DNA from: Planktothricoides raciborskii GIHE-MW2
GTDB taxonomy: Bacteria; Cyanobacteriota; Cyanobacteriia; Cyanobacteriales; Laspinemataceae
DNA length: 64,000 nucleotides
Reading direction: 5' to 3'
Assembly: GCF_040564635.1 (NCBI RefSeq)
Contig: NZ_CP159837.1
Coordinates: 6,931,001 to 6,995,000, forward strand
A program made the position numbers and the translations under genes. Each line of letters starts with the position of its first letter. The first letter of the stretch is position 1. The notes beneath the pieces are model-generated. The model did not search any database and was not told the DNA's origin. It worked only from the letters and a program-made list of their open reading frames with translations. Shown piece after piece: positions 1 to 64,000 of the stretch.

Positions 1-1428
1 AAAGAATATATTCGCAAAAACGGCGATCGCGTACCCGTGGAACTGACGGGGATGATAGTCACGGGGGCAGATGGACAGCAATATGTCTGGTCAATTATTG
101 CCGATATTACAGAGCGCAAACAAGCGGAAGCCCAACTGAACGAAATCTCTGAGCGGTTGTCATTATCCCTCAAGTCTGGAGCGATTGGCTGTTGGGAATG
201 GAATATCATCGAAAACACCCTGATTTGGGACGATCGGATGTATGAACTGTATGGGGTCAACCCGGAGTCTAATACCCGATTAGTTTACGAAATTTGGTCA
301 ACGGGACTGCATCCCGATGACCGAGAGGCATCGGAAAGTTTAATTCGCCAAACGGTTTTGGGTCAAGCCGAATTTGATACGGAATTTCGGGTGATTCATC
401 CTGATGGCAGCATCCATTTTATTAAAGCCTTTGGTCTGCTGCTGCGAAACCCCGAGGGGAATCCCGAAAAAATGATTGGGGTTAATTTTGAGATTACAGA
501 CCGCAAACAGGCTGAAGCCCAGCTACAATCCCTGCTTCAAGAATCCCAAGCCAAAAGCCAAGAACTCCAACTCGCCTATCGGGAACTGCAAGAAACGCAA
601 ATTCAGTTAATTCAAGCGGAAAAAATGTCCAGTTTAGGGCAGTTGGTTGCCGGGGTTGCCCATGAAATTAATAACCCAGTAAGCTTTATTTATGGTAACT
701 TAACCCCCACATTAGAATATGCCCAGAGTTTACTAGAACTGATTCAGCTTTACCAAGATTGCTATCCTAATCCAGGGGAAGAAATTACTGATTTCAGCGA
801 AGAAATCGAGTTAGATTTCATTATCGAAGATTTCCCTAAAATCATCGATTCTATGAAAAATGGTGCATCGCGCATTCGGGATATTGTCAAGTCTCTGCGG
901 ATCTTCTCTCGCTTAGATGAAGCCGATTTAAAGGAAGTAGACCTGCATGAAAATCTGGACTGCACTCTGGTAATTTTACACAATCGCTTGAATGGTGGAG
1001 GGGTAAATGCGGAAATCAAAGTGATTAAAAACTATGGAAAGTTACCTCTGGTTGAATGTTATATTGGCTTGTTAAACCAGGTGTTTATGAATCTGTTGAT
1101 CAATGGGATTCAAGCCATAGAGGAACGACAAAAATTTGATCTAATTGATCTAAATTATGAGTATGTTGGCATAATTACCATTACCACAGCTATTGATGCA
1201 TCTAATTGGGTATCGATTTCAATTAAAGACAATGGGATCGGCATGACTCCAGAGGTGCAAGCGAATATTTTTAATCCCTTTTTTACTACCAAGCCTGTAG
1301 GTCAAGGGACCGGCATGGGATTACCTAATAGCTATCAAATTGTCACCAAAAATCACCAAGGAAAGTTAAGTTTCACTTCGGCGATCGGGGTGGGAAGTGA
1401 GTTTGTTATTCAGTTACCTTGCCGGTAA
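1..1428 (+). CDS. PAS sensor histidine kinase, 3' part
   Basis: The reading frame is open from base 1, so the true start lies before the window. The visible protein begins inside a PAS domain (KNGDRVPVELTG, then DITERKQ), continues with a second PAS/PAC domain (about 160-515), a short coiled coil, and a HisKA region whose phospho-accepting histidine is in HEINNP (His codon 661-663). The ATPase domain follows with an N-box (NQVFMNLL), G1 box (DNGIGM, near 1228-1245) and G2 box (GQGTGMG). It would autophosphorylate and pass phosphate to a partner regulator, which is not adjacent. The segment between H-box and N-box (YPNP, EEIELDF, SRLDEA, EVDLHE) is nearly the same as in the interrupted kinase at 9850-12024, so the two are paralogues. 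No transmembrane segment is visible in this part. Family assignment is firm; the signal is unknown. Confidence 0.93.
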   Translation, partial: KEYIRKNGDRVPVELTGMIVTGADGQQYVWSIIADITERKQAEAQLNEISERLSLSLKSGAIGCWEWNIIENTLIWDDRMYELYGVNPESNTRLVYEIWSTGLHPDDREASESLIRQTVLGQAEFDTEFRVIHPDGSIHFIKAFGLLLRNPEGNPEKMIGVNFEITDRKQAEAQLQSLLQESQAKSQELQLAYRELQETQIQLIQAEKMSSLGQLVAGVAHEINNPVSFIYGNLTPTLEYAQSLLELIQLYQDCYPNPGEEITDFSEEIELDFIIEDFPKIIDSMKNGASRIRDIVKSLRIFSRLDEADLKEVDLHENLDCTLVILHNRLNGGGVNAEIKVIKNYGKLPLVECYIGLLNQVFMNLLINGIQAIEERQKFDLIDLNYEYVGIITITTAIDASNWVSISIKDNGIGMTPEVQANIFNPFFTTKPVGQGTGMGLPNSYQIVTKNHQGKLSFTSAIGVGSEFVIQLPCR

Positions 1429-1560
1429 GTTTAGGTAAAACCAAGGCTTTTTATCAATGTTAAGGCCAAAGGTTAAGGCCAAAGACAAGAATGGAAGCCG
1501 CCTAAAATACCCTATTAAAATAGAATCAGCCAAAAAATTAAAAATAGGCTATCAATTACC

Positions 1561-3837
1561 ATGCAAATAAATTATCAGCAACTAAATTCTAAAATCGATC
1601 GCGTAAAACTCTATGCTGCCGGGGCAACGGTGTCGCGGGTGGCTGAGTTAGCTGATAGAAATGAAGTAGTGGAAATTCCCGGTTTACCTTTAGCTTTGGA
1701 TGATAGTAGCGTGCGAGTCCGGGTGGAAAGCGATTCTGGAAATAGTGCCTTTGCCGCGATCGCCACTGATGTGCGGATTGGTTTAGGGGTTCCCCCGCAG
1801 ACCGAAACCCAAGCATTTCCCCTAGAGGCAGAGATTTCTACCGCCCGCACGGAGGTGCAACAATTAGAGGAATTGCTGACTGTGATTGACCATGAAATTA
1901 AAGTTATTTCTCGAATAGAAATTCCCCAAAGATTTAGTGGTGAGGGAGAAAAAGCGCCTCCCCCGTCCCCAACGATGATGCGAATGGCGATCGCCAATTA
2001 TAAGAACCAACAAATACGCGATCGGATGCAAGAACAGCGAGAAATTCGGGAAAAATTACGCCAAGCCCAAGAAAATCTCAACGATTTATTAGAGAAACAA
2101 TCGCGGGCATCTTCTGCCAAAGAAGCCCGACCCCATGAGTTGAGAAAAATCGCCATTATTCGCCTAACTTATCCAGAAATTGACTCAAACCAACCCCTAT
2201 CCTGCCAACGATTAATCCTAGAATATTTTGTCCCCGGCACTCGTTGGACTCCGACTTATATTTGTCGTTTAGATACAGTTGCCAATACCGCCACAATTGC
2301 GATGCGGGCATTAATTTGTCAGAAAACTGGGGAAGACTGGAACGGAGTTTCTCTGGAACTTTCTACAGCGCAACCAATGATGTGGTGTGACTTGCCAGAG
2401 TTGCCTTCTTTACGTCTTGGTCGGGCGCAACCAACGCCGCAAAAATCCGGTTGGCGACTTCCTCCAGTGGGGGCAGAATTGTTATTTGAAGATTACGATC
2501 GCGGCTTCTCACAACCAACATTATCCGATCAAGTTATCCCCCAAATAAAAACCATGATTCCACCCCCAAGTCCTATGGCAGTATCGCCTCTGGAAAACGG
2601 GGATTTTAGCGCCGATGAATTTGATCTAGCAGAAGAGTCAGAATTTGCAGAATTTCAACAGGAACCCTTAGAACGAAAACCTGACGATCGACCGGCAAAA
2701 ATTAGCCATAAAAAAGCATCTACAAATGATAATCCTTTCGAGATGAATTTACTAGGCGATCGACCAGATTATAATCCTCCCGATGTGAATATGTGTCCCC
2801 GACCTGCGCCATCTCCTCTGTCGATGTGGAAAATGAGACGACAAGCAAAAATAGAAGATGTAGAAGCAGATGTATTAGAAGAAAGTTACATCAGTTCGCC
2901 TGCATCCCTAGTAAAAGAATCGTTGATGTTTGAAGAAAAGAAAATTAATCGGCTGATTCTCGCATACAATTTGATGGAAATGCCTGCACCCGATCGCCGG
3001 GACCAGCGCGGTAAATTATCTTTGATCCAACAACAAGAAACCTATTTAGAAATTCTGCAAACTCAAGAATTAATCGTTAACTTTGATGTAATAGATCCTG
3101 TAAAATTGGCTATTTACCAAGCCAAACAATGCCTAAATCAGCCCTTACCCTCTGGGGGGATTAATGTGCGACAAGTAGCCGGTTCTTTTGACTATGCTTA
3201 TCCGGGAACTGGTCGCGTAGACGTGGCCTCTGATGGGCAATTTCATTCCGTAGCTTTGACCGGAGAAGGCACAGAAATGGAGATTTATTATGTCACAGTT
3301 CCTCGCGAAGCTGCCGATGTTTTTCGGATGGCTAAACTCCGTAACCCCCTACCATCTCCTTTATTAACGGGTCTAACTGATGTTTATCTTGATGGAGAAT
3401 ATCTGTTATCGACTACGATTAAAACTGTACCGCCGAAAGGGGAGATGGATTTAGGTTTAGGTGTAGAAGAATCGATTAAAGTTGCCCGTAATACTACTTA
3501 TAAAGAAAACCGAGGCGGTAATCTTTTGGTAGGAGTGAATGAACTGCACCATGAGATTAAAATTGATTTGGTGAATAACTTATCTAAAGATGCGAAAATT
3601 GAGGTGCGCGATCGCGTGCCTATTCCCGCCAAAGATGCTAAAGTAGATGTGAGCATTGATGCGGTTTCTCCTCCTTGGGAAAAATATCCACAAACAGAAC
3701 GAGATTTACCGATTGAAGGGGGGTATCATTGGTGGGTAAACCTCTCGCCCGGAGAAGAGAAAACTCTGGCGGTACAATATACTTTGAAAATAGCCGTGGA
3801 TCGCGAATTAATCGGGGGCAACCGTCGGGAGGAATAA
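1561..3837 (+). CDS. Mucoidy inhibitor MuiA family protein (DUF4140/DUF4139), long paralogue
   Basis: A 758-residue protein starting at ATG 1561. The N-terminal roughly 80 residues fit DUF4140, residues about 85-190 are charged and predicted coiled coil, and the rest fits DUF4139, including the typical VPGTRWTPTY strand, TGEDWNGV and a C-terminal beta-rich part with VNLSPGEEKTL. Between about residues 330 and 440 there is an acidic, low-complexity insert absent from the paralogue immediately downstream (4175-5749). Family members are mostly uncharacterised; the name comes from an effect on mucoid colony form, so a cell-surface or exopolysaccharide link is only inference. No signal peptide is evident. 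The two paralogues lie in the same orientation 337 bp apart, separated by repeats, and look like an old tandem duplication. Confidence 0.85.
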   Translation: MQINYQQLNSKIDRVKLYAAGATVSRVAELADRNEVVEIPGLPLALDDSSVRVRVESDSGNSAFAAIATDVRIGLGVPPQTETQAFPLEAEISTARTEVQQLEELLTVIDHEIKVISRIEIPQRFSGEGEKAPPPSPTMMRMAIANYKNQQIRDRMQEQREIREKLRQAQENLNDLLEKQSRASSAKEARPHELRKIAIIRLTYPEIDSNQPLSCQRLILEYFVPGTRWTPTYICRLDTVANTATIAMRALICQKTGEDWNGVSLELSTAQPMMWCDLPELPSLRLGRAQPTPQKSGWRLPPVGAELLFEDYDRGFSQPTLSDQVIPQIKTMIPPPSPMAVSPLENGDFSADEFDLAEESEFAEFQQEPLERKPDDRPAKISHKKASTNDNPFEMNLLGDRPDYNPPDVNMCPRPAPSPLSMWKMRRQAKIEDVEADVLEESYISSPASLVKESLMFEEKKINRLILAYNLMEMPAPDRRDQRGKLSLIQQQETYLEILQTQELIVNFDVIDPVKLAIYQAKQCLNQPLPSGGINVRQVAGSFDYAYPGTGRVDVASDGQFHSVALTGEGTEMEIYYVTVPREAADVFRMAKLRNPLPSPLLTGLTDVYLDGEYLLSTTIKTVPPKGEMDLGLGVEESIKVARNTTYKENRGGNLLVGVNELHHEIKIDLVNNLSKDAKIEVRDRVPIPAKDAKVDVSIDAVSPPWEKYPQTERDLPIEGGYHWWVNLSPGEEKTLAVQYTLKIAVDRELIGGNRREE

Positions 3838-4174
3838 GCCTACAGCCATTTTCTATTGAATAAACCAGAAATATCTGTAGGGGCGAAGCATGACCGCAGA
3901 TATCTTTTTGCTTAGAATATTGTACGGGCGAAGCATTCCGGCAGTGTAGGGGCGAATGGCCATTCGCCCCTACTGCTTGGAATATTAACTTGACTGCCGG
4001 AATGCTTCGCCCCTACTACGGTCATGCTTCGCCCTACCGTGGTTCAGTAATCTGAAAAACGCTGTATAATGTAGGTTGGGTTGAGGAACGAAACCCAACA
4101 TTACCAAAATTTTTGTTTCACAAAATTATAAAAAACCTACAGAATATATTTTTGATCTAACCAGAGAATCAAGT
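3838..4174. repeat. Spacer filled with GGGGCGAAGCATTC inverted repeats and a GTAGGTTGGGTT palindrome
   Basis: No gene is seen in this 337 bp gap. Between 3878 and 4042 there are several copies, in both orientations, of a unit built on GGGGCGAAGCATTCC and GGCGAATGGCCATTCGCC, which can fold into long hairpins. At 4071-4104 a GTAGGTTGGGTT ... AACCCAACAT palindrome follows. The same two repeat types recur at 27.3-27.5 kb and 29.7 kb. They separate two paralogous DUF4139 genes. Confidence 0.8.
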
Positions 4175-5749
4175 ATGGAAACCAGCTTAAAAGAGATTAA
4201 AAATTTAACCCTAGATGCACCAGTTGCTACGGTGACATTGTTAGAAGACCGGGCTTTAGTTCAGCGTATGGGTAAAATAAACTTAACCCCAGGTTTGTGG
4301 CGAGTTAAGGTGGAAAATGTTTCACCAATTATGGCGAATAAATCGCTACGGGCAGAATTTTCTGGAGACTATCCTAATGCCAGAATTGATGATGTGCGAG
4401 TCCGTCGGGAAATGATTGTTAAAGCAGCGGAAAAACCAGCAGAAATTCAGCGGTTAGAAGCGGAGTTGCGATCGCTTACCCAAGAGGTGACAAATATCGT
4501 CGCAGACCGGCAGCAAAATGATAAATTTGCCCAGGAAATCAACAAAGTTCTTAATCTGGGGATTTCTGAGTGGATGCAAGATGCGATTTGGGGCAATTTT
4601 GACCTGAGTAGTGGGCAGGAACAAATCAAAACTCTATTTCAGGAATTGCGCGATCGCCGCTTGGAAGGTTTCAACAGCGATCGGATTTGCAGCGAAATCC
4701 AACAGCAAATCGACGATTTAAAGCATCGCCTTGCCAGCTTATCCCGACCGGATCGGGTCTATATTACTTACCTGGAAATAGACTTAATGATTCCCACAGA
4801 GGGCGACTATGAAATTGCCATAGATTATGTAGTTCCTAATGCTTTATGGCGTCCGTGGCACCAAGCCCGGTTATTATTAGGAGAACAGCCTAAACTGATC
4901 TTTAAATGTGATGGCTGCGTCTGGCAAAGAACGGGGGAAGATTGGGAAAATGTAGATTTAATATTTTCCACCGCCCGACCCTCTCTCGGTAGCGACCCAC
5001 CCCTATTAACCGATGATGAGTTAAGTCTGCAAGAAATAGAGAAGAAAATTATTGTCGAAACACGCGATCGCACCATAGAAAAACCCGGATTAGGCAGTGA
5101 ACCTAGCCCCGATACTATCACCGTACCAGGGGTGGATGATGGGGGAAAAGTCCGCATATTGCGATCGGGCACTAAAGCCACCATTCCCTCTGATGGTCGT
5201 CCCTATCGTGTCCCCTTATTTACCTTTGAATCCGAAGCAAAAATCGAATATATATTAATGCCAGAAATCGTCCCGCAAGTCGTCCTCAAAAGCGAACAAA
5301 TTAATCGCGCCGATTTTCCGATTTTAGCCGGCCCCGTAGACTTATTACGCACCACAGAATTAATCGGCAAAACCTCTGTGGGATTCATTGCCCCAGGGGA
5401 AAAATTTGCCCTGGGGTGGGGGCCAGATGCCGCCATGCGAGTGCAACGCACTCAAACCAAAAAATCAGAAAAAAACGCCATTACTCGTTGGAAAAGTATC
5501 ACCACCACCACTCAGCTATTTTTATCCAATATTGGCGCAGAAACTAGAGCGATTAAAACCACTGAACGGGTGCCCGTCTCAGAATTAGAAAAAGTCAAGA
5601 TAGAGGTAATTAAGGATAAAACCACCGAGCAAATCACCGCCGATGAAAATGGTTTTTGTCATTGGACATTGACCTTAGCCCCTTATACGCAAAAAGAGGT
5701 TATGTTGACCTATAAAATATCCTCAGCCCCCGATGTTGAGGGGATTTAA
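4175..5749 (+). CDS. Mucoidy inhibitor MuiA family protein (DUF4139), short paralogue
   Basis: A 524-residue relative of the protein at 1561-3837, starting at ATG 4175. It opens with an edge strand typical of DUF4140 (VATVTLLEDRALVQR), has a coiled-coil stretch at about residues 85-185, and a DUF4139 part with PNALWRPWHQAR and TGEDWENVDL matching the equivalent motifs of the longer paralogue. It ends in a beta-sandwich-like region (HWTLTLAPYTQKEVMLTYKI). It lacks the acidic insert of its neighbour. No signal peptide or membrane segment is visible, so it is probably cytoplasmic unless delivered by another route. The function is not known; keeping two adjacent copies suggests they may act together, which is inference. 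Confidence 0.82.
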   Translation: METSLKEIKNLTLDAPVATVTLLEDRALVQRMGKINLTPGLWRVKVENVSPIMANKSLRAEFSGDYPNARIDDVRVRREMIVKAAEKPAEIQRLEAELRSLTQEVTNIVADRQQNDKFAQEINKVLNLGISEWMQDAIWGNFDLSSGQEQIKTLFQELRDRRLEGFNSDRICSEIQQQIDDLKHRLASLSRPDRVYITYLEIDLMIPTEGDYEIAIDYVVPNALWRPWHQARLLLGEQPKLIFKCDGCVWQRTGEDWENVDLIFSTARPSLGSDPPLLTDDELSLQEIEKKIIVETRDRTIEKPGLGSEPSPDTITVPGVDDGGKVRILRSGTKATIPSDGRPYRVPLFTFESEAKIEYILMPEIVPQVVLKSEQINRADFPILAGPVDLLRTTELIGKTSVGFIAPGEKFALGWGPDAAMRVQRTQTKKSEKNAITRWKSITTTTQLFLSNIGAETRAIKTTERVPVSELEKVKIEVIKDKTTEQITADENGFCHWTLTLAPYTQKEVMLTYKISSAPDVEGI

Positions 5750-5757
5750 TCTTCTGC

Positions 5758-5840
5758 TTGGTTATTAGTTATTGGTTATTGATTATTGGTGATTTGGAAA
5801 AAACACTAATAAATCATAACCAATAACCAATAAGCACTAA
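5758..5840. repeat. Inverted pair of TTGGTTATT / AATAACCAA microsatellite arms
   Basis: A T-rich heptamer-like repeat (TTGGTTATT units) is followed about 30 bp later by its reverse complement (AACCAATAACCAATAA), so the spacer can fold into an AT-rich hairpin. It sits between two convergently oriented units, the DUF4139 gene and the nuclease gene at 5899-6357, and could act as a weak bidirectional terminator; that is inference. Confidence 0.6.
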
Positions 5841-5898
5841 CGATAGATTGGCAATCATATATGAAAAACTCAACCGGAGATCCGAAAATTCCATCAAG

Positions 5899-6357
5899 CT
5901 AATCAGCCTGTGATTTGACAATTCCTTCTAATTTTTCCAGCGGTGGAAGATATTTCAAAGCATTCTGAAAAGCTTCTGTATTTTCAAACAAATCTTGCAA
6001 AGTTAATAGATGAATCACAACCTGATGAATATCTGGATGACCATAAAGACGTTCTTTGAATGTTTCTTTATAGCCCACTCCAGATAACATAATACTTACA
6101 TCTGCTTGATGATATTTGATATCTGAGTAATATTTACGAGCTTCATCTTTATCTAAAGGTTTACTGCTTAATTTAGATTGAAAATGAATGTTTTTGCCTT
6201 CAAAGTAAGTTGAACCATCAACACCGTCGTCCGGTCCTTCTGGCCCTGGTGTTAGATTAAGGCAATCTGCAAACTTTTGACCAAGCCTCTGCTTGGAATC
6301 ATTTTCAGCTTGCAGAATCCCTTTGATCAGATAGTAGGTTGTTGGATCTCTGAACAT
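5899..6357 (-). CDS. Small Mrr-like PD-(D/E)XK nuclease candidate, third gene of ParA cassette
   Basis: A 152-residue soluble protein starting at ATG 6357. Residues about 38-62 read GPDDGVDG then, after a short strand, IHFQSKL. This is the Asp ... Gln-X-Lys arrangement of Mrr/PD-(D/E)XK restriction-endonuclease-like domains (the family pattern is G-[RP]-D-[DG]-G-[IV]-D-G followed by Q-X-K). Downstream ADVSIMLSGVGY fits the following core strand. The length is about that of a bare nuclease fold, with no recognition or motor domain. It lies 15 bp after the RHH-like gene, which itself follows a ParA-like gene, so all three are probably one leftward transcript. Its ribosome site is weak, consistent with coupled translation. 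Nuclease activity is inferred from motifs; no methyltransferase is nearby. Confidence 0.55.
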   Translation of the reverse strand: MFRDPTTYYLIKGILQAENDSKQRLGQKFADCLNLTPGPEGPDDGVDGSTYFEGKNIHFQSKLSSKPLDKDEARKYYSDIKYHQADVSIMLSGVGYKETFKERLYGHPDIHQVVIHLLTLQDLFENTEAFQNALKYLPPLEKLEGIVKSQAD

Positions 6358-6372
6358 TTTTCAATTTTTATC

Positions 6373-6810
6373 TCAATTAGAGCTTTTTTTTCTAAGATTC
6401 AAATTCTTTTCATATAAAACTTTAATACCCGCAACAGCATATTTGGCGGCCTCCTCTACTTCTTGCACCCCTGAGTCTTTAAGTTTACTTAATGTTTCCG
6501 CATTGAGCAGCAGGTCATAACCAATAGACCCTAACCGCTTGGGATAATATTGCAAATCTTTTGCCTCAACTCCTTTTTCTTTAGAGAAAAAAATGATGTA
6601 TTGTATGCAAGAATTCAGCATAGTTCTCACAGAAACACCAAATACGTCACAATACTGTTCTACTTTCTGTTTTTGATCTTCAGATAGATAAACTTTTACC
6701 GATGACTCATTCAGACCGGAATCACGTTTATGTAAGCCAGAAGAAACTAAATAGTCTACGGCTCCATTTTCTCTAGCTGATTGTTCTCGATAAATTTTGG
6801 TTGTCATCAT
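6373..6810 (-). CDS. Ribbon-helix-helix-like small protein between ParA and nuclease genes
   Basis: A 145-residue protein starting at ATG 6810 or the adjacent in-frame ATG at 6807, with a good AGGAGG site just upstream. Residues about 36-72 (SVKVYLSEDQKQKVEQYCDV followed by a second helix) resemble a strand-helix-helix DNA-binding unit of the CopG/RHH type; the C-terminal half is helical and charged, with no known motif. Its position straight after a ParA-family gene (22 bp gap) is where plasmid systems carry a ParB or RHH centromere-binding partner. I do not recognise the family; the RHH call rests on pattern and position. It could be a DNA-binding partner for the ATPase, an antitoxin-like regulator, or an adaptor for the downstream nuclease. 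Confidence 0.5.
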   Translation of the reverse strand: MMTTKIYREQSARENGAVDYLVSSGLHKRDSGLNESSVKVYLSEDQKQKVEQYCDVFGVSVRTMLNSCIQYIIFFSKEKGVEAKDLQYYPKRLGSIGYDLLLNAETLSKLKDSGVQEVEEAAKYAVAGIKVLYEKNLNLRKKSSN

Positions 6811-6832
6811 AACCTCCTATTTTACACATAAA

Positions 6833-7474
6833 CTAACTGAGAAGCGAGCTAAAATATTCCTGCAAATTTTCCAAACCTGGATAAGTCCAAATCAGCTTTC
6901 CCTCATCCAAAGCCCTATCTACTTCTTTGTTTAAGTTTTTCATCCGATTTGCTAGATTGTAGTTACTTGGCAAGCGTGATATACTTTGCATTTTTTCATT
7001 AATCTTTTGTTTATATGATCCTAGTGGTACAATTACAACTTCAGGAGTAAAACCGGCAAATTCCTCTAATTTTGAAATTACTGGTAAAGTGTCAGATAAA
7101 CCTTCAATTGCCCAAGGATGCTGGCTAACAGGGATCAACACAACGTCAGGGTAGTTATCGACTATAACTTTAACTGTGTCAGGTAAAGGTGTACTCATAT
7201 CCAGAATAATGTGATCGTAAGTTTGAGTATCCGCTATGCGTCGAATTGGCTCCCGATCGGGATTCCAAATAATTGATAATTGGTTGCTATGCTCTTTCAG
7301 TTGCAAAGGTGTCTGCGCCTTGCTACGAAAATAAAAAAGCCAAGCATTTCTTTGTGTGTCGCAATCAATTAGAAGAATACGACCTAGCTGAGTTGCCAGA
7401 AAACCTGCCAAGTGAACTGCCAATGTTGTTTTTCCAGCACCTCCTTTATGTTGAGTGCAAAGAATAATACTCAA
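6833..7474 (-). CDS. ParA-family (MinD/ParA-like) ATPase
   Basis: A 213-residue P-loop ATPase. Residues 9-16 are KGGAGKTT, the deviant Walker A with its signature lysine, used by ParA/MinD proteins to dimerise on ATP. DCDTQRN (residues 38-44) is the switch I/A' motif and HIILDMS the Walker B strand. The protein is short and lacks the N-terminal HTH of P1-type ParA, so it is of the small type Ib form. The start is TTG 7474, chosen because AGGAG lies 6 bases upstream and the N-terminus runs directly into the first strand. It heads a leftward cassette with an RHH-like protein and a nuclease-like protein. No replication gene or obvious parS is nearby, so this is an orphan chromosomal cassette or a plasmid remnant. 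Confidence 0.82.
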   Translation of the reverse strand: MSIILCTQHKGGAGKTTLAVHLAGFLATQLGRILLIDCDTQRNAWLFYFRSKAQTPLQLKEHSNQLSIIWNPDREPIRRIADTQTYDHIILDMSTPLPDTVKVIVDNYPDVVLIPVSQHPWAIEGLSDTLPVISKLEEFAGFTPEVVIVPLGSYKQKINEKMQSISRLPSNYNLANRMKNLNKEVDRALDEGKLIWTYPGLENLQEYFSSLLS

Positions 7475-7654
7475 TTTAGTCTCCTGATGATAAAGCTATA
7501 GGAATTTGTTCTATTTTACTTGTTCTCGTTGGCATCTGCAAACCCGCCCAATTTATTCCATGAAAATTTGACTTGACTATTAATTCGGTGTTACTTCAAA
7601 GCTTAATTAATTAATATTTTTTATCTGTTACTTGTTATCTGCTACATAGTTTTT

Positions 7655-7696
7655 TGCAACCAATAACGAATAACCAATAACGAATAACCAATGACA
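7655..7696. repeat. Tandem AATAACGAATAACC microsatellite
   Basis: Short tandem heptamer units (AATAACG, AATAACC) upstream of the permease gene; part of the heptamer repeat class seen throughout the window. Nothing else is seen in the 289 bp between the ParA-like and permease genes, which are transcribed divergently. Confidence 0.55.
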
Positions 7697-7763
7697 AAAA
7701 ATAACCTATTTAATCCCTGAATAGCGTAAGCTATAATCACCAAAGAATTTTGCTGGTTGCCCA

Positions 7764-8648
7764 ATGAATTTAACTAAACTAAAACTGCCCAAAATTTTAG
7801 CTCAAACGAACCGCCCTAGCCTAGATTTCCTGTTTATGTGGGTGGGGTTAATCATTACCCTATTCTTTGTAATGATTGCGTTATTTTCCCCATTATTTCA
7901 ATCTTGGGGATGGTTACAAGACCCGACAGAATTTTTGAGTAATCCCATTCATCAGCCCCCATCATTTGATTATTTATTTGGCACAAATCGCCTGGGTTAT
8001 GATGTGTTTTCCCGCACTTTAATGGCGAGTAGAGTGGCGTGGCAAGTGGTGATTTTAGCGACGGCTTTAAGTATGTTAATTGGGGTGCCTTTGGGGATGC
8101 TGAGTGGTTATCTTGGTGGTCGCGTCGATCGCATCTTATTGTTTATCATGGATACCATTTACACTCTGCCCGGGTTATTATTATCAATTACCCTGGCATT
8201 TGTGGTAGGCAAAGGGGTTTTTAATGCCGCGATCGCTTTAAGTATTTCCTATATTCCCCAATATTATCGGGTAGTCAGAAATCACACGGTAAGCGTAAAA
8301 ACCGAACTATTTATTGAAGCGGCCCAAGCAATGGGAGCAAGTTCTTGGACAGTGCTTTCCCGTTATCTATTTCTCAACGTGATTCAAAGTGTTCCTGTAT
8401 TATTTACCCTGAATGCTGCCGATGCAATTTTAGTCCTCGGTGGTTTAGGGTTTTTAGGATTAGGTGTTCCCGAAGAAGTTCCCGAATGGGGTCACGATTT
8501 GCGCCAAGCATTAGAAGCACTACCCACGGGCATTTGGTGGACTGCTTTTTTCCCCGGTTGTACTATGACTTTCATGGTGGTGGGCTTATCTTTATTTGGC
8601 GAAGGATTGAATCAATTTGTCAATCCCAAATTAAGAAACCGCAGTTAA
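7764..8648 (+). CDS. ABC transporter permease, DppC/OppC type
   Basis: A 294-residue inner-membrane protein starting at ATG 7764. An N-terminal transmembrane anchor (about residues 22-46) precedes a periplasmic stretch with the characteristic HPFGT-like motif (YLFGTNRLGYDVFSR, residues 71-85), then five further membrane segments of the BPD_transp_1 domain. The cytoplasmic EAA loop is visible as EAAQAMGASSWTVLSRYLF. This is the DppC/OppC half of a dipeptide, oligopeptide or nickel importer. The DppB-type permease and ATPases are not here; a DppA-type binding protein lies unlinked at 35564-37375. Orphan arrangement of these subunits is common in cyanobacteria. The downstream oxidoreductase gene starts 27 bp later, so the two are probably co-transcribed. 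Confidence 0.9.
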   Translation: MNLTKLKLPKILAQTNRPSLDFLFMWVGLIITLFFVMIALFSPLFQSWGWLQDPTEFLSNPIHQPPSFDYLFGTNRLGYDVFSRTLMASRVAWQVVILATALSMLIGVPLGMLSGYLGGRVDRILLFIMDTIYTLPGLLLSITLAFVVGKGVFNAAIALSISYIPQYYRVVRNHTVSVKTELFIEAAQAMGASSWTVLSRYLFLNVIQSVPVLFTLNAADAILVLGGLGFLGLGVPEEVPEWGHDLRQALEALPTGIWWTAFFPGCTMTFMVVGLSLFGEGLNQFVNPKLRNRS

Positions 8649-8675
8649 AACTTGAGAAATTGAGCAGATTAACTA

Positions 8676-9764
8676 ATGTCAAATAAAATCGGCATTGTGG
8701 TGGTAGGAGTGGGTCGCTGGGGCGTTCATTTGGTGCGCCAATTTTACCAAAATCCCCTAACAAAGGTAGTGGCAATAGTAGACCAAAACCCGGAAAGATT
8801 GCCAGCGGTTCAGCAGCAATTTAATTTAGATTTATCATCAGTGGTTTTGGCCAAAGATTGGGCAGAGGTGCGAGAACTGCCCGGAATTCAAGCGGTGGCG
8901 ATCGCCACTCCTGCTTCTACTCACTATTGTTTAATTAAAGATGCCTTAAATCAGGGCTATCATGTATTAGCAGAAAAACCCTTAACCCTCGATCCGCAAG
9001 AATGTCTGGAACTTAGCCATTTAGCCGAACAAAAACAGCGGCAATTAATGGTCGATCATACTTATTTATTTCATCCGGCAGTTCAACGGGGCAAAGAGGC
9101 GATCGCGGCTTTGGGAAAATTGCGTTATGGGTACGCTGCCCGAACTCACTTAGGCCCAGTGCGATCGGATGTTGATGCCCTCTGGGATTTAGCTATTCAC
9201 GACATCTGTATCTTCAACTTTTGGCTAGGAGAAACACCGATTCAGGTGCAAGCAACGGGCAAAATTTGGTTAGAAAGATCGGGAAATTCTGCTAACAGCA
9301 ACATTTCTCAAGAAATAACCACAGAAAATAAATTATTTACCCAAGGTTTAGCGGATTTTGTCACCGTAAACCTGACCTATCCTAGTGGGTTTGAAGCCCG
9401 GATTCATCTGTGCTGGTGTAATCCTGACAAGCAAAGGCGTCTCTGTGTGGCTGGCAGTCAAGGCACTTTAATTTTTGATGAAATGTCACCGAATGCTCCC
9501 TTAATGATTCAGCATGGTTTCTTAGAACGAAATAACGAAACATGGCAACCTGTGGGGCAAAAATCTGAGGTAATTGCTGTGTCCCCTGGAGAACCTTTAC
9601 GCTTAGTGTGCGATCGCTTTCTTGACCTCGTAATAAATCCCAATCAACCCAGCAAAAATCAGCCCATTTCCTCTGGCTGGTTAGGAGCAGAATTAGTGCA
9701 AATTATCACCGCTTTAAGTAAATCCTTAAATCAAGGAGGAATCCCAATTAAAATACCAAGGTGA
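8676..9764 (+). CDS. Gfo/Idh/MocA family NAD(P)-dependent oxidoreductase
   Basis: A 362-residue protein starting at ATG 8676. Residues 5-20 carry the Rossmann glycine motif (GVGRWG). The family EKP motif is at about residue 97 (AEKPLTLDP), and the substrate-side Asp/His pair appears in WDLAIHDICIF near residue 170. The C-terminal half is the alpha/beta dimerisation domain (GFEARIHLCWCNPDKQRR). Members oxidise or reduce sugars, inositols or bile pigments with NAD(P); the substrate cannot be read here. The gene starts 27 bp after the permease and is probably in the same transcript. The protein is complete, and the family assignment is firm. Confidence 0.9.
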   Translation: MSNKIGIVVVGVGRWGVHLVRQFYQNPLTKVVAIVDQNPERLPAVQQQFNLDLSSVVLAKDWAEVRELPGIQAVAIATPASTHYCLIKDALNQGYHVLAEKPLTLDPQECLELSHLAEQKQRQLMVDHTYLFHPAVQRGKEAIAALGKLRYGYAARTHLGPVRSDVDALWDLAIHDICIFNFWLGETPIQVQATGKIWLERSGNSANSNISQEITTENKLFTQGLADFVTVNLTYPSGFEARIHLCWCNPDKQRRLCVAGSQGTLIFDEMSPNAPLMIQHGFLERNNETWQPVGQKSEVIAVSPGEPLRLVCDRFLDLVINPNQPSKNQPISSGWLGAELVQIITALSKSLNQGGIPIKIPR

Positions 9765-9849
9765 ATTATCAATAGTTACCCTGAATATTTACCCTGAATC
9801 CTGTAGCATCCTGTAGGTGGGCATTGCCCACCCTACATAATAATTATTA

Positions 9850-12024
9850 TTATGCTTTCTCAAATAAAGGTGGTTCAGGATGATGGGTTGGTTTAACGGG
9901 AATTTCTATAATCAACTCTGTTCCTTCCCCAGGAGCAGAAATCACGTCTAATCTACCAGAGTGTTTTTCCACCACAATCTGATAGCTAACCGATAACCCT
10001 AAACCCGTGCCCTTGCCCACAGGTTTAGTGGTAAAAAACGGCTCAAAAAGACGCTTTTGCACCGTTTACTCAATCCCTCGACCATTATCAATAATGGAAA
10101 TTCTGACATAGTTTTTTACCCCTTCTGAATCCTCAGTAGTTTCTAACTGGGAATTATCAACAGTAAAAGCGCGGGTTTTAATCGTAATTAATTGGGGTGG
10201 TTCTTTATTTTCTAGAGCATCTAACGCATTATTTAGTAAATTCATAAAGACCTGGTTTAGCAAACTAGGGTAACATTCCACCTTGGGCAAATTCCCATAG
10301 TCTTTATAGACTTCAATGTTGGGTTTGCCTAATTTGCCTTTGAGCCGATGTTGTAAAATCATTAATGTACTTTCCAGTCCTTCATGCAGATCGACTTCCT
10401 TAATGGCAGCCTCATCGAGGCGAGAAAAATTGCGTAAAGATTGTACAATCTGGCGGATTCGTTCTGCCCCAGCCTGCATAGAATGCAAAATTTTATGTAA
10501 ATCATTCGCCAAAAAATCTAACTCAATTTCTTCGATTATTTGTTCAATTTCTTGGCTAGGATTGGGATAAGTATTTTGATAAATATTCAGTAGCTTCAGC
10601 AGATCCGTAATATAAGTGCTGGCGTGAGTGATATTGCCATAAATAAAATTAATTGGGTTATTAATTTCATGGGCGATTCCGGCCACAAGCTGACCTAACC
10701 CAGACATTTTTTCCATTTGAATTAGTTTGGCTTGAGTTTTTTGTAGTTTCTCAATAGCGATTTCTAGTTGACGTGCTTGTTCTCGCGATTGGGCTTCTGA
10801 TTTTCGCAGTGCAGTTTCTACTTCCTGCTGATGCAATATCTCTTTTTTTAGCTGTTCATTAACTACTTTTAAATCAGCGGTGCATTCTGCTACATAGCTT
10901 TCTAAATTTTTTTGGATAGTTTCTAATGTAGTCTCGGCCTTTCTGCGTTTGGCAATTTCTGCTTGTAACTCTGTATTCTTTCTATTTACTGCTTCGGTTT
11001 TTGATTCTAGGTTTTGTTGCAGTTGTGCGATTGTCTGATACATTTCGGCAGGGTCTAAGGTTTTTAGCCAGCTTGTTCGATCAATTACTCCCATAAATTC
11101 TCCCTGATCGCTAGAAACTACTAAGGCTGAAGTTTGCCATTGTCCCATAGATTTTTGAGCCGACCATAAAGACGCTGCGACACCGATCGCCGGTAAAGGA
11201 TGATCGATGACAGATTTCGCTTTTATAGTCGATAAATCTAGGCCAATTGCCCAATAATTCACGATATCTTGGTCAGTGACAATGCCCAGGGGCGTGGGGA
11301 TATGTTCTGGTTGGGCGATCGCTTCTCTTTGAGCATTTAACTCCTCAAAAATTAACACATAACTTCCCTGATTTTGCCGCATAAGCTGGGCAATTTTTGC
11401 TAAAGAATCGCTCAACAAAGCTGGAATCACTTTTTGATTTAATACATTTTTCAACGAGTGCCATTTTAGCCAATTTTCACCAGATTCAAGAGATTCAAGT
11501 TGTTGAACAATCTTAGAGGGAGCGATCGCCCCTAAAAAAAACCCGCTGGTGTCAGACACTAATATGGGATAAATCCCCGACTGCCGCCAAAGATTAGCAA
11601 TCGAGAAAATATCCTCAGCTTGCGCTTGATAAAGCGTGAGTAAATTTGGGTTCATTACATCAACAACCGTGAAATTTGTACCTGGTTTCTTCTCTGCGAT
11701 CGCTTGGAGAATATCTGGGACGGTGACAATCCCTAAAATATCTGATATTTTTAGCATATTTTCAGTATTTAGAGTCGGGTTATATGCATCGGCGCTGATA
11801 GCAGATTCGGAAACTACCAACATATAACCCGATGCCATATTAGCCCCAGGGTAATCGGGTAATTCTGGGTAATTTTTTGATGCAAACAGAGGACAGCTTG
11901 CATTTAAGTGGCTGATTTCCTCGCTAATTTCCCGGACAGAAATGTTCGGTGTCACAAATTGAGGATGGCGATCGAGAGCAGATTTTAGAAAGGTAGGATT
12001 AATTAATGATGTTTGATTTGACAT
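9850..12024 (-). pseudogene. CBS-domain histidine kinase interrupted by one in-frame TAA
   Basis: A single leftward frame runs from ATG 12024 to the stop at 9850 and is broken only by TAA at 10068-10066. The order is two pairs of CBS-like repeats (residues about 50-340), a coiled coil (about 345-450), HisKA with HEINNP (His codon 10671-10669), and an ATPase domain whose G1 box reads DNGRGIE just before the stop. The next codons resume with TVQKRLFEPFFTTKPVGKG and GTGLGL, the normal continuation, so only one codon separates two perfectly matching halves. As it stands the 652-residue product lacks the ATP lid and G2 box and should be unable to autophosphorylate. The 70-residue tail has a GTG at 10062 but no strong ribosome site. 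It is paralogous to the kinase at 1-1428. A sequencing error or stop readthrough cannot be excluded. Confidence 0.85.
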
Positions 12025-12582
12025 TTAAATTAGCTAGATAAAAAATAACCAAAAATAACCAAAAACAACCAGAATAATCGCAAGCAAAATTTTAATCAAT
12101 AATCAAATAATTAACAAAAATTATTCAGGTTAATACAGGGAAAATTTACCCATTTTAGATAGGAAAATGATGGCAGATTGATCGATAATTTTTTTTGCAA
12201 AAAAAAATAAAAAACTGATTAATTTTGCGCTTGCCCAGTAAATTTTCGTCTCAGTCATCTTAATTGAGTTTACCCTAGCACGAGAGGCGGATAAAATTTT
12301 AACATTAATGTTTTAAGATTAATGTTAAAACATTAATGTAGGCAATCCATTCAGCGATCGCCAATTTTCTGGATCGTCTCGTCAACCTCCCTTCGTCAAC
12401 CTCCCCTGAAGGATCAAACAGATGCCTTTTGCTTCAAGGCTTCAGTAGGGCGTCAGTAAGGCTTCAGTCTACGGTAAACCACACCTGACATCATTGCCAC
12501 AGAGAGGCACCATTGATTACAATAGAGATTACAATAGAAATAAAACAGATATTGTAATCCGTTGTTGATTACCCAGGATAAA
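12025..12582. other. 558 bp spacer, no gene; AT-rich with palindrome
   Basis: No plausible coding frame was found between the divergent kinase and small membrane-protein genes. The left half is very AT-rich. The notable element is the palindrome at 12297-12330. To its right is a HIP1-bearing stretch with two direct copies of CGTCAACCTCCC (near 12380-12405). Confidence 0.6.
12297..12338. promoter_or_regulatory. 13-bp perfect palindrome with a third half-site, possible operator
   Basis: TTTTAACATTAAT (12297-12309) and its exact reverse complement (12318-12330) flank an 8-base spacer; a further CATTAATG follows at 12331-12338. The AT-rich two-fold symmetry looks like a regulator binding site or an RNA hairpin without a T-run. 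It lies about 270 bp from both divergent genes, so the target is unclear. Confidence 0.3.
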
Positions 12583-13062
12583 ATGCCAGAATCCTACAGC
12601 CAAGAAGATGTACAGCAAATTCTCCAATTAGCGATCGCCAAAAGAGCGATCGATGGAGATTTTTCTCGCGTTCAACTCCTAGAAATGGCCGATGAACTAG
12701 GAATCTCCCCAGAAAATCTTCAGCAAGCCGAAGCACAATGGCTGGCGAAACAAGATGAATTTAAGGAACGTCAGCAATTTGATATATACCGACGCAATCA
12801 ATTAAAACAAAATTTCGTGCGTTATCTCATTGTCAACGTTTTTCTCATTCTGCTAAACCTGGTTCTATTTAAATCAGCTAACTTTGGTCTAACCATTGCG
12901 CTAGTTTGGGGATTAATTCTCGCTTTAAAGACTTGGAAAAATTATGAAATAAATTCAGAAGAGTATGAAATGAATTTCCAGAAATGGAGGCTGAAAAAAC
13001 AAATTGGTGAATCTATCAATCTAGTGGTTGATAAATTATTTCACCCTAAATCATCAAGTTAA
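12583..13062 (+). CDS. Small 2TM-domain membrane protein
   Basis: A 159-residue protein. The first 60 residues are a short helical, charged domain of the SHOCT/DUF1707-like kind (DVQQILQLAIAKRAIDGDFSRVQLLEMADELGI). This is followed by a basic linker and two closely spaced transmembrane helices (about residues 88-108 and 110-128), the 2TM layout, then a basic C-terminal tail. Start ATG 12583 is preferred over the upstream TTG 12562 because AGGA sits 5 bases before it. A strong Rho-independent terminator follows at 13074, so this is a single-gene unit. The role is unknown; such proteins are often scaffolds or kinase-associated membrane anchors, but nothing here shows that. Confidence 0.75.
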   Translation: MPESYSQEDVQQILQLAIAKRAIDGDFSRVQLLEMADELGISPENLQQAEAQWLAKQDEFKERQQFDIYRRNQLKQNFVRYLIVNVFLILLNLVLFKSANFGLTIALVWGLILALKTWKNYEINSEEYEMNFQKWRLKKQIGESINLVVDKLFHPKSSS

Positions 13063-13073
13063 ATTTGCCGAAT

Positions 13074-13109
13074 AGCGTTGTCAAACCCACTGACAACGCT
13101 GATTTTTTT
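13074..13109 (+). terminator. Rho-independent terminator of the 2TM gene
   Basis: A 10-bp perfect stem AGCGTTGTCA / TGACAACGCT with a 7-base loop is followed by GATTTTTTTC, 12 bases after the stop codon of the 2TM gene. Confidence 0.88.
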
Positions 13110-13500
13110 CCCAGGAATCAGCCATGAAATCGAGAGTTTAGGCTATGACTGGCCTCGGTAGGTTGCCTCCCTGTCAGACCTGTTTGACGCCACTCAAATC
13201 AGCGAGTTACTCAAAAAAAATTTAACTAGGTCCCTGATTTAGGATATAAGAATAAACCAGTCTCTTTACCAACAAATCAAACGTTTAATGTTTTATCGAA
13301 TAATTTGATGTAAAAACAGTAAAATTTTTGAATAAATTGATTTGTTTTTGTTTAGATTAATTTAATTTTTAATTATTGCTGCTATTAAAAATTAAAAATT
13401 TAGATATTTTTTTAATTGTAAAATAAAAAAATATCTACAATATGTGAATCAATATTTTAATTATTGATCACACTTAAATTAATTTCAAAAATTTTTTAAA
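13110..13500. other. About 400 bp AT-rich spacer, no gene seen
   Basis: The stretch from the terminator to the remnant cyclase gene has no open frame of note. From about 13260 onward it is extremely AT-rich (runs of A and T, TTAATTTAATTTT-like), compatible with neutral decay of the promoter and start of the broken gene that follows. Confidence 0.55.
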
Positions 13501-14683
13501 ATATCGATTCATGGCTATTTCGTCAAGCATTGAGTGGTTAAATAGCGTTAATAACCATATAAAAACTGCTCCAGATATTATTTTAATGGATATTACTATG
13601 CGGGATATGAAGTGTGTCTTAAACTCAATCAAGTCTAATCAAACAACTTGTGAAATTACCATAATTTTTATTAGAGATGTATCATGTATCGGCTAAAATA
13701 AAAGCCTTTGATGTGGGCTGGGCGGTGCCGACTATATTACTAAGCCTTTTAAAAGCCAATTTAAGCACGGCTAGAAAATCAAATTAAGATTAGGCAATTA
13801 CAGCAACAACTGACATTGCAAAATATTCAATTGCAAAAAATTGCCGAACGAGAAAAACTTTTGGGTCAGATATCTCAGCGGATTCGTCAATCTTTAGATT
13901 TGACAGAGATTCTCTCAACGGCAGTTAGAGAAGTGCGAGAATTTTTGCAAGTAGATTGCGTAGCGATCGCACGGTTAAATCCTGATCGAAAACAATTGTC
14001 CAAGAATCTTTGGTAGACCAAGGGTTATCAATTTTAAATTTAAAGATTACCGATATTTTCAGGAGGCTTATATTCAGCGATCGCCTGACATTCAGATGAT
14101 TTCAGATATTCAGCAATCTAGTCTGTCACTTCCTTTGATTTCATTCTGGACTGGACTTGCGCTCTCATTTAGTGGTGCCAATTTTTCAACAAACTGTCAG
14201 CATTTCTGAAGAAAATAAGGAGCCATACACCGATAATCTGAAAGAAGATTCTCTAAATTCAGAAGTTTACAGACTGCTGATTGCCGATGATTGTACTCAG
14301 GTGCGTCAATGGCACCCCTCAGAAGTGGATTTATTAACCCAATTATCGATTCAAATTGGTATGGCTTGGCAACAAATTCAAATGAAAAGTTGCGCTATCA
14401 GCAAGAAAATACGGAGACGCTGTTGTTAAATATTTCGCCAAAATTAATTGCTCAACGGCTGAAACAAAATCCGGGGCTTATTGCCGATAACTTTGAATCG
14501 GTGACAGTGATGTTTGCAAATATTGTGGGATTTACTAATTTATCCGCGCAAATTTATGCTCTGGAGTTAGTCAAGTTATTGAATGAAATTTTTTCTAGGT
14601 TTGATGCCTTAGCCCAACGACATAAGTTGGAAAAAATTAAAACCATTGGGCTCTTTAGGACTTATGGTGATAAGTTTATCTAA
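13501..14683 (+). pseudogene. Shredded receiver-GAF-adenylate cyclase gene
   Basis: Pieces of one multidomain protein appear in order but in different frames. A response-regulator receiver core (13511-13696: PDIILMDITM, then SIKSNQTTCEITIIFI), its continuation KAFDVG ... YITKPF recognisable after a frameshift near 13715, a linker and GAF start (13816-14016: ISQRIRQSLDLTEILSTAVREVREFL), the GAF rest (14157-14429, ending in IQIGMAWQQIQ), and a class III cyclase domain (from about 14390 to 14683: ADNFESVTVMF ... LEKIKTIG). The cyclase piece has FAN where the metal-binding Asp of FAD is expected, and stops right after KIKTIG, losing the rest of the active site. At least three frameshifts and several stops make this non-functional. 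Intact relatives are at 32375-34066 and 40055-41653. Confidence 0.85.
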
Positions 14684-14912
14684 TTTAATATGAGTATTTG
14701 CATAAAATTAAAAGGTGAAATTAATATACATGAACGCTTCTAGCTTCTCATGTTGAAAAAAAGAGTCTTATAAGTCCGCCAAATCCTGAAAAAATCATTA
14801 AGTTTAGTTACCAGGCTCAAAGTTAAGCCCTAAACTGATAAAATTTAGCTGTTTTGTGAAACTAACCCTTTCACCCTAAAAATTTTTGAGCTTAGGTTTA
14901 TGGAAAATCATC

Positions 14913-16667
14913 TCAATGTAATACTGGGCTTACCTGAAGTGAATTTAACAAGCCCATAATTTGCATATTACCCTGGGCAAAAAGATTAATATCTCCTCCT
15001 TGGGTGACGATTCGGTCAATGATTAATTGGCCGCCTGAGTTAATAATCACCGGCCACCCTGGAGTGGAAATCTGACTCACAGAAATATCACGATTAAGTT
15101 GCTCGGAGTCAGAGAGAAACGCGGTGTTTACCACGGTCAAATCAGGGGGAATGTTCGCCGGATTACTCAGACTAGAAACGCCGGATCTTAAAATTAATGC
15201 TGGGGAATTGGCCAAGATTTCCGCATCAGGATCCGGAGAACCGGATAAAGTCACATCTGGGTTAGTAATGATGATATTCCCGGCATCAATTCCTCCCGTG
15301 GCTTCTACTTTTAAGGAAACCCCAGTATATTCATCAAAACTCACATTACCATCAGCACTAATAATTGGGTCATAATAACTGATAAAATCACCGAAATCGC
15401 CAGCTACAGTACGAATAAAGAAATTGCCCTCCGTGGCAAAATGAGCATCGGTGGCAATATTTCCCCCACTAATTAAGGTAATATCACCCCCTGCCTGAAA
15501 AGTTGCGCCTTGGTTGACAGAATTCAGGGCGAAAATATCAATTTTTTGCAGTCCAGTTAGATTCATATTTGCGCCTGCGATCGCGGAAAATGGGTTTTGA
15601 CTATCCCGAACAATCAGCGTATTTTTCGCCAATAAATTTAAATCTTGGCTAGTTTGGATTTCAATCCCGAATAAACTTAAATTATTAGCAGCGGATAAAC
15701 TAGCATTTCCTGAGATAATTGTTGCCGATTGATTTGATTGATTTGTGGGGTGAAGCACCACATCCCCATTGCGTATCCCCAAGGCAGAACCGGATAAAAC
15801 TACTTGCCCCGCTTCATTGACTGTCACCTGGTTGGCATCAATAATATTGCCACCCCCGGTTAATAATTCATGGAGAGAAAGTGGATTAAAAGCCTCAGTT
15901 TTTAAATTGGATAAACTCACTTCTAAACTAAGTAAATGTCCGGGCCGACTAATCCGCAAAATACTTTCCCCTGGAACCGCAGTAATAATCAGATTCCCTT
16001 GGGGGGCAGCGCTCGACCCGGTACTGAGTATGGCGCTGCAAATTAAAGATAAAGATTGTCCCGATCGCACCGCTAAATCGGCAAAATTAATCAGACTCCC
16101 TGGCTGAATATTGTCAAAAGAAAAATAAATCAAATTCCCGACTAATGTGGTATAATTATTATTGCCGAATACTTGCAATATTCCGGCATCAAAGCCTAAA
16201 CTGGTGGCAGTGGTGGCGGTAAAATCACCGAGGACATTTAAGGCAGCATTTTGACCAAATACTATGCCTGCCGGATTGAGCAAAAAGAGGTTAGAATTTC
16301 CACCATTAACTTGAATTAAACCATTAATTAACGATGGATTACCCCCAGAAATTCGTCCGAGAATATTGACAATTTCTGGACGCGATAAAAAGTTGGCAAT
16401 TTGTCCATCACTCAGTCCAAATTCTTGGAAATTGTGAAATAAATTTGCCCCATCTCCAGAAGTTTTACCCCCGGTAATGTTAATCTGATTTCCCTCAGTA
16501 GTGACAACAGTTCCCGTCCCGTCTGTTGCTGGGGTAATTGTTTGGGCAAAGACTAGACCCTTATTGACTCCTAGGGTCAGGAAAAAGACTACGAGGAATA
16601 AGGAATAAAAGGGGGATGTGGTTGGCAACTAGCGAAGACCCTCAAAATTAGTAATTTTTCTTTTCAT
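14913..16667 (-). pseudogene. Filamentous-haemagglutinin-type exoprotein (TpsA-like), truncated and with early stop
   Basis: The protein has the N-terminal haemagglutination-activity/TPS domain: ITPATDGTGT, GDGANLFHNFQEFGLSDGQIANFLS, INGLIQVNGGNSNLFLLNPAGIVFGQNA are the family hallmarks, preceded by a hydrophobic signal segment ending AQT. The part after it is beta-helix-like. ATG 16667 opens a frame that meets TAG at 16631-16629 after 12 codons and continues in the same frame from TTG 16628; the signal peptide's basic n-region (MKRKITNF) lies before this stop. The C-terminus ends abruptly at residue 571 of the TTG frame with no anchor or further repeats, shorter than most family members. A TpsB-type outer-membrane transporter would export it; none is in the window. 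Weak initiation at TTG might still give some product. Confidence 0.78.
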
Positions 16668-16957
16668 TATACAAATACCTGATTAACTAAACAATACGCC
16701 CAAATCAAAAATTTTTTGGTTCGTAGAGTACACCCCACTTTTTTCTCTGTGTCCTCTGTGTCTCTGTGGTTTATTCATTGGTTTTTTTTCACCACAGAGA
16801 CACAAATAGTCACAGAGAGGAGATAATTTTGACCAAAAACCACCGATTATTGCATAATATCTCCTCTTAATAAAAAAATCTTAAAATTCTCTCAAAGCCC
16901 TGCGCCCTCGCAAAAGGGCTTGGGGTGAGGGCGATTTGAAAGTGGTATCAGATGGAT
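16668..16957. repeat. Spacer with CTCTGTGTC palindromic repeat
   Basis: No gene is seen. At 16744-16820 the unit CTCTGTGTCCTCTGTGTCTC is followed by its reverse complement (CACCACAGAGACACA), forming a large hairpin. Near 16900 a GCGCCCTCGCAAAAGGGC-type short palindrome occurs. Copies of the CTCTGTGTC unit also flank the genes at 17859-17881, 22621-22696 and 26482-26542. Confidence 0.75.
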
Positions 16958-17779
16958 TTAATTAGATTGATTCAACCAAATCAGTAAATCTTCCATCGTA
17001 GTAAAATCTAATAACGCTTCGGCTAATGATTCTAGTTGTTGGATAGATAATCTCTCAATTCCTTGTAATATTGCTGAGTCAATATTACCCAACCGCCGCG
17101 ACAGTAGGCGTTTAATTAACGCAACTTCTCCTTGTTGGCGTCCAGTTTGGATAATTTCTTGATAAATCACCGATTCTTGCATAATATCTCCTCGGAATAG
17201 TTGACGAATCAAATCTTTTTCATAGCGTAACCCGGCCAATATCTCCGTACAACCAGAGATATTTTGCCGTTCCTCTTCTGAGGATATCTTAGCCAATTCT
17301 TTGGCCACTTGTTGCAGAAGGGTAGGGGGGTTTTCGCTCCGAGTAAGAGGGGCTAAAGGTAATAACCCTCGGTTGGCTAAAAACGGCGCTGGGTCTTGTT
17401 CCCAAAGTCGGATAATCCCATAGCGGTGTTCGGTGTTCGTGTCTCGGTATTGGTTCTCAAATACCAGAGGTGAACTGGTTTCTTTTAAGAAAATTACCAG
17501 TTGTTGAATTTCACAGTTGTACTGCCGCTTTAATCGAGTGTAATAATCCAACATTCGCAAAGGAATGGGAGTGCGATCGCTTTTTGGCAGGGTTTCAAAT
17601 TCCAGGTGAGCAATGCGATTTCCTGCTTTGATAAAGGCTACAGAATCCGCACGAATGGGTTCAATGGTTAACTCGGTTTTAAGAATTGAAACATCTGCGG
17701 GATCTACCGAGAGAAAATAGCGGATAAAATCTTCCGGATAGCGATCAACCATAAATTTGCAAGCGTTATCGTAACTCAC
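16958..17779 (-). CDS. Rpn-family / DUF4351 putative PD-(D/E)XK nuclease
   Basis: A 273-residue protein starting at ATG 17779. The N-terminal part (residues 1-130) fits the Rpn/PD-(D/E)XK transposase-like nucleases common in cyanobacteria: DNACKFMVDRYPEDFIRYFL, a DSVAF strand and AHLEFET, where Glu in LEFE sits in the place of the (D/E)XK acid. The C-terminal 60 residues are DUF4351 (LIKRLLSRRLGNIDSAILQGIERLSIQQLESLAEALLDF). E. coli Rpn proteins promote recA-independent recombination and have DNase activity; whether this copy does is inference. It is flanked on both sides by CTCTGTGTC repeats, so mobility or repeat-mediated shuffling is plausible. The frame is intact. Confidence 0.82.
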   Translation of the reverse strand: MSYDNACKFMVDRYPEDFIRYFLSVDPADVSILKTELTIEPIRADSVAFIKAGNRIAHLEFETLPKSDRTPIPLRMLDYYTRLKRQYNCEIQQLVIFLKETSSPLVFENQYRDTNTEHRYGIIRLWEQDPAPFLANRGLLPLAPLTRSENPPTLLQQVAKELAKISSEEERQNISGCTEILAGLRYEKDLIRQLFRGDIMQESVIYQEIIQTGRQQGEVALIKRLLSRRLGNIDSAILQGIERLSIQQLESLAEALLDFTTMEDLLIWLNQSN

Positions 17780-17858
17780 AACTTTCGGTTTCTCTCTATA
17801 TTTTTATTTTTTTTTATTTTATTGTATCACAAAAAACAATGTGCGACTTGCCAGCATT

Positions 17859-17881
17859 GTGTCCTCTGTGTCTCTGTGGTT
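17859..17881. repeat. CTCTGTGTC dispersed repeat, half copy
   Basis: A single arm of the CTCTGTGTCTCTGTGGTT repeat lies just upstream of the Rpn gene and just after the stop of the giant DUF4347 gene. Confidence 0.65.
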
Positions 17882-17887
17882 AATATC

Positions 17888-20800
17888 TTAAATAAACTGA
17901 ATTAAATTAGGTTCAATCCCTTGACCTCCTTGTAAAATGGCTAGATATTCCCCAGTTGCTTGATGCTGAATGATGAGATCGTTAGCATGATTTCCCGTTC
18001 CTTGGGTAATATTTAAGGATTCAGAATTTAAGCCCTCTTCGGTGGCAGAATCCATTAAATCAATAAAATCTTCCTGCACATTAAAATCAGTAATAACATC
18101 TGCTGATTCTAATGTCAATCCGCCCATGCCTAACCCGATCGCAAATACATCCCGTCCTTGCCCTCCCGTGAGGGTATCTGCACCTAAATCCCCCGATAAA
18201 TAGTCATTGTCTTTATGACCCAATAGCCGATCGCTGCCATCTCCTCCTAACAGGCGATCGCTGCCACTTTCCCCAAACATTAAATCATTGCCTGCACTAC
18301 CTTCAATATAATCATTGCCCTGACCGCCCCAAATTTTATCATCGCCATCCCCTCCTAAAATATAGTCATCATTTTCCCGACCATAAAGGCGATCGCTCCC
18401 CCCTTGACCATCAATAAAATCATTACCTTCTCGTCCATGTAGAATATTCATTTCCACAGTTCCAAGGAGGCGATCGGTCAGATTAGTTCCTGCTAAATTT
18501 GGGCGATTTTCACCCTCAAACCCTTCTCCTAAATCATCATTATCGCTCACATTAGCGCTTAAATTAACCGTTAAATTATTATACTGAGAATCGCTACTGG
18601 TAATACTATGAATAATCTCACTACTACGCAACCCTTCTTTAACATTATCATTCACCGCCGTCACGATGATAGTTTGGGCAATATTCCAATTTGATGGGGT
18701 AAATAATACCTTTAAAGAACTTGATGGTGAGTTACTCCCTGAGTTATTTAAATTAGTTTGGCCATCGGTGGTAATATTAATCCTCACATCAGCAGTAGGT
18801 TGAGTGGCAAGTTTGACTTTATATAAATCAAATCCGCCATTTTCCTGCACATCAGTGCTAAATAAAGATTGAATCAGTTTAATATTACCAATGGATACAT
18901 GAACCAAGGCATCAGTATCGGCATAAGTTTTGCCATCATAACCATTCCAGGTAAAACTGGTATTGCCATTAAAATTAGTGTTGGGCGTAAAAGTCAGATT
19001 ACTTAATTGGTCAACGGCAATTTCTTGATTAACCGTAACTTCTGTGCCATTTAACTTGAGAATTCCGTTAGCGGAAAGCGAAGTTATTTTAATTTGGGAT
19101 AAGCCATCATTGTCTGGGTCAGCAAAAGCATTGGTAAAGTCAGTCTCAGCTAAAGCAATTTCACTATTTTGATCTCCAGACTTGCTGATAGTTTTCAGAC
19201 TAGGGGCATTAATCAAGCCAATATTTAGGTTAACCGTTGCATCGGTATCTGCATAAATTTTCCCATCAAATCCATTCCAAGTAAAACTGGTATTCCCGTT
19301 AAAATTGACATCCGGGGTAAAAGTCAGTTTATTTAAGTCAGCCGCCGCAATTTCTTGATTAACTTTCACTGCCGCGTCGCTTAATTTAAGAATGCCGTTA
19401 GCGGGAAGCGAAGTTATTTTAATTTTCGATAAGCTGTCATTGTCTACATCAAAAAATGCGTTGATAAAGTCGTTTGCCGTCAAGACAATATCCGTATCTT
19501 CATTACCATTAAGACTAACATTAGTGAGAATAATATTGGAATTTCGAGTGATTTGATTTGCAGCAATATTATTATTTTTCGCATTATCTATCGCCACATT
19601 TTCAGCAATATCTACCGTGACTTTACCATTAACAATAGGAGTGATATCAAAGGTGTAATTTTTAGCATCAACTGGGGTAAATTTAATGACCTTGCCATTC
19701 CCCACCTTAATATCTGTTGCCTCGAAGCCGGTGACAGATTCACTGAAATTTGCTGTGACTTTGAATGGATCTGTTACTAGGTCAGCCGCATTAGAAGTTA
19801 ATGTGACAGTTGGGACAACCCCATCCACAAATACATTTTCTGTAGATGCGACATTATTTAAATCTAAAATAGCGTTGTCGCCGTTAACATTTTGAATTGT
19901 TGCTGTGGCATCGGCGGGCAAGTTTAAAGCATTGCCTACGGTGATGCCATTAGTTGCTAAATCACCAGAGGCAATTGTATAGGTGAAATTGTGGCTAGTC
20001 GCTGATGCACCAGTTCCATTAAGGGTGGCATTAACCAAACCGCGATTATTTAAAATAATCGGTAAAGTTGGACTGCCGGTAATCCTGACTGCTTGACTAA
20101 AATTAACCGTAAAGGTGAGAACATCGCCGATTTTATAATTGTCGTCAGTGGGAACTTTTACACTGGTAATGGTTGGTGCAGAGTTGATGGTAATCTTGGC
20201 GGTTTCAGTCGCACTACTAAAAACACTAGAGGTGGTATTAGTTGCCCGGTCTGTGGTGTAGTCGGCGGTTCCGCCATTGGTGCCCGTAATTCGATCCCAA
20301 GCAGCAAAGGTGATGGCATTGGCAATAGTGCCGTTATAATCCGTATTGGGAACAAAGCGGATTTTAGTATTAGTATCACTGGCTAATAATAGGGCGCTAT
20401 TTGCCGAAACTGTCGGGCAAGCATTCCAGGTGGTGCCATTGGTACTGTATTGCCAAGTGCCGTTAGTGGTGTCTAAGGCAGTAATGGCAATGCCTTGTAA
20501 AGCGCTGGCATTGGGGTCGGTGATTTTGCTGCCGCCCAAGTTGGCGATGATGGTACTGACTAAGGTGCCGCTACTGTTATTGTTGTTTTGGTTTTGCGGG
20601 TTAAGGGTGGGACTGCCAGTGTTGTCTAAGACTGGGGAGTCGTTGACCAGTACGGTGACGGTGGTGGGACTGCTGACCCCGTTGCGATCGCGGGCATTGT
20701 AGGTAAATTTGTCCAAGCCGTTGAAGTTGGCAGTGGGGGTGTAGAGGATATCTCGTTTCGGGTCAATGGTAATCGTCCTGACTACATTATTCGCATTCGG

Positions 20801-22417
20801 GTCAAAGGTACTATTCGCAGTGCCAGTGGTGGGGTTTAACTTAGCCATGCGGTTGCGAGTTGCACCGCCGATATTGGTAAAGCTGCCACCGACAATGGGG
20901 CTGCCACTGCTATCTAGGGCGATCGCCTCGACGGTACTATTCGCATTGGGGTTAAAGGTAGTATTCGCAGTGCCGGTGGTGGGGTTTAACTTGGCAATGT
21001 AGTTGCGAGTTTCACCGCCGATACTGGTAAAGCTGCCACCGACAATGGGGTTGCCACTCCTATCTAGGGCGATCGCATAGACCCAATCATTTGCATTGGG
21101 GTTAAATTGAGTATCCGCAGCACCAGTGATGGGGTCTAACTTGGCAATGCGGTTGTAAGTTTGATCGCCGATACTATTGAAATAGCCACCGACAATGGGT
21201 TCTAGGGCGATTTCATAGACATAACCATTCGCATTGGGGTTAAATGTGGTATCCGCAGCACCAGTGGTGGGGTTCAACTTGGCAATGCGGTTACGAGTTT
21301 CACCGCCGATACTGGTGAAGTCGCCACCGACAATGGGGTTGCCACTGCTATCTAGGGCGATCGCCCGGACATCACTATTCGCATTGGGGTTAAATTGAGG
21401 ATCCGCAGCACCAGTGGAGGGGTCTAACTTGGCAATGCGGTTGCGAGTTGCACCACCGATACTGGTAAAGTTGCCACCGACAATGGGGTTGCCACTGCTA
21501 TCTAGGGCGATCGCCCAAACATAATTATTCGCATTAGGGTTAAATTGAGGGTCGGCAGCGCCCGTGGTGGGGTATAACCGGGCAATGTAGTTGCGAGTTT
21601 CACCGCCGATACTGGTGAAAGCCCCACTAACATAAGGGTTGCCACTGCTATCTAGGGCGATCGCATTGACATCACTATTCGCATTGGGGTTAAAGGTGGG
21701 ATCGACACTACCATCAGAGTTTAACCGGGCAATGCGGCTGCGAGGTTGACCGCCGATACTGGTGAATTGACCACCGACATAAATCCAATCATTAATTATG
21801 ACAGTGCCGTTAGTGCCCGTGGTGTTGATACTTTCCACGGTGAGTCGCCCGGTTCCGGTGTCGTTGCCTAGGACATCAAGTTGTTTGCTGGTGAGACTGC
21901 CTGTAATCGCTTTGCTGTCCGCATTGGCAGTGGGAGGGGCCAGGATGTAGTCATAGTTTGTCGGGGTAATGGGTGCAGTTTCGATATTGCCCACTTGGGT
22001 TTCTAATTCCCAATCGCCCCCAAAGCCGGTTTTGTCGTCACTTGCGGCGATATCGGCTTGGGTTAATTGATTCAGTTTTGAAATAAATTGAAGGTCTGCC
22101 CCAATATCACATCCATATAATAGAATATCCGCATTTGCAGTTAGAGAGTTTTGCCACTGTTGTAGCTGCGGGCGATAGATTTCTAACTGCTGCTCATCAA
22201 TCGTATCTTGCCCTAGTTTAAACCGGCCTTGTTCCCCGTGAGAAATAATATGAATCGCGGCGATATTTTCTGCTAGTTCTAACCGTTCCGTGATTTGCTC
22301 AAGGCCATTGCGGGTGCCATCCAAGATAATCACTTCCGCATCGGAGGGAATGGCGTCGATTAAGGTTGGATAATCGGCTACGTTAGGGTCAATAAAAACT
22401 AAGGTGGAATGTGACAT
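17888..22417 (-). CDS. Giant DUF4347 / delta-60 repeat / cadherin-like / RTX protein
   Basis: A 1509-residue protein starting at ATG 22417. Residues 1-165 are DUF4347 (IHIISHGEQGRFKLG, LLYGCDIG), an N-terminal domain found on large cyanobacterial surface proteins. Residues about 205-560 are eight or so delta-60 repeats (GGSFTSIGGETRNYIAKLNPTTG-like, about 50 residues each) that should form beta-propeller blades. Then come Ig/cadherin-like modules, with two close copies built around SLSKIKITSLPANGILKL, a Calx-beta-like stretch, and at about 1330-1430 RTX nonapeptides (GGDGDDKIWGGQGNDY) that bind calcium. The C-terminus (DLIIQHQATGEYLAIL) is the usual end of such proteins and may hold the type I secretion signal. 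It is probably secreted or surface-bound; no secretion genes are adjacent. Confidence 0.9.
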   Translation of the reverse strand: MSHSTLVFIDPNVADYPTLIDAIPSDAEVIILDGTRNGLEQITERLELAENIAAIHIISHGEQGRFKLGQDTIDEQQLEIYRPQLQQWQNSLTANADILLYGCDIGADLQFISKLNQLTQADIAASDDKTGFGGDWELETQVGNIETAPITPTNYDYILAPPTANADSKAITGSLTSKQLDVLGNDTGTGRLTVESINTTGTNGTVIINDWIYVGGQFTSIGGQPRSRIARLNSDGSVDPTFNPNANSDVNAIALDSSGNPYVSGAFTSIGGETRNYIARLYPTTGAADPQFNPNANNYVWAIALDSSGNPIVGGNFTSIGGATRNRIAKLDPSTGAADPQFNPNANSDVRAIALDSSGNPIVGGDFTSIGGETRNRIAKLNPTTGAADTTFNPNANGYVYEIALEPIVGGYFNSIGDQTYNRIAKLDPITGAADTQFNPNANDWVYAIALDRSGNPIVGGSFTSIGGETRNYIAKLNPTTGTANTTFNPNANSTVEAIALDSSGSPIVGGSFTNIGGATRNRMAKLNPTTGTANSTFDPNANNVVRTITIDPKRDILYTPTANFNGLDKFTYNARDRNGVSSPTTVTVLVNDSPVLDNTGSPTLNPQNQNNNNSSGTLVSTIIANLGGSKITDPNASALQGIAITALDTTNGTWQYSTNGTTWNACPTVSANSALLLASDTNTKIRFVPNTDYNGTIANAITFAAWDRITGTNGGTADYTTDRATNTTSSVFSSATETAKITINSAPTITSVKVPTDDNYKIGDVLTFTVNFSQAVRITGSPTLPIILNNRGLVNATLNGTGASATSHNFTYTIASGDLATNGITVGNALNLPADATATIQNVNGDNAILDLNNVASTENVFVDGVVPTVTLTSNAADLVTDPFKVTANFSESVTGFEATDIKVGNGKVIKFTPVDAKNYTFDITPIVNGKVTVDIAENVAIDNAKNNNIAANQITRNSNIILTNVSLNGNEDTDIVLTANDFINAFFDVDNDSLSKIKITSLPANGILKLSDAAVKVNQEIAAADLNKLTFTPDVNFNGNTSFTWNGFDGKIYADTDATVNLNIGLINAPSLKTISKSGDQNSEIALAETDFTNAFADPDNDGLSQIKITSLSANGILKLNGTEVTVNQEIAVDQLSNLTFTPNTNFNGNTSFTWNGYDGKTYADTDALVHVSIGNIKLIQSLFSTDVQENGGFDLYKVKLATQPTADVRINITTDGQTNLNNSGSNSPSSSLKVLFTPSNWNIAQTIIVTAVNDNVKEGLRSSEIIHSITSSDSQYNNLTVNLSANVSDNDDLGEGFEGENRPNLAGTNLTDRLLGTVEMNILHGREGNDFIDGQGGSDRLYGRENDDYILGGDGDDKIWGGQGNDYIEGSAGNDLMFGESGSDRLLGGDGSDRLLGHKDNDYLSGDLGADTLTGGQGRDVFAIGLGMGGLTLESADVITDFNVQEDFIDLMDSATEEGLNSESLNITQGTGNHANDLIIQHQATGEYLAILQGGQGIEPNLIQFI
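20860..21780 (-). repeat. In-gene DNA repeats encoding delta-60 blades, each with a HIP1 site
   Basis: Within the giant gene, blocks of about 145-150 bp recur near 20915, 21063, 21205, 21353, 21502 and 21655, each beginning with the same CTATCTAGGGCGATCGC core. One block near 21205 has lost part of this core and 15 bp of coding sequence, shortening its blade (EIALEPIVGGY instead of AIALDSSGNPIVGG). The DNA identity between blocks is high enough to suggest recent homogenisation. Confidence 0.8.
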
Positions 22418-22715
22418 GGTGAGGGTTCCCCGGTTGATTAATTAATTAATCTTATGCTTGATTAGGGGGGATATACTCCTTATTTTACCACAATTTACCC
22501 AAACAAATAAGAAAAATAATTATCTTCACAATCTCTTTAAAATTGACCATAGTAAAATGTTTTTTTATGTAGTTTGTTTACGATTTTGTTACATCGATCA
22601 ATTGTAGTTAAGTGGTAATTTCTCTGTGTCCTTTGTGTCTCTGTGGTTGATTCATTGGTTTTTTCACCACAGAGACACAGAGAACCACAGAGAGAGATAA
22701 GATTTTGGGCGATCG
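22418..22715. repeat. Spacer with AT-rich promoter region and CTCTGTGTC palindrome
   Basis: No gene is seen in these 298 bp. Adjacent to the DUF4347 start is TTAATTAATTAATC; at 22621-22696 a full CTCTGTGTC ... ACACAGAG palindrome lies just downstream of the broken AAA+ gene. Confidence 0.7.
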
Positions 22716-24735
22716 CTAAGAAATATCCCATCCTTTGGTTTCTAAATTGGAAAGCGATCGCCCCCATTTGAGATATTCGGTTTTCGTAGCTTCTAGGATA
22801 TGTTTCATCATCACAGGTTCATTGGCATCAGCGGCTAAAAAAGCAGCATTGAGGGCAATAGATTTAATATTTCCGCCGGTAATATCTAATTGACCTAAAC
22901 GTTTATAATTGAGTTCTTTAGTAGGAGTTTCTTGGGGAAAAGCCCGCTGCCAAATTTCGCTACGTTCGGGGGATTTGGGAAAGGGGAAGTTGACAATAAA
23001 ACGCAGCCGACGCAAAAAAGCTTGATCTAAATCCTCTTTTAAATTAGTGGTGAGAATGGCCAATCCTTGATAAGCTTCCATGCGTTGTAATAAATAGCTA
23101 ACTTCGATATTTGCGTGGCGATCGTGGCTATCTTTGACTTCGCTTGCCAAATAGGGCATCCGCTTCATCAAATAGTAGAATTCCGCCGCCGGTTTCTGCG
23201 GCGTCAAAAATGCGGCGTAAATTCTTTTCTGTTTCCCCAATATATTTGCTCATTACTGAACTTAAATCGATGCGATATAAGTCTAGATTCAGTTCATAAG
23301 CTAAAACTTCGGCGGCGGTAGTTTTGCCGGTGCCACTGGTTCCGGCAAATAATACAGTTAATCCTAATCCTCGCTGATTTTTGCGGGCAAATCCCCACTT
23401 TTGATAAACTTTCGCTTGCTGGCGAATTTGAGCCAGAATTTGCTTTAAAATCTTTTTTTCTTGTTCTGGCAAGACTAAATCATCCCAGGAGGTTTTAACA
23501 TTAATCCGTTGGGCTAATCCTTCCAAGTGCGGACGGGCTTGTAATCGACAAAAATCCCATAAGCGATCGCCCCATTCTTTTGGTTCTAATGTTTCTAATT
23601 CTGTATTGACTTCTGTATTTAATTCTGTATTTAATTTTACCGCAGCACTGGCAGTTTGAATCATCCCTGGGGATAAGCGAAATTGTGCCGCTAATCGTTC
23701 GAGTTGTTCGCCGATTTCCCCTTCAGTATCCGGTAATGCCCCTTGCCATAGATCGAGTTGTTCTGCATATTCTAAACCAGCAACATCAAAAGTGATGACT
23801 ACCGGATGGGAAAGGGACAATCTTTGGTCTGTGGCAACGAAACCCGGCACTTTTAATGATTCTAAAAAACTGTTGATCGCGCTGATTCTTTGTCCTTCTG
23901 CCATTGCCCCAGATTCTTTAATTTTTAATAGTAATAAACTGGGTTCGAGGAGATACCAGCGCTGCCACCGCATGACTAAGGATTTAATTTCGGTGCGATC
24001 GCTGGGGATAGCATCACTGGGGATAAAATACAAAGGTAAATCTAAATTTACGCTCACATTTGCGGCAATTTCTCGTTGGGATTCTCGCAAAGTGCCGCAT
24101 AATTGAATAATCGGCACCTGGGTTTGGGGGGATTGAAAAATAGCGATGATTTGGTTAACAATTTTTTGATAAGAAGGTTGCAGAGAAATCGGCGATGCCG
24201 GGGAATCAAATTCACGAGCGATCGCCCCAGTAAGAATTGGATCGCTGTAAGGTTCTCCCATGAAATAATGTAAAATTGCTTCATCAATTTGTAAGCAAGC
24301 CCGAGGCAATTCAGGACTGGTAGCACAATGAACCAATTGCCAGCGACGCAAAGGCCGATTCTCCGTGAAAGCATCCCAATGAACTTCGGGAAAACACTGA
24401 CAAGCTAGTTGAAAAGTGGGATAATTTAATTCGGCATTATTATGGGCGATCGCAAATAGGTTGGGAAAGTTAGGGTCGATCGCTTGTGCGGCACAACAAA
24501 GCAAAATCATCCGTTCAAAATTGGATAAATCAAAAGTCTGACAAACTTCTTCCAACCTGGGGGAAAAATGCATAGCATCAGCAATATCTGCCAGTTCTGC
24601 CAAATCATCGTCCAAACTTAAACTTTCTTCACCCCGCGACTCAGCAATGTGAGAATTCAGTAAACCTTGAACACAGGCGATCGACTGGAGCAAATAGTCG
24701 ATATTACTGGAATACCAAGCCAGATTTTCCTTCAT
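22716..24735 (-). pseudogene. AAA+ ATPase of the contractile-injection-system type, frameshifted
   Basis: The leftward gene starts at ATG 24735 (a TTG at 24756 is also open). An N-terminal helical domain of about 390 residues is followed by an AAA+ module with Walker A GTSGTGKT and Walker B GGILLFDEADALFGKRS. The frame then ends in TAG near 23128, but the next frame carries on exactly where expected: SEVKDSHDRHANIEVSYLLQRME, ILTTNLK (sensor 1) and FLRRLRFIVNFPFP (arginine finger region), to the stop at 22716. At the junction, bases AAGCGAAGTCAAAGAT look like a 5-base loss from AAG-CGN-AGN-GAAGTCAAAGAT. The family is the ATPase associated with phage-tail-like contractile injection systems (Afp15-like), but no sheath, tube or baseplate genes are in the window. 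The split proteins lack a complete active site. Confidence 0.85.
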
Positions 24736-24756
24736 AAAAAACCATCCCGAACCCAA

Positions 24757-25258
24757 TCCGGATACTATTAATATTTATGTCATTAGGTTGGTTTGAGGAA
24801 CGAATAACCGCCAGGGAATCGTATTCCCTGGCTAATAGCCCAAGTCGGTTAAAACCGACTAAAATTATGTACGGGTCAACGGTTATTGTACGGGTCAACG
24901 GCTGTTGACCCCTACCAAGCATAATTAGTCGGTTTTAACCGCCTGTAGGGGTCAACGGCCGTTGACCCCTACGGGGATTAAAATCCCCGACGGGTGTGGT
25001 TTACAAGGGCAGAAAACCGCTGTGTGTTAGGTTTCGTTCCTCAACCCAACCTACGAAACTATTTTAAGCAGAAACCTAGGAAAAAATACTAGACTTTAGT
25101 CTATAACATCGCGGCAGAAATAAGATTTAAAATAATTGGTTATCCTGAACATTTTCATCTACCGCAAAAAAATGAGCCCACAACAAACTCGGATTTATGC
25201 CAAGAAATCCTCATCGATACCAGTCGGGCCGAAATATACGCCAGTTTCTCAGTAGCCC
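24757..25258. repeat. Repeat field: CGGTTGACCCCTAC inverted repeats and GTAGGTTGGGTT unit
   Basis: No gene is seen. Between about 24785 and 25015 there are nested inverted repeats: GGGAATCGTATTCCC, AGTCGGTTTTAACCG in both orientations, several TAGGGGTCAACGGCCGTTGACCCCTA units and GGGGATTAAAATCCCC. At 25028-25057 the GTTTCGTTCCTCAACCCAACCTAC arm of the REP-like element follows. The rest up to 25258 has no recognisable feature. Confidence 0.7.
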
Positions 25259-25443
25259 GTAGGTTGGGTTGAAGAATTAAACCCAACATAATCATCCCTA
25301 GAAAGATAATTATGGTGGCTTTTTCACATATTTAACAATGGTAGGTTTGGTTGTTCTTCGTTTAACCCAACCTACGTTAATCTTGTGGTTAAGCAAATTA
25401 ATTTTGATTTGATGCTGGGTTTCCTTTGTCAACCCAACCTACG
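25259..25443. repeat. Three REP-like GTAGGTTGGGTT palindromes downstream of the RAYT pseudogene
   Basis: Copies are at 25259-25289, 25341-25376 (a near-complete palindrome GTAGGTTTGG ... AACCCAACCTAC) and 25411-25443. Each has an AACCCAACCTAC arm and an imperfect inverted partner, the layout of REP/BIME elements moved by RAYT transposases. Confidence 0.75.
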
Positions 25444-25481
25444 ATTTATTCTTGGCCAATATGATCATCAAACATCAATTT

Positions 25482-25988
25482 TTATTCAGCCATCCACATC
25501 AAATCATAAACCCCTGCTTCAACATAACGGTGAAAACTCGAAAATTGCCAATCTTTCGGCGACCGAACCAATCCGTAATGCACCGGATTATAATGAATAT
25601 ATTCCACATGATTAACAAAATCTAGATCGCCCCTAATTTGATGCTCCCAAAATCGGCGTTGCTAAATCGCTTTTTCTCCCTTATGATGTCGGGATGCGGT
25701 CATATTACATTGAAAACAAGCATTACATTTCCGGCTAAAATAACTTTTAATTAACCGCCAGCGAGTCGAAAAATACGCATCCTCTTCCCGTAATGTCCAA
25801 ATCTTATGGAGGTGGTCGGGCAAAATCACAATTGCATCAATTTTAAACGGATGTTGTTTGATAACGTATCGAAAAGCATTCCTGAGTAAATTGATATTTT
25901 AAGTTTGACACAAAATTGGCCGACGCTGATGGGTGACAAGGGTAAAAAAATAAGTTGATCCCGGTGTTTTTGCTCGACGATATCGCAT
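25482..25988 (-). pseudogene. REP-associated tyrosine transposase (RAYT/TnpA-REP), two in-frame stops
   Basis: Reading leftward from ATG 25988 gives one frame of 168 codons to TAA 25482, broken only by TAA at 25901-25899 (codon 30) and TAG at 25664-25662 (codon 109). The translation is plainly a RAYT: MRYRRAKTPGSTYFFTLVTHQRRPILC at the start, the HUH motif ILPDHLHKIW, RLIKSYF, QRRFWEHQI and the catalytic-tyrosine segment VEYIHYNPVHYGLV, ending WQFSSFHRYV. TAG replaces what is normally Trp in KAIWQRRFWEH. RAYTs are single-strand HUH nucleases that mobilise palindromic REP sequences. At least seven GTAGGTTGGGTT palindromes lie within about 1.2 kb around this gene, supporting the link. It is inactive as read. 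Confidence 0.85.
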
Positions 25989-26149
25989 ACTTTTAAAAAT
26001 AACATGGTTAGGATAAGAATAACATGGTTATATTGGGGTTTGTGTTGGGTTTCGTGCCTCAACCCAACCTACGGGCTACAACAGCGATCGCCTGTAGCCT
26101 GTAGGTTGGGTTGACGCCAGGAAACCCAACCAAAACATACCAACAAATT
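25989..26149. repeat. REP-like palindromes upstream of the RAYT pseudogene
   Basis: GTGTTGGGTTTCGTGCCTCAACCCAACCTACG (26043-26073) and GTAGGTTGGGTTGACGCCAGGAAACCCAAC (26101-26130) are two more members of the element seen downstream. A direct repeat TAAGAATAACATGGTTA / AAAATAACATGGTTA is present near 26000-26030. No gene is seen. Confidence 0.7.
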
Positions 26150-26232
26150 GCGATCGCTTTTTTGATGTGCGATCGCTTTTTTGATGGGCGATCGCTTTTT
26201 TGGGGGGCGATCGCTTTTTTGGGGGCGATCGC
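26150..26232. repeat. Five HIP1 octamers in tandem with a 19-bp period
   Basis: GCGATCGC begins at 26150, 26169, 26188, 26207 and 26225, each followed by a T-run (TTTTTTG) and a G-rich linker. This is a true tandem array of the cyanobacterial HIP1 motif, not the usual scatter. Confidence 0.85.
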
Positions 26233-26565
26233 TCATTTTATCGGTAGGCTTCCACCCCAGAACTCCACACCCCATCAATGATTATAGTACGCTTTTTTTT
26301 GTGGGGCGATCGCTGTTTTTGGCGGCGATCGGTTTTTTGATCCAAGCCAAGAAACCGGGTTTCTTTTGGGGATATTAGAGTTAACTGTGGCACCGAGAGA
26401 AGAAACCCGGTTTCTGAGTTCCAATTTTTTTGGGAGGCGATCGCTAATTTAGCCCAGCGCTTGTTTAGTAGATAAATTTTTTCTCTTTGTGTTCTCTGTG
26501 ACTCTGTGGTTCGACTCTGGAAACCACCGAGTCACACGGAGGATAAAGGTAGAGGGGGTAATTCC
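26233..26565. repeat. Spacer with further HIP1 sites, AAACCCGGTTTCT inverted pair and CTCTGTG repeat
   Basis: No gene is seen. Additional HIP1 octamers occur near 26306 and 26437. GAAACCGGGTTTCTT (about 26350) and AGAAACCCGGTTTCT (about 26400) form an inverted pair. A diverged CTCTGTG palindrome is at 26482-26542. Confidence 0.65.
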
Positions 26566-27201
26566 TTAACTTAATCTATTTTGTAAATCCATCTGCCCGC
26601 GATAGCCGGTAATAATATAACTGCCATCTTTCAGCACATGAATTTCCATTTGATCGCTGGCCCAGTTTAGCTGATTTTCCAACGCTGGATTAAAAATATG
26701 CACCTTTTGATTCCGGGAAGAAACCAGGGAATCGGTAGTATTAACCGCCAAAGATTTAACAAACGGGCCATCTACTAAAATATCCAGTTCTGCCAGTAAC
26801 TCTTGAGAACCTTCTGGGGCATTTTCTCCTTGTAATTCTTTTAAGGTAAAGCCGCTAAAAGACATTACATTCAAGCCCGCAGTCTTGACTTTTTTCGCTA
26901 ATTTTGCTAAAGTTTTTGCTTGAAAAAAGGGTTCACCACCAGAAAAAGTCACCCCTTGATTTTTGGGATTACTGATAATTTGACTAGCCAGTTCATCCAC
27001 AGAAATTAATTGCTTAATTTCAAATGGCCAAGAAGCGGGATTAAAACAGCCATCACATTCTCGTTTACATCCTTGTACCCAAACCACTGCCCGATATCCG
27101 GGGCCGTTGACTTCTGATTCGTCTACATAGCCCATAATATTTAAGTGGTTCTGGGGAATGTTGGCGGGATTTTCCGTTGGATTTATGGTTGAGTTATTCA
27201 T
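26566..27201 (-). CDS. NrdG-like radical SAM protein (4Fe-4S single-cluster activase type)
   Basis: A 211-residue protein from ATG 27201 (TTG 27213 is also open). It has GPGYRAVVWVQGCKRECDGCFNP: the three cysteines form CxxxCxxC, the iron-sulphur ligand of radical SAM activases such as NrdG. VTFSGGEPFFQ is the SAM-binding GGE-type motif. The size and motif order fit the short activase group. A class III ribonucleotide reductase partner (NrdD) is not in the window, so whether this activates NrdD or another glycyl-radical-like enzyme is open. The gene is monocistronic, with repeats on both sides, and the frame is intact. Confidence 0.82.
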   Translation of the reverse strand: MNNSTINPTENPANIPQNHLNIMGYVDESEVNGPGYRAVVWVQGCKRECDGCFNPASWPFEIKQLISVDELASQIISNPKNQGVTFSGGEPFFQAKTLAKLAKKVKTAGLNVMSFSGFTLKELQGENAPEGSQELLAELDILVDGPFVKSLAVNTTDSLVSSRNQKVHIFNPALENQLNWASDQMEIHVLKDGSYIITGYRGQMDLQNRLS

Positions 27202-27220
27202 TTTTTTAGCCAATTTTATG

Positions 27221-27480
27221 TTAATTGTTAATTACAGCGGTTTTCTTTCTTACTGAACCATGATCTGACCCGCGCATTCCGTAGGGGCGAATGGCCATAA
27301 GGCCTGACGGCATGGGCTTCGCAAGGACGCCCGTACAATATTCTAAGCATCGTAGGGGCGATTCGCGAATCGCCCCTACGGAATGCTTCGCCCCTACAGG
27401 TGTTTGTGGTAGATTCAATAGAAAAGTGCTGTAATGTATTCTATTCGTAGGTTGGGTTGAGGAACGAAACCCAACCTACT
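27221..27480. repeat. Nested GGGGCGAAT/GCATTC repeats and a full GTAGGTTGGGTT palindrome
   Basis: Between 27280 and 27400 the GTAGGGGCGAATGGCC and GCGATTCGCGAATCGC units form inverted repeats; a second short palindrome (GCCTGACGGCATGGGCTTCGC, about 27302-27325) appears to be inserted inside one of them. At 27447-27479 is the most symmetrical copy of the REP-like element, with GTAGGTTGGGTT and AACCCAACCTAC arms. Confidence 0.75.
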
Positions 27481-27493
27481 ATCTACTACTCAG

Positions 27494-28297
27494 TTAATTT
27501 GCCGGGGCAAAACGAACTAAAATCCCAGTGGCGGCGGTAATTTCTTCAGCAAATTGTTTTAAAATATCCGAACTAACACATTTTAAAACTTTTACTGGAT
27601 AAGAAAATTGCCGATCTGGTTCGTGATTTCCTCGTCCTTCTAACTCATGTTTTAAGGGTTTCGGCCTAGTGGGGGTGTTGAGTTGAATTTCTGTGGGGGC
27701 GATCGCCTGGACTAATTTGATATATTCCTCTCGGTCTTCCTTTTTCCACGGGTTCAAAAGCATAGTTTGAATCCCCAGTTCACCGCCATACATTTGGCTA
27801 AATTTTTTGATGCCCGCTAAAATATCGGGCAATTCAATACCGGCAACAGGTCGGTCAACCCCGCGCATTTTGTCTGGGGAAACCCCATCAAGTTTTACCG
27901 AGACTTTATCCGCCAAAGCTAACTCTTGACAAACTTGGTAATCGTTGAGTAAAGTAGCGTTGGTTAATACGAGAACGGGGCAATGAGTTAATGCCTTAAT
28001 CTCGGTAATAATCTCCCCTAAATTAGCGGCTAAAGTAGGTTCACCGCTGCCGCTGAGGGTGACAATATCCACATCCCAAGGGGCAAAGGGCTGTAAATCT
28101 CCTAAGATTTTTGCTGTGGGCAAAAAGACCCGGCGATCGCGGGTTTTATCGACAATTTCCCCCAGTTGGCAATAGACACAATTAAAAGAACAAGTAGAAA
28201 CTGGGCCAATGGGATCGATACCCAGCGATCGGCCATATCGCCAAGACTTCACCGGCCCATAAACGGAATTAAACTTTACATCGACTTCTAAAGACAT
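27494..28297 (-). CDS. Radical SAM protein of the COG0731-like group
   Basis: A 267-residue protein starting at ATG 28297. GPVSTCSFNCVYCQLG holds the CxxxCxxC cluster motif, SGSGEPTL is the GGEP-equivalent, and LTNATLL/VSVKLDGV are later SAM-barrel strands. The overall layout (YGPVKSWRYGRSLGIDPIG at the N-terminus) is that of a conserved radical SAM group annotated as Fe-S oxidoreductase, related to wybutosine-type enzymes. Substrate and reaction are not known. It is adjacent to another radical SAM gene in the same orientation, about 290 bp of repeats apart, so probably independently transcribed. The gene is complete. Confidence 0.85.
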   Translation of the reverse strand: MSLEVDVKFNSVYGPVKSWRYGRSLGIDPIGPVSTCSFNCVYCQLGEIVDKTRDRRVFLPTAKILGDLQPFAPWDVDIVTLSGSGEPTLAANLGEIITEIKALTHCPVLVLTNATLLNDYQVCQELALADKVSVKLDGVSPDKMRGVDRPVAGIELPDILAGIKKFSQMYGGELGIQTMLLNPWKKEDREEYIKLVQAIAPTEIQLNTPTRPKPLKHELEGRGNHEPDRQFSYPVKVLKCVSSDILKQFAEEITAATGILVRFAPAN

Positions 28298-28400
28298 ATT
28301 TTTCTGATTTTGCTCTGATTTATTTCTGCAACAAAACGCATCCTCTAAGATAATTGTGCCGCAAAATTCCGTAAACTGCCGGAAAAATCCAGTTGGGATG

Positions 28401-28898
28401 TTAGAAATTCACCAAATTTTGCCATTCCAATACCAAAGATGGCGGTAAACGCAGGGGATAGTCATTTTTTTCGTTAGGAATTAACAAACGAATCGAGCCA
28501 GTGGTGGGCAAATCAAATAAAATATCTTCTAAATCGTACTGTCCCACATTCGGGGCTGGGGACTCTTGGGCAAACATATCCTCAGCAATAAATTCACCGC
28601 TATCCGTAATCAGTTTTAACGGTTGCGGATGCGCTACTTCCACCACACCGGGAAACCCCACCAACCGCAAACTAATACTAAGTACCTCAGTGTCAGTGGA
28701 TCGTTTAAAAAAGATTAATTGCCACGCATTGCCACTGCGATCGCGCAAACTATGACGAGACTTATATAGCACTTGTCCAGGGGCTTCATAGGTCTTTTCC
28801 ATCAATGCCCCTGCGGGTTGGCTAGTGAAAGCGCCAAAACCAACCAATAGGGAAAAACATAGAATCAGAATTAAACTGAATTTAGCGAAAATTTTCAT
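28401..28898 (-). CDS. DUF3122 exported protein
   Basis: A 165-residue protein starting at ATG 28898. The frame is open further upstream only because it crosses microsatellite repeats, so the longer version is rejected. Residues 1-32 are a clear signal peptide (MKIFAKFSLILILCFSLLVGF ending in a small-residue cleavage region near AGA). The mature part, with APGQVLYKSRHSLRDRSGNAWQ and LRLVGFPGVVEV, fits DUF3122, a cyanobacterial family of unknown role. It should act outside the cytoplasmic membrane, in the periplasm or thylakoid lumen. The gene lies just downstream of a composite repeat region, with petM further upstream in the same orientation. Confidence 0.8.
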   Translation of the reverse strand: MKIFAKFSLILILCFSLLVGFGAFTSQPAGALMEKTYEAPGQVLYKSRHSLRDRSGNAWQLIFFKRSTDTEVLSISLRLVGFPGVVEVAHPQPLKLITDSGEFIAEDMFAQESPAPNVGQYDLEDILFDLPTTGSIRLLIPNEKNDYPLRLPPSLVLEWQNLVNF

Positions 28899-29160
28899 CA
28901 ATTTGGTGTTAGTTGTTGGTTGTTGGTTGTTGGTTGTTGGTTGGGGCCGCCATCGGCCGCCATCGGCCGCCATCGGCCGCCATCGGTGTGGGGGGAAGAG
29001 AGAAAAGAGAATAGAGAAAAGAGAATAGAGAATTTTCCTATGCATCCTCTTTCCTATGCATCCTCTTTCCTATGCATCCTATGCATCCTCTCTTCCCCTA
29101 CACCCTACACCCTACACCCTACACCCTACACCCTCTCTTCCCCCGCTCCCCCGCTCCCCT
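28899..29160. repeat. Composite simple-sequence block, copy 1
   Basis: In order: TTGGTTG heptamers (about 28915-28945), four GGCCGCCATC units (28948-28986), a GAGAGAAAAGAGAATAG block, repeated CCTATGCATCCTCT units (29036-29090), CCCTACA heptamers (29096-29135) and CCCCCGCTC units. Essentially the same series of modules recurs at 44262-44505, more than 15 kb away. No gene is seen here. Confidence 0.8.
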
Positions 29161-29237
29161 TTTGTTGCTTATTAGTTATTATTTATTAGTTATAATAAAG
29201 TTTGAGAGGGTGGTGAAACCCTCTCTGGGGGATCCGC

Positions 29238-29342
29238 TTACTCTTCAGAACCCTGAATTTTCAGCAGCAAAAAGCCGAGGGATAAACCCACTAAAATCAA
29301 AGAAAAGGCTAAAAAAGCAGCATTAGCAATTTCACCAGCCAT
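29238..29342 (-). CDS. petM: PetM, cytochrome b6f complex subunit VII
   Basis: A 34-residue protein starting at ATG 29342 and ending at TAA 29238. It consists of a short N-terminus ([10 protein letters not shown]), one transmembrane helix ([17 protein letters not shown]) and the conserved tail KIQGSEE, which is diagnostic of PetM. PetM is a single-span peripheral helix of the cytochrome b6f dimer in the thylakoid membrane, where the complex carries electrons from plastoquinol to plastocyanin or cytochrome c6. The reverse strand upstream of the ATG has AGGAGAT about 6 bases away (GGAGATTAAAACACG), supporting the start. Other pet genes are not nearby, as is usual for petM in cyanobacteria. Confidence 0.92.
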
Positions 29343-29841
29343 CGTGTTTTAATCTCCTAACTTCAAATAATGACCACAAGCAGCTAATTCCAGGGCGAAC
29401 CCTAGCAGTCTTGTGTATTTTAAACCAGTTTGAGCCTCGATCAGAACGTGGATCTATAGATCGAGGCAAGATTTCGGCGAGATGGACGCGATATTGACGC
29501 GATCGCACTCACCCAGAATCATCCAATTTTTGTATTAATTTATACAGATTTTTGGTAAAAACTATGATCGCGTAAATGCCGTTAGTTAGCGCCAGGGGTC
29601 TTGGGGTTTTGAAATGCTGTCTTCAAAAATCGTTATTTATCGTTATTTATCGTTATTTCGTGTAGGGGCGAAGCATTCCCGCAAAAAATTTACGCTTCTA
29701 ACCATAAACTATCGGCGGGAATGCTTCGCCGCCCTCCGTTAGCCATGAATTATAGGTTGGGTTTCGTGCCTCAACCCAACCTACAAGCATCCTGAATAGG
29801 AAAGCTTCAGAAATGAGCTTTCTTAAATTTATTGCTCAGGT
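29343..29841. other. 499 bp spacer: petM upstream region plus repeats
   Basis: No gene is seen. The petM promoter should lie within the first 150 bases, but I could not identify a clear -10/-35. Repeats: ATCGTTATTT x3 (about 29628-29658), a GTAGGGGCGAAGCATTCCCGC ... GCGGGAATGCTTCGCC inverted pair (29662-29738), and a GGTTGGGTTTCGTGCCTCAACCCAACCTAC element (29753-29784). Confidence 0.65.
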
Positions 29842-32100
29842 TTATTGCTCAGGTTGGACAAAAACCGGGACTCTTTTATAAGCCGGTGTTTCCGCCAACG
29901 GATCGATCTGTGCCTTAAATAAAACATTGGCTTCGGGATAAAACATAAATGCCGTCCCTGGTAAAACATTACCGGCAATAATTTCAATCTTATCTAATGC
30001 CCCCGCATCTCCTCGCACTTTTACCCGTTGATGAGGTTGAAAACCGGCGTTTTTTATGTCTTCTTGATTCATCAAAATACAGTAACGGTGAGGCATTCCC
30101 CGATATTTGTCCGCCGAATTATACACAACCGTGTTATGTTGCCCATACCCTCGACCCGTGCCTAAAATTAACACAATTCCCGGACTATCTTCGGCGAATC
30201 CAAAAAATTGTTTATGGGGAATCGTCAACTGGGGTAAAGGGGTTACTTTCATTTGGGCTTTACCGTTAGCAGTGGCAAAATGAGGCTGGGTAAAAATCCG
30301 CCCATCAATGGTAAATTCGGTCTGATTTTGGTCAATTTCACCAATTTTACTGTAACCCGGAATAGTTTTAGCGATTAACTCTCGAATATAACTGGTGTCC
30401 TGTAAACGCTGCCAATTAATCGGAGTTTTCCCTAGGAGGCGATCGCCCATTTCTGTAATTAATTCAACCTCGGAAATTAAATCGGTTTCTGGGGAATTCA
30501 GATGGGTTGTCCCCGGTTCATTTAACCGCACAAAATTATTCCCCGATTCGGTAGTAGTCCGGTGGGGATTTTCAAAACGGTTAAACACCGGCAGAATCAG
30601 AGTATTTTCTTTCCCTAACCCATGAAAATGACCTAAATTTGGTTTAGTAGCGACATAAAATACCGTGTCAATATTGGATAATGCCTGTTTCGCTTCGGTT
30701 AAATCAGGATTAGCGGCGTATAAATTCCCACCTAAACAAAACAACGTATCAATTTTATGGTGATAGGCAGCACTAATTAAACCTCTGGCAGAATAACCTT
30801 TAGTTTCGCTAACAGTTTGCCCTAAAATTTGCTGCAAAGCTTGTTTAATCGGTTCACTTAATCTAATTGTCACCCCCATTGAGCCAAAACCTTGGACATT
30901 AGAATGTCCGCGAATGGGCATTGTCCCAGCCCCTAATTTACCGGCATTTCCAGTGACTAAAGCCGTATTAGCAATACTTTTAACATTATCCACTCCATTG
31001 GTATGGTGAGTGATGCCCATTGCCCAGGCAAAAACCACTTTACTTGATTTGCCAATAGTATAGGCAACTTCTTCTATTTCTTCTTGGGATAAACCACAAG
31101 TATCGGTAATGGTTTGCCAAGGGGTATTTTTAGCATGATTAATCACCTCTTGCCAACCGTCTGTATGCTGTTCTAAATAGGCAAAGTCGATTAAATTTTG
31201 TTCTAGTAAGGATTTTTGAATGCCTACAAATACCGCCACATCACTACCGGGAATTGGTTGGAGATAAAGGGTAGAAATTTCTGAGCCGCCTTTGAGTAAA
31301 GATTTGATAGGAAAAGCCGGAGAAGCAAATTTCACTAACCCCACTTCGATTTGAGGATTAATAATGATAATTTTGCCGTTTTTCTCCCGAATTTTAATCA
31401 ATTCATTCATTAACCGGGGATGATTTGCGGGGGCATTTGACCCAATTAAAACCACACAATCGGACTCTTTGAGGCTTTCAAGGCTGACCATTGATGTGCC
31501 ACTGCCGAACACTTCTTTTAAGCCAACGGTAGAAGGGGCGTGACATAAATCTGAGCAATCCGCTAAGTTATTACTGCCTAATGCTCTCATCATTAATTGT
31601 AAGAGAAATGCGGCTTCATTGGACGATCGCCCCGAACTATAACTGGCTACTCTTTCTGGACTTTTTTTAAAGGCTTTTTCGGCGATATCATAGACTTCCT
31701 GCCAGCTAATCCGCTGATACCGATCGCTGCCTTTTCTGAATATAACCGGATAGGTTAATCGACCCAGGCGATCGCACTGTTGGGAATCTAATTCTTGTAA
31801 CTGGTCAATGGTAAATTTTTCAAAAAAATCGCCTTTAATCCCCTCTTGTAACTCAGCGGCGATCGCTTCTACACTTTTCGCACAGCGTTGTAGATATTCT
31901 CCTGCTTCATTCACGAAACCACCCTTTTGTCCACCAGTCCCCCATGCACAGGATAAACAACTACTTTGATGCTGCAACTTTTCCCAAATTTTCAACCCTT
32001 GAGGGGATACAGTTTTTTCTACCCAATATTGAATCACGGGTAAGCCCCCACCAGCAGTCGGAGAATGTGCGGAATTTTCTGATTGAGTCGGTTGATTCAT
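29842..32100 (-). CDS. FdhF/YdeP-family molybdopterin oxidoreductase
   Basis: A 752-residue protein starting at ATG 32100. It opens with the YdeP-type pattern CLSCAWGTGGQKGGFVNEAGE rather than the four-cysteine cluster of classical formate dehydrogenases. The molybdopterin-binding body follows (SYSSGRSSNEAAFLLQLMMRALG, CHAPSTVGLKEVFGSG, VLIGSNAPANHPR, MPIRGHSNVQG), and a C-terminal dinucleotide-binding beta-barrel (LILGTGRGYGQHNTVVYNSADKYRGMPHRYCILMN). It should bind bis-MGD; the substrate of this family is not established. No NADH- or iron-sulphur partner subunit is adjacent, consistent with the stand-alone FdhF/YdeP group. The protein is complete and has no Tat signal, so it is cytoplasmic. 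Confidence 0.87.
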   Translation of the reverse strand: MNQPTQSENSAHSPTAGGGLPVIQYWVEKTVSPQGLKIWEKLQHQSSCLSCAWGTGGQKGGFVNEAGEYLQRCAKSVEAIAAELQEGIKGDFFEKFTIDQLQELDSQQCDRLGRLTYPVIFRKGSDRYQRISWQEVYDIAEKAFKKSPERVASYSSGRSSNEAAFLLQLMMRALGSNNLADCSDLCHAPSTVGLKEVFGSGTSMVSLESLKESDCVVLIGSNAPANHPRLMNELIKIREKNGKIIIINPQIEVGLVKFASPAFPIKSLLKGGSEISTLYLQPIPGSDVAVFVGIQKSLLEQNLIDFAYLEQHTDGWQEVINHAKNTPWQTITDTCGLSQEEIEEVAYTIGKSSKVVFAWAMGITHHTNGVDNVKSIANTALVTGNAGKLGAGTMPIRGHSNVQGFGSMGVTIRLSEPIKQALQQILGQTVSETKGYSARGLISAAYHHKIDTLFCLGGNLYAANPDLTEAKQALSNIDTVFYVATKPNLGHFHGLGKENTLILPVFNRFENPHRTTTESGNNFVRLNEPGTTHLNSPETDLISEVELITEMGDRLLGKTPINWQRLQDTSYIRELIAKTIPGYSKIGEIDQNQTEFTIDGRIFTQPHFATANGKAQMKVTPLPQLTIPHKQFFGFAEDSPGIVLILGTGRGYGQHNTVVYNSADKYRGMPHRYCILMNQEDIKNAGFQPHQRVKVRGDAGALDKIEIIAGNVLPGTAFMFYPEANVLFKAQIDPLAETPAYKRVPVFVQPEQ

Positions 32101-32374
32101 AATTACCCTAGGCTAATTTTGGATGTTAATATTTTGGATTTTAATATAGTTTGTCTGGAATTACAGAAAAATCATCACCAAATCACCATGTAACCGTCAA
32201 TAGCAAATAATCCTAATGCGCGATCGGCAATTAAGCACAAACGAAACATCCCGATTATGGAAATCAGCCCTAAGACGCGATCGGGTCGCGTTGCGGAGTA
32301 ATATCGAAGCAAGGGGATTTATCTGCCATATTCACCAAAAAATTATCTCCGAGAATGGGTTATTCCCCTAGGGC

Positions 32375-34066
32375 CTAGGGCAAATCTGATTTTTCGCCGA
32401 TTAACCAATAGGTTAACATTTCTCCCTTCCCTTTTACGGAAATCAATCCTCTATTTTGAAAAATATATTTATCCTTTAATACTTCATAAGTTGTTTCACT
32501 TACTTGAATTTTACCAGGTTCCCCAGAAGATTCCATTCGGGAAGCCACATTCACCGCATCTCCCCATAAATCATAACTAAATTTTTTCGTGCCAATCACT
32601 CCGGCAACGACTCTGCCCGTATTAATCCCAATCCGCATAGTAAAACTTTCTGATTGCCCTTGAGAAATTTCTCTAATAATCCCTTGCATTTCTAAGGCCA
32701 TATTCGCGATCGCCTCTGCATGATCTGGTCGGGGATTTGGTAAGCCAGATGCTACCATATAAGCATCTCCAATAGTTTTAATTTTTTCTAGACCGTACTT
32801 TTCGGCCAAGCGATCGAAACTGGAAAAAATATTATTTAAAAAATTCACTACATCTAAGGGTGACAACCTACCGGCTAAAGAGGTAAAACCCACCAAATCA
32901 GCAAATAATATGGTCACATCATCAAAATTATCAGCAATAATCCCTTGATTATTCTTTAACTTTTCAGCGATGGAATGAGGCAAAACATTCAACAGTAATT
33001 TTTCCGTTTTATGTTTTTCCTTCTGCAACTCATCTAACATCCAGTTAATCGTACCGGCAAAATTAGTTAATTCGTCTTGACCTTGAATTTGCACTCGCAG
33101 ATCAAAATCATTGGTAAAGCCAATATTTATCACATCCTGACTCAAGCAAATCAACCGCTTTAATATTAAGCGATCGATTAGGATAATTGTAATTAACTCA
33201 AAAGAAACTCCCACTATTAATAAAGCAATAATTAACGATAATAACGCCACATTACCCTGGCGATAAATATCCCGATTTAGAGTAACTTGTAATAAAATAA
33301 TCGGTTGACCATTTACATCTTTTAAAATCGAGTAACCAGCAATATTGTCTTGGTTAATCGGTTCAACGATAATTTTAGGGGGTTTTGTTTCTTTTGTTAA
33401 TTCTTGAAAAACCCCCATTAAATCAGGAGTAATTTGATCCACTCGATGAAAAATTAAAGACAACTTGGTTCTTTGGGCAATTTCCTCAACCTTAGATTGA
33501 TTAATTAAGCGCCCCATAATCAGTGTACCGGAACGCGGCCCTGTTTGTTCGCTGGTTAAAATGGGCAGAGAAGCGATTAACAAAAACCCTTGTTGCACCA
33601 AAAGTAAACCCGTCAACTCATCTTGGTCTGTTTTGTGGTTTAATAAAATACTATTTGGAGTTAAATATTTATTTAACTCCGGTGAAACAGGGACAAATTC
33701 ACCACCTTCAAAATCATAAGCCAAATTTAATACGCTTTTGTTTTGCGAATTATAAAAGAACATTAAGTTAATTTGCAATGTTTCAAAAGCCGATGGAAAT
33801 AAATTTTTATCTTGATAAGTTTTGTTGGGGGCTTTAACAAAATTATATGTATCATCCCATCTCGCCCAATCTTTAGTAGTAGAATTTAGCTCATTGAGTC
33901 TTTCGCTGAGATACTCTTGGACTCTTTCTACATTTTTTTCTGTATTTTGTTTCTCTATTTGGGTAAAACTTTTGATAAATATCTCGTAAAAAATAATAAT
34001 AATAACTGCGATCAAACCCGATAAAGTCAAACTAATTAGTAATAAAGTCTTTTGCCGAATATTCAT
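32375..34066 (-). CDS. Membrane adenylate cyclase with CHASE4-like sensor and HAMP
   Basis: A 563-residue protein starting at ATG 34066. An N-terminal membrane helix (about residues 8-32) precedes an extracytoplasmic sensor of about 230 residues with CHASE4-like features (TKDWARWDDTYNFV). A second helix (about 274-298), a HAMP linker and a class III nucleotide cyclase domain (about 365-550) follow. In the catalytic domain, [11 protein letters not shown] gives a metal-binding Asp, [10 protein letters not shown] the base-selecting Lys and second metal Asp, and [14 protein letters not shown] the Asp-Asn-Arg set. Lys and Asp at the base pocket point to ATP, so cAMP is the expected product. It is intact, unlike the cyclase remnant at 13.5-14.7 kb. 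Confidence 0.9.
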   Translation of the reverse strand: MNIRQKTLLLISLTLSGLIAVIIIIFYEIFIKSFTQIEKQNTEKNVERVQEYLSERLNELNSTTKDWARWDDTYNFVKAPNKTYQDKNLFPSAFETLQINLMFFYNSQNKSVLNLAYDFEGGEFVPVSPELNKYLTPNSILLNHKTDQDELTGLLLVQQGFLLIASLPILTSEQTGPRSGTLIMGRLINQSKVEEIAQRTKLSLIFHRVDQITPDLMGVFQELTKETKPPKIIVEPINQDNIAGYSILKDVNGQPIILLQVTLNRDIYRQGNVALLSLIIALLIVGVSFELITIILIDRLILKRLICLSQDVINIGFTNDFDLRVQIQGQDELTNFAGTINWMLDELQKEKHKTEKLLLNVLPHSIAEKLKNNQGIIADNFDDVTILFADLVGFTSLAGRLSPLDVVNFLNNIFSSFDRLAEKYGLEKIKTIGDAYMVASGLPNPRPDHAEAIANMALEMQGIIREISQGQSESFTMRIGINTGRVVAGVIGTKKFSYDLWGDAVNVASRMESSGEPGKIQVSETTYEVLKDKYIFQNRGLISVKGKGEMLTYWLIGEKSDLP

Positions 34067-34448
34067 AAATTTAAGATCGGGACAGCTTCAGCACGAATGT
34101 TGTAAACGGCTAGTTAACCCCCGATCTCATTATTAACATAAAATTTCCTTATTGTAACTAAAAAAAACAGCCTACTACAAGTCACCATGCCGAATCACCT
34201 GCGGTTGGTTTGTGGTCAAGGACTTCTGGAATAACCCTGCTAAAACCCCGCGATCGCTCCCTTTCACTGCTTTTCAATTCAAAGGTCAATTCCCAGGGGG
34301 GAGTTTTTGGCTAAAGTGATATTTTTCATCCCCCCGATCGCGGGGAAAGGGCTGCCATATAGGCTAGTTGGTTGGGTTCTCTTCAGCTAGAGATAAGTTC
34401 AGCGGATTTTCCGAGATTTTCGGGAGGATTCAACCTAAATTGAAAGGC
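34067..34448. other. 382 bp spacer, no gene seen
   Basis: This contains scattered HIP1-like GCGATCG sites and nothing with clear coding or repeat character. Confidence 0.5.
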
Positions 34449-35324
34449 TTATTTAGTAAAAATTAAACTAATGCCAAACATAGCAATCACCACAAAAACA
34501 AAATCCCGTAAGCTCACCGGCTTTTTCAAAAACAAATCAAAGCATAAAGCAAATAGGGGACTGGTATTCAGTAAAGTTGAAGCAATCCCTACTGGGGCGA
34601 ACTTAAATGCAGTTTGGTGTAACCATAAACCGATAAAAGTGCCTAAAATTGCCGCCAGACTGAGACGAAACCATTCACCCCAAGTGAGGGGAGGCATCAA
34701 TTTACTTTCTTGCTGCCAATTTAACCAGAATATCACCATAATTATGCCACTCAGTAAGCGAATATTGCTACTCCATAAAGGACTAACTGTGGTAGTTGCT
34801 AAGACAAATTTTAATAAAATCGCTCCTAACCCTTGAGTGGATGTCGATATCAGCCCCCAAACGATCCCTCGGCTTAAATTACTAGCTTCTTGATCCATTG
34901 TCCGATGATTAATTACCCCGATAATGCCGATTAAAGTCAGGATAATCCCGATCGCCCCCCAGCTAGAAATTTTTTCTTGCAAAAAAATAAACGCCAGCAA
35001 GGTTCCAAAAACCGGAGTCAGAGTTTGTAAGAGTAAAGCTTTTTTGACGCCCACATCTTTTAAACTAAAGAAAAAAGCCGTATCCCCTACCGTAATGCCT
35101 AAGATCGCACTCAGAATCAAACAAGTCCATTGGACTAAACTTAACCCAGGCAGGGGATCTTGAGTTACCCATAAACTTAGACCCAGAAAAGGCAAAGCAA
35201 TCACTCCTCGATATAAACTTAATTGCAGTGAGGATATTTCTCTTTGTTTGATTAAACTGTCATACAAGTTGGATGCCATCACCCAAATTGCTGATGCTGT
35301 TAATGCCGCAATCTCCCCAAACAC
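34449..35324 (-). CDS. EamA-type (DMT superfamily) membrane transporter
   Basis: A 291-residue membrane protein. The start is GTG 35324, set by AAAGGAG six bases upstream; a longer open frame to 35438 runs through a HIP1-type palindrome at 35404-35433 and is unlikely to be coding. Ten hydrophobic segments in two EamA repeats are visible: the first starts IAALTASAIWVMAS and ends LIGIIGVI, the second starts GIVWGLISTSTQGLGAILLKF and ends IAMFGISLIF. Such carriers export or import small metabolites such as amino acids or nucleosides; the substrate cannot be read from sequence. It is monocistronic and diverges from the peptide-binding protein gene at 35564. Confidence 0.86.
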   Translation of the reverse strand: MFGEIAALTASAIWVMASNLYDSLIKQREISSLQLSLYRGVIALPFLGLSLWVTQDPLPGLSLVQWTCLILSAILGITVGDTAFFFSLKDVGVKKALLLQTLTPVFGTLLAFIFLQEKISSWGAIGIILTLIGIIGVINHRTMDQEASNLSRGIVWGLISTSTQGLGAILLKFVLATTTVSPLWSSNIRLLSGIIMVIFWLNWQQESKLMPPLTWGEWFRLSLAAILGTFIGLWLHQTAFKFAPVGIASTLLNTSPLFALCFDLFLKKPVSLRDFVFVVIAMFGISLIFTK

Positions 35325-35403
35325 ATTGACTCCTTTGGTAAAATTTTTTAATGAATAGATAATAAATATACTGGGAATGTTCTCCCTTGGCTCAAATTTT
35401 CTG

Positions 35404-35433
35404 CGATCGCGAAGCTCACGAGAGGGAATCGCG
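35404..35433. repeat. HIP1-containing small palindrome (GCGATCGCGAAGC ... GGGAATCGC), copy 1
   Basis: This matches the element at 56644-56673 over both ends, differing only in the middle, and relates to the in-frame copy at 37730-37763. It lies in the spacer between two divergent genes. Confidence 0.7.
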
Positions 35434-35563
35434 GTCATAAGGGGAAGCGATCGCGGAAAATTACCGTAAGTCCTGATATAATTTTAGCGATTCGCCCCTT
35501 GTTTCCCTAAAGGAAGCGATCGCCTACCCAAAATAAGTCAACCAGAAATTTTATTTACCGAGC

Positions 35564-37375
35564 ATGAATTTTAAACCTGTGCAACAAATTCGGCAATTTT
35601 CCTGGCCTCTTTCCTTCAGAAACTTAGCCATTTTTCTGAGTCTCTTATTTATTTTCACCTTAAACGGCTGTGGCCTTAACCGGCTGCACCATTTAAATAT
35701 ACCGAGTTCTCAATTAATCTTTACCACTTTAAGTAATCCAACCACTTTTAATCCCCCCTTAAACACTTCAGCTTTTAATGTCTTTGGGTTCCTGTATGAT
35801 GGCTTAATCAATCAAAATGGCATAACGGCGGAATTAGAACCAGGATTAGCGGAATCTTGGGAAATTTCTGAAAACAAAAAACAGATTATATTTACGTTAA
35901 GAGAAGGATTAAAATGGTCAGATGGCCAGCCCCTCACTGCCGACGATGTGGTTTTTAGTTACAATGAAGTTTACTATAATCCCAAAATTCCCACCGGCAT
36001 TAAAGATATTTTAAAAATTGGCACCAGTGGAGATTTACCCACCGTCAAAAAACTAGACGATCGCCGAGTAGAGTTCACAGTTTCTGAACCCTTTGCCCCA
36101 TTTCTCCGATATGCTGGAGGCATTACTATTTTACCCGCCCATGCCTTGCGACCCTATCTCCAATCTACTGATAGCAATGGCAATTTGGCCTTTCTTTCCG
36201 CCTGGGGAACCGGAACCGACCCCAAAGAAATCATTGGCAATGGGCTCTACCGGATGGTCAGTTATAAACCCTCAGAAAGACTAATTTTTGAACGAAATCC
36301 TTATTATTGGCGTAAAGATGCTGCCGGTAAAACACAGCCCTATATTGAAAAAATCGTTTTACAAATTATTGAATCAACGGATAATCAAATAATTAAATTT
36401 CGTTCGGGAGAAATTGACAGCATAGACGTGACTCCTGACGCATTTAGTTTATTGAAAAAAGAAGAAAAGCGAGGCAGTTATACTATTTATAATGGCGGGC
36501 CATCTTTTGATACTCGATTTGTCACTTTTAATCTGAACAAAATGCAGAATCAACAGGGTAAGCCTTTTGTAGATCCCGTGAAAAGTCGCTGGTTTAATAC
36601 CTTAGCTTTTCGGCAGGCGGTAGCTTATGCCCTTGACCGAGAAACCATGAAAAATAATATTTATCGAGGACTAGGTGAAATCCAGCATTCTTCCCTCAGT
36701 TCAAACAATCCTTATTACTTATCGCCGGAAGAAGGATTAAAAGTGTATGAATACAATCCAGAAAAAGCCAAAAAACTCCTAATTGATGCGGGATTTAAAT
36801 ATAATTCTCAAGAAGAACTCTTGGATCGAGACGGCAATAGAGTCCAATTTACGATTCTGGTAAAATCTGAAGAAAAAGCCCGCGTAGATGCAGCAGTGCA
36901 AATTCAACAAGACTTGGCCAATATTGGCATGAAAAGTGATCTCCAAGTTTTAAACTTTAATGCCATCTTGCAAAAGCTAGACCGACGGGATTGGGAATGT
37001 TATGTCGGTGGATTTAATGGCAGTGGGGTTGAACCCCACGGAGGATTTAATATCTGGTCTTCCGAAGGTTCATTACATCAATTTAATCAAGGACCTCAAC
37101 CTTGGGAACCAGAATTAAAAGGATGGGAAGTCTCTGATTGGGAAAAAGAAATCGATCGCCTCTTTGCCCAAGGAGCCCAAGAACTCGACGATCGCAAACG
37201 TAAAGAAATTTATGGCAAATTCCAACAAATTGCCGCCGAACAAGTGCCCTTTATTTACTTGGTCAATGGTCTATCATTTCAGGCAGTGCGCGATCGCGTC
37301 CAAAACATCAAATTCTCAGCATTAGGCGGGGCTTTCTGGAACCTTTATGAACTGAACATTGCCCAACCGTCTTAA
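35564..37375 (+). CDS. DppA/OppA-type ABC transporter substrate-binding lipoprotein
   Basis: A 603-residue protein starting at ATG 35564. Residues about 20-44 form a signal segment ending in LNGC, a lipobox, so the mature protein should be lipid-anchored outside the inner membrane. The rest is a full SBP_bac_5 domain: TTFNPPLNTSAFNVFGFLYDGLI, ELEPGLAESWEIS, FTLREGLKWSDGQPLTADDVVFSY, and RQAVAYALDRE are standard family blocks. It should deliver peptides, nickel or similar ligands to a Dpp/Opp permease; a DppC-type permease is at 7764-8648, but the two are unlinked. It is complete and monocistronic. Confidence 0.9.
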   Translation: MNFKPVQQIRQFSWPLSFRNLAIFLSLLFIFTLNGCGLNRLHHLNIPSSQLIFTTLSNPTTFNPPLNTSAFNVFGFLYDGLINQNGITAELEPGLAESWEISENKKQIIFTLREGLKWSDGQPLTADDVVFSYNEVYYNPKIPTGIKDILKIGTSGDLPTVKKLDDRRVEFTVSEPFAPFLRYAGGITILPAHALRPYLQSTDSNGNLAFLSAWGTGTDPKEIIGNGLYRMVSYKPSERLIFERNPYYWRKDAAGKTQPYIEKIVLQIIESTDNQIIKFRSGEIDSIDVTPDAFSLLKKEEKRGSYTIYNGGPSFDTRFVTFNLNKMQNQQGKPFVDPVKSRWFNTLAFRQAVAYALDRETMKNNIYRGLGEIQHSSLSSNNPYYLSPEEGLKVYEYNPEKAKKLLIDAGFKYNSQEELLDRDGNRVQFTILVKSEEKARVDAAVQIQQDLANIGMKSDLQVLNFNAILQKLDRRDWECYVGGFNGSGVEPHGGFNIWSSEGSLHQFNQGPQPWEPELKGWEVSDWEKEIDRLFAQGAQELDDRKRKEIYGKFQQIAAEQVPFIYLVNGLSFQAVRDRVQNIKFSALGGAFWNLYELNIAQPS

Positions 37376-37384
37376 AAAATATTT

Positions 37385-37536
37385 GTTGATTGTTGATTAT
37401 TGTTGGTTGTTGGTTGTTGGTTGTTGTTTAACATCCGAGCGCAAATAATAAATAATAAATAATAAATAAACAACAATTAACAATCAACAATCAACCATCA
37501 ACCATCAACCATCAACCATCAACCATCAACAACCTA
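37385..37536. repeat. Inverted pair of TTGGTTG / CAACCAT heptamer microsatellites
   Basis: The left arm has TTGTTGATTGTTGATTATTGTTGG and GGTTGTT heptamers; the right arm has AATAAATAA runs, then repeated CAATCAA and ACCATCA heptamers ending about 37530. The arms are roughly reverse-complementary. The convergent gene pair on either side suggests a terminator-like role, which is inference. Confidence 0.7.
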
Positions 37537-37543
37537 AATTTTA

Positions 37544-38149
37544 TTAATAACTTGGTTCATTCCCCGGTTTCCATTTAATATTGCAACCGATGCTGGGAGT
37601 CTGTACTCGGTTCACCGGCTGACCAGCTAACACCGCATCGATCGCCGCCCTTAAATCTTTACCCGTCACAGGTTTATCATTACTGGGACGACTGTCATCT
37701 AACTGACCGCGATAAACCAGTTCCAACTGGCGATTCCCGTCAGGGATCCGCTTCGCGGAATCGAACACAAAAAAATCGGGAGTACAAGCTGCCTGAAAAG
37801 CCTTAGCCACTTCCTGAGTGGCATCGTAACAATAGGGAAAGTTAAAACCCAGGGCGATCGCCATTTGTTTGAGCAACTCTGGGGCATCCTCTGGGTGACT
37901 CTTCACATAATTACTACTAATCGCCACAATTCCCACATCTTTATCCTCATAGTCCTGACCAATTTTGGCCAATTGTGCCTGAACGTGCTTCACAAAAGGA
38001 CAATGGCGACAAATAAACATCACCACCAATGCTTGCTTACCGGAAAAAGTTGCCAAAGAAATGGTCTGGCCAGAAACCACATCCGGCAATTGAAAATCTG
38101 GCGCTTTTGTTCCCAGCGCCAACATAGTTGAAGGGGTTAAAGCCATCAC
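37544..38149 (-). CDS. Thioredoxin-fold peroxiredoxin/redoxin-like protein with repeat-derived insert
   Basis: A 201-residue protein starting at ATG 38149 (a second in-frame ATG follows at 38146). The AhpC/TSA-redoxin fold is shown by LGTKAPDFQLPDV, ALVVMFICRHCPFVKHV with a CxxC pair, VAISSNYVKSHPEDAP, and TPDFFVFD. This matches the cyanobacterial thioredoxin-family group that ends with YRGQLDDSRPSND ... GCNIKWKPGNEPSY. Between FVFD and LVYRGQ there is an extra stretch, SAKRIPDGNRQLE, encoded by a HIP1-type palindrome (37730-37763); relatives usually have only a few residues there. The insert keeps the frame and lies in a surface loop after the third strand, so the protein may still fold. It is a cytoplasmic thiol-dependent oxidoreductase; the partner is unknown. 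Confidence 0.85.
   Translation of the reverse strand: MMALTPSTMLALGTKAPDFQLPDVVSGQTISLATFSGKQALVVMFICRHCPFVKHVQAQLAKIGQDYEDKDVGIVAISSNYVKSHPEDAPELLKQMAIALGFNFPYCYDATQEVAKAFQAACTPDFFVFDSAKRIPDGNRQLELVYRGQLDDSRPSNDKPVTGKDLRAAIDAVLAGQPVNRVQTPSIGCNIKWKPGNEPSY
37730..37763. repeat. In-frame HIP1-type palindrome inside the thioredoxin-like gene
   Basis: GCGATTCCC ... CGCTTCGCG ... GAATCG matches, in reverse orientation, the intergenic elements at 35404-35433 and 56644-56673. It adds about eight codons. Confidence 0.7.
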
Positions 38150-38921
38150 GATCGCTCCTTTGCATTGTCAGACCGAATGGGAATATTTCAGCACATTTTG
38201 ATTCTGCATCATCCAGAGGCGCCATATACACCCAGAGAACGCCCCTTTGATATTAAACAGTTAAATTAACTATTAACCTGCCGATACATTGCCTTTAGAT
38301 ACATTCAACCTCCCGGACTTAGAGCCACGATAGATAACCCCAATAACATTTTGAATAAAGCTATTTTCTGTATCTATCGGCCAATCTCCCCTGTCAGTAT
38401 ATTAGATAGACCCTCAACTAAATTATCTTATTTAAATGTGTGAATTGCTCAAAAAAATCGGCAATCATCTAAAACCCTAATACCGGGCATCAGTAATTTG
38501 TATAATTTAAGTAATTACACTGAGAAAAAATACCACCGTACTCCGAACAAATACGGATAAGCAATTTGCCTAAAACAAATATTGCTAGATAGTTAATTGC
38601 TATTAGCTGTTTTTTGGCGGGCGCGATCGCAGTAGCGGGAAATCCCTGAAACCCTTACAGGGATTAAAACTAATTCATAGGTTTACTTTAAAAGCCTAAC
38701 CTTGGGTCATCTTTTAAAAATTTTATTTTTTATTTAGATTTTGGATGCCTTCAGGATAAAATACTAACTAACCAGGCTGACCTGTAAAAAAATCACGAAA
38801 TTTTGCAACAAATCTAAATATTCTCATAAAGATTTATCAAATAAAATTCAGGGAAATTTCGGTTGATAAACCTTTGTAAAATTTGGCACAATTAACTTAT
38901 AACTCATACGGTGTGCTTCCG
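38150..38921. other. 772 bp spacer, no gene seen
   Basis: The region has no recognisable coding frame. A single CCCTTACAGGGATTAAAAC (about 38656-38675), reminiscent of a CRISPR repeat end, occurs once only. A HIP1 site is at about 38624. The rest is AT-rich. Promoters for the divergent thioredoxin-like and pentapeptide genes should lie here. Confidence 0.5.
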
Positions 38922-39965
38922 ATGACGGCTAACTTAATCAATCCCACATCCAGACCAAGCTTTACTTCTCAAGAAGTGATAGAACTCTACGCCTCCGGGA
39001 CGAGAAATTTTGGTTTGGCCAATATGACCGGCGCCGATTTGAGTGGTTCTAACCTGAGTGGAGCCTATCTTGGCGGAGTTCGCCTGAGCAAAGCCAACCT
39101 CAGTGGAGCGAATCTCAGAAAAGTCAACTTCACTGGTGCCAGCCTCAGTGGAGCCAACCTCAGTGGTGCTGACCTCCGGGGTGCCGATTTGACTGAAGCA
39201 CACCTGAACTGGGCAGATTTAAACGGCGCAAATTTAACGGGAGCCCTTCTCCCCAAAGCGGATATCAGCGGTGCCAACCTGAGTAGCGCCAACCTCAATG
39301 GGACTAATTTTACAGGCGCATACTTAATTGGCGCCAATCTTCAGCAAGCTGATTTAACCCAAGCCAACCTCAGTCAAGCCAGCTTAAACAAAGCCGACCT
39401 CAGTGGGACTAAGCTCATTGAAGCCAACCTCACGGGCGCCAAGCTTAAACAAGCCAATTTAACTGGAGTCGATGCCACTCGCGCTAAGATGACGAGAGCC
39501 AACCTGAAGCAAGCCAACTTGAGTCAAGCCCATTTGAATTGGGCTGATTTGGTACAAGCCGATTTAACTGAAACAAACTTCACTCAAGCAAATCTCAGTA
39601 AAGCCAACTTGAGCAACACTGACCTGACCACTGCTTGCCTGAACCGGGCAAACTTAGCTGGAATTAACCTCAGTGGGGCTAACTTAACTCAGGTTGACCT
39701 GAGCCAAAAATTAATGACTGGCTCAAACTTAAGTGGGGCGAATTTGACTATGGGGAATTTAAGTGGCGCTTATCTAATTCAAGCCAATTTAAGTGGGGCA
39801 ACTTTAATCAGAGCGAATCTGACGAAATCACACTTGATGAATACCAACTTAAGTGGTGCGGATCTCAGACAGGCTGATTTGAGCAAAGCGAACGTCATGC
39901 AAACCAATCTCAAAGACGCTCAGGTGAAAGGTATGGTGTTACCCAGTGGCAAAATTCACGCATAA
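38922..39965 (+). CDS. Pentapeptide-repeat protein
   Basis: A 347-residue protein from ATG 38922 (TTG 38883 is also open, with no better ribosome site). After about 40 residues it becomes an almost unbroken run of A-[DN]-[LF]-x-x pentapeptides to the C-terminus, well over fifty units (ANLSG, ADLRG, ANLTQ), which should form a right-handed quadrilateral beta-helix. It has no signal peptide. Proteins of this class include gyrase-protecting Qnr/MfpA-type DNA mimics and many cyanobacterial proteins of unknown role; this one is not acidic enough to call a DNA mimic. A strong terminator follows at 40004, so it is a single-gene unit. Confidence 0.88.
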   Translation: MTANLINPTSRPSFTSQEVIELYASGTRNFGLANMTGADLSGSNLSGAYLGGVRLSKANLSGANLRKVNFTGASLSGANLSGADLRGADLTEAHLNWADLNGANLTGALLPKADISGANLSSANLNGTNFTGAYLIGANLQQADLTQANLSQASLNKADLSGTKLIEANLTGAKLKQANLTGVDATRAKMTRANLKQANLSQAHLNWADLVQADLTETNFTQANLSKANLSNTDLTTACLNRANLAGINLSGANLTQVDLSQKLMTGSNLSGANLTMGNLSGAYLIQANLSGATLIRANLTKSHLMNTNLSGADLRQADLSKANVMQTNLKDAQVKGMVLPSGKIHA

Positions 39966-40003
39966 GCTAATGAAAACATACCAGATAATATTCGATTCAC
40001 AGT

Positions 40004-40043
40004 AAACTCGGTTTTATTCAACAAAACCGAGTTTATTTTTTTT
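40004..40043 (+). terminator. Rho-independent terminator after the pentapeptide gene
   Basis: A 12-bp perfect stem AAACTCGGTTTT / AAAACCGAGTTT with a 7-base loop is followed by ATTTTTTTT. It sits only about 18 bases before the start of the next gene, so the cyclase gene's promoter must overlap it or lie upstream. Confidence 0.9.
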
Positions 40044-40060
40044 GAGATTAGTATTTGGCC

Positions 40061-41653
40061 ATGAAACCAGCGCCCTTGCCAAACAATGAAACAAAACGCC
40101 TAGAAGCCCTCAACAATTACAACATTTTAGATACTCCACCGGAAGAAGCTTTTGATGAACTCACCGCTTTAGCCGCGCAAATTTGTGGAACTCCCATTGC
40201 TTTAGTCAGCTTGGTGGATGCAAATCGACAATGGTTTAAATCTAAGGTTGGGTTAGAAGCCAGCGAAAGCCCTAGAGAACTGGCATTTTGTGCTCATGCA
40301 ATTCTGGAACCGCAAAAAGTGATGATCGTACCTGATGCCAGTGAAGACGATCGCTTTGCAGACAATCCTCTAGTCAAAGACAATCCGAATATTCGTTTTT
40401 ATGCCGGGACGCCTTTAGTTACCGCAGACGGTTATCCCATTGGCACTTTATGCGCGATCGACCAAACTCCTCGTCAATTAACTCCAGAACAATTAAATGC
40501 ACTACGTCTGTTAGGTCGCCAGGTAATTACCCAAATGGAATTGCGAATTAATATCGCTAGGTTACAGCGACAAATTAAACAAAATGAACAAATAAAAGCA
40601 AAATTAAGAGCCTCCGATCGCCAAGTGGTTGAGTTACTCGAAGGGATGAAAGATGGTTTTTTTGCTTTAGATCGTCAATGGTTTTTTACTTATGTTAATC
40701 AAGCCGCTGCCAAAATTTTCCAAAAACAACCGGAAGCTTTACTCAGTAAAAATATTTCGCAGGTTTTCCCTGGTTTAGTGGGTTCAACCTTTGAACGGCA
40801 GTATCAGCAAGCAGTACGTCAACAAGTGAGTGTGACTTTTGAAGCCTTTGACTGGGGAGTGAACCGTTGGTTAGAGGTGAGAGTGTTTCCTTCTTATGAG
40901 GGACTTTCGGTTTTTTTCCATGATATTACGGAACACAAAGCCACGGAAGCGGCTTTAGAAAGAGAAAAAGAAAAAACCGATAATTTACTGTTGAATATTT
41001 TACCAAAACCCATTGCGGAACAGTTAAAACAAGGCGCAGGAGTGATTGCGGAAGGCTATGATTCGGTGACTATTTTATTTGCAGACTTGGTAAATTTTAC
41101 CGAACTAGCCAATCGCACTCATCCCAAAGGATTGGTATTAATGTTAAACAAGATTTTTTCTCAATTCGATCGCCTCACCCTGGCCAAAGGTTTGGAAAAA
41201 ATTAAGACTATTGGCGATGCTTATATGGTAGTGGGTGGTTTACCGGAACCCAACCCCAACCATGCCCAGGCGATCGCGAATTTAGCCTTAGCCATGCAAG
41301 CCACCATGACTAAATTTAATCAAGAACATTGGACAGAATTACAACTGAGAATTGGCATCAATACCGGGTCAGTAGTGGCGGGGGTCATCGGCATGAACAA
41401 GTTTATTTACGATCTATGGGGGGATGCGGTCAACACCGCCAGTCGCATGGAGTCTCATGGTTTACCGGGAAAAATTCAAATTTCAGCCAGTACATTAGCC
41501 CTGCTTTCAGAGGAATATCTCTTAGAAGAACGGGGCTTAATTGAAGTCAAAGGGAAAGGCACGATGAGAACATATTGGCTCCTGGGTGCTAAACATGATG
41601 TATCAGCGATCGAACCAGAAAAAATGATGCCGAGGATAGATTTTCATATTTAA
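40061..41653 (+). CDS. GAF-PAS adenylate cyclase
   Basis: A 530-residue soluble protein; ATG 40061 is preferred over the upstream TTG 40055. The order is a GAF domain (about residues 20-165: [40 protein letters not shown]), a PAS domain (about 190-300: [22 protein letters not shown]), a short coiled coil, and a class III cyclase domain (about 335-510). Catalytic residues are all visible: [21 protein letters not shown] and [14 protein letters not shown]. The Lys and Asp of the base pocket indicate ATP. No transmembrane segment is present, so it senses an intracellular ligand or redox/light cue through GAF/PAS. GAF lacks an obvious bilin-binding cysteine motif, so a phytochrome-like role is not supported. 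Confidence 0.9.
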
Positions 41654-41773
41654 GCAGCGGCTAATCAGCGGCAAAAACCCATTGCCCGATGCCGCGTGCA
41701 TATCGGATCCCTTGCCCGATCGCCCCCTTCCATTTAAAAATAAAATGATCGTGATTCGCACCAGGAGGATCAG

Positions 41774-43207
41774 GTGAGTCAAGAGTTTGATTATGATCTA
41801 GTAATCATCGGTGCCGGTGTAGGCGGACATGGTGCTGCCCTACACGCGGTGGAATGCGGCCTAAAAACAGCCATTATCGAAGCCGCAGATATGGGTGGCA
41901 CTTGTGTCAACCGTGGCTGTATCCCTTCAAAAGCTTTACTCGCCGCATCAGGAAGAGTTCGGGAACTGCGCGACGCCCACCATCTACAATCCTTGGGCAT
42001 TCAACTTGGTGCAGTGGCCTTTGAACGGGAAGGCATTGCCGACCATGCCAACAACTTAGTCGCCAAAATCCAAGGGGACTTAACCAACAGTTTAAAACGG
42101 TTGAAAGTTGACATCATCCGAGGTTGGGGGAAAATTGCCGGACCGCAAAAAATATCTGTAAAAACAGATAGTGGGGAAACAACCATTACAGCGCGGGATA
42201 TTTTATTAGCCCCCGGTTCTGTTCCTTGGGTGCCCCCTGGAATTGAAGTAGATGGCAAAACTGTCTATACCAGCGACCAAGCCGTAAAATTAGAGTCTTT
42301 ACCGCAATGGATCGCTATTATTGGCAGTGGTTATATCGGTTTAGAATTTGCCGATGTTTATACCGCGTTGGGGTCGGAAATTACCATGATCGAAGCCCTC
42401 GATCGCCTCATGCCCACCTTTGACCCGGATATTGCCAAACAAGCGGAACGAATTCTGATTAACCCCCGCGATATAGAAACTCGTGTGGGTAAATTAGCGC
42501 TGAAAGTCACTCCCGGTTCTCCCGTGGTCATTGAATTAGCGGATGCCAAAACCAAAGAAGTCGAAGAAATCTTAGAAGTCGATGCTTGTTTGGTGGCTAC
42601 AGGTCGGATTCCCGCTACCAACAATTTGGGATTAGAATCCGTCGGCGTGGAAACTGACCGCCGTGGGTTTATTCCCGTGAATGATGATTTAGCGGTATTG
42701 TCTGGCGGCGAACCAGTCCCCCACTTATGGGCGATCGGGGATGCTACGGGTAAGATGATGTTGGCTCATGCCGCCTCCGCGCAAGGGGTGGCGGTGGTGG
42801 AAACGATCGCCGGTCGTCCCCGCCAAGTGGATTATCGCAGTATTCCCGCTGCGGCCTTTACTCACCCAGAAATTGGCTTTGTGGGGCTAACCGAACCCCA
42901 AGCCAAAGAGTTAGGGGAAACCGAAGGCTTTGAAGTGGCGGCGGTGAGAACTTATTTTAAAGGAAATTCTAAAGCCCTGGCTGAGGGAGAAACCGAAGGC
43001 ATTGCTAAGGTGATTTACCGGAAAGATAATGGGGGAATTCTCGGCGTCCATATTATTGGCATTCATGCCTCTGATTTGATTCAGGAAGCGGCTAATGCGA
43101 TCGCCCTGCGTCAATCCGTCAATACCCTAGCGTTTACGGTGCATACTCACCCCACCCTCTCAGAAGTGTTGGATGAAGCCTACAAACGGGCTGCTACTTA
43201 CGCTTAA
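41774..43207 (+). CDS. lpdA: Dihydrolipoyl dehydrogenase (E3)
   Basis: A 477-residue flavoprotein starting at GTG 41774, set by AGGAGG seven bases upstream. It has the FAD-binding [10 protein letters not shown] motif, redox-active cysteines in [13 protein letters not shown], the NAD-binding GSGYIGLE and the second FAD motif [15 protein letters not shown]. The catalytic His-Glu pair is in HTHPTLSEV near the C-terminus. The enzyme reoxidises dihydrolipoamide of the pyruvate dehydrogenase and glycine-cleavage complexes in the cytoplasm. Full length. It is followed by trpC 132 bp downstream, in the same orientation but with a microsatellite between. Confidence 0.94.
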
Positions 43208-43215
43208 TTTTATGG

Positions 43216-43335
43216 TGATTGGCTATTGGTTATTCATTATTTTCATAGAATAACCAATAACCAATACCCAACAAAAGAATCCCTACCCACCAAAAACTAA
43301 CAACCAACAACCACCAACCAACAACAAATAACCAG
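43216..43335. repeat. Inverted microsatellite pair with embedded AAAGAATCCCTACCC core
   Basis: TTGGTTATTCATTATT and AATAACCAATAACCAATA arms are followed by AACAAAAGAATCCCTACCCACCAA and CAACCAA-type heptamers. The AAAGAATCCCTACCC core also occurs in the microsatellite regions at about 48955 (reverse orientation) and 59240. Confidence 0.7.
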
Positions 43336-43339
43336 TATC

Positions 43340-44245
43340 GTGAAGAATCAAGAGTTACAAATTCGCCGTCGTCCGCCCAACCCCCCAGTGGATGTGAAAC
43401 AGTTGCGCTATCAGGTACAGGTGCCCGATGCTGAACCCAGGCATATTCTGGAAGAAATTGTCTGGCACAAAGAAACAGAAGTGGCTCAGTGGCGCGATCG
43501 CGTTCCCTTGGTGGAACTACAAAAACAACTAGCCACCTTGCCCCCTACCAAAGACTTTGTCTTGGCATTGCGCCAGAGTAAAACCAATCCAGCGGTAATT
43601 GCGGAAGTGAAAAAAGCGTCCCCCTCCAAAGGAGTGATTCGGGAAGACTTCGACCCAGAAGCGATCGCCCGCGCTTACCAACAAGGGGGAGCCAGTTGCC
43701 TATCCATCCTCACCGATGAAAAATTCTTTCAAGGCAGCTTTGAGAACTTAGAAAAAGTTCGGGCGGTGGTGGATTTGCCCTTATTATGCAAAGAATTTAT
43801 TATTTATCCCTACCAAATTTATCTGGCACGAACCAAAGGCGCCGATGCCATCTTACTCATTGCGGCCATTCTATCCGACCAAGACCTAAAATATTTTGTG
43901 AAAATCGCCAAATCTCTGGGCATGACCCCCTTAATTGAAGTCCATACCCTCGCGGAACTTGACCGGGTATTGGCCATTGATGGCGTCACCTTGGTGGGGA
44001 TTAACAATCGCAACCTGCAAGATTTTTCCGTGGATCTGCAAACCACCTGTGACTTGCTGGCACAAAGAGGTCAACAACTCACTGAACGCGGTATCCTAGT
44101 GGTCAGCGAATCAGGTTTGCACAGCGGCGCTGACTTAAAACAAGTGAGCAATGCCGGAGCCAATGCCGTTCTGATCGGGGAGTCCTTAGTGAAACAACCC
44201 GACCCGGGCATCGCATTAGCCCAGCTAATTGCTAGTGTGGATTAA
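43340..44245 (+). CDS. trpC: Indole-3-glycerol phosphate synthase
   Basis: A 301-residue protein starting at GTG 43340. The N-terminal extension [20 protein letters not shown] is typical of cyanobacterial TrpC. The (beta/alpha)8 barrel carries the catalytic-site blocks [43 protein letters not shown] and [12 protein letters not shown]. It closes the indole ring in tryptophan synthesis: CdRP to indole-3-glycerol phosphate. No other trp gene is near, which is normal in cyanobacteria. Full length. Confidence 0.95.
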
Positions 44246-44261
44246 ATCGGTCACCGAACCA

Positions 44262-44505
44262 GTAGGGTGTAGGGTGTAGGGTATAGGGCAGCCATAGGTG
44301 TAGGGCCGCCATCGGTGTAGGGTGTGGGGGGAAGAGAGAAAAGAGAATAGAGAAAAGAGAATAGAGGATTTTCCTATGCATCCTATGCATCCTCTTTCCT
44401 ATGCATCCTATGCATCCTCTTCCCCCACACCCCACTCCCCACACCCCACACCCTACACCCTACACCCCGCTCCCCCGCTCCCCCGCCCCTACATATAATC
44501 TTGAT
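44262..44505. repeat. Composite simple-sequence block, copy 2
   Basis: This repeats the modules of the block at 28899-29160: TAGGGTG heptamers, a GCCGCCATCGGTG unit, GAGAGAAAAGAGAATAG, CCTATGCATCCTCT units, CCCTACA heptamers and CCCCCGCTC units. Even the order of modules is shared. No gene is seen. Confidence 0.8.
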
Positions 44506-44535
44506 TCGATATTGGTATAAACTAAATTGGCTGTC

Positions 44536-44820
44536 ATGGCTCCTATCCCCCTTCCTTCTCATGTCCACTACGAACTTTTGTTGCAACTGCTGGAGCGACA
44601 GACGATGTTTGCGGTGGGACAAAACTCTCCCCAGCGAGACCAAGTGCGTCAGTTAATCGCAACCCTTCGCAAAGCTTTCGCCCAACAAAAGCGACTAGAA
44701 GAGAGTTGTCAACATGAAAACTTAGCCATTGAATACCGTTGGTCTTTGAATAAAGGATCGGGGGAAAGCAGGGAAGATGCCAGCTTGACCGCACCGCCTC
44801 CAACCTTAGACGATCGGTGA
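44536..44820 (+). CDS. DUF5340 small protein
   Basis: A 94-residue protein starting at ATG 44536 (an upstream TTG at 44527 is in frame). PLPSHVHYELLLQLLERQT followed by RDQVRQLIATLRKAFAQQKRLE fits DUF5340, a small cyanobacterial family with no known function. It is helical and soluble, and the C-terminal 25 residues are low-complexity. The gene stands alone between two repeat blocks. The match to the family rests on my recall of its opening motif. Confidence 0.7.
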   Translation: MAPIPLPSHVHYELLLQLLERQTMFAVGQNSPQRDQVRQLIATLRKAFAQQKRLEESCQHENLAIEYRWSLNKGSGESREDASLTAPPPTLDDR

Positions 44821-44822
44821 TA

Positions 44823-44912
44823 TATTTGTTATTTGTTACTTTTTTATTTGTTATTTGGTGTTAGTCCGATCCATAACGAATAACAAATAACAAATAACAA
44901 ATAACGGTTATC
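44823..44912. repeat. Inverted pair of ATTTGTT / AACAAAT heptamers
   Basis: The left arm is ATTTGTTATTTGTTAC; the right arm is four AACAAAT/AATAACA units ending near 44905; a short unique centre (GTTAGTCCGATCC) separates them. The element sits between DUF5340 and the aminotransferase gene. Confidence 0.7.
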
Positions 44913-44953
44913 TGTTAACGGTCAAATACTGATTAATTTTAGGAAGAAAATTC

Positions 44954-46105
44954 ATGGACGATAAGTTAATGCTGATGATTCCTGGCCCAACCCCCGTGCC
45001 AGAAAGAGTTTTACTGGCGATGGCCAAACACCCGATGGGTCATAGAAGCAAGGATTTTGAAGCGATCGCCGGGGAAATTACCGAGAATCTGAAATGGTTG
45101 CACCAAACCCAAGGGGATGTGCTGATGTTGACTTCATCGGGCACTGGGGCAATGGAAGCGGGAATTATTAATTTTCTCAGTGCAGGCGATCGTGTTTTGG
45201 TGGGCTGTAATGGGAAATTTGGCGAGCGCTGGGTCGAAGTCGCCACCGCTTATAATTTAAACGTGGAACAAGTGACGGCAGAATGGGGCAAACCCCTCGA
45301 CCCGGAAGAGTTTCGCGTCAAGCTGGAAGCGGACAAGGACAAGCAAATCAAAGCGGTGATCGTGACTCACAGCGAAACCTCCACGGGGGTGATCAACGAT
45401 TTAGCAACCATTAACCGTCACGTCAAAGCCCACGGACAAGCTTTAATTATTGTGGATGCCGTCACCAGTTTGGGTGCGGTGCATATTCCCATCGATGAAT
45501 GGGGTTTAGACGTGGTGGCTTCCGGTTCCCAAAAAGGGTTTATGGTGCCACCGGGTATGGGATTTGTGGCGGTGAGTGCCAAAGCCTGGGAAGCTTACAA
45601 AACCGCAACCCTACCTCGATACTATTTGGATTTAGGCAAATATCGCAAAGCCGCCGCGAAAAATAGCAGCCCCTTTACTCCCCCAGTGAATTTAATGTAT
45701 GGTCTGCAAGCGAGTTTGGGGATGATGAAAGCCGAAGGGTTGGAAAATATTTTTGCCCGACATCAACGGCATAAGAACGCTACCCGCGCTGCGGTGAAAG
45801 CTCTGGGAATGCCTTTGTTTGCCCCAGATGAAGCGGCTTCTCCTGCTATTACCGCTGTGGCCCCGGTGTCGGTGGAAGCAGAACAGGTGCGATCGATTCT
45901 GAAAAAACGATTTGATATTATTCTGGCGGGAGGTCAAGACCACCTGAAAGGCAAGATTTTCCGCATGGGGCATTTGGGCTTTGTGAGCGATCGCGACATT
46001 CTCACAGCGATCGCCGCCTTAGAAACCGCCCTCGTCGAGTTAGGTGTGAGTAACGTCACCCCAGGGGCAGGTGTAGCCGCCGCCAGCCAGGTCTTTGCTC
46101 AGTAG
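44954..46105 (+). CDS. Class V aminotransferase (alanine/serine-glyoxylate aminotransferase type)
   Basis: A 383-residue PLP enzyme starting at ATG 44954 with AGGAAGA upstream. MIPGPTPVPERVL is the family's N-terminal signature, TSSGTGAMEAG the cofactor-phosphate loop, HSETSTGVIND and VDAVTSLGA the PLP-ring contacts, and GSQKGFMVPPGMGF holds the Schiff-base lysine. In cyanobacteria this group is often labelled soluble hydrogenase small subunit; the fold is a class V aminotransferase and the likely role is glyoxylate transamination in photorespiration. Full length. A terminator follows at 46144. Confidence 0.9.
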   Translation: MDDKLMLMIPGPTPVPERVLLAMAKHPMGHRSKDFEAIAGEITENLKWLHQTQGDVLMLTSSGTGAMEAGIINFLSAGDRVLVGCNGKFGERWVEVATAYNLNVEQVTAEWGKPLDPEEFRVKLEADKDKQIKAVIVTHSETSTGVINDLATINRHVKAHGQALIIVDAVTSLGAVHIPIDEWGLDVVASGSQKGFMVPPGMGFVAVSAKAWEAYKTATLPRYYLDLGKYRKAAAKNSSPFTPPVNLMYGLQASLGMMKAEGLENIFARHQRHKNATRAAVKALGMPLFAPDEAASPAITAVAPVSVEAEQVRSILKKRFDIILAGGQDHLKGKIFRMGHLGFVSDRDILTAIAALETALVELGVSNVTPGAGVAAASQVFAQ

Positions 46106-46143
46106 TCAGTAAAAAGTAAGTAAAAAGTAAGTAAAAATGCCGC

Positions 46144-46186
46144 AAAAAAGGGTGAATTGTTCGCCATGAACAGTTCACCCTTTTTT
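46144..46186 (+). terminator. Rho-independent terminator after the aminotransferase gene
   Basis: AAAAAAGGGTGAA (46144-46156) pairs with TTCACCCTTTTTT (46174-46186); inner bases TTGTTC/GAACAG extend the stem with one wobble. The T-run on both strands means it can also terminate the leftward DUF2949 gene. Confidence 0.9.
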
Positions 46187-46358
46187 AATCCATAACAATT
46201 GGCTGCAAATCAATTTTCCCTGATGTCCGACTTGGGCGCCACCCCTACCCCCCCTAAAAAAAGCTAACCGAGAAAAGCGATCGCAGCGGTTGATCCGATC
46301 AGTTGGCTCATCATTAAATGATTCCATCCGATGGAGCCTCCTATAGTGTTTGTGAAAT

Positions 46359-46574
46359 CTATGCCGTTTCCAGCCAGTCAAAAATTCGCTCTAACTGCTG
46401 AATGGTGACTAAGCCATATTGCCAAAGTACCATTGGTAAAGGCATCGGATCGGACTCACGATTGCGAATCCCAAAAGAACCACAAACCCGCTCGGCTAAA
46501 TCAATTGAAGAGGCAGAAATCGCCAAATCTTCTTGCAAAAACCGAATAAATTGAGAATAACTGGATCGTCCCAT
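46359..46574 (-). CDS. DUF2949 small protein
   Basis: A 71-residue protein starting at ATG 46574. SYSQFIRFLQEDLAISASSIDLAER and PMVLWQYGLVTIQQLERIFDWLE fit DUF2949, a short helical family restricted to cyanobacteria, with no known function. It is soluble and has no signal peptide. The gene is monocistronic; the bidirectional terminator at 46144-46186 lies downstream. Confidence 0.75.
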   Translation of the reverse strand: MGRSSYSQFIRFLQEDLAISASSIDLAERVCGSFGIRNRESDPMPLPMVLWQYGLVTIQQLERIFDWLETA

Positions 46575-47345
46575 GGCTCAGTCAACCTCCGAAATCTTAA
46601 AGTCTATTATTTCAACTGTTTTTTTATCCACGCCTACCCTAAGTAGCCAGTTTTTAATCTGTACACTCAACCAACGGCTAGATAATTCATTCCTAACGAA
46701 TAAAGCGATCGCCCTTTGGGTGCTTCAATTCGGGGATCAGCGTTTAACCCTCTGGGATCATCGCGAAATCGAGATCATTTTCTTAGCTTAAATCCATTTT
46801 GATCGCTTGTCGTGCCAGCGCCGCAACGCAAAAACTCACACACCACACTAGGCCGATTCCTGTCAATAAGCAATCATCACGTCTGATCCTAGTTCAGCAT
46901 AGGATTGCTTAAATGACATCAGCGAAATTACTGATTTTTTTTTCAAGTTGCTCAGTAAATTTACGCATCGAAAATTTTACCCACTCTTAAACCTATAGTC
47001 TAAGTCTGAGGGGTGCATTTGTCAAGAGACTATGACAAATTGAATATCGAAATTGGTCAGCGAATAGCCGTTGTATTTGGCGGCTATTTGGCGTTGTATT
47101 TATGGCCTTGCGGATTCTAGCAGACCTAGCGCCGTTTTTACCACCGTACTGGGTAGCCATTGGCAAAATTTCGGCCATATTACCAGGGCGATCGCCCCCG
47201 TCAGCAAACCGGGGGACTGCTATCCCAGGGATAGCCCAAATTTCGCTCATTCTAAAACATCTTTAATAAGTTTTGTAAAAAATTCGGAAAAATTTTTTAC
47301 ATCGCTCCAATTCTCCCCATCACCAGTCCGGTCAAAGTCAGAGAA
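46575..47345. other. 771 bp spacer, no supported gene
   Basis: Short open frames exist on both strands (for example 46573-46791 and 47071-47367, rightward) but none has recognisable domain features or a good ribosome site. A short inverted pair AAGCAATC / GATTGCTT is near 46868-46911. The DUF2949 promoter should lie in the first 150 bases. Confidence 0.45.
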
Positions 47346-48044
47346 TCAAGCCTCCCGCAACACATAACCCAAACCTCGCACCGTATGAATCAGCCGTTTG
47401 TTACCATTGCTTTCTAATTTCAGACGTAAATAACGGATATACACTTCAATCACATTCGACTCGCCCATAAAATCATAGCCCCAGACATTTTCCAAAATCT
47501 GGTCGCGGCTGAGGACTTCACGAGGATGCTCCATTAAATATTTCAGTAGTTCAAATTCTTTCATGGTTAAAGCAATCATCTCTTGGTTATTGCGTAAAAC
47601 CGTCCGCTTCGATAAGTCCAGGATAAAATCCCCAAAGTGTAATCGATCGTTGCCATGAGTTTCCGGTTTCAGGTACAGATGAATTAACTTGAGAAAGTCC
47701 TCCCGACGATACGGCTTGAGAAAATAATCATCCGCCCCGGCTTCTAAACAAGCAATTCGATCAGGGAGAGTATCTCTAACCAAAAGCATTAATACCGGGA
47801 CATAATTCCCCTCCCGTCTCAGTTGGCTACACAACTCTAAACCCGATTCCGATCCCAACATTCTGGCAATGACAATTAAATGAGGTTGGTGGAGATTGAC
47901 CTGATGCCAGCCCGTTTTGGCATCCGGCGCTATGAATGGTTGATACCTGGCGGTTTGCAAATCTTCGCAGATTTGCCCAGCTAAGACTGGATCTGATTCA
48001 ACCACGAGGACAGAAGGATTTATTTGCAGAGCAACTGGATTCAT
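47346..48044 (-). CDS. OmpR-type response regulator, NblR-like, lacking the phospho-acceptor Asp
   Basis: A 232-residue protein starting at ATG 48044. The N-terminal receiver starts VLVVESDPVLAGQICEDL and ends with EAGADDYFLKPYR; the C-terminal winged helix has TMKEFELLKYLMEHPREVLSRDQILENVWGYDF and the wing IHTVRGLGYVL. In the beta3 strand the text is HLIVIARMLGSESGL, where OmpR receivers have an Asp (LIVLDxMLP). The phospho-acceptor is therefore Ala here. VESDP and the ESGL ... EAGADDYFLKPYR pattern resemble NblR, the cyanobacterial regulator of phycobilisome degradation, which is known to work without phosphorylation. NblR identity is likely but not certain. Confidence 0.8.
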   Translation of the reverse strand: MNPVALQINPSVLVVESDPVLAGQICEDLQTARYQPFIAPDAKTGWHQVNLHQPHLIVIARMLGSESGLELCSQLRREGNYVPVLMLLVRDTLPDRIACLEAGADDYFLKPYRREDFLKLIHLYLKPETHGNDRLHFGDFILDLSKRTVLRNNQEMIALTMKEFELLKYLMEHPREVLSRDQILENVWGYDFMGESNVIEVYIRYLRLKLESNGNKRLIHTVRGLGYVLREA

Positions 48045-48139
48045 ATTGATTGGTGTAGGATTTTAGCGATCGCCACCGAAAGCGAACCCGAATCGGTCGG
48101 TTAGGTTCATCTTTGGGGTAACCACCATTGTTATATCAA

Positions 48140-48925
48140 TCAATTCTCAGCCATTGAGACAATTAATTCGGCGAAATCCCTAGACACAGCAATGGGTTGA
48201 GCCACTTTGATCTGGATATCTTCAAATGTTCCGCAGAGTTGGGTGACAGAATCAGCGATCGCCTCCGTCAGTCCTCCTGGAAATAAAACATAAGGCAAAA
48301 TCGCCATCTGCTGATAGCCCATTTTGACAGTTTGCCTGCTTTTTAGGGTAGCCAAGATATCAGACAAGAAAGGGGCCACAAACGAATACGCCGTCACTAC
48401 CTCCAGCCCCGATAGTTCAGCCAAGTAATGGGCGATCGCCTCCACCGGCTGATTTCCCCCATGCCGACGACTTCCGTGAGAAAATAAAATCGCGATACTA
48501 GCGGCGGATGAATCATTCACTGCCGCCATCCGGGACAGCAGCAAACCACTCAAAGCCTTCTGCTGAGTTCCTATATAGGGCAACAATTCCAGGGCGATCT
48601 TTGGGTCTATCAGATTTCGGGCTATGGCCACCTCAGCGGGAATATCTTCATAAACATGGACTCCGGGCAACAAAAATAACGGCAAAACCTGAATCCGCCT
48701 CATCCCTTCCTGGACAGCGCGATCGGCAAAGGCCACAATTTGCTGATGTAACGGCAAAGGATGAGCCTCCAAAAAAGCCACATCCACCAAAGTCCTCCCC
48801 AATCCCAAGGTTTGACTCCTACCGATCGCCCGCTCCTGCACTAACACAGTGAGTTCTTTCACCGCTGCATTGTAGCTAGGGTGATGACTGCCATGTACTA
48901 CCAATAAATACGCTACTTTATGCAT
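48140..48925 (-). CDS. Sirohydrochlorin chelatase, CbiX type
   Basis: A 261-residue protein starting at ATG 48925. Two related CbiX/chelatase-II halves are visible: residues 8-130 start LVVHGSHHPSYNAAV and contain LPLFLLPGVHVYEDIP; residues about 145-261 contain LFSHGSRRHGGNQPVEAIA and MAILPYVLFPGGL. HGS motifs carry the metal-binding histidines. This class inserts Co2+ or Fe2+ into sirohydrochlorin for cobalamin or siroheme synthesis. The protein is cytoplasmic and full length for the two-domain form. No cobalamin or siroheme gene is next to it. Confidence 0.86.
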   Translation of the reverse strand: MHKVAYLLVVHGSHHPSYNAAVKELTVLVQERAIGRSQTLGLGRTLVDVAFLEAHPLPLHQQIVAFADRAVQEGMRRIQVLPLFLLPGVHVYEDIPAEVAIARNLIDPKIALELLPYIGTQQKALSGLLLSRMAAVNDSSAASIAILFSHGSRRHGGNQPVEAIAHYLAELSGLEVVTAYSFVAPFLSDILATLKSRQTVKMGYQQMAILPYVLFPGGLTEAIADSVTQLCGTFEDIQIKVAQPIAVSRDFAELIVSMAEN

Positions 48926-49010
48926 TTGTTATTTGTTATTTGTTATTTGTTGTTGGGTAGGGATTCTTTTGTTGTTCGTTGTTCGTTGTTTGTTGTTTTA
49001 ACAAATAACA
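48926..49010. repeat. Microsatellite pair with GGGTAGGGATTCTTTTGTTG core
   Basis: ATTTGTT heptamers, then TTGGGTAGGGATTCTTTTGTTG, then TTCGTTG units and a short reverse arm AACAAATAAC. The central core is the reverse complement of that in the repeat at 43216-43335. Confidence 0.7.
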
Positions 49011-49012
49011 AA

Positions 49013-49040
49013 ACGACATCATAATAAATAATGATGCCGT
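49013..49040 (-). terminator. Probable terminator of the pst operon
   Basis: ACGACATCAT and ATGATGCCGT form a 10-bp stem with one G-U pair around an 8-base AT loop; on the leftward strand a TTTTGTTATTTG tract follows. It lies 43 bp after the pstB stop. Confidence 0.45.
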
Positions 49041-49082
49041 CCTGAAAAAATCCCCAATCAACCCTTAAATGTGTTTAACTGT

Positions 49083-49913
49083 TTAACCGAAACGACCGCT
49101 TACATAAGCTTGGGTTGCTTCTTCAGCAGGATTATGGAATATTTTTTCAGTTTGGTCATATTCAACTAAGTAACCAACTCTTTGGCCTTTTTCATTCGGA
49201 TCCACATTGAAAAACGCCGTCATATCAGACACCCGCGAAGCTTGCTGCATATTATGGGTGACAATGACAATCGTATAATCTTGCTTCAGTTGGTGCAGCA
49301 CCTCTTCAATTCTCAAAGTAGAGATTGGGTCAAGGGCCGAACAGGGTTCGTCCATCAGCAACACATCTGGTTGCACAGCCAAAGCACGAGCAATACACAA
49401 ACGCTGCTGTTGACCTCCGGAAATTGCCAAACCACTTTGTTGCAACTTATCTTTCACTTCATCCCAGACTGCCGCTTGTTTTAAACAGCGTTCCACTAAC
49501 TCATCCATGTCCCCTTTATACCCATTGATGCGGGGGCCAAATGCCACATTGTCATAAATTGATTTGGGGAAAGGATTCGGTTTTTGAAAGACCATGCCAA
49601 TGCGTCGTCGCACTTCCACTGGATCCACTTGGGGGTGATAAATATCATGGCCACGATATTTAATCGTCCCTTCTAAGCGAAAGCTTTTAATCAAATCATT
49701 CAAGCGATTATAAGAGCGTAACAAGGTACTCTTGCCGCAACCACTCGGTCCAATGAAAGCAGTGATCCGGTTTTTGGGAATTTTTACATTCACATTCCGC
49801 ACTGCCAAAAAATTCCCATAATAGATGTTGACATTTTCAGTATCAAACACCGTCTCAATTTTCTGGTGAGATTCCTCACTTCGAGAATGATTCAATTCAC
49901 TGGAATAATTCAT
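49083..49913 (-). CDS. pstB: Phosphate ABC transporter ATP-binding protein PstB
   Basis: A 276-residue ABC ATPase starting at ATG 49913. Walker A is GPSGCGKST, the signature LSGGQQQR-type reads [16 protein letters not shown], and Walker B is [31 protein letters not shown] and the [24 protein letters not shown]-loop block are specific to PstB. It couples ATP hydrolysis to phosphate import through PstC-PstA at the cytoplasmic membrane face. It is the last of three leftward pst genes; a 303 bp gap separates it from pstA. Confidence 0.96.
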
Positions 49914-50216
49914 ACAACCTCTTTTTTTTTAATTAATAGCCGATAGATAGAAAATCAGCAATAATCCTGACTAACTTATCAAGATTATATCAAACAATTA
50001 ATCGATATTTTACTGCATATATTATTCCCAGATAATAATTTATTTCATCATCATCCTAGGGTTAAAAATTATTTCAATAATCCATATTTTTCCTTCTATT
50101 TTTTTTATCTAATTTTTTTGAGTTTCTATGCTCAGAATAATTGGCAATTTTAGCAATTTTAGCAATTTATTTTTCGGAAAATATTAGTAAATTGCTGAAA
50201 TGTTGGGTGAAATAGC
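49914..50216. other. 303 bp AT-rich gap between pstA and pstB, no gene seen
   Basis: This is very AT-rich with direct GGCAATTTTAGCAATTTTAGCAATTT units (about 50151-50169). No open frame is supported. A secondary promoter for pstB could lie here. Confidence 0.5.
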
Positions 50217-51119
50217 TTAATAAACTTTACGGGAAGTCGCCCACCGGGAAATCACACTGGTGATCAGCACCATCAGTACCAGTACCAGAGAACCGACCCA
50301 GGCTAATTCCACCTGATTGTCAAACGGGACGATCGCAAAGTTGTAAACCAAAACGGACAGAGAGGGAGTTGGTTCCATGAGCGATCGAGGCCAGAATTGG
50401 GTAAACAAGGCGGTAAAAATCAATGGGGCGGTTTCTCCCGCTGCGCGGGCTACGGCCAACGTCACCCCAGTTAAAATTGCCGGTAAAGCAGCGGGCAAGA
50501 CAACTAAAAATACGGTTTGGTAGTTACGCGCCCCCAGACCCACTGCCCCCTGGCGAATTTCATCTGGGACTAATTTTAGGGATTCTTCCGTGGCTCGGAC
50601 TATAATTGGTAACATTAAAATCGACAAAGCAAATCCACCAGCAATGGCGGAAAATGTGCCGGTAGTTAATACCACAACCCCATAAGCAAATACACCAACA
50701 ATAATCGAAGGCACGCCACTGAGTACGTTCGTCGCAAATCTTACCCAAGAAGAAAATTGGCCATTATTGCCAAATTCTGAGACAAAAATTGCCGCCATGA
50801 CGCCAATAGGAATGCTAATTAAAGCGGCGATTCCCACCATCACGAGGGTGCCCACGATCGCATTGGCAAAGCCACCGGGTTCTTGTTGCATCGCTGCAGG
50901 CGGCAATTCGGTAAAAACGCTGAGACTCAGACCGTTAAAACCTTTATAAAGTACATAAGATAATACGGCGCCCAATGGTAAAAGTGCGGCGATCGCTGCT
51001 ACCCCAGCTAAGGCACTCATCACCAAACTAAATAAGGTTCTCCGAGACTGAGGAGAACGCCTTAAACTACTGGCACTGATCGAAGCAGTATCTTGGGTAT
51101 TTGGGTATTTGACACTCAT
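50217..51119 (-). CDS. pstA: Phosphate ABC transporter permease PstA
   Basis: A 300-residue membrane protein from ATG 51119, which gives the usual PstA length; the frame stays open to 51227 but that extension is rich in Asn and repeats. Six hydrophobic helices are visible (first LVMSALAGVAAIAALLPLGAVLS). The PstA blocks EPGGFANAIVGTLVMVGIAALI, IPIGVMAAIFVSEFG, LSGVPSIIVGVFAYG and the EAA loop EIRQGAVGLGARNYQTVFLVVLPAA are present. It forms the phosphate channel with PstC. A 226 bp gap with many TTAACC motifs separates it from pstC. Confidence 0.94.
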   Translation of the reverse strand: MSVKYPNTQDTASISASSLRRSPQSRRTLFSLVMSALAGVAAIAALLPLGAVLSYVLYKGFNGLSLSVFTELPPAAMQQEPGGFANAIVGTLVMVGIAALISIPIGVMAAIFVSEFGNNGQFSSWVRFATNVLSGVPSIIVGVFAYGVVVLTTGTFSAIAGGFALSILMLPIIVRATEESLKLVPDEIRQGAVGLGARNYQTVFLVVLPAALPAILTGVTLAVARAAGETAPLIFTALFTQFWPRSLMEPTPSLSVLVYNFAIVPFDNQVELAWVGSLVLVLMVLITSVISRWATSRKVY

Positions 51120-51345
51120 ATTTTCTGGATATATTCTGGATATATTCTGGATATTTTCCTGATTTCGTTTAACCCTTAACTCTTGGGGCATCGTTGTTGC
51201 TGATTGTTCACTGTTAACCGTCAACAATCAATCCTTGAAATCATCAATCTTTTCAATTTTTCATCGGGGATGATTCAGCTTTTACGGTTAACGGTTAAGG
51301 GTTAAAGATTAACCGTGAACAATCTAAGCTTTAAATTCCTACCCT
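51120..51345. repeat. Gap between pstC and pstA with clustered TTAACC/GGTTAA motifs
   Basis: TACGGTTAACGGTTAAGGGTTAAAGATTAACCGTGAAC (near 51282-51318, shown in parts) and further copies near 51165-51190 and 51220 carry many TTAAC-type half-sites with 7-bp spacing, not the 11-bp spacing of a Pho box. An ATATTCTGG direct repeat is near 51120-51150. It looks like microsatellite, but the resemblance to Pho half-sites is worth noting. Confidence 0.45.
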
Positions 51346-52251
51346 TTAAATTCTTTGGACGCGGCGAATTAAAACCTCAGCCAACATATTCACCACCAAG
51401 GTCAGGGCAAATAAAATCAACGCTGCATACATTAAAGCGTAAACTTGCATCCCATCCGCCTCGGCAAATTGATTGGCCAATAGACCGGCAATACTACTGG
51501 CTGGAGCGAACAACGAAAAGCTAATTTTAGGGTTGTTGCCAATTAGCATGGTGACAGCCATTGTTTCTCCCAAGGCGCGACCGAGTGCCAGCATAATAGC
51601 ACCAACAATTCCGGAAAAAGCAGCGGGTAGTAAAACTCGTAAAATGGTTTCCCACCGAGTTGCACCGAGGCCATAAGCTCCTTGACGCAAAATGTCGGGA
51701 ACGTTGAGCAGGGCATCCCGCGCTAGGACGGCAATGGTGGGCAATATCATAATCGCCAATACTACTGAAGAGGCTAGTAAGCACGGACCATTGACGCCGA
51801 TGGGTCTTAATAAGGGAATCACCACAAAAATTCCCCAGAGTCCGTAAACCACACTAGGAATTGCGGCTAACAGTTCCACCAAAAAAGAGATCCCCTGTTG
51901 AATATTCGGGGGTAAATAGTCTTCACTTAAAAAAATGGCCACCCCTAAACCCACTGGCACCGCTAAGATTAGGGCAATCAGAGAACTGACGAGGGTGCCA
52001 TAAATGTGCGGTAACGCACCATATTCTTCTCGATTGGGTGCCCAACCACTAGAAGTAAGAAAACCTAAACCATATTTGGCGATCGCTGGCCAAGCTTCCA
52101 GGGTGACAATCACAACCATCCAGATCAAAGTGGCTAGGACGGCAAACGCTAAGATTCGAGCGAGCCAAACGAATCCTTTTTCTAAAATTTGTGGCCAACT
52201 GACACCCGAATCAGATCCTTTAAACTTATCTTCCCGGTTTGATAAACTCAT
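51346..52251 (-). CDS. pstC: Phosphate ABC transporter permease PstC
   Basis: A 301-residue membrane protein starting at ATG 52251. It has six hydrophobic helices, the first LARILAFAVLATLIWMVVIVTLEAW. Family blocks are FLTSSGWAPNREEYGALPHIYGTLVSSL, VPVGLGVAIFLSE, ELLAAIPSVVYGLWGIFVVIP and the EAA loop RQGAYGLGATRWETILRVLLPAA. It pairs with PstA to form the high-affinity phosphate channel in the cytoplasmic membrane. It is the first gene of the leftward pstC-A-B run; the binding protein PstS would be expected upstream, but only a long leader with a Pho-box promoter is there. Confidence 0.94.
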   Translation of the reverse strand: MSLSNREDKFKGSDSGVSWPQILEKGFVWLARILAFAVLATLIWMVVIVTLEAWPAIAKYGLGFLTSSGWAPNREEYGALPHIYGTLVSSLIALILAVPVGLGVAIFLSEDYLPPNIQQGISFLVELLAAIPSVVYGLWGIFVVIPLLRPIGVNGPCLLASSVVLAIMILPTIAVLARDALLNVPDILRQGAYGLGATRWETILRVLLPAAFSGIVGAIMLALGRALGETMAVTMLIGNNPKISFSLFAPASSIAGLLANQFAEADGMQVYALMYAALILFALTLVVNMLAEVLIRRVQRI

Positions 52252-52606
52252 AAATTTGTGTGTACTTCAGCAAAACTTTCAGATCCAGGGAACATCTTAT
52301 CCCTTGAGGATTTTTAATCCCATACTGGAAATTATAATTTTTTCATTCACTCATAATATCTATGCCGTTGACTCAGGTCTTAATTCATGGCAATTAGGCC
52401 ATTAATTGAATGACGATATTTTTTTGGTAATTTGATTTAATTTTTTTGATGGTTTTTTACTGATCAAGACTGCTTTGTTTTTATCAGATAATTTATCAGT
52501 TCAATAATATTTGATACTATAAATTTAACAGGGAAATGATTTTTTGTAATAAAAATATACAATAATCGACAAGAATTAATTAAAAAAACCAAATAATCCG
52601 TATCTA

Positions 52607-52612
52607 ATTATA
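52607..52612 (-). promoter_or_regulatory. pstC: -10 element TATAAT of the pst promoter
   Basis: Reading leftward, TATAAT lies 18 bases past the last Pho-box repeat, the distance expected when PhoB/SphR-bound DNA replaces the -35 element. Confidence 0.55.
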
Positions 52613-52630
52613 CCACTTTTGCTGAAAAAA

Positions 52631-52660
52631 ATGTTAAAATTTCATTAAGAAAAGTTTAAG
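52631..52660 (-). promoter_or_regulatory. pstC: Probable Pho box upstream of pstC
   Basis: Read leftward, three PyTTAA repeats are spaced exactly 11 bp apart: CTTAAACT, CTTAATGA and TTTAACAT. This matches the cyanobacterial SphR Pho-box plan of three 8-bp repeats separated by 3 bp. Low phosphate should activate pstC-A-B through it. Confidence 0.6.
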
Positions 52661-53021
52661 AAACGTCTAGAAAATCAGGCAGGATTTGTTGATTTTTGCA
52701 ATATTTTAACAGTCATCAATTTTTTTCGCTGATTTTATATCATAACCATCGATGCCAGAAAGTTAAAGCTTTATTTAAAATAAATTATCAAAGATCAAAG
52801 GAGAATTAGAAATATCTTCAGAATTTTCTCAAAATTTTCTCAAATTAGCACCATCAAAACAACGATCGATCGCAGGGGTTTGCTTCCGGTGAGCATACTG
52901 GCAATGGGATTAGGGGCGCCCTAGGAGATAAAAAGTCATTGGCTTGAGAAATGCTGACACCCCCAGGCTGATGGTAAAATGCCAACACGCTATAGTCATG
53001 GTCATCATTAAGGATCCAAAA

Positions 53022-54137
53022 GTGCTACAAACACAAGTCTCAAGTTCTACTAAGTTATTAATTTCTCAGAATTCATCGATTAGCTTGCCATCATCCACCT
53101 GGACAAAAGAGGAACTCCAGCAGTGGTTAGAAAACCGAACGGCCAGAATTATTGCCGGGGAACTGCTGCAAAAACAAGAGGCGATCGCATTGACCCAAAT
53201 CGAGGGTCAGGAGAATATCCTACTTTTGTGTGCAGCCGCCGATCAGGTGCGACAAGCTTGTTGCGGCAACAAAGTAGATTTGTGCAGCATCATCAACGTC
53301 AAATCTGGCAATTGCTCAGAAAATTGCGCGTTTTGCTCCCAATCCGCTCATCACCCCGGAGAAAATTCTCCGATTTACGGACTTAAGTCCCCAGACGAGA
53401 TATTAGCGCAAGCTAAAGCCGCAGAGGAAGCAGGCGCTAGTCGCTTCTGTCTGGTGTCTCAAGGAAGGGGTCCTAAATATCATAGTCCAAAATCGGCAGA
53501 ATTTGAGCAAATTCTCGCTACAGTTCGCCGCATTGCTGCGGAAACCAATGTTAAGCCTTGCTGTGCATTAGGTGAGGTGACTCTAGAACAAGCAAAAGCT
53601 TTGCGCGAAGCCGGTGTCACTCGGTACAACCATAATTTAGAAGCGGCTGAAGATTTTTATCCCGAAGTTGTCACCACCCACAGTTGGCAAGACCGGGTGG
53701 AAACGGTCAAGAACCTAAAAGCCGCAGGGATCCAAGCTTGTACCGGCGGGATTATCGGCATGGGGGAAACCTGGGAAAATCGGGTAGATTTAGCGTTATC
53801 GTTGCGCGAACTGGAAGTCGAGTCAGTGCCGTTGAATTTACTGAATCCTCGCGAAGGCACCCCATTAGACCATTGTTCTAAGCTCGATCCTTACGAAGCT
53901 TTAAAGGCGATCGCCATTTTCCGGCTGATCCTGCCCACACAAATTATTCGCTACGCCGGTGGCAGAGAAGCGGTCATGGGCGAACTCCAAGCCCAAGGCT
54001 TAAAAGCGGGAATTAATGCCATGCTGATTGGCCATTACCTCACCACCCTAGGGCAACCCCCAGAAAAAGACCATGAAATGCTCGCCCAACTTGGGCTAGA
54101 AGGTTCAGAAGCCCCCGTGCCGGTTTTCGACCATTAA
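53022..54137 (+). CDS. bioB: Biotin synthase
   Basis: A 371-residue radical SAM enzyme. GTG 53022 is preferred because AAGGA lies 7 bases upstream and the product begins near the usual BioB N-terminus; the same frame is open to 52944 with ATG 52998 as an alternative. The 4Fe-4S ligands are in NCSENCAFCSQS (CxxxCxxC). Other BioB blocks: SGNCSENC preceding, FCLVSQGRGP, YNHNLEA, TGGIIGMGE, NLLNPREGTPL and YAGGREAVMG. It inserts sulphur into dethiobiotin using SAM. The biotin transporter gene bioY follows 57 bp later, so both are likely co-transcribed. Confidence 0.96.
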   Translation: MLQTQVSSSTKLLISQNSSISLPSSTWTKEELQQWLENRTARIIAGELLQKQEAIALTQIEGQENILLLCAAADQVRQACCGNKVDLCSIINVKSGNCSENCAFCSQSAHHPGENSPIYGLKSPDEILAQAKAAEEAGASRFCLVSQGRGPKYHSPKSAEFEQILATVRRIAAETNVKPCCALGEVTLEQAKALREAGVTRYNHNLEAAEDFYPEVVTTHSWQDRVETVKNLKAAGIQACTGGIIGMGETWENRVDLALSLRELEVESVPLNLLNPREGTPLDHCSKLDPYEALKAIAIFRLILPTQIIRYAGGREAVMGELQAQGLKAGINAMLIGHYLTTLGQPPEKDHEMLAQLGLEGSEAPVPVFDH

Positions 54138-54194
54138 ACAATTCCACCATCAACCAATGGTCTATCAATCTAGCCGGTAAATAACTTGTAAATT

Positions 54195-54782
54195 GTGGCT
54201 TCGGCGAAAAACGTGACTTTTCCTTTGGAATTAATGTGGGCTTTGATTGGCTTGCTACTAACAATTGCTGGCACCTTTATCGAAGCCTCAATGATCAGCC
54301 CTCCTTGGGATTGGGACTCCCAGGGAATTTCCATTTTTTCTCTGGGTGTCACCTATCAAATTGGGGCTGTTTTATTAATCGGATGTTTGGGCGGTAAAAA
54401 AGCCGGTACACTATCGCAAATTGCTTATTTAATCTTAGGATTACTCTGGCTGCCGGTGTTTAGCCAAGGGGGGGGGTGGACGTATTTAAAGGAACCTTCC
54501 ATTGGCTACTTACTCGGATTTGTTCCGGGGGGTTGGGTTTGTGGCACCTTGGCTTTTAGAAAACGCTTGCGGTTGGAATATCTGGCGTTCAGTTGTCTTT
54601 GTGGATTACTGGTGATTCATATGGTGGGCATCAGCTATTTAATTGTCAGTCATTACTTTATTGATGTACCATTAGTGCCCCAAATATTTAAATACTCCGT
54701 CGCCCCCTTGTTAGGACATTTAGTTATTGTCTGTGAGGTGACAGTATTGGCTTTTATGTTGCGAAAGTTTCTGCTTTATTAA
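54195..54782 (+). CDS. bioY: BioY-family biotin transporter S component
   Basis: A 195-residue membrane protein starting at GTG 54195. Six hydrophobic segments are visible: the first LMWALIGLLLTIAGTFIEA, then ISIFSLGVTYQIGAVLLIGCLGG, YLILGLLWLPVFSQGGGW and GYLLGFVPGGWVCGTLAF with the conserved GFxxG-type pattern of BioY. BioY binds biotin in the membrane and works alone or with an ECF energising module; no EcfA/EcfT genes are here. It lies between bioB and lspA in the same orientation, an arrangement seen in other cyanobacteria. Confidence 0.88.
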   Translation: MASAKNVTFPLELMWALIGLLLTIAGTFIEASMISPPWDWDSQGISIFSLGVTYQIGAVLLIGCLGGKKAGTLSQIAYLILGLLWLPVFSQGGGWTYLKEPSIGYLLGFVPGGWVCGTLAFRKRLRLEYLAFSCLCGLLVIHMVGISYLIVSHYFIDVPLVPQIFKYSVAPLLGHLVIVCEVTVLAFMLRKFLLY

Positions 54783-54857
54783 GTTGTCTGGTTGTGGGTT
54801 AATTTGGGTAAATCACCCCTAAATGCAATTTGTTAACTTTGAATTATGGAGAAAATG

Positions 54858-55382
54858 ATGCAATTAAATATGAAATTTAAAAATAGCGTATTTTGGATCG
54901 CGGCTTTGATTAGTTTGGGATTTGACCGATTTACTAAATATTGGGTGGTGCAAAACTTTGAGTTTAAAGAAAGTTGGGCCTTATGGCCCGATGTGTTTCA
55001 CTTTACTTATGTCACCAATCCCGGCGCCGCATTTAGTCTTTTTCCTGGTGCTGCTTGGTTGCGTTGGCTGTCTTTAGCGGTTAGTTTAGGATTAATCGCG
55101 TTAGCCTGCTTTGGCCCAAGATTTAATCCCTGGGAACAAGCAGGTTATGGGTTGATTTTAGCCGGGGCTTTGGGCAATGGGATTGACCGCTTTGTTGCCG
55201 GAGAAGTGGTGGACTTTTTACACTTCAAGCTGATTAACTTTCCGATTTTTAATGTAGCTGATGTTTCGATTAACCTGGGGATTATTTGTTTAATTTTGCT
55301 GAGTATTTTTATGCCTCATCCTACAGAAAAAATTAAAAAGACCCAACAACAAAAAATTTCCAATATAACTAAACAAGATTAA
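54858..55382 (+). CDS. lspA: Lipoprotein signal peptidase (signal peptidase II)
   Basis: A 174-residue integral membrane aspartic protease. ATG 54858 is chosen because GGAG lies 6 bases upstream; ATGs at 54846 and 54855 are in frame. Four membrane helices are visible. The catalytic aspartates are in GNGIDRFVAGEVVDFL and FNVADVSINLG; the TNPGAAFSLF motif is also diagnostic. It cuts prolipoprotein signal peptides at the lipobox cysteine after diacylglyceryl transfer. It lies 63-75 bp after bioY. The basic, Gln-rich C-terminus is not part of the core. Confidence 0.95.
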   Translation: MQLNMKFKNSVFWIAALISLGFDRFTKYWVVQNFEFKESWALWPDVFHFTYVTNPGAAFSLFPGAAWLRWLSLAVSLGLIALACFGPRFNPWEQAGYGLILAGALGNGIDRFVAGEVVDFLHFKLINFPIFNVADVSINLGIICLILLSIFMPHPTEKIKKTQQQKISNITKQD

Positions 55383-55417
55383 TTGATTTAGCTTGGTTAA
55401 TATTAGATAGAGTGGCT

Positions 55418-56517
55418 ATGTTAATTTTTTTAAGAATAAATTGATATAAGTCAATTAAAGAATTAGACTTATATTTAAAGCCAGTAAATATTTTAATTGG
55501 CGCTAATGGTGCGGGTAAGTCTAATTTAATTTCTGGGTTTAAATTATTGCGATGGATGATGCAATCTCCGGGGAAATTGAAATTTTTTATTGGCCAAGCG
55601 GGAGGCGCAAATTCTTTACTTTTTAATGGTGCGTCTGTGACTCCACAAATGGAAGCTGAATTTCATTTTGAAACCGAAGCGGGCAGAAGTGAATACTTTT
55701 GTCGGCTATTTCATGGGGCACCGGATACTTTAATCTTTGCTGATGAACGCTATCGATTTTCTCGGAATACTTTTAATGGATTGGCTGATTGGACTTTATT
55801 AGATGCCGGTCATAAAGAAGCCAAATTAATTGATCTAAATAATTTAGGCGATCCAACGGCTAGAACAATTTTTAGGCTAATGCAAGGTTGTGCCGTATAT
55901 CAGTTTCATAACACTTCAGATACAGCGCGAGTTCGCCAAAGATGGAATATTGAGGATAGCCGATATCTGCGTGAAGATGCGGCAAATTTAGCCCCTTTTC
56001 TGTTGCGGCTGAAAGAAACAGAACCCATCTATTATAAAATCATTGTAGAAAGCAGCAAATTGCGCCTTTTTTTGCCGATTTTGTTTTGGAACCAATTAAC
56101 AATTCGGTGATGTTACAATGGAGTGAACGAGATACAGATTTAGTGTTTAGCGCCCATCAAGTCTCCGATGGAACATTAAGAACGATCGCCTTACTGACTC
56201 TCTTGTTACAACCACCAGATAATTTACCTGAAGTTTTAATTTTGGATGAACCTGAGTTGGGTTTACATCCTTATGCGATTAATATTATTGGTGGCTTGAT
56301 CAAGAGTGTGTCCCATTATAGTCAAGTGATTTTAGCTACTCAGTCTCCTCTATTGATTGATTGTTTTGAGCCTGAAGATATTATTGTCGTAGAACGGAAA
56401 GATGGGAAATCTTATTTTTCTAGATTAGAAGAGTCTAAGCTTGAAGATTGGTTAGCTGAGTATTCTTTGTCTGAAATCTGGAATAAAAATATTATTGGAG
56501 GAAGACCACGGCGATGA
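55418..56517 (+). pseudogene. AAA_21/RecF-like ATPase, stop plus frameshift
   Basis: Starting at ATG 55418 (MLIFLRIN), the frame meets TGA at 55442-55444 and continues in the same frame as YKSIKELDLYL ... ILIGANGAGKSNLIS, a perfect Walker A preceded by the usual strand. A frameshift around 56045-56060 breaks the link to the second half, which resumes as QIAPFFADFVLEP and carries QVSDGTLRTIALLTLLL (signature), EVLILDEPELGLHP (Walker B) and ILATQSPLLID. The family is the SMC-like AAA_21 ATPase often paired with a DUF4276 protein, and one that begins on the ATGA overlap at 56514 is indeed here. Both are broken. As read, no complete ATPase can be made. Confidence 0.85.
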
Positions 56518-56597
56518 TTCGGTTACATATTATTGCGGAGGGACAGACAGAAGAAGAATTTGTAAATTCAATGTTAACGGAATATTTAGGAAATTAG
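56514..56597 (+). pseudogene. DUF4276 N-terminal fragment
   Basis: ATG 56514 overlaps the ATPase stop as ATGA, a sign of coupled translation. The 27 codons read MIRLHIIAEGQTEEEFV and so on, the opening of DUF4276 (a TOPRIM-like family), and end at TAG 56595-56597. The remaining roughly 180 residues of the family are missing, replaced by unrelated DNA with a HIP1-type palindrome at 56644. Confidence 0.7.
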
Positions 56598-56643
56598 GAC
56601 ATTTTTTAGTCGCTTTTCAGGAAAAATGGCTGATATCTTTGTA

Positions 56644-56673
56644 GCGATCGCGAAGCGTCCCGTAGGGAATCGC
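56644..56673. repeat. HIP1-containing small palindrome, copy 2
   Basis: GCGATCGCGAAGC and GGGAATCGC flank GTCCCGTA; both ends are identical to the element at 35404-35433. It lies shortly after the truncation point of the DUF4276 fragment. Confidence 0.7.
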
Positions 56674-56810
56674 TGCTCATTTGAGTATCCGATTAGCTTT
56701 TTTTGGCTTTTTTGCCGATCGCGATCTGGTCGTTGCCCGATCTCTAAGCCTTAAAATTGAGATCAAGCAAACCTCATACTCAATCGTTAGTCGCTGAATT
56801 TTCAGAGGAT

Positions 56811-59072
56811 ATGACCCCACCACCCCCCCAAAGACCCAAAACGATTCTGAATGTTGTCACCCAAGCGGTGCAAACAGTTCACGCCCAAGTGATGGGAAAG
56901 CTGAAGCTGAAACCGAATGCTAAAGTCCCGGAATTGTGGATTTCTGAACCCAATGCTAATAAACCAGAGGTTTATCCTTTGCTGGGCGATCGCTACTTGT
57001 TGGGGCGATCGTCCAAAACCAGTGATATTGTGGTGCGGAATCCACTGGTGAGTCAAGTTCATCTATCTTTAAGTCGGAATTCTCAGCAGCGTTATGCCCC
57101 ATTTATCCTGAAAGATGAGAAGTCAACCAACGGTGTGTATCAGGGTAAACGACGGATTACGAAAATAGTCCTGGAACATGGGGCGGTGTTTAGTCTCGGC
57201 CCTCCGGAATTAGCGGATGCAGTCCAAATTAAATATGTGAATCCGCCACCGTGGTATATCCTGATGTTGCGCTGGTCCCTGTACGGCTTCACCGGCATAA
57301 GTGCGTTATTCGGATTATCGATCGCGATCGCGTGGCAAAAAGTCTCGGTCAAACCCTTGCCCACATCGATTTCTGGGCCTGTGGTGGTCTATGCTCGGGA
57401 CGGACAAACCCCACTACGTCCGTCTTATAGCCATGCTCACCGAGAAATCAAACGATTAGAAGAGTTTTCCCCCTATTTGTCAAAAGCCTTAATTGCTTCG
57501 GAAGATAGCCGGTTTTATTGGCACTTGGGGGTCGATCCGATTGGCGTTACCCGGGCGGTATTGGTGAATTTAAGCGGAGGCAGCATTAGCCAAGGGGCGA
57601 GTACCCTAACACAACAGTTGGCCCGGAGTCTATTTCGGGAGTATGTAGGGACTCAAGATTCTGCGGGGCGCAAACTCCGAGAAGCCTTGGTGGCCTTGAA
57701 GTTAGAAACATTTTATGGCAAGAACGATCTACTGCTGGCTTATTTAAATCGAGTCTATTTGGGCATTGACCTCTATGGATTTGAGGATGCGGCCCAGTTT
57801 TACTTTGGCAAGTCCGCCCGAAATCTCAATTTATCCGAGGCGGCAACTTTGGTGGGAATGTTGCCTGCCCCGAATGCGTTTAACCCGGTGCAAAATTATT
57901 CTTTGGCGGTGAAATACCGCGATGGTGTGATCTATCGGATGCTGAAATTGGGCATGATTAGCCAAGAAGAAGCCGATCGCGCCCGCCGATCGCGGATTTC
58001 TGTGCATTCCAAAGCCAAAGAAATTATTGGCAACACCATTGCCCCTTATTTCTATAGTTATGTGTTTGAGGAATTGGAGTCTTTGCTAGGGGTGGGTCTA
58101 GCCAGAGAAGGTAATTTTATCGTGGAAACAGGTTTAGACCCGAAGATCCAAGCCAAAGCCGAGAACAGCCTGAAAAATTCCGTAGCCGAAATGGGTGGTA
58201 TTTATGGCTTTGAGCAAGGGGCGATCGCCACCGTAGACTCCCGAACCGGGGAAATTTTGGCTTTAGCGGGAGGGGTAGACTATCAAATCAGTCAATTTAA
58301 TCGGGCTACTCAAGCATTACGTCAACCGGGATCGACCTTTAAAATTTTTGCCTATACTGCGGCTTTAGAAGAAGGAATTTCCCCGAATACCACCTATTCT
58401 TGTGCCGCATTGGTCTGGGAAGGGGTTTCCTTTTCCCCTTGCGAACGCAGCAGTGGATTTATCGATATGTGGCAAGCGATCGCCCAATCAGAAAATTCCG
58501 TTGCCTTGCGGGTTGCCCAACAAGTCGGCTTAAATAACGTCGTGCGTCAAGCCAGAGAACTGGGGATTAAAAGCGACCTCAATCCCGTACCGGGCTTGGT
58601 TTTGGGTCAAAGTGAAGTCACCGTGTTAGAAATGACCGGAGCATTAACGGCATTAGCCAATGGTGGAAAATTCAACTCTGCTCATGGGATTAAGCGAATT
58701 TTAGATAGCAGTGATTGCAAGGATCCGAATAACCCAGAAACCTGCCGCGTCATCTATGAATATGGACAAAGCCCCGAAGCCAACCGGCAAGTCCTCTCCC
58801 CAGAGGTGGCGGATACTATGACGCGAATGTTACAAGGGGTGGTGCAAAGTGGTACGGGCAGAAGTGCGGCGATCGGTTTGGGAGAAGAAGCGGGCAAAAC
58901 CGGCACCACCAACAATGGCGTAGACCTTTGGTTTGTGGGCTATTTGCCCCGCCAACATTTTGTCACTAGCGTTTGGCTGGGCAACGATGACAATAGTCCC
59001 ACTTCCGGCAGTAGTGGCCAAGCGGCGCAAGTTTGGGCTAATTATATGAATGAGGTGGTGAATCAAAAGTAA
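56811..59072 (+). CDS. FHA-domain class A penicillin-binding protein (PBP1A type)
   Basis: ATG 56811 follows AGAGGAT closely; TTG 56757 is an alternative, giving 771 rather than 753 residues. Residues (from TTG) about 70-155 form an FHA phosphothreonine-binding domain (YLLGRSSKTSDIVVRNPLVSQVHLSL, KSTNGVY). A single membrane helix (about 168-192) follows, then GT51 glycosyltransferase (IASEDSRFYWHLGVDPIGVTR with the catalytic Glu, QGASTLTQQLARSL) and a transpeptidase domain with SxxK in PGSTFKIF, SxN in SENS and KTG in AGKTGTT. It polymerises and cross-links peptidoglycan outside the membrane; the FHA part would face the cytoplasm and read Ser/Thr-kinase signals. No kinase is adjacent. Confidence 0.93.
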   Translation: MTPPPPQRPKTILNVVTQAVQTVHAQVMGKLKLKPNAKVPELWISEPNANKPEVYPLLGDRYLLGRSSKTSDIVVRNPLVSQVHLSLSRNSQQRYAPFILKDEKSTNGVYQGKRRITKIVLEHGAVFSLGPPELADAVQIKYVNPPPWYILMLRWSLYGFTGISALFGLSIAIAWQKVSVKPLPTSISGPVVVYARDGQTPLRPSYSHAHREIKRLEEFSPYLSKALIASEDSRFYWHLGVDPIGVTRAVLVNLSGGSISQGASTLTQQLARSLFREYVGTQDSAGRKLREALVALKLETFYGKNDLLLAYLNRVYLGIDLYGFEDAAQFYFGKSARNLNLSEAATLVGMLPAPNAFNPVQNYSLAVKYRDGVIYRMLKLGMISQEEADRARRSRISVHSKAKEIIGNTIAPYFYSYVFEELESLLGVGLAREGNFIVETGLDPKIQAKAENSLKNSVAEMGGIYGFEQGAIATVDSRTGEILALAGGVDYQISQFNRATQALRQPGSTFKIFAYTAALEEGISPNTTYSCAALVWEGVSFSPCERSSGFIDMWQAIAQSENSVALRVAQQVGLNNVVRQARELGIKSDLNPVPGLVLGQSEVTVLEMTGALTALANGGKFNSAHGIKRILDSSDCKDPNNPETCRVIYEYGQSPEANRQVLSPEVADTMTRMLQGVVQSGTGRSAAIGLGEEAGKTGTTNNGVDLWFVGYLPRQHFVTSVWLGNDDNSPTSGSSGQAAQVWANYMNEVVNQK

Positions 59073-59082
59073 CTCGTCACCG

Positions 59083-59300
59083 ATGGTTGATGGTTGTTTG
59101 TTGATGGTTGATGGTTGATGGTTGTTTGTTGATGGTTATTTGTTGATGGTTGATGGTTGTTTGTTGTTTGTTGATGGTTGATGGTTGATGGGTAGGGATT
59201 ATATGGTTAATTGTTGATGGTTGATGGCTACAACCACCAACAAAAGAATCCTTACCCACCAACAAACAACCATCAACCATCAACCATCAACCATCAACTA
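59083..59300. repeat. Long inverted pair of TGATGGT / ACCATCA heptamers
   Basis: The left arm (59083-59225) is GATGGTT and TTTGTTG heptamers; the right arm (59228-59298) is CAACCATCAACCATCAACC. The core AACAAAAGAATCCTTACCCACC lies at about 59237-59258, and a related GGGTAGGGATT at about 59190. The two arms can pair over tens of bases. It follows the PBP gene and precedes the convergent small acidic protein gene. Confidence 0.78.
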
Positions 59301-59307
59301 AAAATTG

Positions 59308-59646
59308 TTAATTATCAATTAGTTCGGATTGTGATAACATTTCTGTGTGTTGTAACCAGGCGATCGCTGCTTGATGAAATTCTTCTATTAAAACAGTTTC
59401 TGGCGGATTACTTTCATCAATTAAATCCTCAATTGTTGCCCCTTCATAAGATAAAATAAGGCAAAAAGCATTACCAATTCTTTGCCAGGTTTGTAAACTA
59501 CCGGATTGAATTAAAGTAATTTTATCCAGTAAATCTCTAGCCCATTCAGGACTGTGCTGAATATCCATAATTAAAAACTCGGAAAGCCGAAGATGAGCCG
59601 GGTCATTTTTTCGGTGTCCCGGCCAGGTAAAAGCAGTTTTAGACAT
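59308..59646 (-). CDS. Small acidic protein downstream of EndoU gene, possibly UPF0231/YacL-like
   Basis: A 112-residue soluble protein starting at ATG 59646. It is Glu/Asp-rich, especially in the second half. GSLQTWQRIGNAFCLILSYEGATIEDLIDE and VLIEEFHQAAIAWLQHT loosely resemble YacL/UPF0231 proteins, but the match is weak and I do not recognise it firmly. It lies 68 bp after the secreted EndoU gene in the same orientation, so co-transcription is likely. An acidic small gene right after a nuclease toxin is the usual place for an immunity protein; that is inference. There is no signal peptide. Confidence 0.55.
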   Translation of the reverse strand: MSKTAFTWPGHRKNDPAHLRLSEFLIMDIQHSPEWARDLLDKITLIQSGSLQTWQRIGNAFCLILSYEGATIEDLIDESNPPETVLIEEFHQAAIAWLQHTEMLSQSELIDN

Positions 59647-59714
59647 AATGTTTGACGGTAATAATAGACGATCAAAAAGTCAATAAAGTCGTCCAAATCA
59701 GATAACTTTAAAGA

Positions 59715-60260
59715 CTATCTTAAAGGAAATGCCGTGTTAATTTGGCCATCGCTTAAGAAAGCGCCTGCTATTGTAAATAAACGATTATTATCACTCTTAC
59801 AATAGTTGTCGGCGTTAGCGCTTGGCGCATTAGGACCACACCAAGCCCACCTAGGTGCATTTGATGGGCAATTTTGTTGATGGGTAGCGGCGTAGATAAT
59901 TGAGTTTAAAACTTGAGTTTGCGTGCAGCTATCTGGAAACATGGTGGAGAATTTTCTCTGGTTAGAATGGCCGGAATAATTCCAGGTTCCGCCGTAAATT
60001 CCTTGGCTATTGGCTGACTGAGTAATTTGAAAGTTTTCCACCGTATTGGGGGTAACTCCACCGGGTCGGGAATGAAATCCTTTAGGCCGGTTTTGACTCC
60101 ACTCCCCACAGAATATATGGGTCTGGTTAAGTGGGGGATTTGTTCTCGACCAATGATCTATATTAGCACAATTGACTTGACTTGGTGCGGCACAAGCAAA
60201 GAAAACGATCGCCCCAAAAAGTGATAGCGCGCTCGCCATTAGTTTAGGTATAGTTTTCAT
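59715..60260 (-). CDS. Secreted EndoU-type endonuclease
   Basis: A 181-residue protein from ATG 60260; the frame is open to 60335, but the first 25 residues look non-coding. Residues 1-30 are a signal peptide (MKTIPKLMASALSLFGAIVFFACAA). The mature part has the bacterial EndoU pattern: HIFCGEW with the first catalytic His, KGFHSRPGG with the second His, YGGTWNYSG and KFSTMFPDSCTQTQVLNSIIYA. Paired cysteines suggest disulphides outside the cell. EndoU enzymes are RNases, and in bacteria they often serve as toxins between competing cells, although stand-alone secreted forms exist. The acidic gene downstream could be its immunity partner. Confidence 0.8.
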   Translation of the reverse strand: MKTIPKLMASALSLFGAIVFFACAAPSQVNCANIDHWSRTNPPLNQTHIFCGEWSQNRPKGFHSRPGGVTPNTVENFQITQSANSQGIYGGTWNYSGHSNQRKFSTMFPDSCTQTQVLNSIIYAATHQQNCPSNAPRWAWCGPNAPSANADNYCKSDNNRLFTIAGAFLSDGQINTAFPLR

Positions 60261-60604
60261 ATTTTTGCAGATTTTTTCATTTTTGATGGCATCGATCGCA
60301 TTTTCTGGGAAAGTCAGACAATCATGGGATGCCACACCTTACGCAAAATTTTAACCCAGAATCGATCGCTCCCGCAATTGACATCTGGGAAAAAATGGGA
60401 AAAAAGGCGATCGCGATCTGTTTTAATTAACTGCTTTTCTCAAAATGGTTTAAATCGGTTTGAAGCAAAGATTATCAAGAATCAGTGACAGTCTGGCCGG
60501 AGCGAACCAACTCCGAAGAGAATCGCGATATTCTATATATTGCTCATCATGGCGATTGGGTGCATTACTCCGGTGAGCACAGAATCGCAATTCGGTACAT
60601 TTTA
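60261..60604. other. 344 bp spacer between divergent EndoU and methyltransferase genes
   Basis: No gene is seen. HIP1-like sites occur at about 60363 and 60408. An open frame leads into the methyltransferase from 60485 but has no similarity to the family. Confidence 0.5.
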
Positions 60605-61729
60605 ATGAATCAATATTTTGCAACAGTTGCCAGAGGGTTAGAAACCCTGGCAGCCCAAGAGTTAGAAAACTTGGGGGCGCATTCTGTAGAACCGGGATTT
60701 TGTGGGGTTGCTTTTAGGGGCGATCGCACCTTACTTTACCGAGTAAATCTATGGGCTCGCTTACCCTTCCGCATCTTAATGAAACTTGATGAATTTCGCT
60801 GTCAAGACGCCCAAGAACTCTATCGCCACATCCAAACCATTGACTGGTCAAACTATCTGACTCCAGACTTGACCCTAGCGGTCAAAGCCACCGGGAAAAG
60901 CGATCGCCTCAACCACACTCATTTCACCGCCCTTCAGGTGAAAAATGCGATCGTAGACCAACAAATGCAGGAATTTGGCGATCGATCCAATGTAGACACG
61001 GAAGCCGCAGATTTGCGAATCTCCGTGCATATCGATCGCGATATCTGTACCCTAAGCCTCGATAGTTCCGGCAACAGTCTGCACCGTCGAGGTTATCGTC
61101 CGGCAGTTGGGGCCGCCCCCTTAAAAGAATCTTTAGCCGCTGCCCTAATTCAAATGTCCGGGTGGCAACCCGACCTTATGTTCTACGATCCCCTCTGTGG
61201 TTCCGGCACTTTACCCCTAGAAGCCTGTTTAAAAGCCCTCAACGTCGCCCCCGGACTATTTCGGGAAAGCTTTGGCTTTGAAACTTGGCGAGACTTTGAC
61301 CCCTCAGTGTTGGAAAAACTGATTCAAGAAGCGGAAGACAGCCAACTGGATCAGCTTCCCGCACCAATTTGGGGCAGCGATGGGGATCCGAAAATGATCG
61401 AACAGGCGATCGCCAATGCCACCAACTGCGGCGTCCTCGATCAAGTCTATTTTTCTCAACTAGACTTAAATGAAATAGCTGCCCCTGGAGACAGTGGAGT
61501 GTTATTCTGCAATCCTCCTTATGGAGAACGCTTAGGGCGCGATCGTGACCTAGGGGAATTTTACAAACAACTAGGAGACATCCTCAAACAACGGTTCAAA
61601 GGCTGGACAGCCTTCATCCTCAGTGGCAACAAAGAACTCGCCAAATCCATTGGACTCAAATCATCGCAACGGACGGCAGTATTTAACGGCACATTGCCCT
61701 GTCAGCTAATGAAATATGAACTCTACTAG
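60605..61729 (+). CDS. THUMP-domain class I RNA methyltransferase, RlmL/UPF0020 type
   Basis: A 374-residue protein; ATG 60605 (MNQYFATVARGLETLAAQEL) matches the family's usual start, so the 40-residue upstream extension is rejected. Residues 1-60 are the ferredoxin-like domain and 65-160 the THUMP domain (RFKDAQELYR-like, RISVHIDRD). The methyltransferase follows, with YDPLCGSGTLPLEA as the SAM-binding motif and CNPPYGERL as the NPPY motif that binds a target guanine or adenine amino group. It probably makes an m2G in 23S rRNA as RlmL does. It is cytoplasmic and full length. A hairpin repeat lies right after the stop. Confidence 0.9.
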   Translation: MNQYFATVARGLETLAAQELENLGAHSVEPGFCGVAFRGDRTLLYRVNLWARLPFRILMKLDEFRCQDAQELYRHIQTIDWSNYLTPDLTLAVKATGKSDRLNHTHFTALQVKNAIVDQQMQEFGDRSNVDTEAADLRISVHIDRDICTLSLDSSGNSLHRRGYRPAVGAAPLKESLAAALIQMSGWQPDLMFYDPLCGSGTLPLEACLKALNVAPGLFRESFGFETWRDFDPSVLEKLIQEAEDSQLDQLPAPIWGSDGDPKMIEQAIANATNCGVLDQVYFSQLDLNEIAAPGDSGVLFCNPPYGERLGRDRDLGEFYKQLGDILKQRFKGWTAFILSGNKELAKSIGLKSSQRTAVFNGTLPCQLMKYELY

Positions 61730-61730
61730 A

Positions 61731-61798
61731 GGGTCCGCGCATTCCGGCAGATATTTTTGGGTTAAAAGCATAGATTTACTGTCGGAATGCGCGGACCC
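61731..61798. repeat. 20-bp inverted repeat GGGTCCGCGCATTCC
   Basis: GGGTCCGCGCATTCCGGCAG (61731-61750) pairs with 61779-61798 with a single mismatch. The GCATTCCGGCAG part is shared with repeats at about 3935 and 3992. Its place 2 bp after the methyltransferase stop means it could slow transcription; no T-run is present. Confidence 0.75.
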
Positions 61799-61827
61799 CT
61801 ACAGAGGTTGTGGACAAAAAACACAAA

Positions 61828-61854
61828 ACCCCCTTTCCGCAAGGGAAAGGGGGC
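61828..61854. repeat. CCCCCTTTCC / GGGAAAGGGGG hairpin
   Basis: A near-perfect 10-11 bp stem with a GCAA loop lies just downstream of ndhJ on the leftward strand and may mark the 3' end of the ndhC-K-J transcript. Confidence 0.6.
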
Positions 61855-61876
61855 GAAAAGCCACAAGAATATCCGC

Positions 61877-62407
61877 TTAATAAGCGTCTTGTAACTCGTA
61901 AAAATCTGGGGAAATATAATCCTTGCGTAAAGGCCAACCCACCCAATCCTCATTCATCAAAATTCGTTTCAGGTTGGGATGTCCTTCATACACAATCCCG
62001 TACATATCATAAGACTCCCGTTCTTGGAAATCTGCCGCCTTCCAGATCCAATAAACCGAAGGCACTCTGGGGTCTTCTCTGGGCAAGAAAACCTTCACCC
62101 GCACCTCCTCTGGCTCAGTGACATTATCCTTCACCTTCACCAAATGGTACATACTCACCAAATCTTCCCCAGGGCCAACATCATAGCCACATTGACATTG
62201 GAGATAATTAAACCCATAAGCATAGAGAGCGGTTGCCAGAGGAATTAAGAAATCTCGGTCAACCTTGATCATCTCTACCCCGGAATGATCGTTGCCCAAA
62301 GACTCATGTTGAAAACCATTCTGGGTTAACCATTGGGATACCTTACCCGGAGATGCCACTGGCACACTAGAGGCTTCAGCGATCGGAGTATTCTTCTCTT
62401 CAGCCAC
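61877..62407 (-). CDS. ndhJ: NDH-1 subunit J
   Basis: A 176-residue protein starting at GTG 62407, with AGGAGG 7 bases upstream. It overlaps the ndhK stop by 8 bp. It belongs to the NuoC/30-kDa family: [38 protein letters not shown] and [46 protein letters not shown] with the ERE(S/T)YDM(Y/F)G signature. It sits in the hydrophilic arm of the thylakoid NDH-1 complex that serves respiration and cyclic electron flow. The first 25 residues are variable and low-complexity. Confidence 0.95.
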
Positions 62408-63134
62408 GTTTCACCTCCTGTTTTTGCGCCGACTGAGCCGACTTCAGGGCCGGAGGCACAGGCATACCCATCGCTTCCGTCAACTGCTTCGGTGGCACCT
62501 GTCTCGATTCAGTCTGCAAATACTGACCCGTCAAAATCGGCGAAACCGCCTTCATTTGATGCTTCGTCGTATGGTAACGATGAGTTTGTTGCAACATTCC
62601 CCGTTCTTGGATCGACTCATTCGCCACCTTTTTCCGCAGCTTCACGATCGCATCCATAATCGCTTCTGGACGGGGAGGACATCCTGGAATATACACATCC
62701 ACCGGAATCAACTTATCCACCCCGCGCACTGCCGTAGGAGAATCCATACTAAACATTCCCCCGGTAATCGTGCAAGCACCCATCGCGATCACATACTTCG
62801 GTTCCGGCATTTGCTCATAAAGTTTCACCAAAGTCGGCGCATACTTCATCGTAATCGTCCCAGCAGTAATCAACAAATCCGCTTGTCTAGGGCTACAACG
62901 GGGAACCAGACCAAAACGGTCAAAGTCAAACCGCGAGCCGATCATCGCCGCAAACTCAATAAAACAACAAGCCGTACCATACATCAAAGGCCACAGACTC
63001 GATAACCGCGCCCAATTATAAAGATCATCCAGGGTCGTCAACACGACATTTTCTGAAAGCTCTTGAGTGACCTGGGGTCGCTCAATTGGGTTCATAATAT
63101 ATTTTTCGTCATTCATGGGCGTTTTTAAGACCAT
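62400..63134 (-). CDS. ndhK: NDH-1 subunit K
   Basis: A 244-residue protein. ATG 63134 is preferred because AAGGAG lies 8 bases upstream and MVLKTP is the usual NdhK opening; the frame is open to 63155. It is the NuoB family: the four cluster-N2 cysteines are in [10 protein letters not shown] (two), MGACTITGG and PGCPPRPEA. An extra Cys occurs in [11 protein letters not shown], where many relatives have Ser. The C-terminal 45 residues ([14 protein letters not shown] onward) are a cyanobacterial extension. It overlaps ndhC by 10 bp and ndhJ by 8 bp, so translation is coupled. Confidence 0.96.
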
Positions 63135-63487
63135 TCCAAAGCTCCTTTTCGCCATGCGTAAACCAGTGCAATGATTAAAATTGCAATAAATATCAAGGCT
63201 TCAATAAACGCCAAGAGTCCCAGTTTATGGAACGCCACCGCCCAGGGATATAGAAAAACCGTTTCTACATCAAAGACAACAAACACCAGGGCGAACATAT
63301 AGTAGCGAATGTTGAACTGAATCCAGGCACCACTAAAAGGCTCAATCCCGGATTCATAAGTCGTCCGCCGTTCTAAAGAAGTCCCTTTAGGGCGCAAGAG
63401 CTTCGATGCACCCAAGGCAACAATTGGGACTAAACTGCAAACTAGCAGAAAGCCTAGTAAATACTCGTAGCCGCTAAGGACAAACAC
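63125..63487 (-). CDS. ndhC: NDH-1 subunit C
   Basis: A 120-residue membrane protein starting at ATG 63487, of the NuoA family. Three transmembrane helices are visible (about residues 8-30, 63-85 and 90-110). Conserved blocks are [44 protein letters not shown]. It is the first gene of the leftward ndhC-K-J operon and forms part of the membrane arm of NDH-1. The operon order is the same in chloroplast and other cyanobacterial genomes. Confidence 0.96.
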
Positions 63488-63830
63488 AATAAATATCTAT
63501 AAAGTGACAGGACTTCAGGATTTGATTCGTTTACATTTTTACATAATCCTGGTGCTTGTTGATCGGCATCGTCTCTTTTAGCTCGTTGCATTTTTTTATC
63601 TTTGTCATTAGTTATTCGTTGTTAGTGATTCGCTATTTGCCAGAAGCCCCCCTGCCCCCCGCACCCGAAGCCCCCCATAAAAATAGCAAATAACAAATAA
63701 CAAATAATTAATAATAAATAACAAATAAAATTAAACAGATTTTTGCCAAACACTTGCGGTACACCAATCTTTGTCATAATCTGTTACATATATTTTAAGA
63801 TTTGCCACAATCGCATTTTTTTGAGTAGCC
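63488..63830. other. 343 bp divergent spacer between ndhC and rubredoxin genes, with microsatellites
   Basis: No gene is seen. Microsatellite arms TTAGTTATTCGTTGTTAG (about 63606-63624) and AACAAATAACAAATAA (about 63684-63726) form an inverted pair around a C-rich centre. Promoters of both divergent genes should be near the edges; no clear element was identified. Confidence 0.6.
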
Positions 63831-64000
63831 ATGAGCAGCGAAGTCATAGAACCAGTCAACCTAGATCGGTATGAATGCCGCGCCTGCGGATATATTTATG
63901 AACCGGAAAAAGGGGATGCCCGCAGTAAGGTGGAGGCCAACACACCATTTACAGAATTGCCGGTGTCATGGCGCTGTCCTGTCTGTGGGGCAAAAACTTC
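63831..64000 (+). CDS. Rubredoxin, 5' part
   Basis: ATG 63831 starts a frame that runs off the window after 56 codons. YECRACGYIYEPEKGD and SWRCPVCGAKTS carry the two CxxC metal-binding motifs of rubredoxin, so one iron is bound by four cysteines. In cyanobacteria and chloroplasts a rubredoxin of this type, with a C-terminal membrane anchor, lies upstream of ycf48 and psbEFLJ and is needed for photosystem assembly; the ndhC-K-J neighbours here match that conserved locus. The anchor and the psb genes would be just past the window, which cannot be checked here. Confidence 0.93.
   Translation, partial: MSSEVIEPVNLDRYECRACGYIYEPEKGDARSKVEANTPFTELPVSWRCPVCGAKT

Follow-up and report, generated by a model that had tools for sequence, protein, structure and literature searches.

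A ParA-type ATPase, a ribbon-helix-helix protein and an Mrr-type nuclease in one mobile cyanobacterial cassette: a possible DNA-defence module

Layout of the locus

The stretch of DNA analysed (64,000 nucleotides, referred to as the window) covers 6.93–6.995 Mb of the single 7.2-Mb contig of Planktothricoides raciborskii GIHE-MW2. The features of the cassette and of its borders are listed in Table 1. The original prediction had described three tightly spaced leftward genes with gaps of 22 bp (parA/gene two) and 15 bp (gene two/nuclease), accompanied by neither a replication gene nor a methyltransferase; the open reading frames lie exactly as claimed, neither a replication gene nor a cognate methyltransferase adjoins the cassette in the window. 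Since its neighbours are ordinary chromosomal genes, the window cassette is chromosomal. The closest named relative found was Planktothricoides sp. SR001, with a nuclease 99% identical to that of the window.

Table 1. Cassette genes and border features (window positions)
Feature	Position	Strand	Remarks
parA-like gene, 213 aa	6833..7474	-	TTG start; Walker A HKGGAGKT
Gene two, 145 aa	6373..6810	-	N-terminal ribbon-helix-helix (RHH), about residues 37-80 (KVYLSEDQKQKVEQYCDVFGVSVRTMLNSCIQYIIFF); putative second, C-terminal RHH
Nuclease gene, 152 aa	5899..6357	-	Mrr_cat core D43-D47...Q60-x-K62, catalytic domain alone
Downstream border	5837..5898	.	match to the slot of G523 (sister species) resumes at 5836
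Cassette upstream region, presumed promoter/operator	7475..7681	.	flank match to G523 resumes at 7682
Downstream-border cluster, six TTATTGGTTATT-type repeats	5762..5833	.	
Upstream-border cluster, four TTATTGGTTATT-type repeats	7662..7694	.	

The same genome (G000) holds a second, decayed cassette with a split nuclease frame (G000:C1:6262413-6264049; L024:7387-9049), at a site shared by G407 and G523, where it is found in other states of decay. Elsewhere in the window, an AAA ATPase gene (window:22716-24756, minus strand) is apparently frameshifted, with two overlapping open reading frames in different frames that jointly make up one protein.

The three proteins

The window ParA matched Pfam AAA_31 (4e-18), Pfam VirC1 (26 bits; cut-off 24) and NCBIfam ParA_partition (9e-19, yet below the cut-off of that model). 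With HKGGAGKT as its Walker A and DCDxQ as its motif A', it is the deviant Walker A ATPase that had been predicted. The signature lysine of the Walker A is kept in the window protein and is replaced by S, N, D or G in most relatives, with at least three changes on the ParA tree. McdA type 1 carries serine at this position and yet hydrolyses ATP strongly (PMC6328274, PMC8262871), so that replacement of the lysine does not mean an inactive ParA. Its variation inside one ParA family is a natural test of the role of that residue.

Gene two is predicted from profile comparison to carry an N-terminal RHH DNA-binding domain, and the RHH-like fold proposed for it was supported for this half of the protein. 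Columns 46-98 of an alignment of 40 sequences matched CopG/Arc/ParG/omega over 35 columns with an hhalign probability of 90.8 (against four RHH reference sequences entered by hand); the controls reached at most 3.9 (40 column shuffles) and 0.4 (41 segments of the partner families). CopG was recovered in register, at a weak E of 0.16-0.31, by a PDB profile search independent of the hhalign test, and an AlphaFold2 model of low confidence (three-sequence input; pLDDT 51) has strand-helix-helix at residues 37-78. Gene two searched as a single sequence gave no significant match. A second RHH, suggested by eye in the C-terminal half, gained no support from the same hhalign test (1.1).

The nuclease was identified through its family. 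Mrr_cat (PF04471) was matched by 36 of 45 members (best 6e-6), and the window protein, itself without a match in Pfam, belongs with them by family alignment, in line with the Mrr-type assignment made before. D43, D47 and Q60 are invariant in the alignment, and position 62 is Lys, or Arg in one subclade. The chains, of about 150-160 aa, consist of the catalytic core alone, without a recognition domain. PDB profile searches with the nuclease returned chance matches only; its AlphaFold2 model (three-sequence input) was poor (pLDDT 37), and a structure search with the AlphaFold2 models, poor as they were, gave nothing below E 1. The subclade with Arg in place of the catalytic Lys (FQCRL) comprises L031, L033, L074, L075 and L080 (alignment A7).

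Conservation and decay

The nuclease served as bait in collecting the loci, so that ParA-RHH pairs lacking a nuclease would be missed, and 53 distinct nuclease loci were examined with their flanks. A parA and an RHH gene, or their remnants, precede the nuclease in unchanged order and orientation at all loci apart from a few that are heavily decayed. The co-occurrence of the three genes expected of a cassette was thereby found across cyanobacteria, and the order parA-rhh-nuc is conserved far beyond chance. The cassette is intact throughout in 34 of the 53 loci and broken in 19.

Its distribution is patchy. A profile search within the order found the nuclease in 38 of 389 genomes (15 of 149 genera), with a maximum of four copies in one genome; in a phylum-wide draw, 13 of 386 genomes had it. 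The cassette is mostly chromosomal: a single record among 72,556 plasmid records carries one (Synechococcus elongatus UTEX 3055), and none was found in the phage collections searched. The three genes co-evolve: between the protein identity matrices, Mantel r is 0.84 for every pair, a value reached by 0 of 500 permutations. In close pairs dN/dS is mostly 0.1-0.5 for each of the genes, a few values being higher. Gene two evolves fastest, with a mean identity of 22%, against 40% for ParA and 46% for the nuclease.

All 44 loci with an intact nuclease also have an intact RHH gene (in L097 by inspection), and 10 of them have a broken or incomplete parA (Fisher p = 0.001; 0.005 without two doubtful cases), an asymmetry that may include assembly errors and related loci. 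This argues that ParA is not what keeps the nuclease safe, a role that the RHH protein may have; a system that has lost ParA is probably just silent.

At L105 (G518:C3:47398-47532) a nuclease remnant directly adjoins CRISPR-array-like repeats (CTTTCAATGGGGCTGCC...GGGCAGATTGAGAC).

Movement and borders

The cassette is horizontally transferred as one block of about 1.9 kb. In the ParA tree, the clade of the window groups with one sequence from a different family, one from a different order and that of the S. elongatus UTEX 3055 plasmid. Between the window cassette and that of L002, 81% identical, homology runs from 29 bp before the start of the ParA domain to 13 bp before the end of the nuclease. 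The slot between alaS and topA is occupied by the cassette in G022, G450, G436 and G531 and is empty but for about 36 bp in G184 and about 69 bp in G513; the insert of G022 extends from about -157 to +1828. At L028 the insertion cuts short a DUF433 gene, of which relatives have intact copies.

No transposase lies within the block, and neither terminal repeats nor a target duplication were found at the junctions inspected. Of the 25 TTATTGGTTATT-type repeats of the window, 10 sit in the two border clusters; as both borders fall in such clusters, recombination-driven exchange at these repeats is plausible. In the f2 genus, a TnpB-like gene and an IS630-like transposase pair directly adjoin cassettes on the nuclease side (L031:6008-7270, L033:6924-7962).

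Slot occupants, flanks and exchange of the RHH core

In the sister species G523 the flanks of the window's slot are 96-97% identical and the cassette is absent. The slot holds instead a gene for a 515-aa type II DNA methyltransferase (PADLOC MTase_II, 4e-42; PF01555, 4e-17) and, beside it, a 368-aa open reading frame (L124:3745-4851) containing FDLKVTYL, by eye a likely PD-(D/E)XK motif. The frame had no Pfam or PADLOC match and may encode a restriction endonuclease from a family not yet described. This slot is the strongest single pointer to a defence role. Such a replacement, resembling a restriction-modification (R-M) pair, was seen at one of four slots examined.

On the S. elongatus plasmid, which has another ParA gene, the cassette has an Abi_2 gene on one side and, on the other, a C-terminal remnant of a type I restriction (R) subunit. 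Most cassettes are flanked by housekeeping genes (TPR, RuvX, IGPD and others) and are therefore not generally residents of defence islands; the inventory of flanking genes gave no sign of defence-island enrichment. In PADLOC 2.0 the trio matched no defence model except, weakly, PDC-S02, where the match (0.0016) spans the C-terminal third of the model.

Alleles L088 and L090 occupy one and the same site in related species. Most of the cassette is 98-100% identical between them, the exception being the RHH core and linker: a segment of 231 of the 2033 bp, covering the RHH core, contains 42 of the 77 mismatches. Synonymous and non-synonymous changes are both present, which fits import of a diverged segment. 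A similar trough of identity was found in the pairs L028/L070 and L085/L088. By its sequence pattern, this exchange is predicted to be that of a specificity domain. With the R-M-like pair in a relative's slot and the DNA-binding part exchanged alone, the cassette looks like a DNA-defence system.

Comparison with known systems

No description of the trio was found in Pfam, NCBIfam, PADLOC or the literature searched, which was mostly without subscription papers and preprints; within these sources, the view that no named system has this trio stood. Mrr-like and inactive MinD/ParA domains have been reported as effectors of other systems, not as this trio (Kaur et al., 2020; PMC7159879). The nuclease shares with Mrr-type type IV enzymes (PF04471) the D...QxK catalytic core and, in the window, the lack of an adjoining cognate methyltransferase. 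It differs from them in being the catalytic domain alone (about 150 aa) with ParA and RHH proteins as regular partners.

The ParF-ParG and delta-omega partition loci have the same sequence of ATPase and RHH gene, similar sizes and the ParA motif A' DCDxQ. The cassette, unlike these loci, has a third gene for a nuclease, is mostly chromosomal, and has ParA proteins most of which lack the signature lysine. No iteron-like array was found upstream of the window parA, and in a test covering repeats only, upstream 9-mers reached three or more copies in only two of 54 loci, one of them CRISPR-like, so that no centromere-like array was apparent.

In Agrobacterium, the ParA-like VirC1 and the RHH protein VirC2 act with the VirD2 nicking enzyme (PMC8406263). 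The cassette likewise combines a ParA-like ATPase, which in the window matches Pfam VirC1, and an RHH protein with a DNA-cutting enzyme; its cutter, however, is an Mrr nuclease, and the RHH of VirC2 is at the C terminus whereas that of gene two is N-terminal. No relaxase, oriT or type IV secretion genes were found among the window neighbours or the commonest flanking families. McdA is comparable in being a relative of ParA in cyanobacteria that, in type 1, lacks the signature lysine, but the window ParA keeps this lysine and the partner in the cassette is an RHH protein; a McdB-like gene was not found in that place. Type II toxin-antitoxin loci with an RHH antitoxin also have the RHH gene directly upstream of a nuclease, and in the cassette it is never lost alone (44 loci); the third gene, parA, and the separate exchange of the RHH core set the cassette apart.

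Interpretation and alternatives

The original prediction had left three options: a partition locus doubling as an addiction or copy-control device, a chromosomal defence module in which the ATPase positions a nuclease, and the relic of an integrated plasmid. The R-M-like swap, the empty slots, the horizontal transfer and the exchange of specificity patches favour the chromosomal defence module, of which positioning by the ATPase would be one conceivable part. We lean, by a little, towards a small, horizontally spread and apparently undescribed DNA-targeting defence module with an RHH-addressed, ParA-gated nuclease. The RHH protein would supply target recognition and hold the nuclease in check; the ParA-type ATPase, through ATP-dependent DNA binding, would license the RHH-nuclease complex or load it on foreign DNA, which the Mrr domain would then cut. 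The trigger could be a foreign feature: a modification, the state of replication or a sequence that the host lacks. If the trigger is foreign, a methyltransferase is unneeded, and the cassette would act in the manner of type IV or other restriction without a methylase, with separate chains for recognition, switching and cutting.

A bolder version is offered tentatively, as a possibility we would not bet on: that the cassette represents a new class of defence. Its ParA-type ATPase, often without the signature lysine, would be a switch that surveys DNA at the expense of ATP and controls an RHH-addressed Mrr nuclease, re-targeted by swaps of the RHH core. ParA ATPases are, to our knowledge, known for moving DNA, carboxysomes and other cargo, and not for restriction. 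If the proposal is true, this would be a very small cyanobacterial restriction system, in which partition machinery has been turned into a re-targetable restriction complex. The cassette could help to explain transformation barriers, and its small size allows direct testing.

The main rival, which we consider unlikely though worth serious weight, is a selfish addiction cassette that harms cells losing it, with the nuclease as a toxin acting on host DNA, the RHH protein as antitoxin and repressor, and ParA as an accessory. RHH is a classical antitoxin fold, none of the 44 loci with an intact nuclease has lost the RHH gene alone, and the insertions are scattered, multi-copy and decaying among housekeeping genes. 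Many cassettes have nevertheless simply decayed (19 of 53 broken), and an RHH core that diversifies alone fits changing targets better than an antitoxin; the swap with an R-M-like pair also speaks for defence, although R-M systems can themselves be addictive. Competition between replicons is less probable still. The RHH protein would here bind partition or origin sites of incoming plasmids in a decoy partition complex, ParA would engage and the nuclease would cut, making an anti-plasmid device derived from par. ParA beside an RHH protein is indeed the arrangement of plasmid par loci, but no parS-like array lies near the cassette. The many relatives without the signature lysine, like McdA type 1 (PMC8262871, PMC6328274), point to a non-partition cycle and suit this reading.

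That the cassette is itself a chromosomal or plasmid partition locus, or a plasmid relic, with the nuclease as a passenger, is improbable in spite of the RHH protein in the ParB position. Partition or addiction on plasmids and the integrated relic are alike disfavoured by the one occurrence among 72,556 plasmid records, on a plasmid with another ParA gene, by the lack of iterons, by the clean borders of the unit of about 1.9 kb and by the lack of a replication gene beside the window cassette. The cassettes are mostly chromosomal, at no more than four per genome, and the nuclease regularly follows the other two genes, in loci that were found through the nuclease. All three genes are under purifying selection, which would suit a host regulatory or DNA-maintenance operon unrelated to conflict; we rate this lowest of all, for the cassette occurs patchily, in 38 of the order's 389 genomes, moves horizontally and has often decayed.
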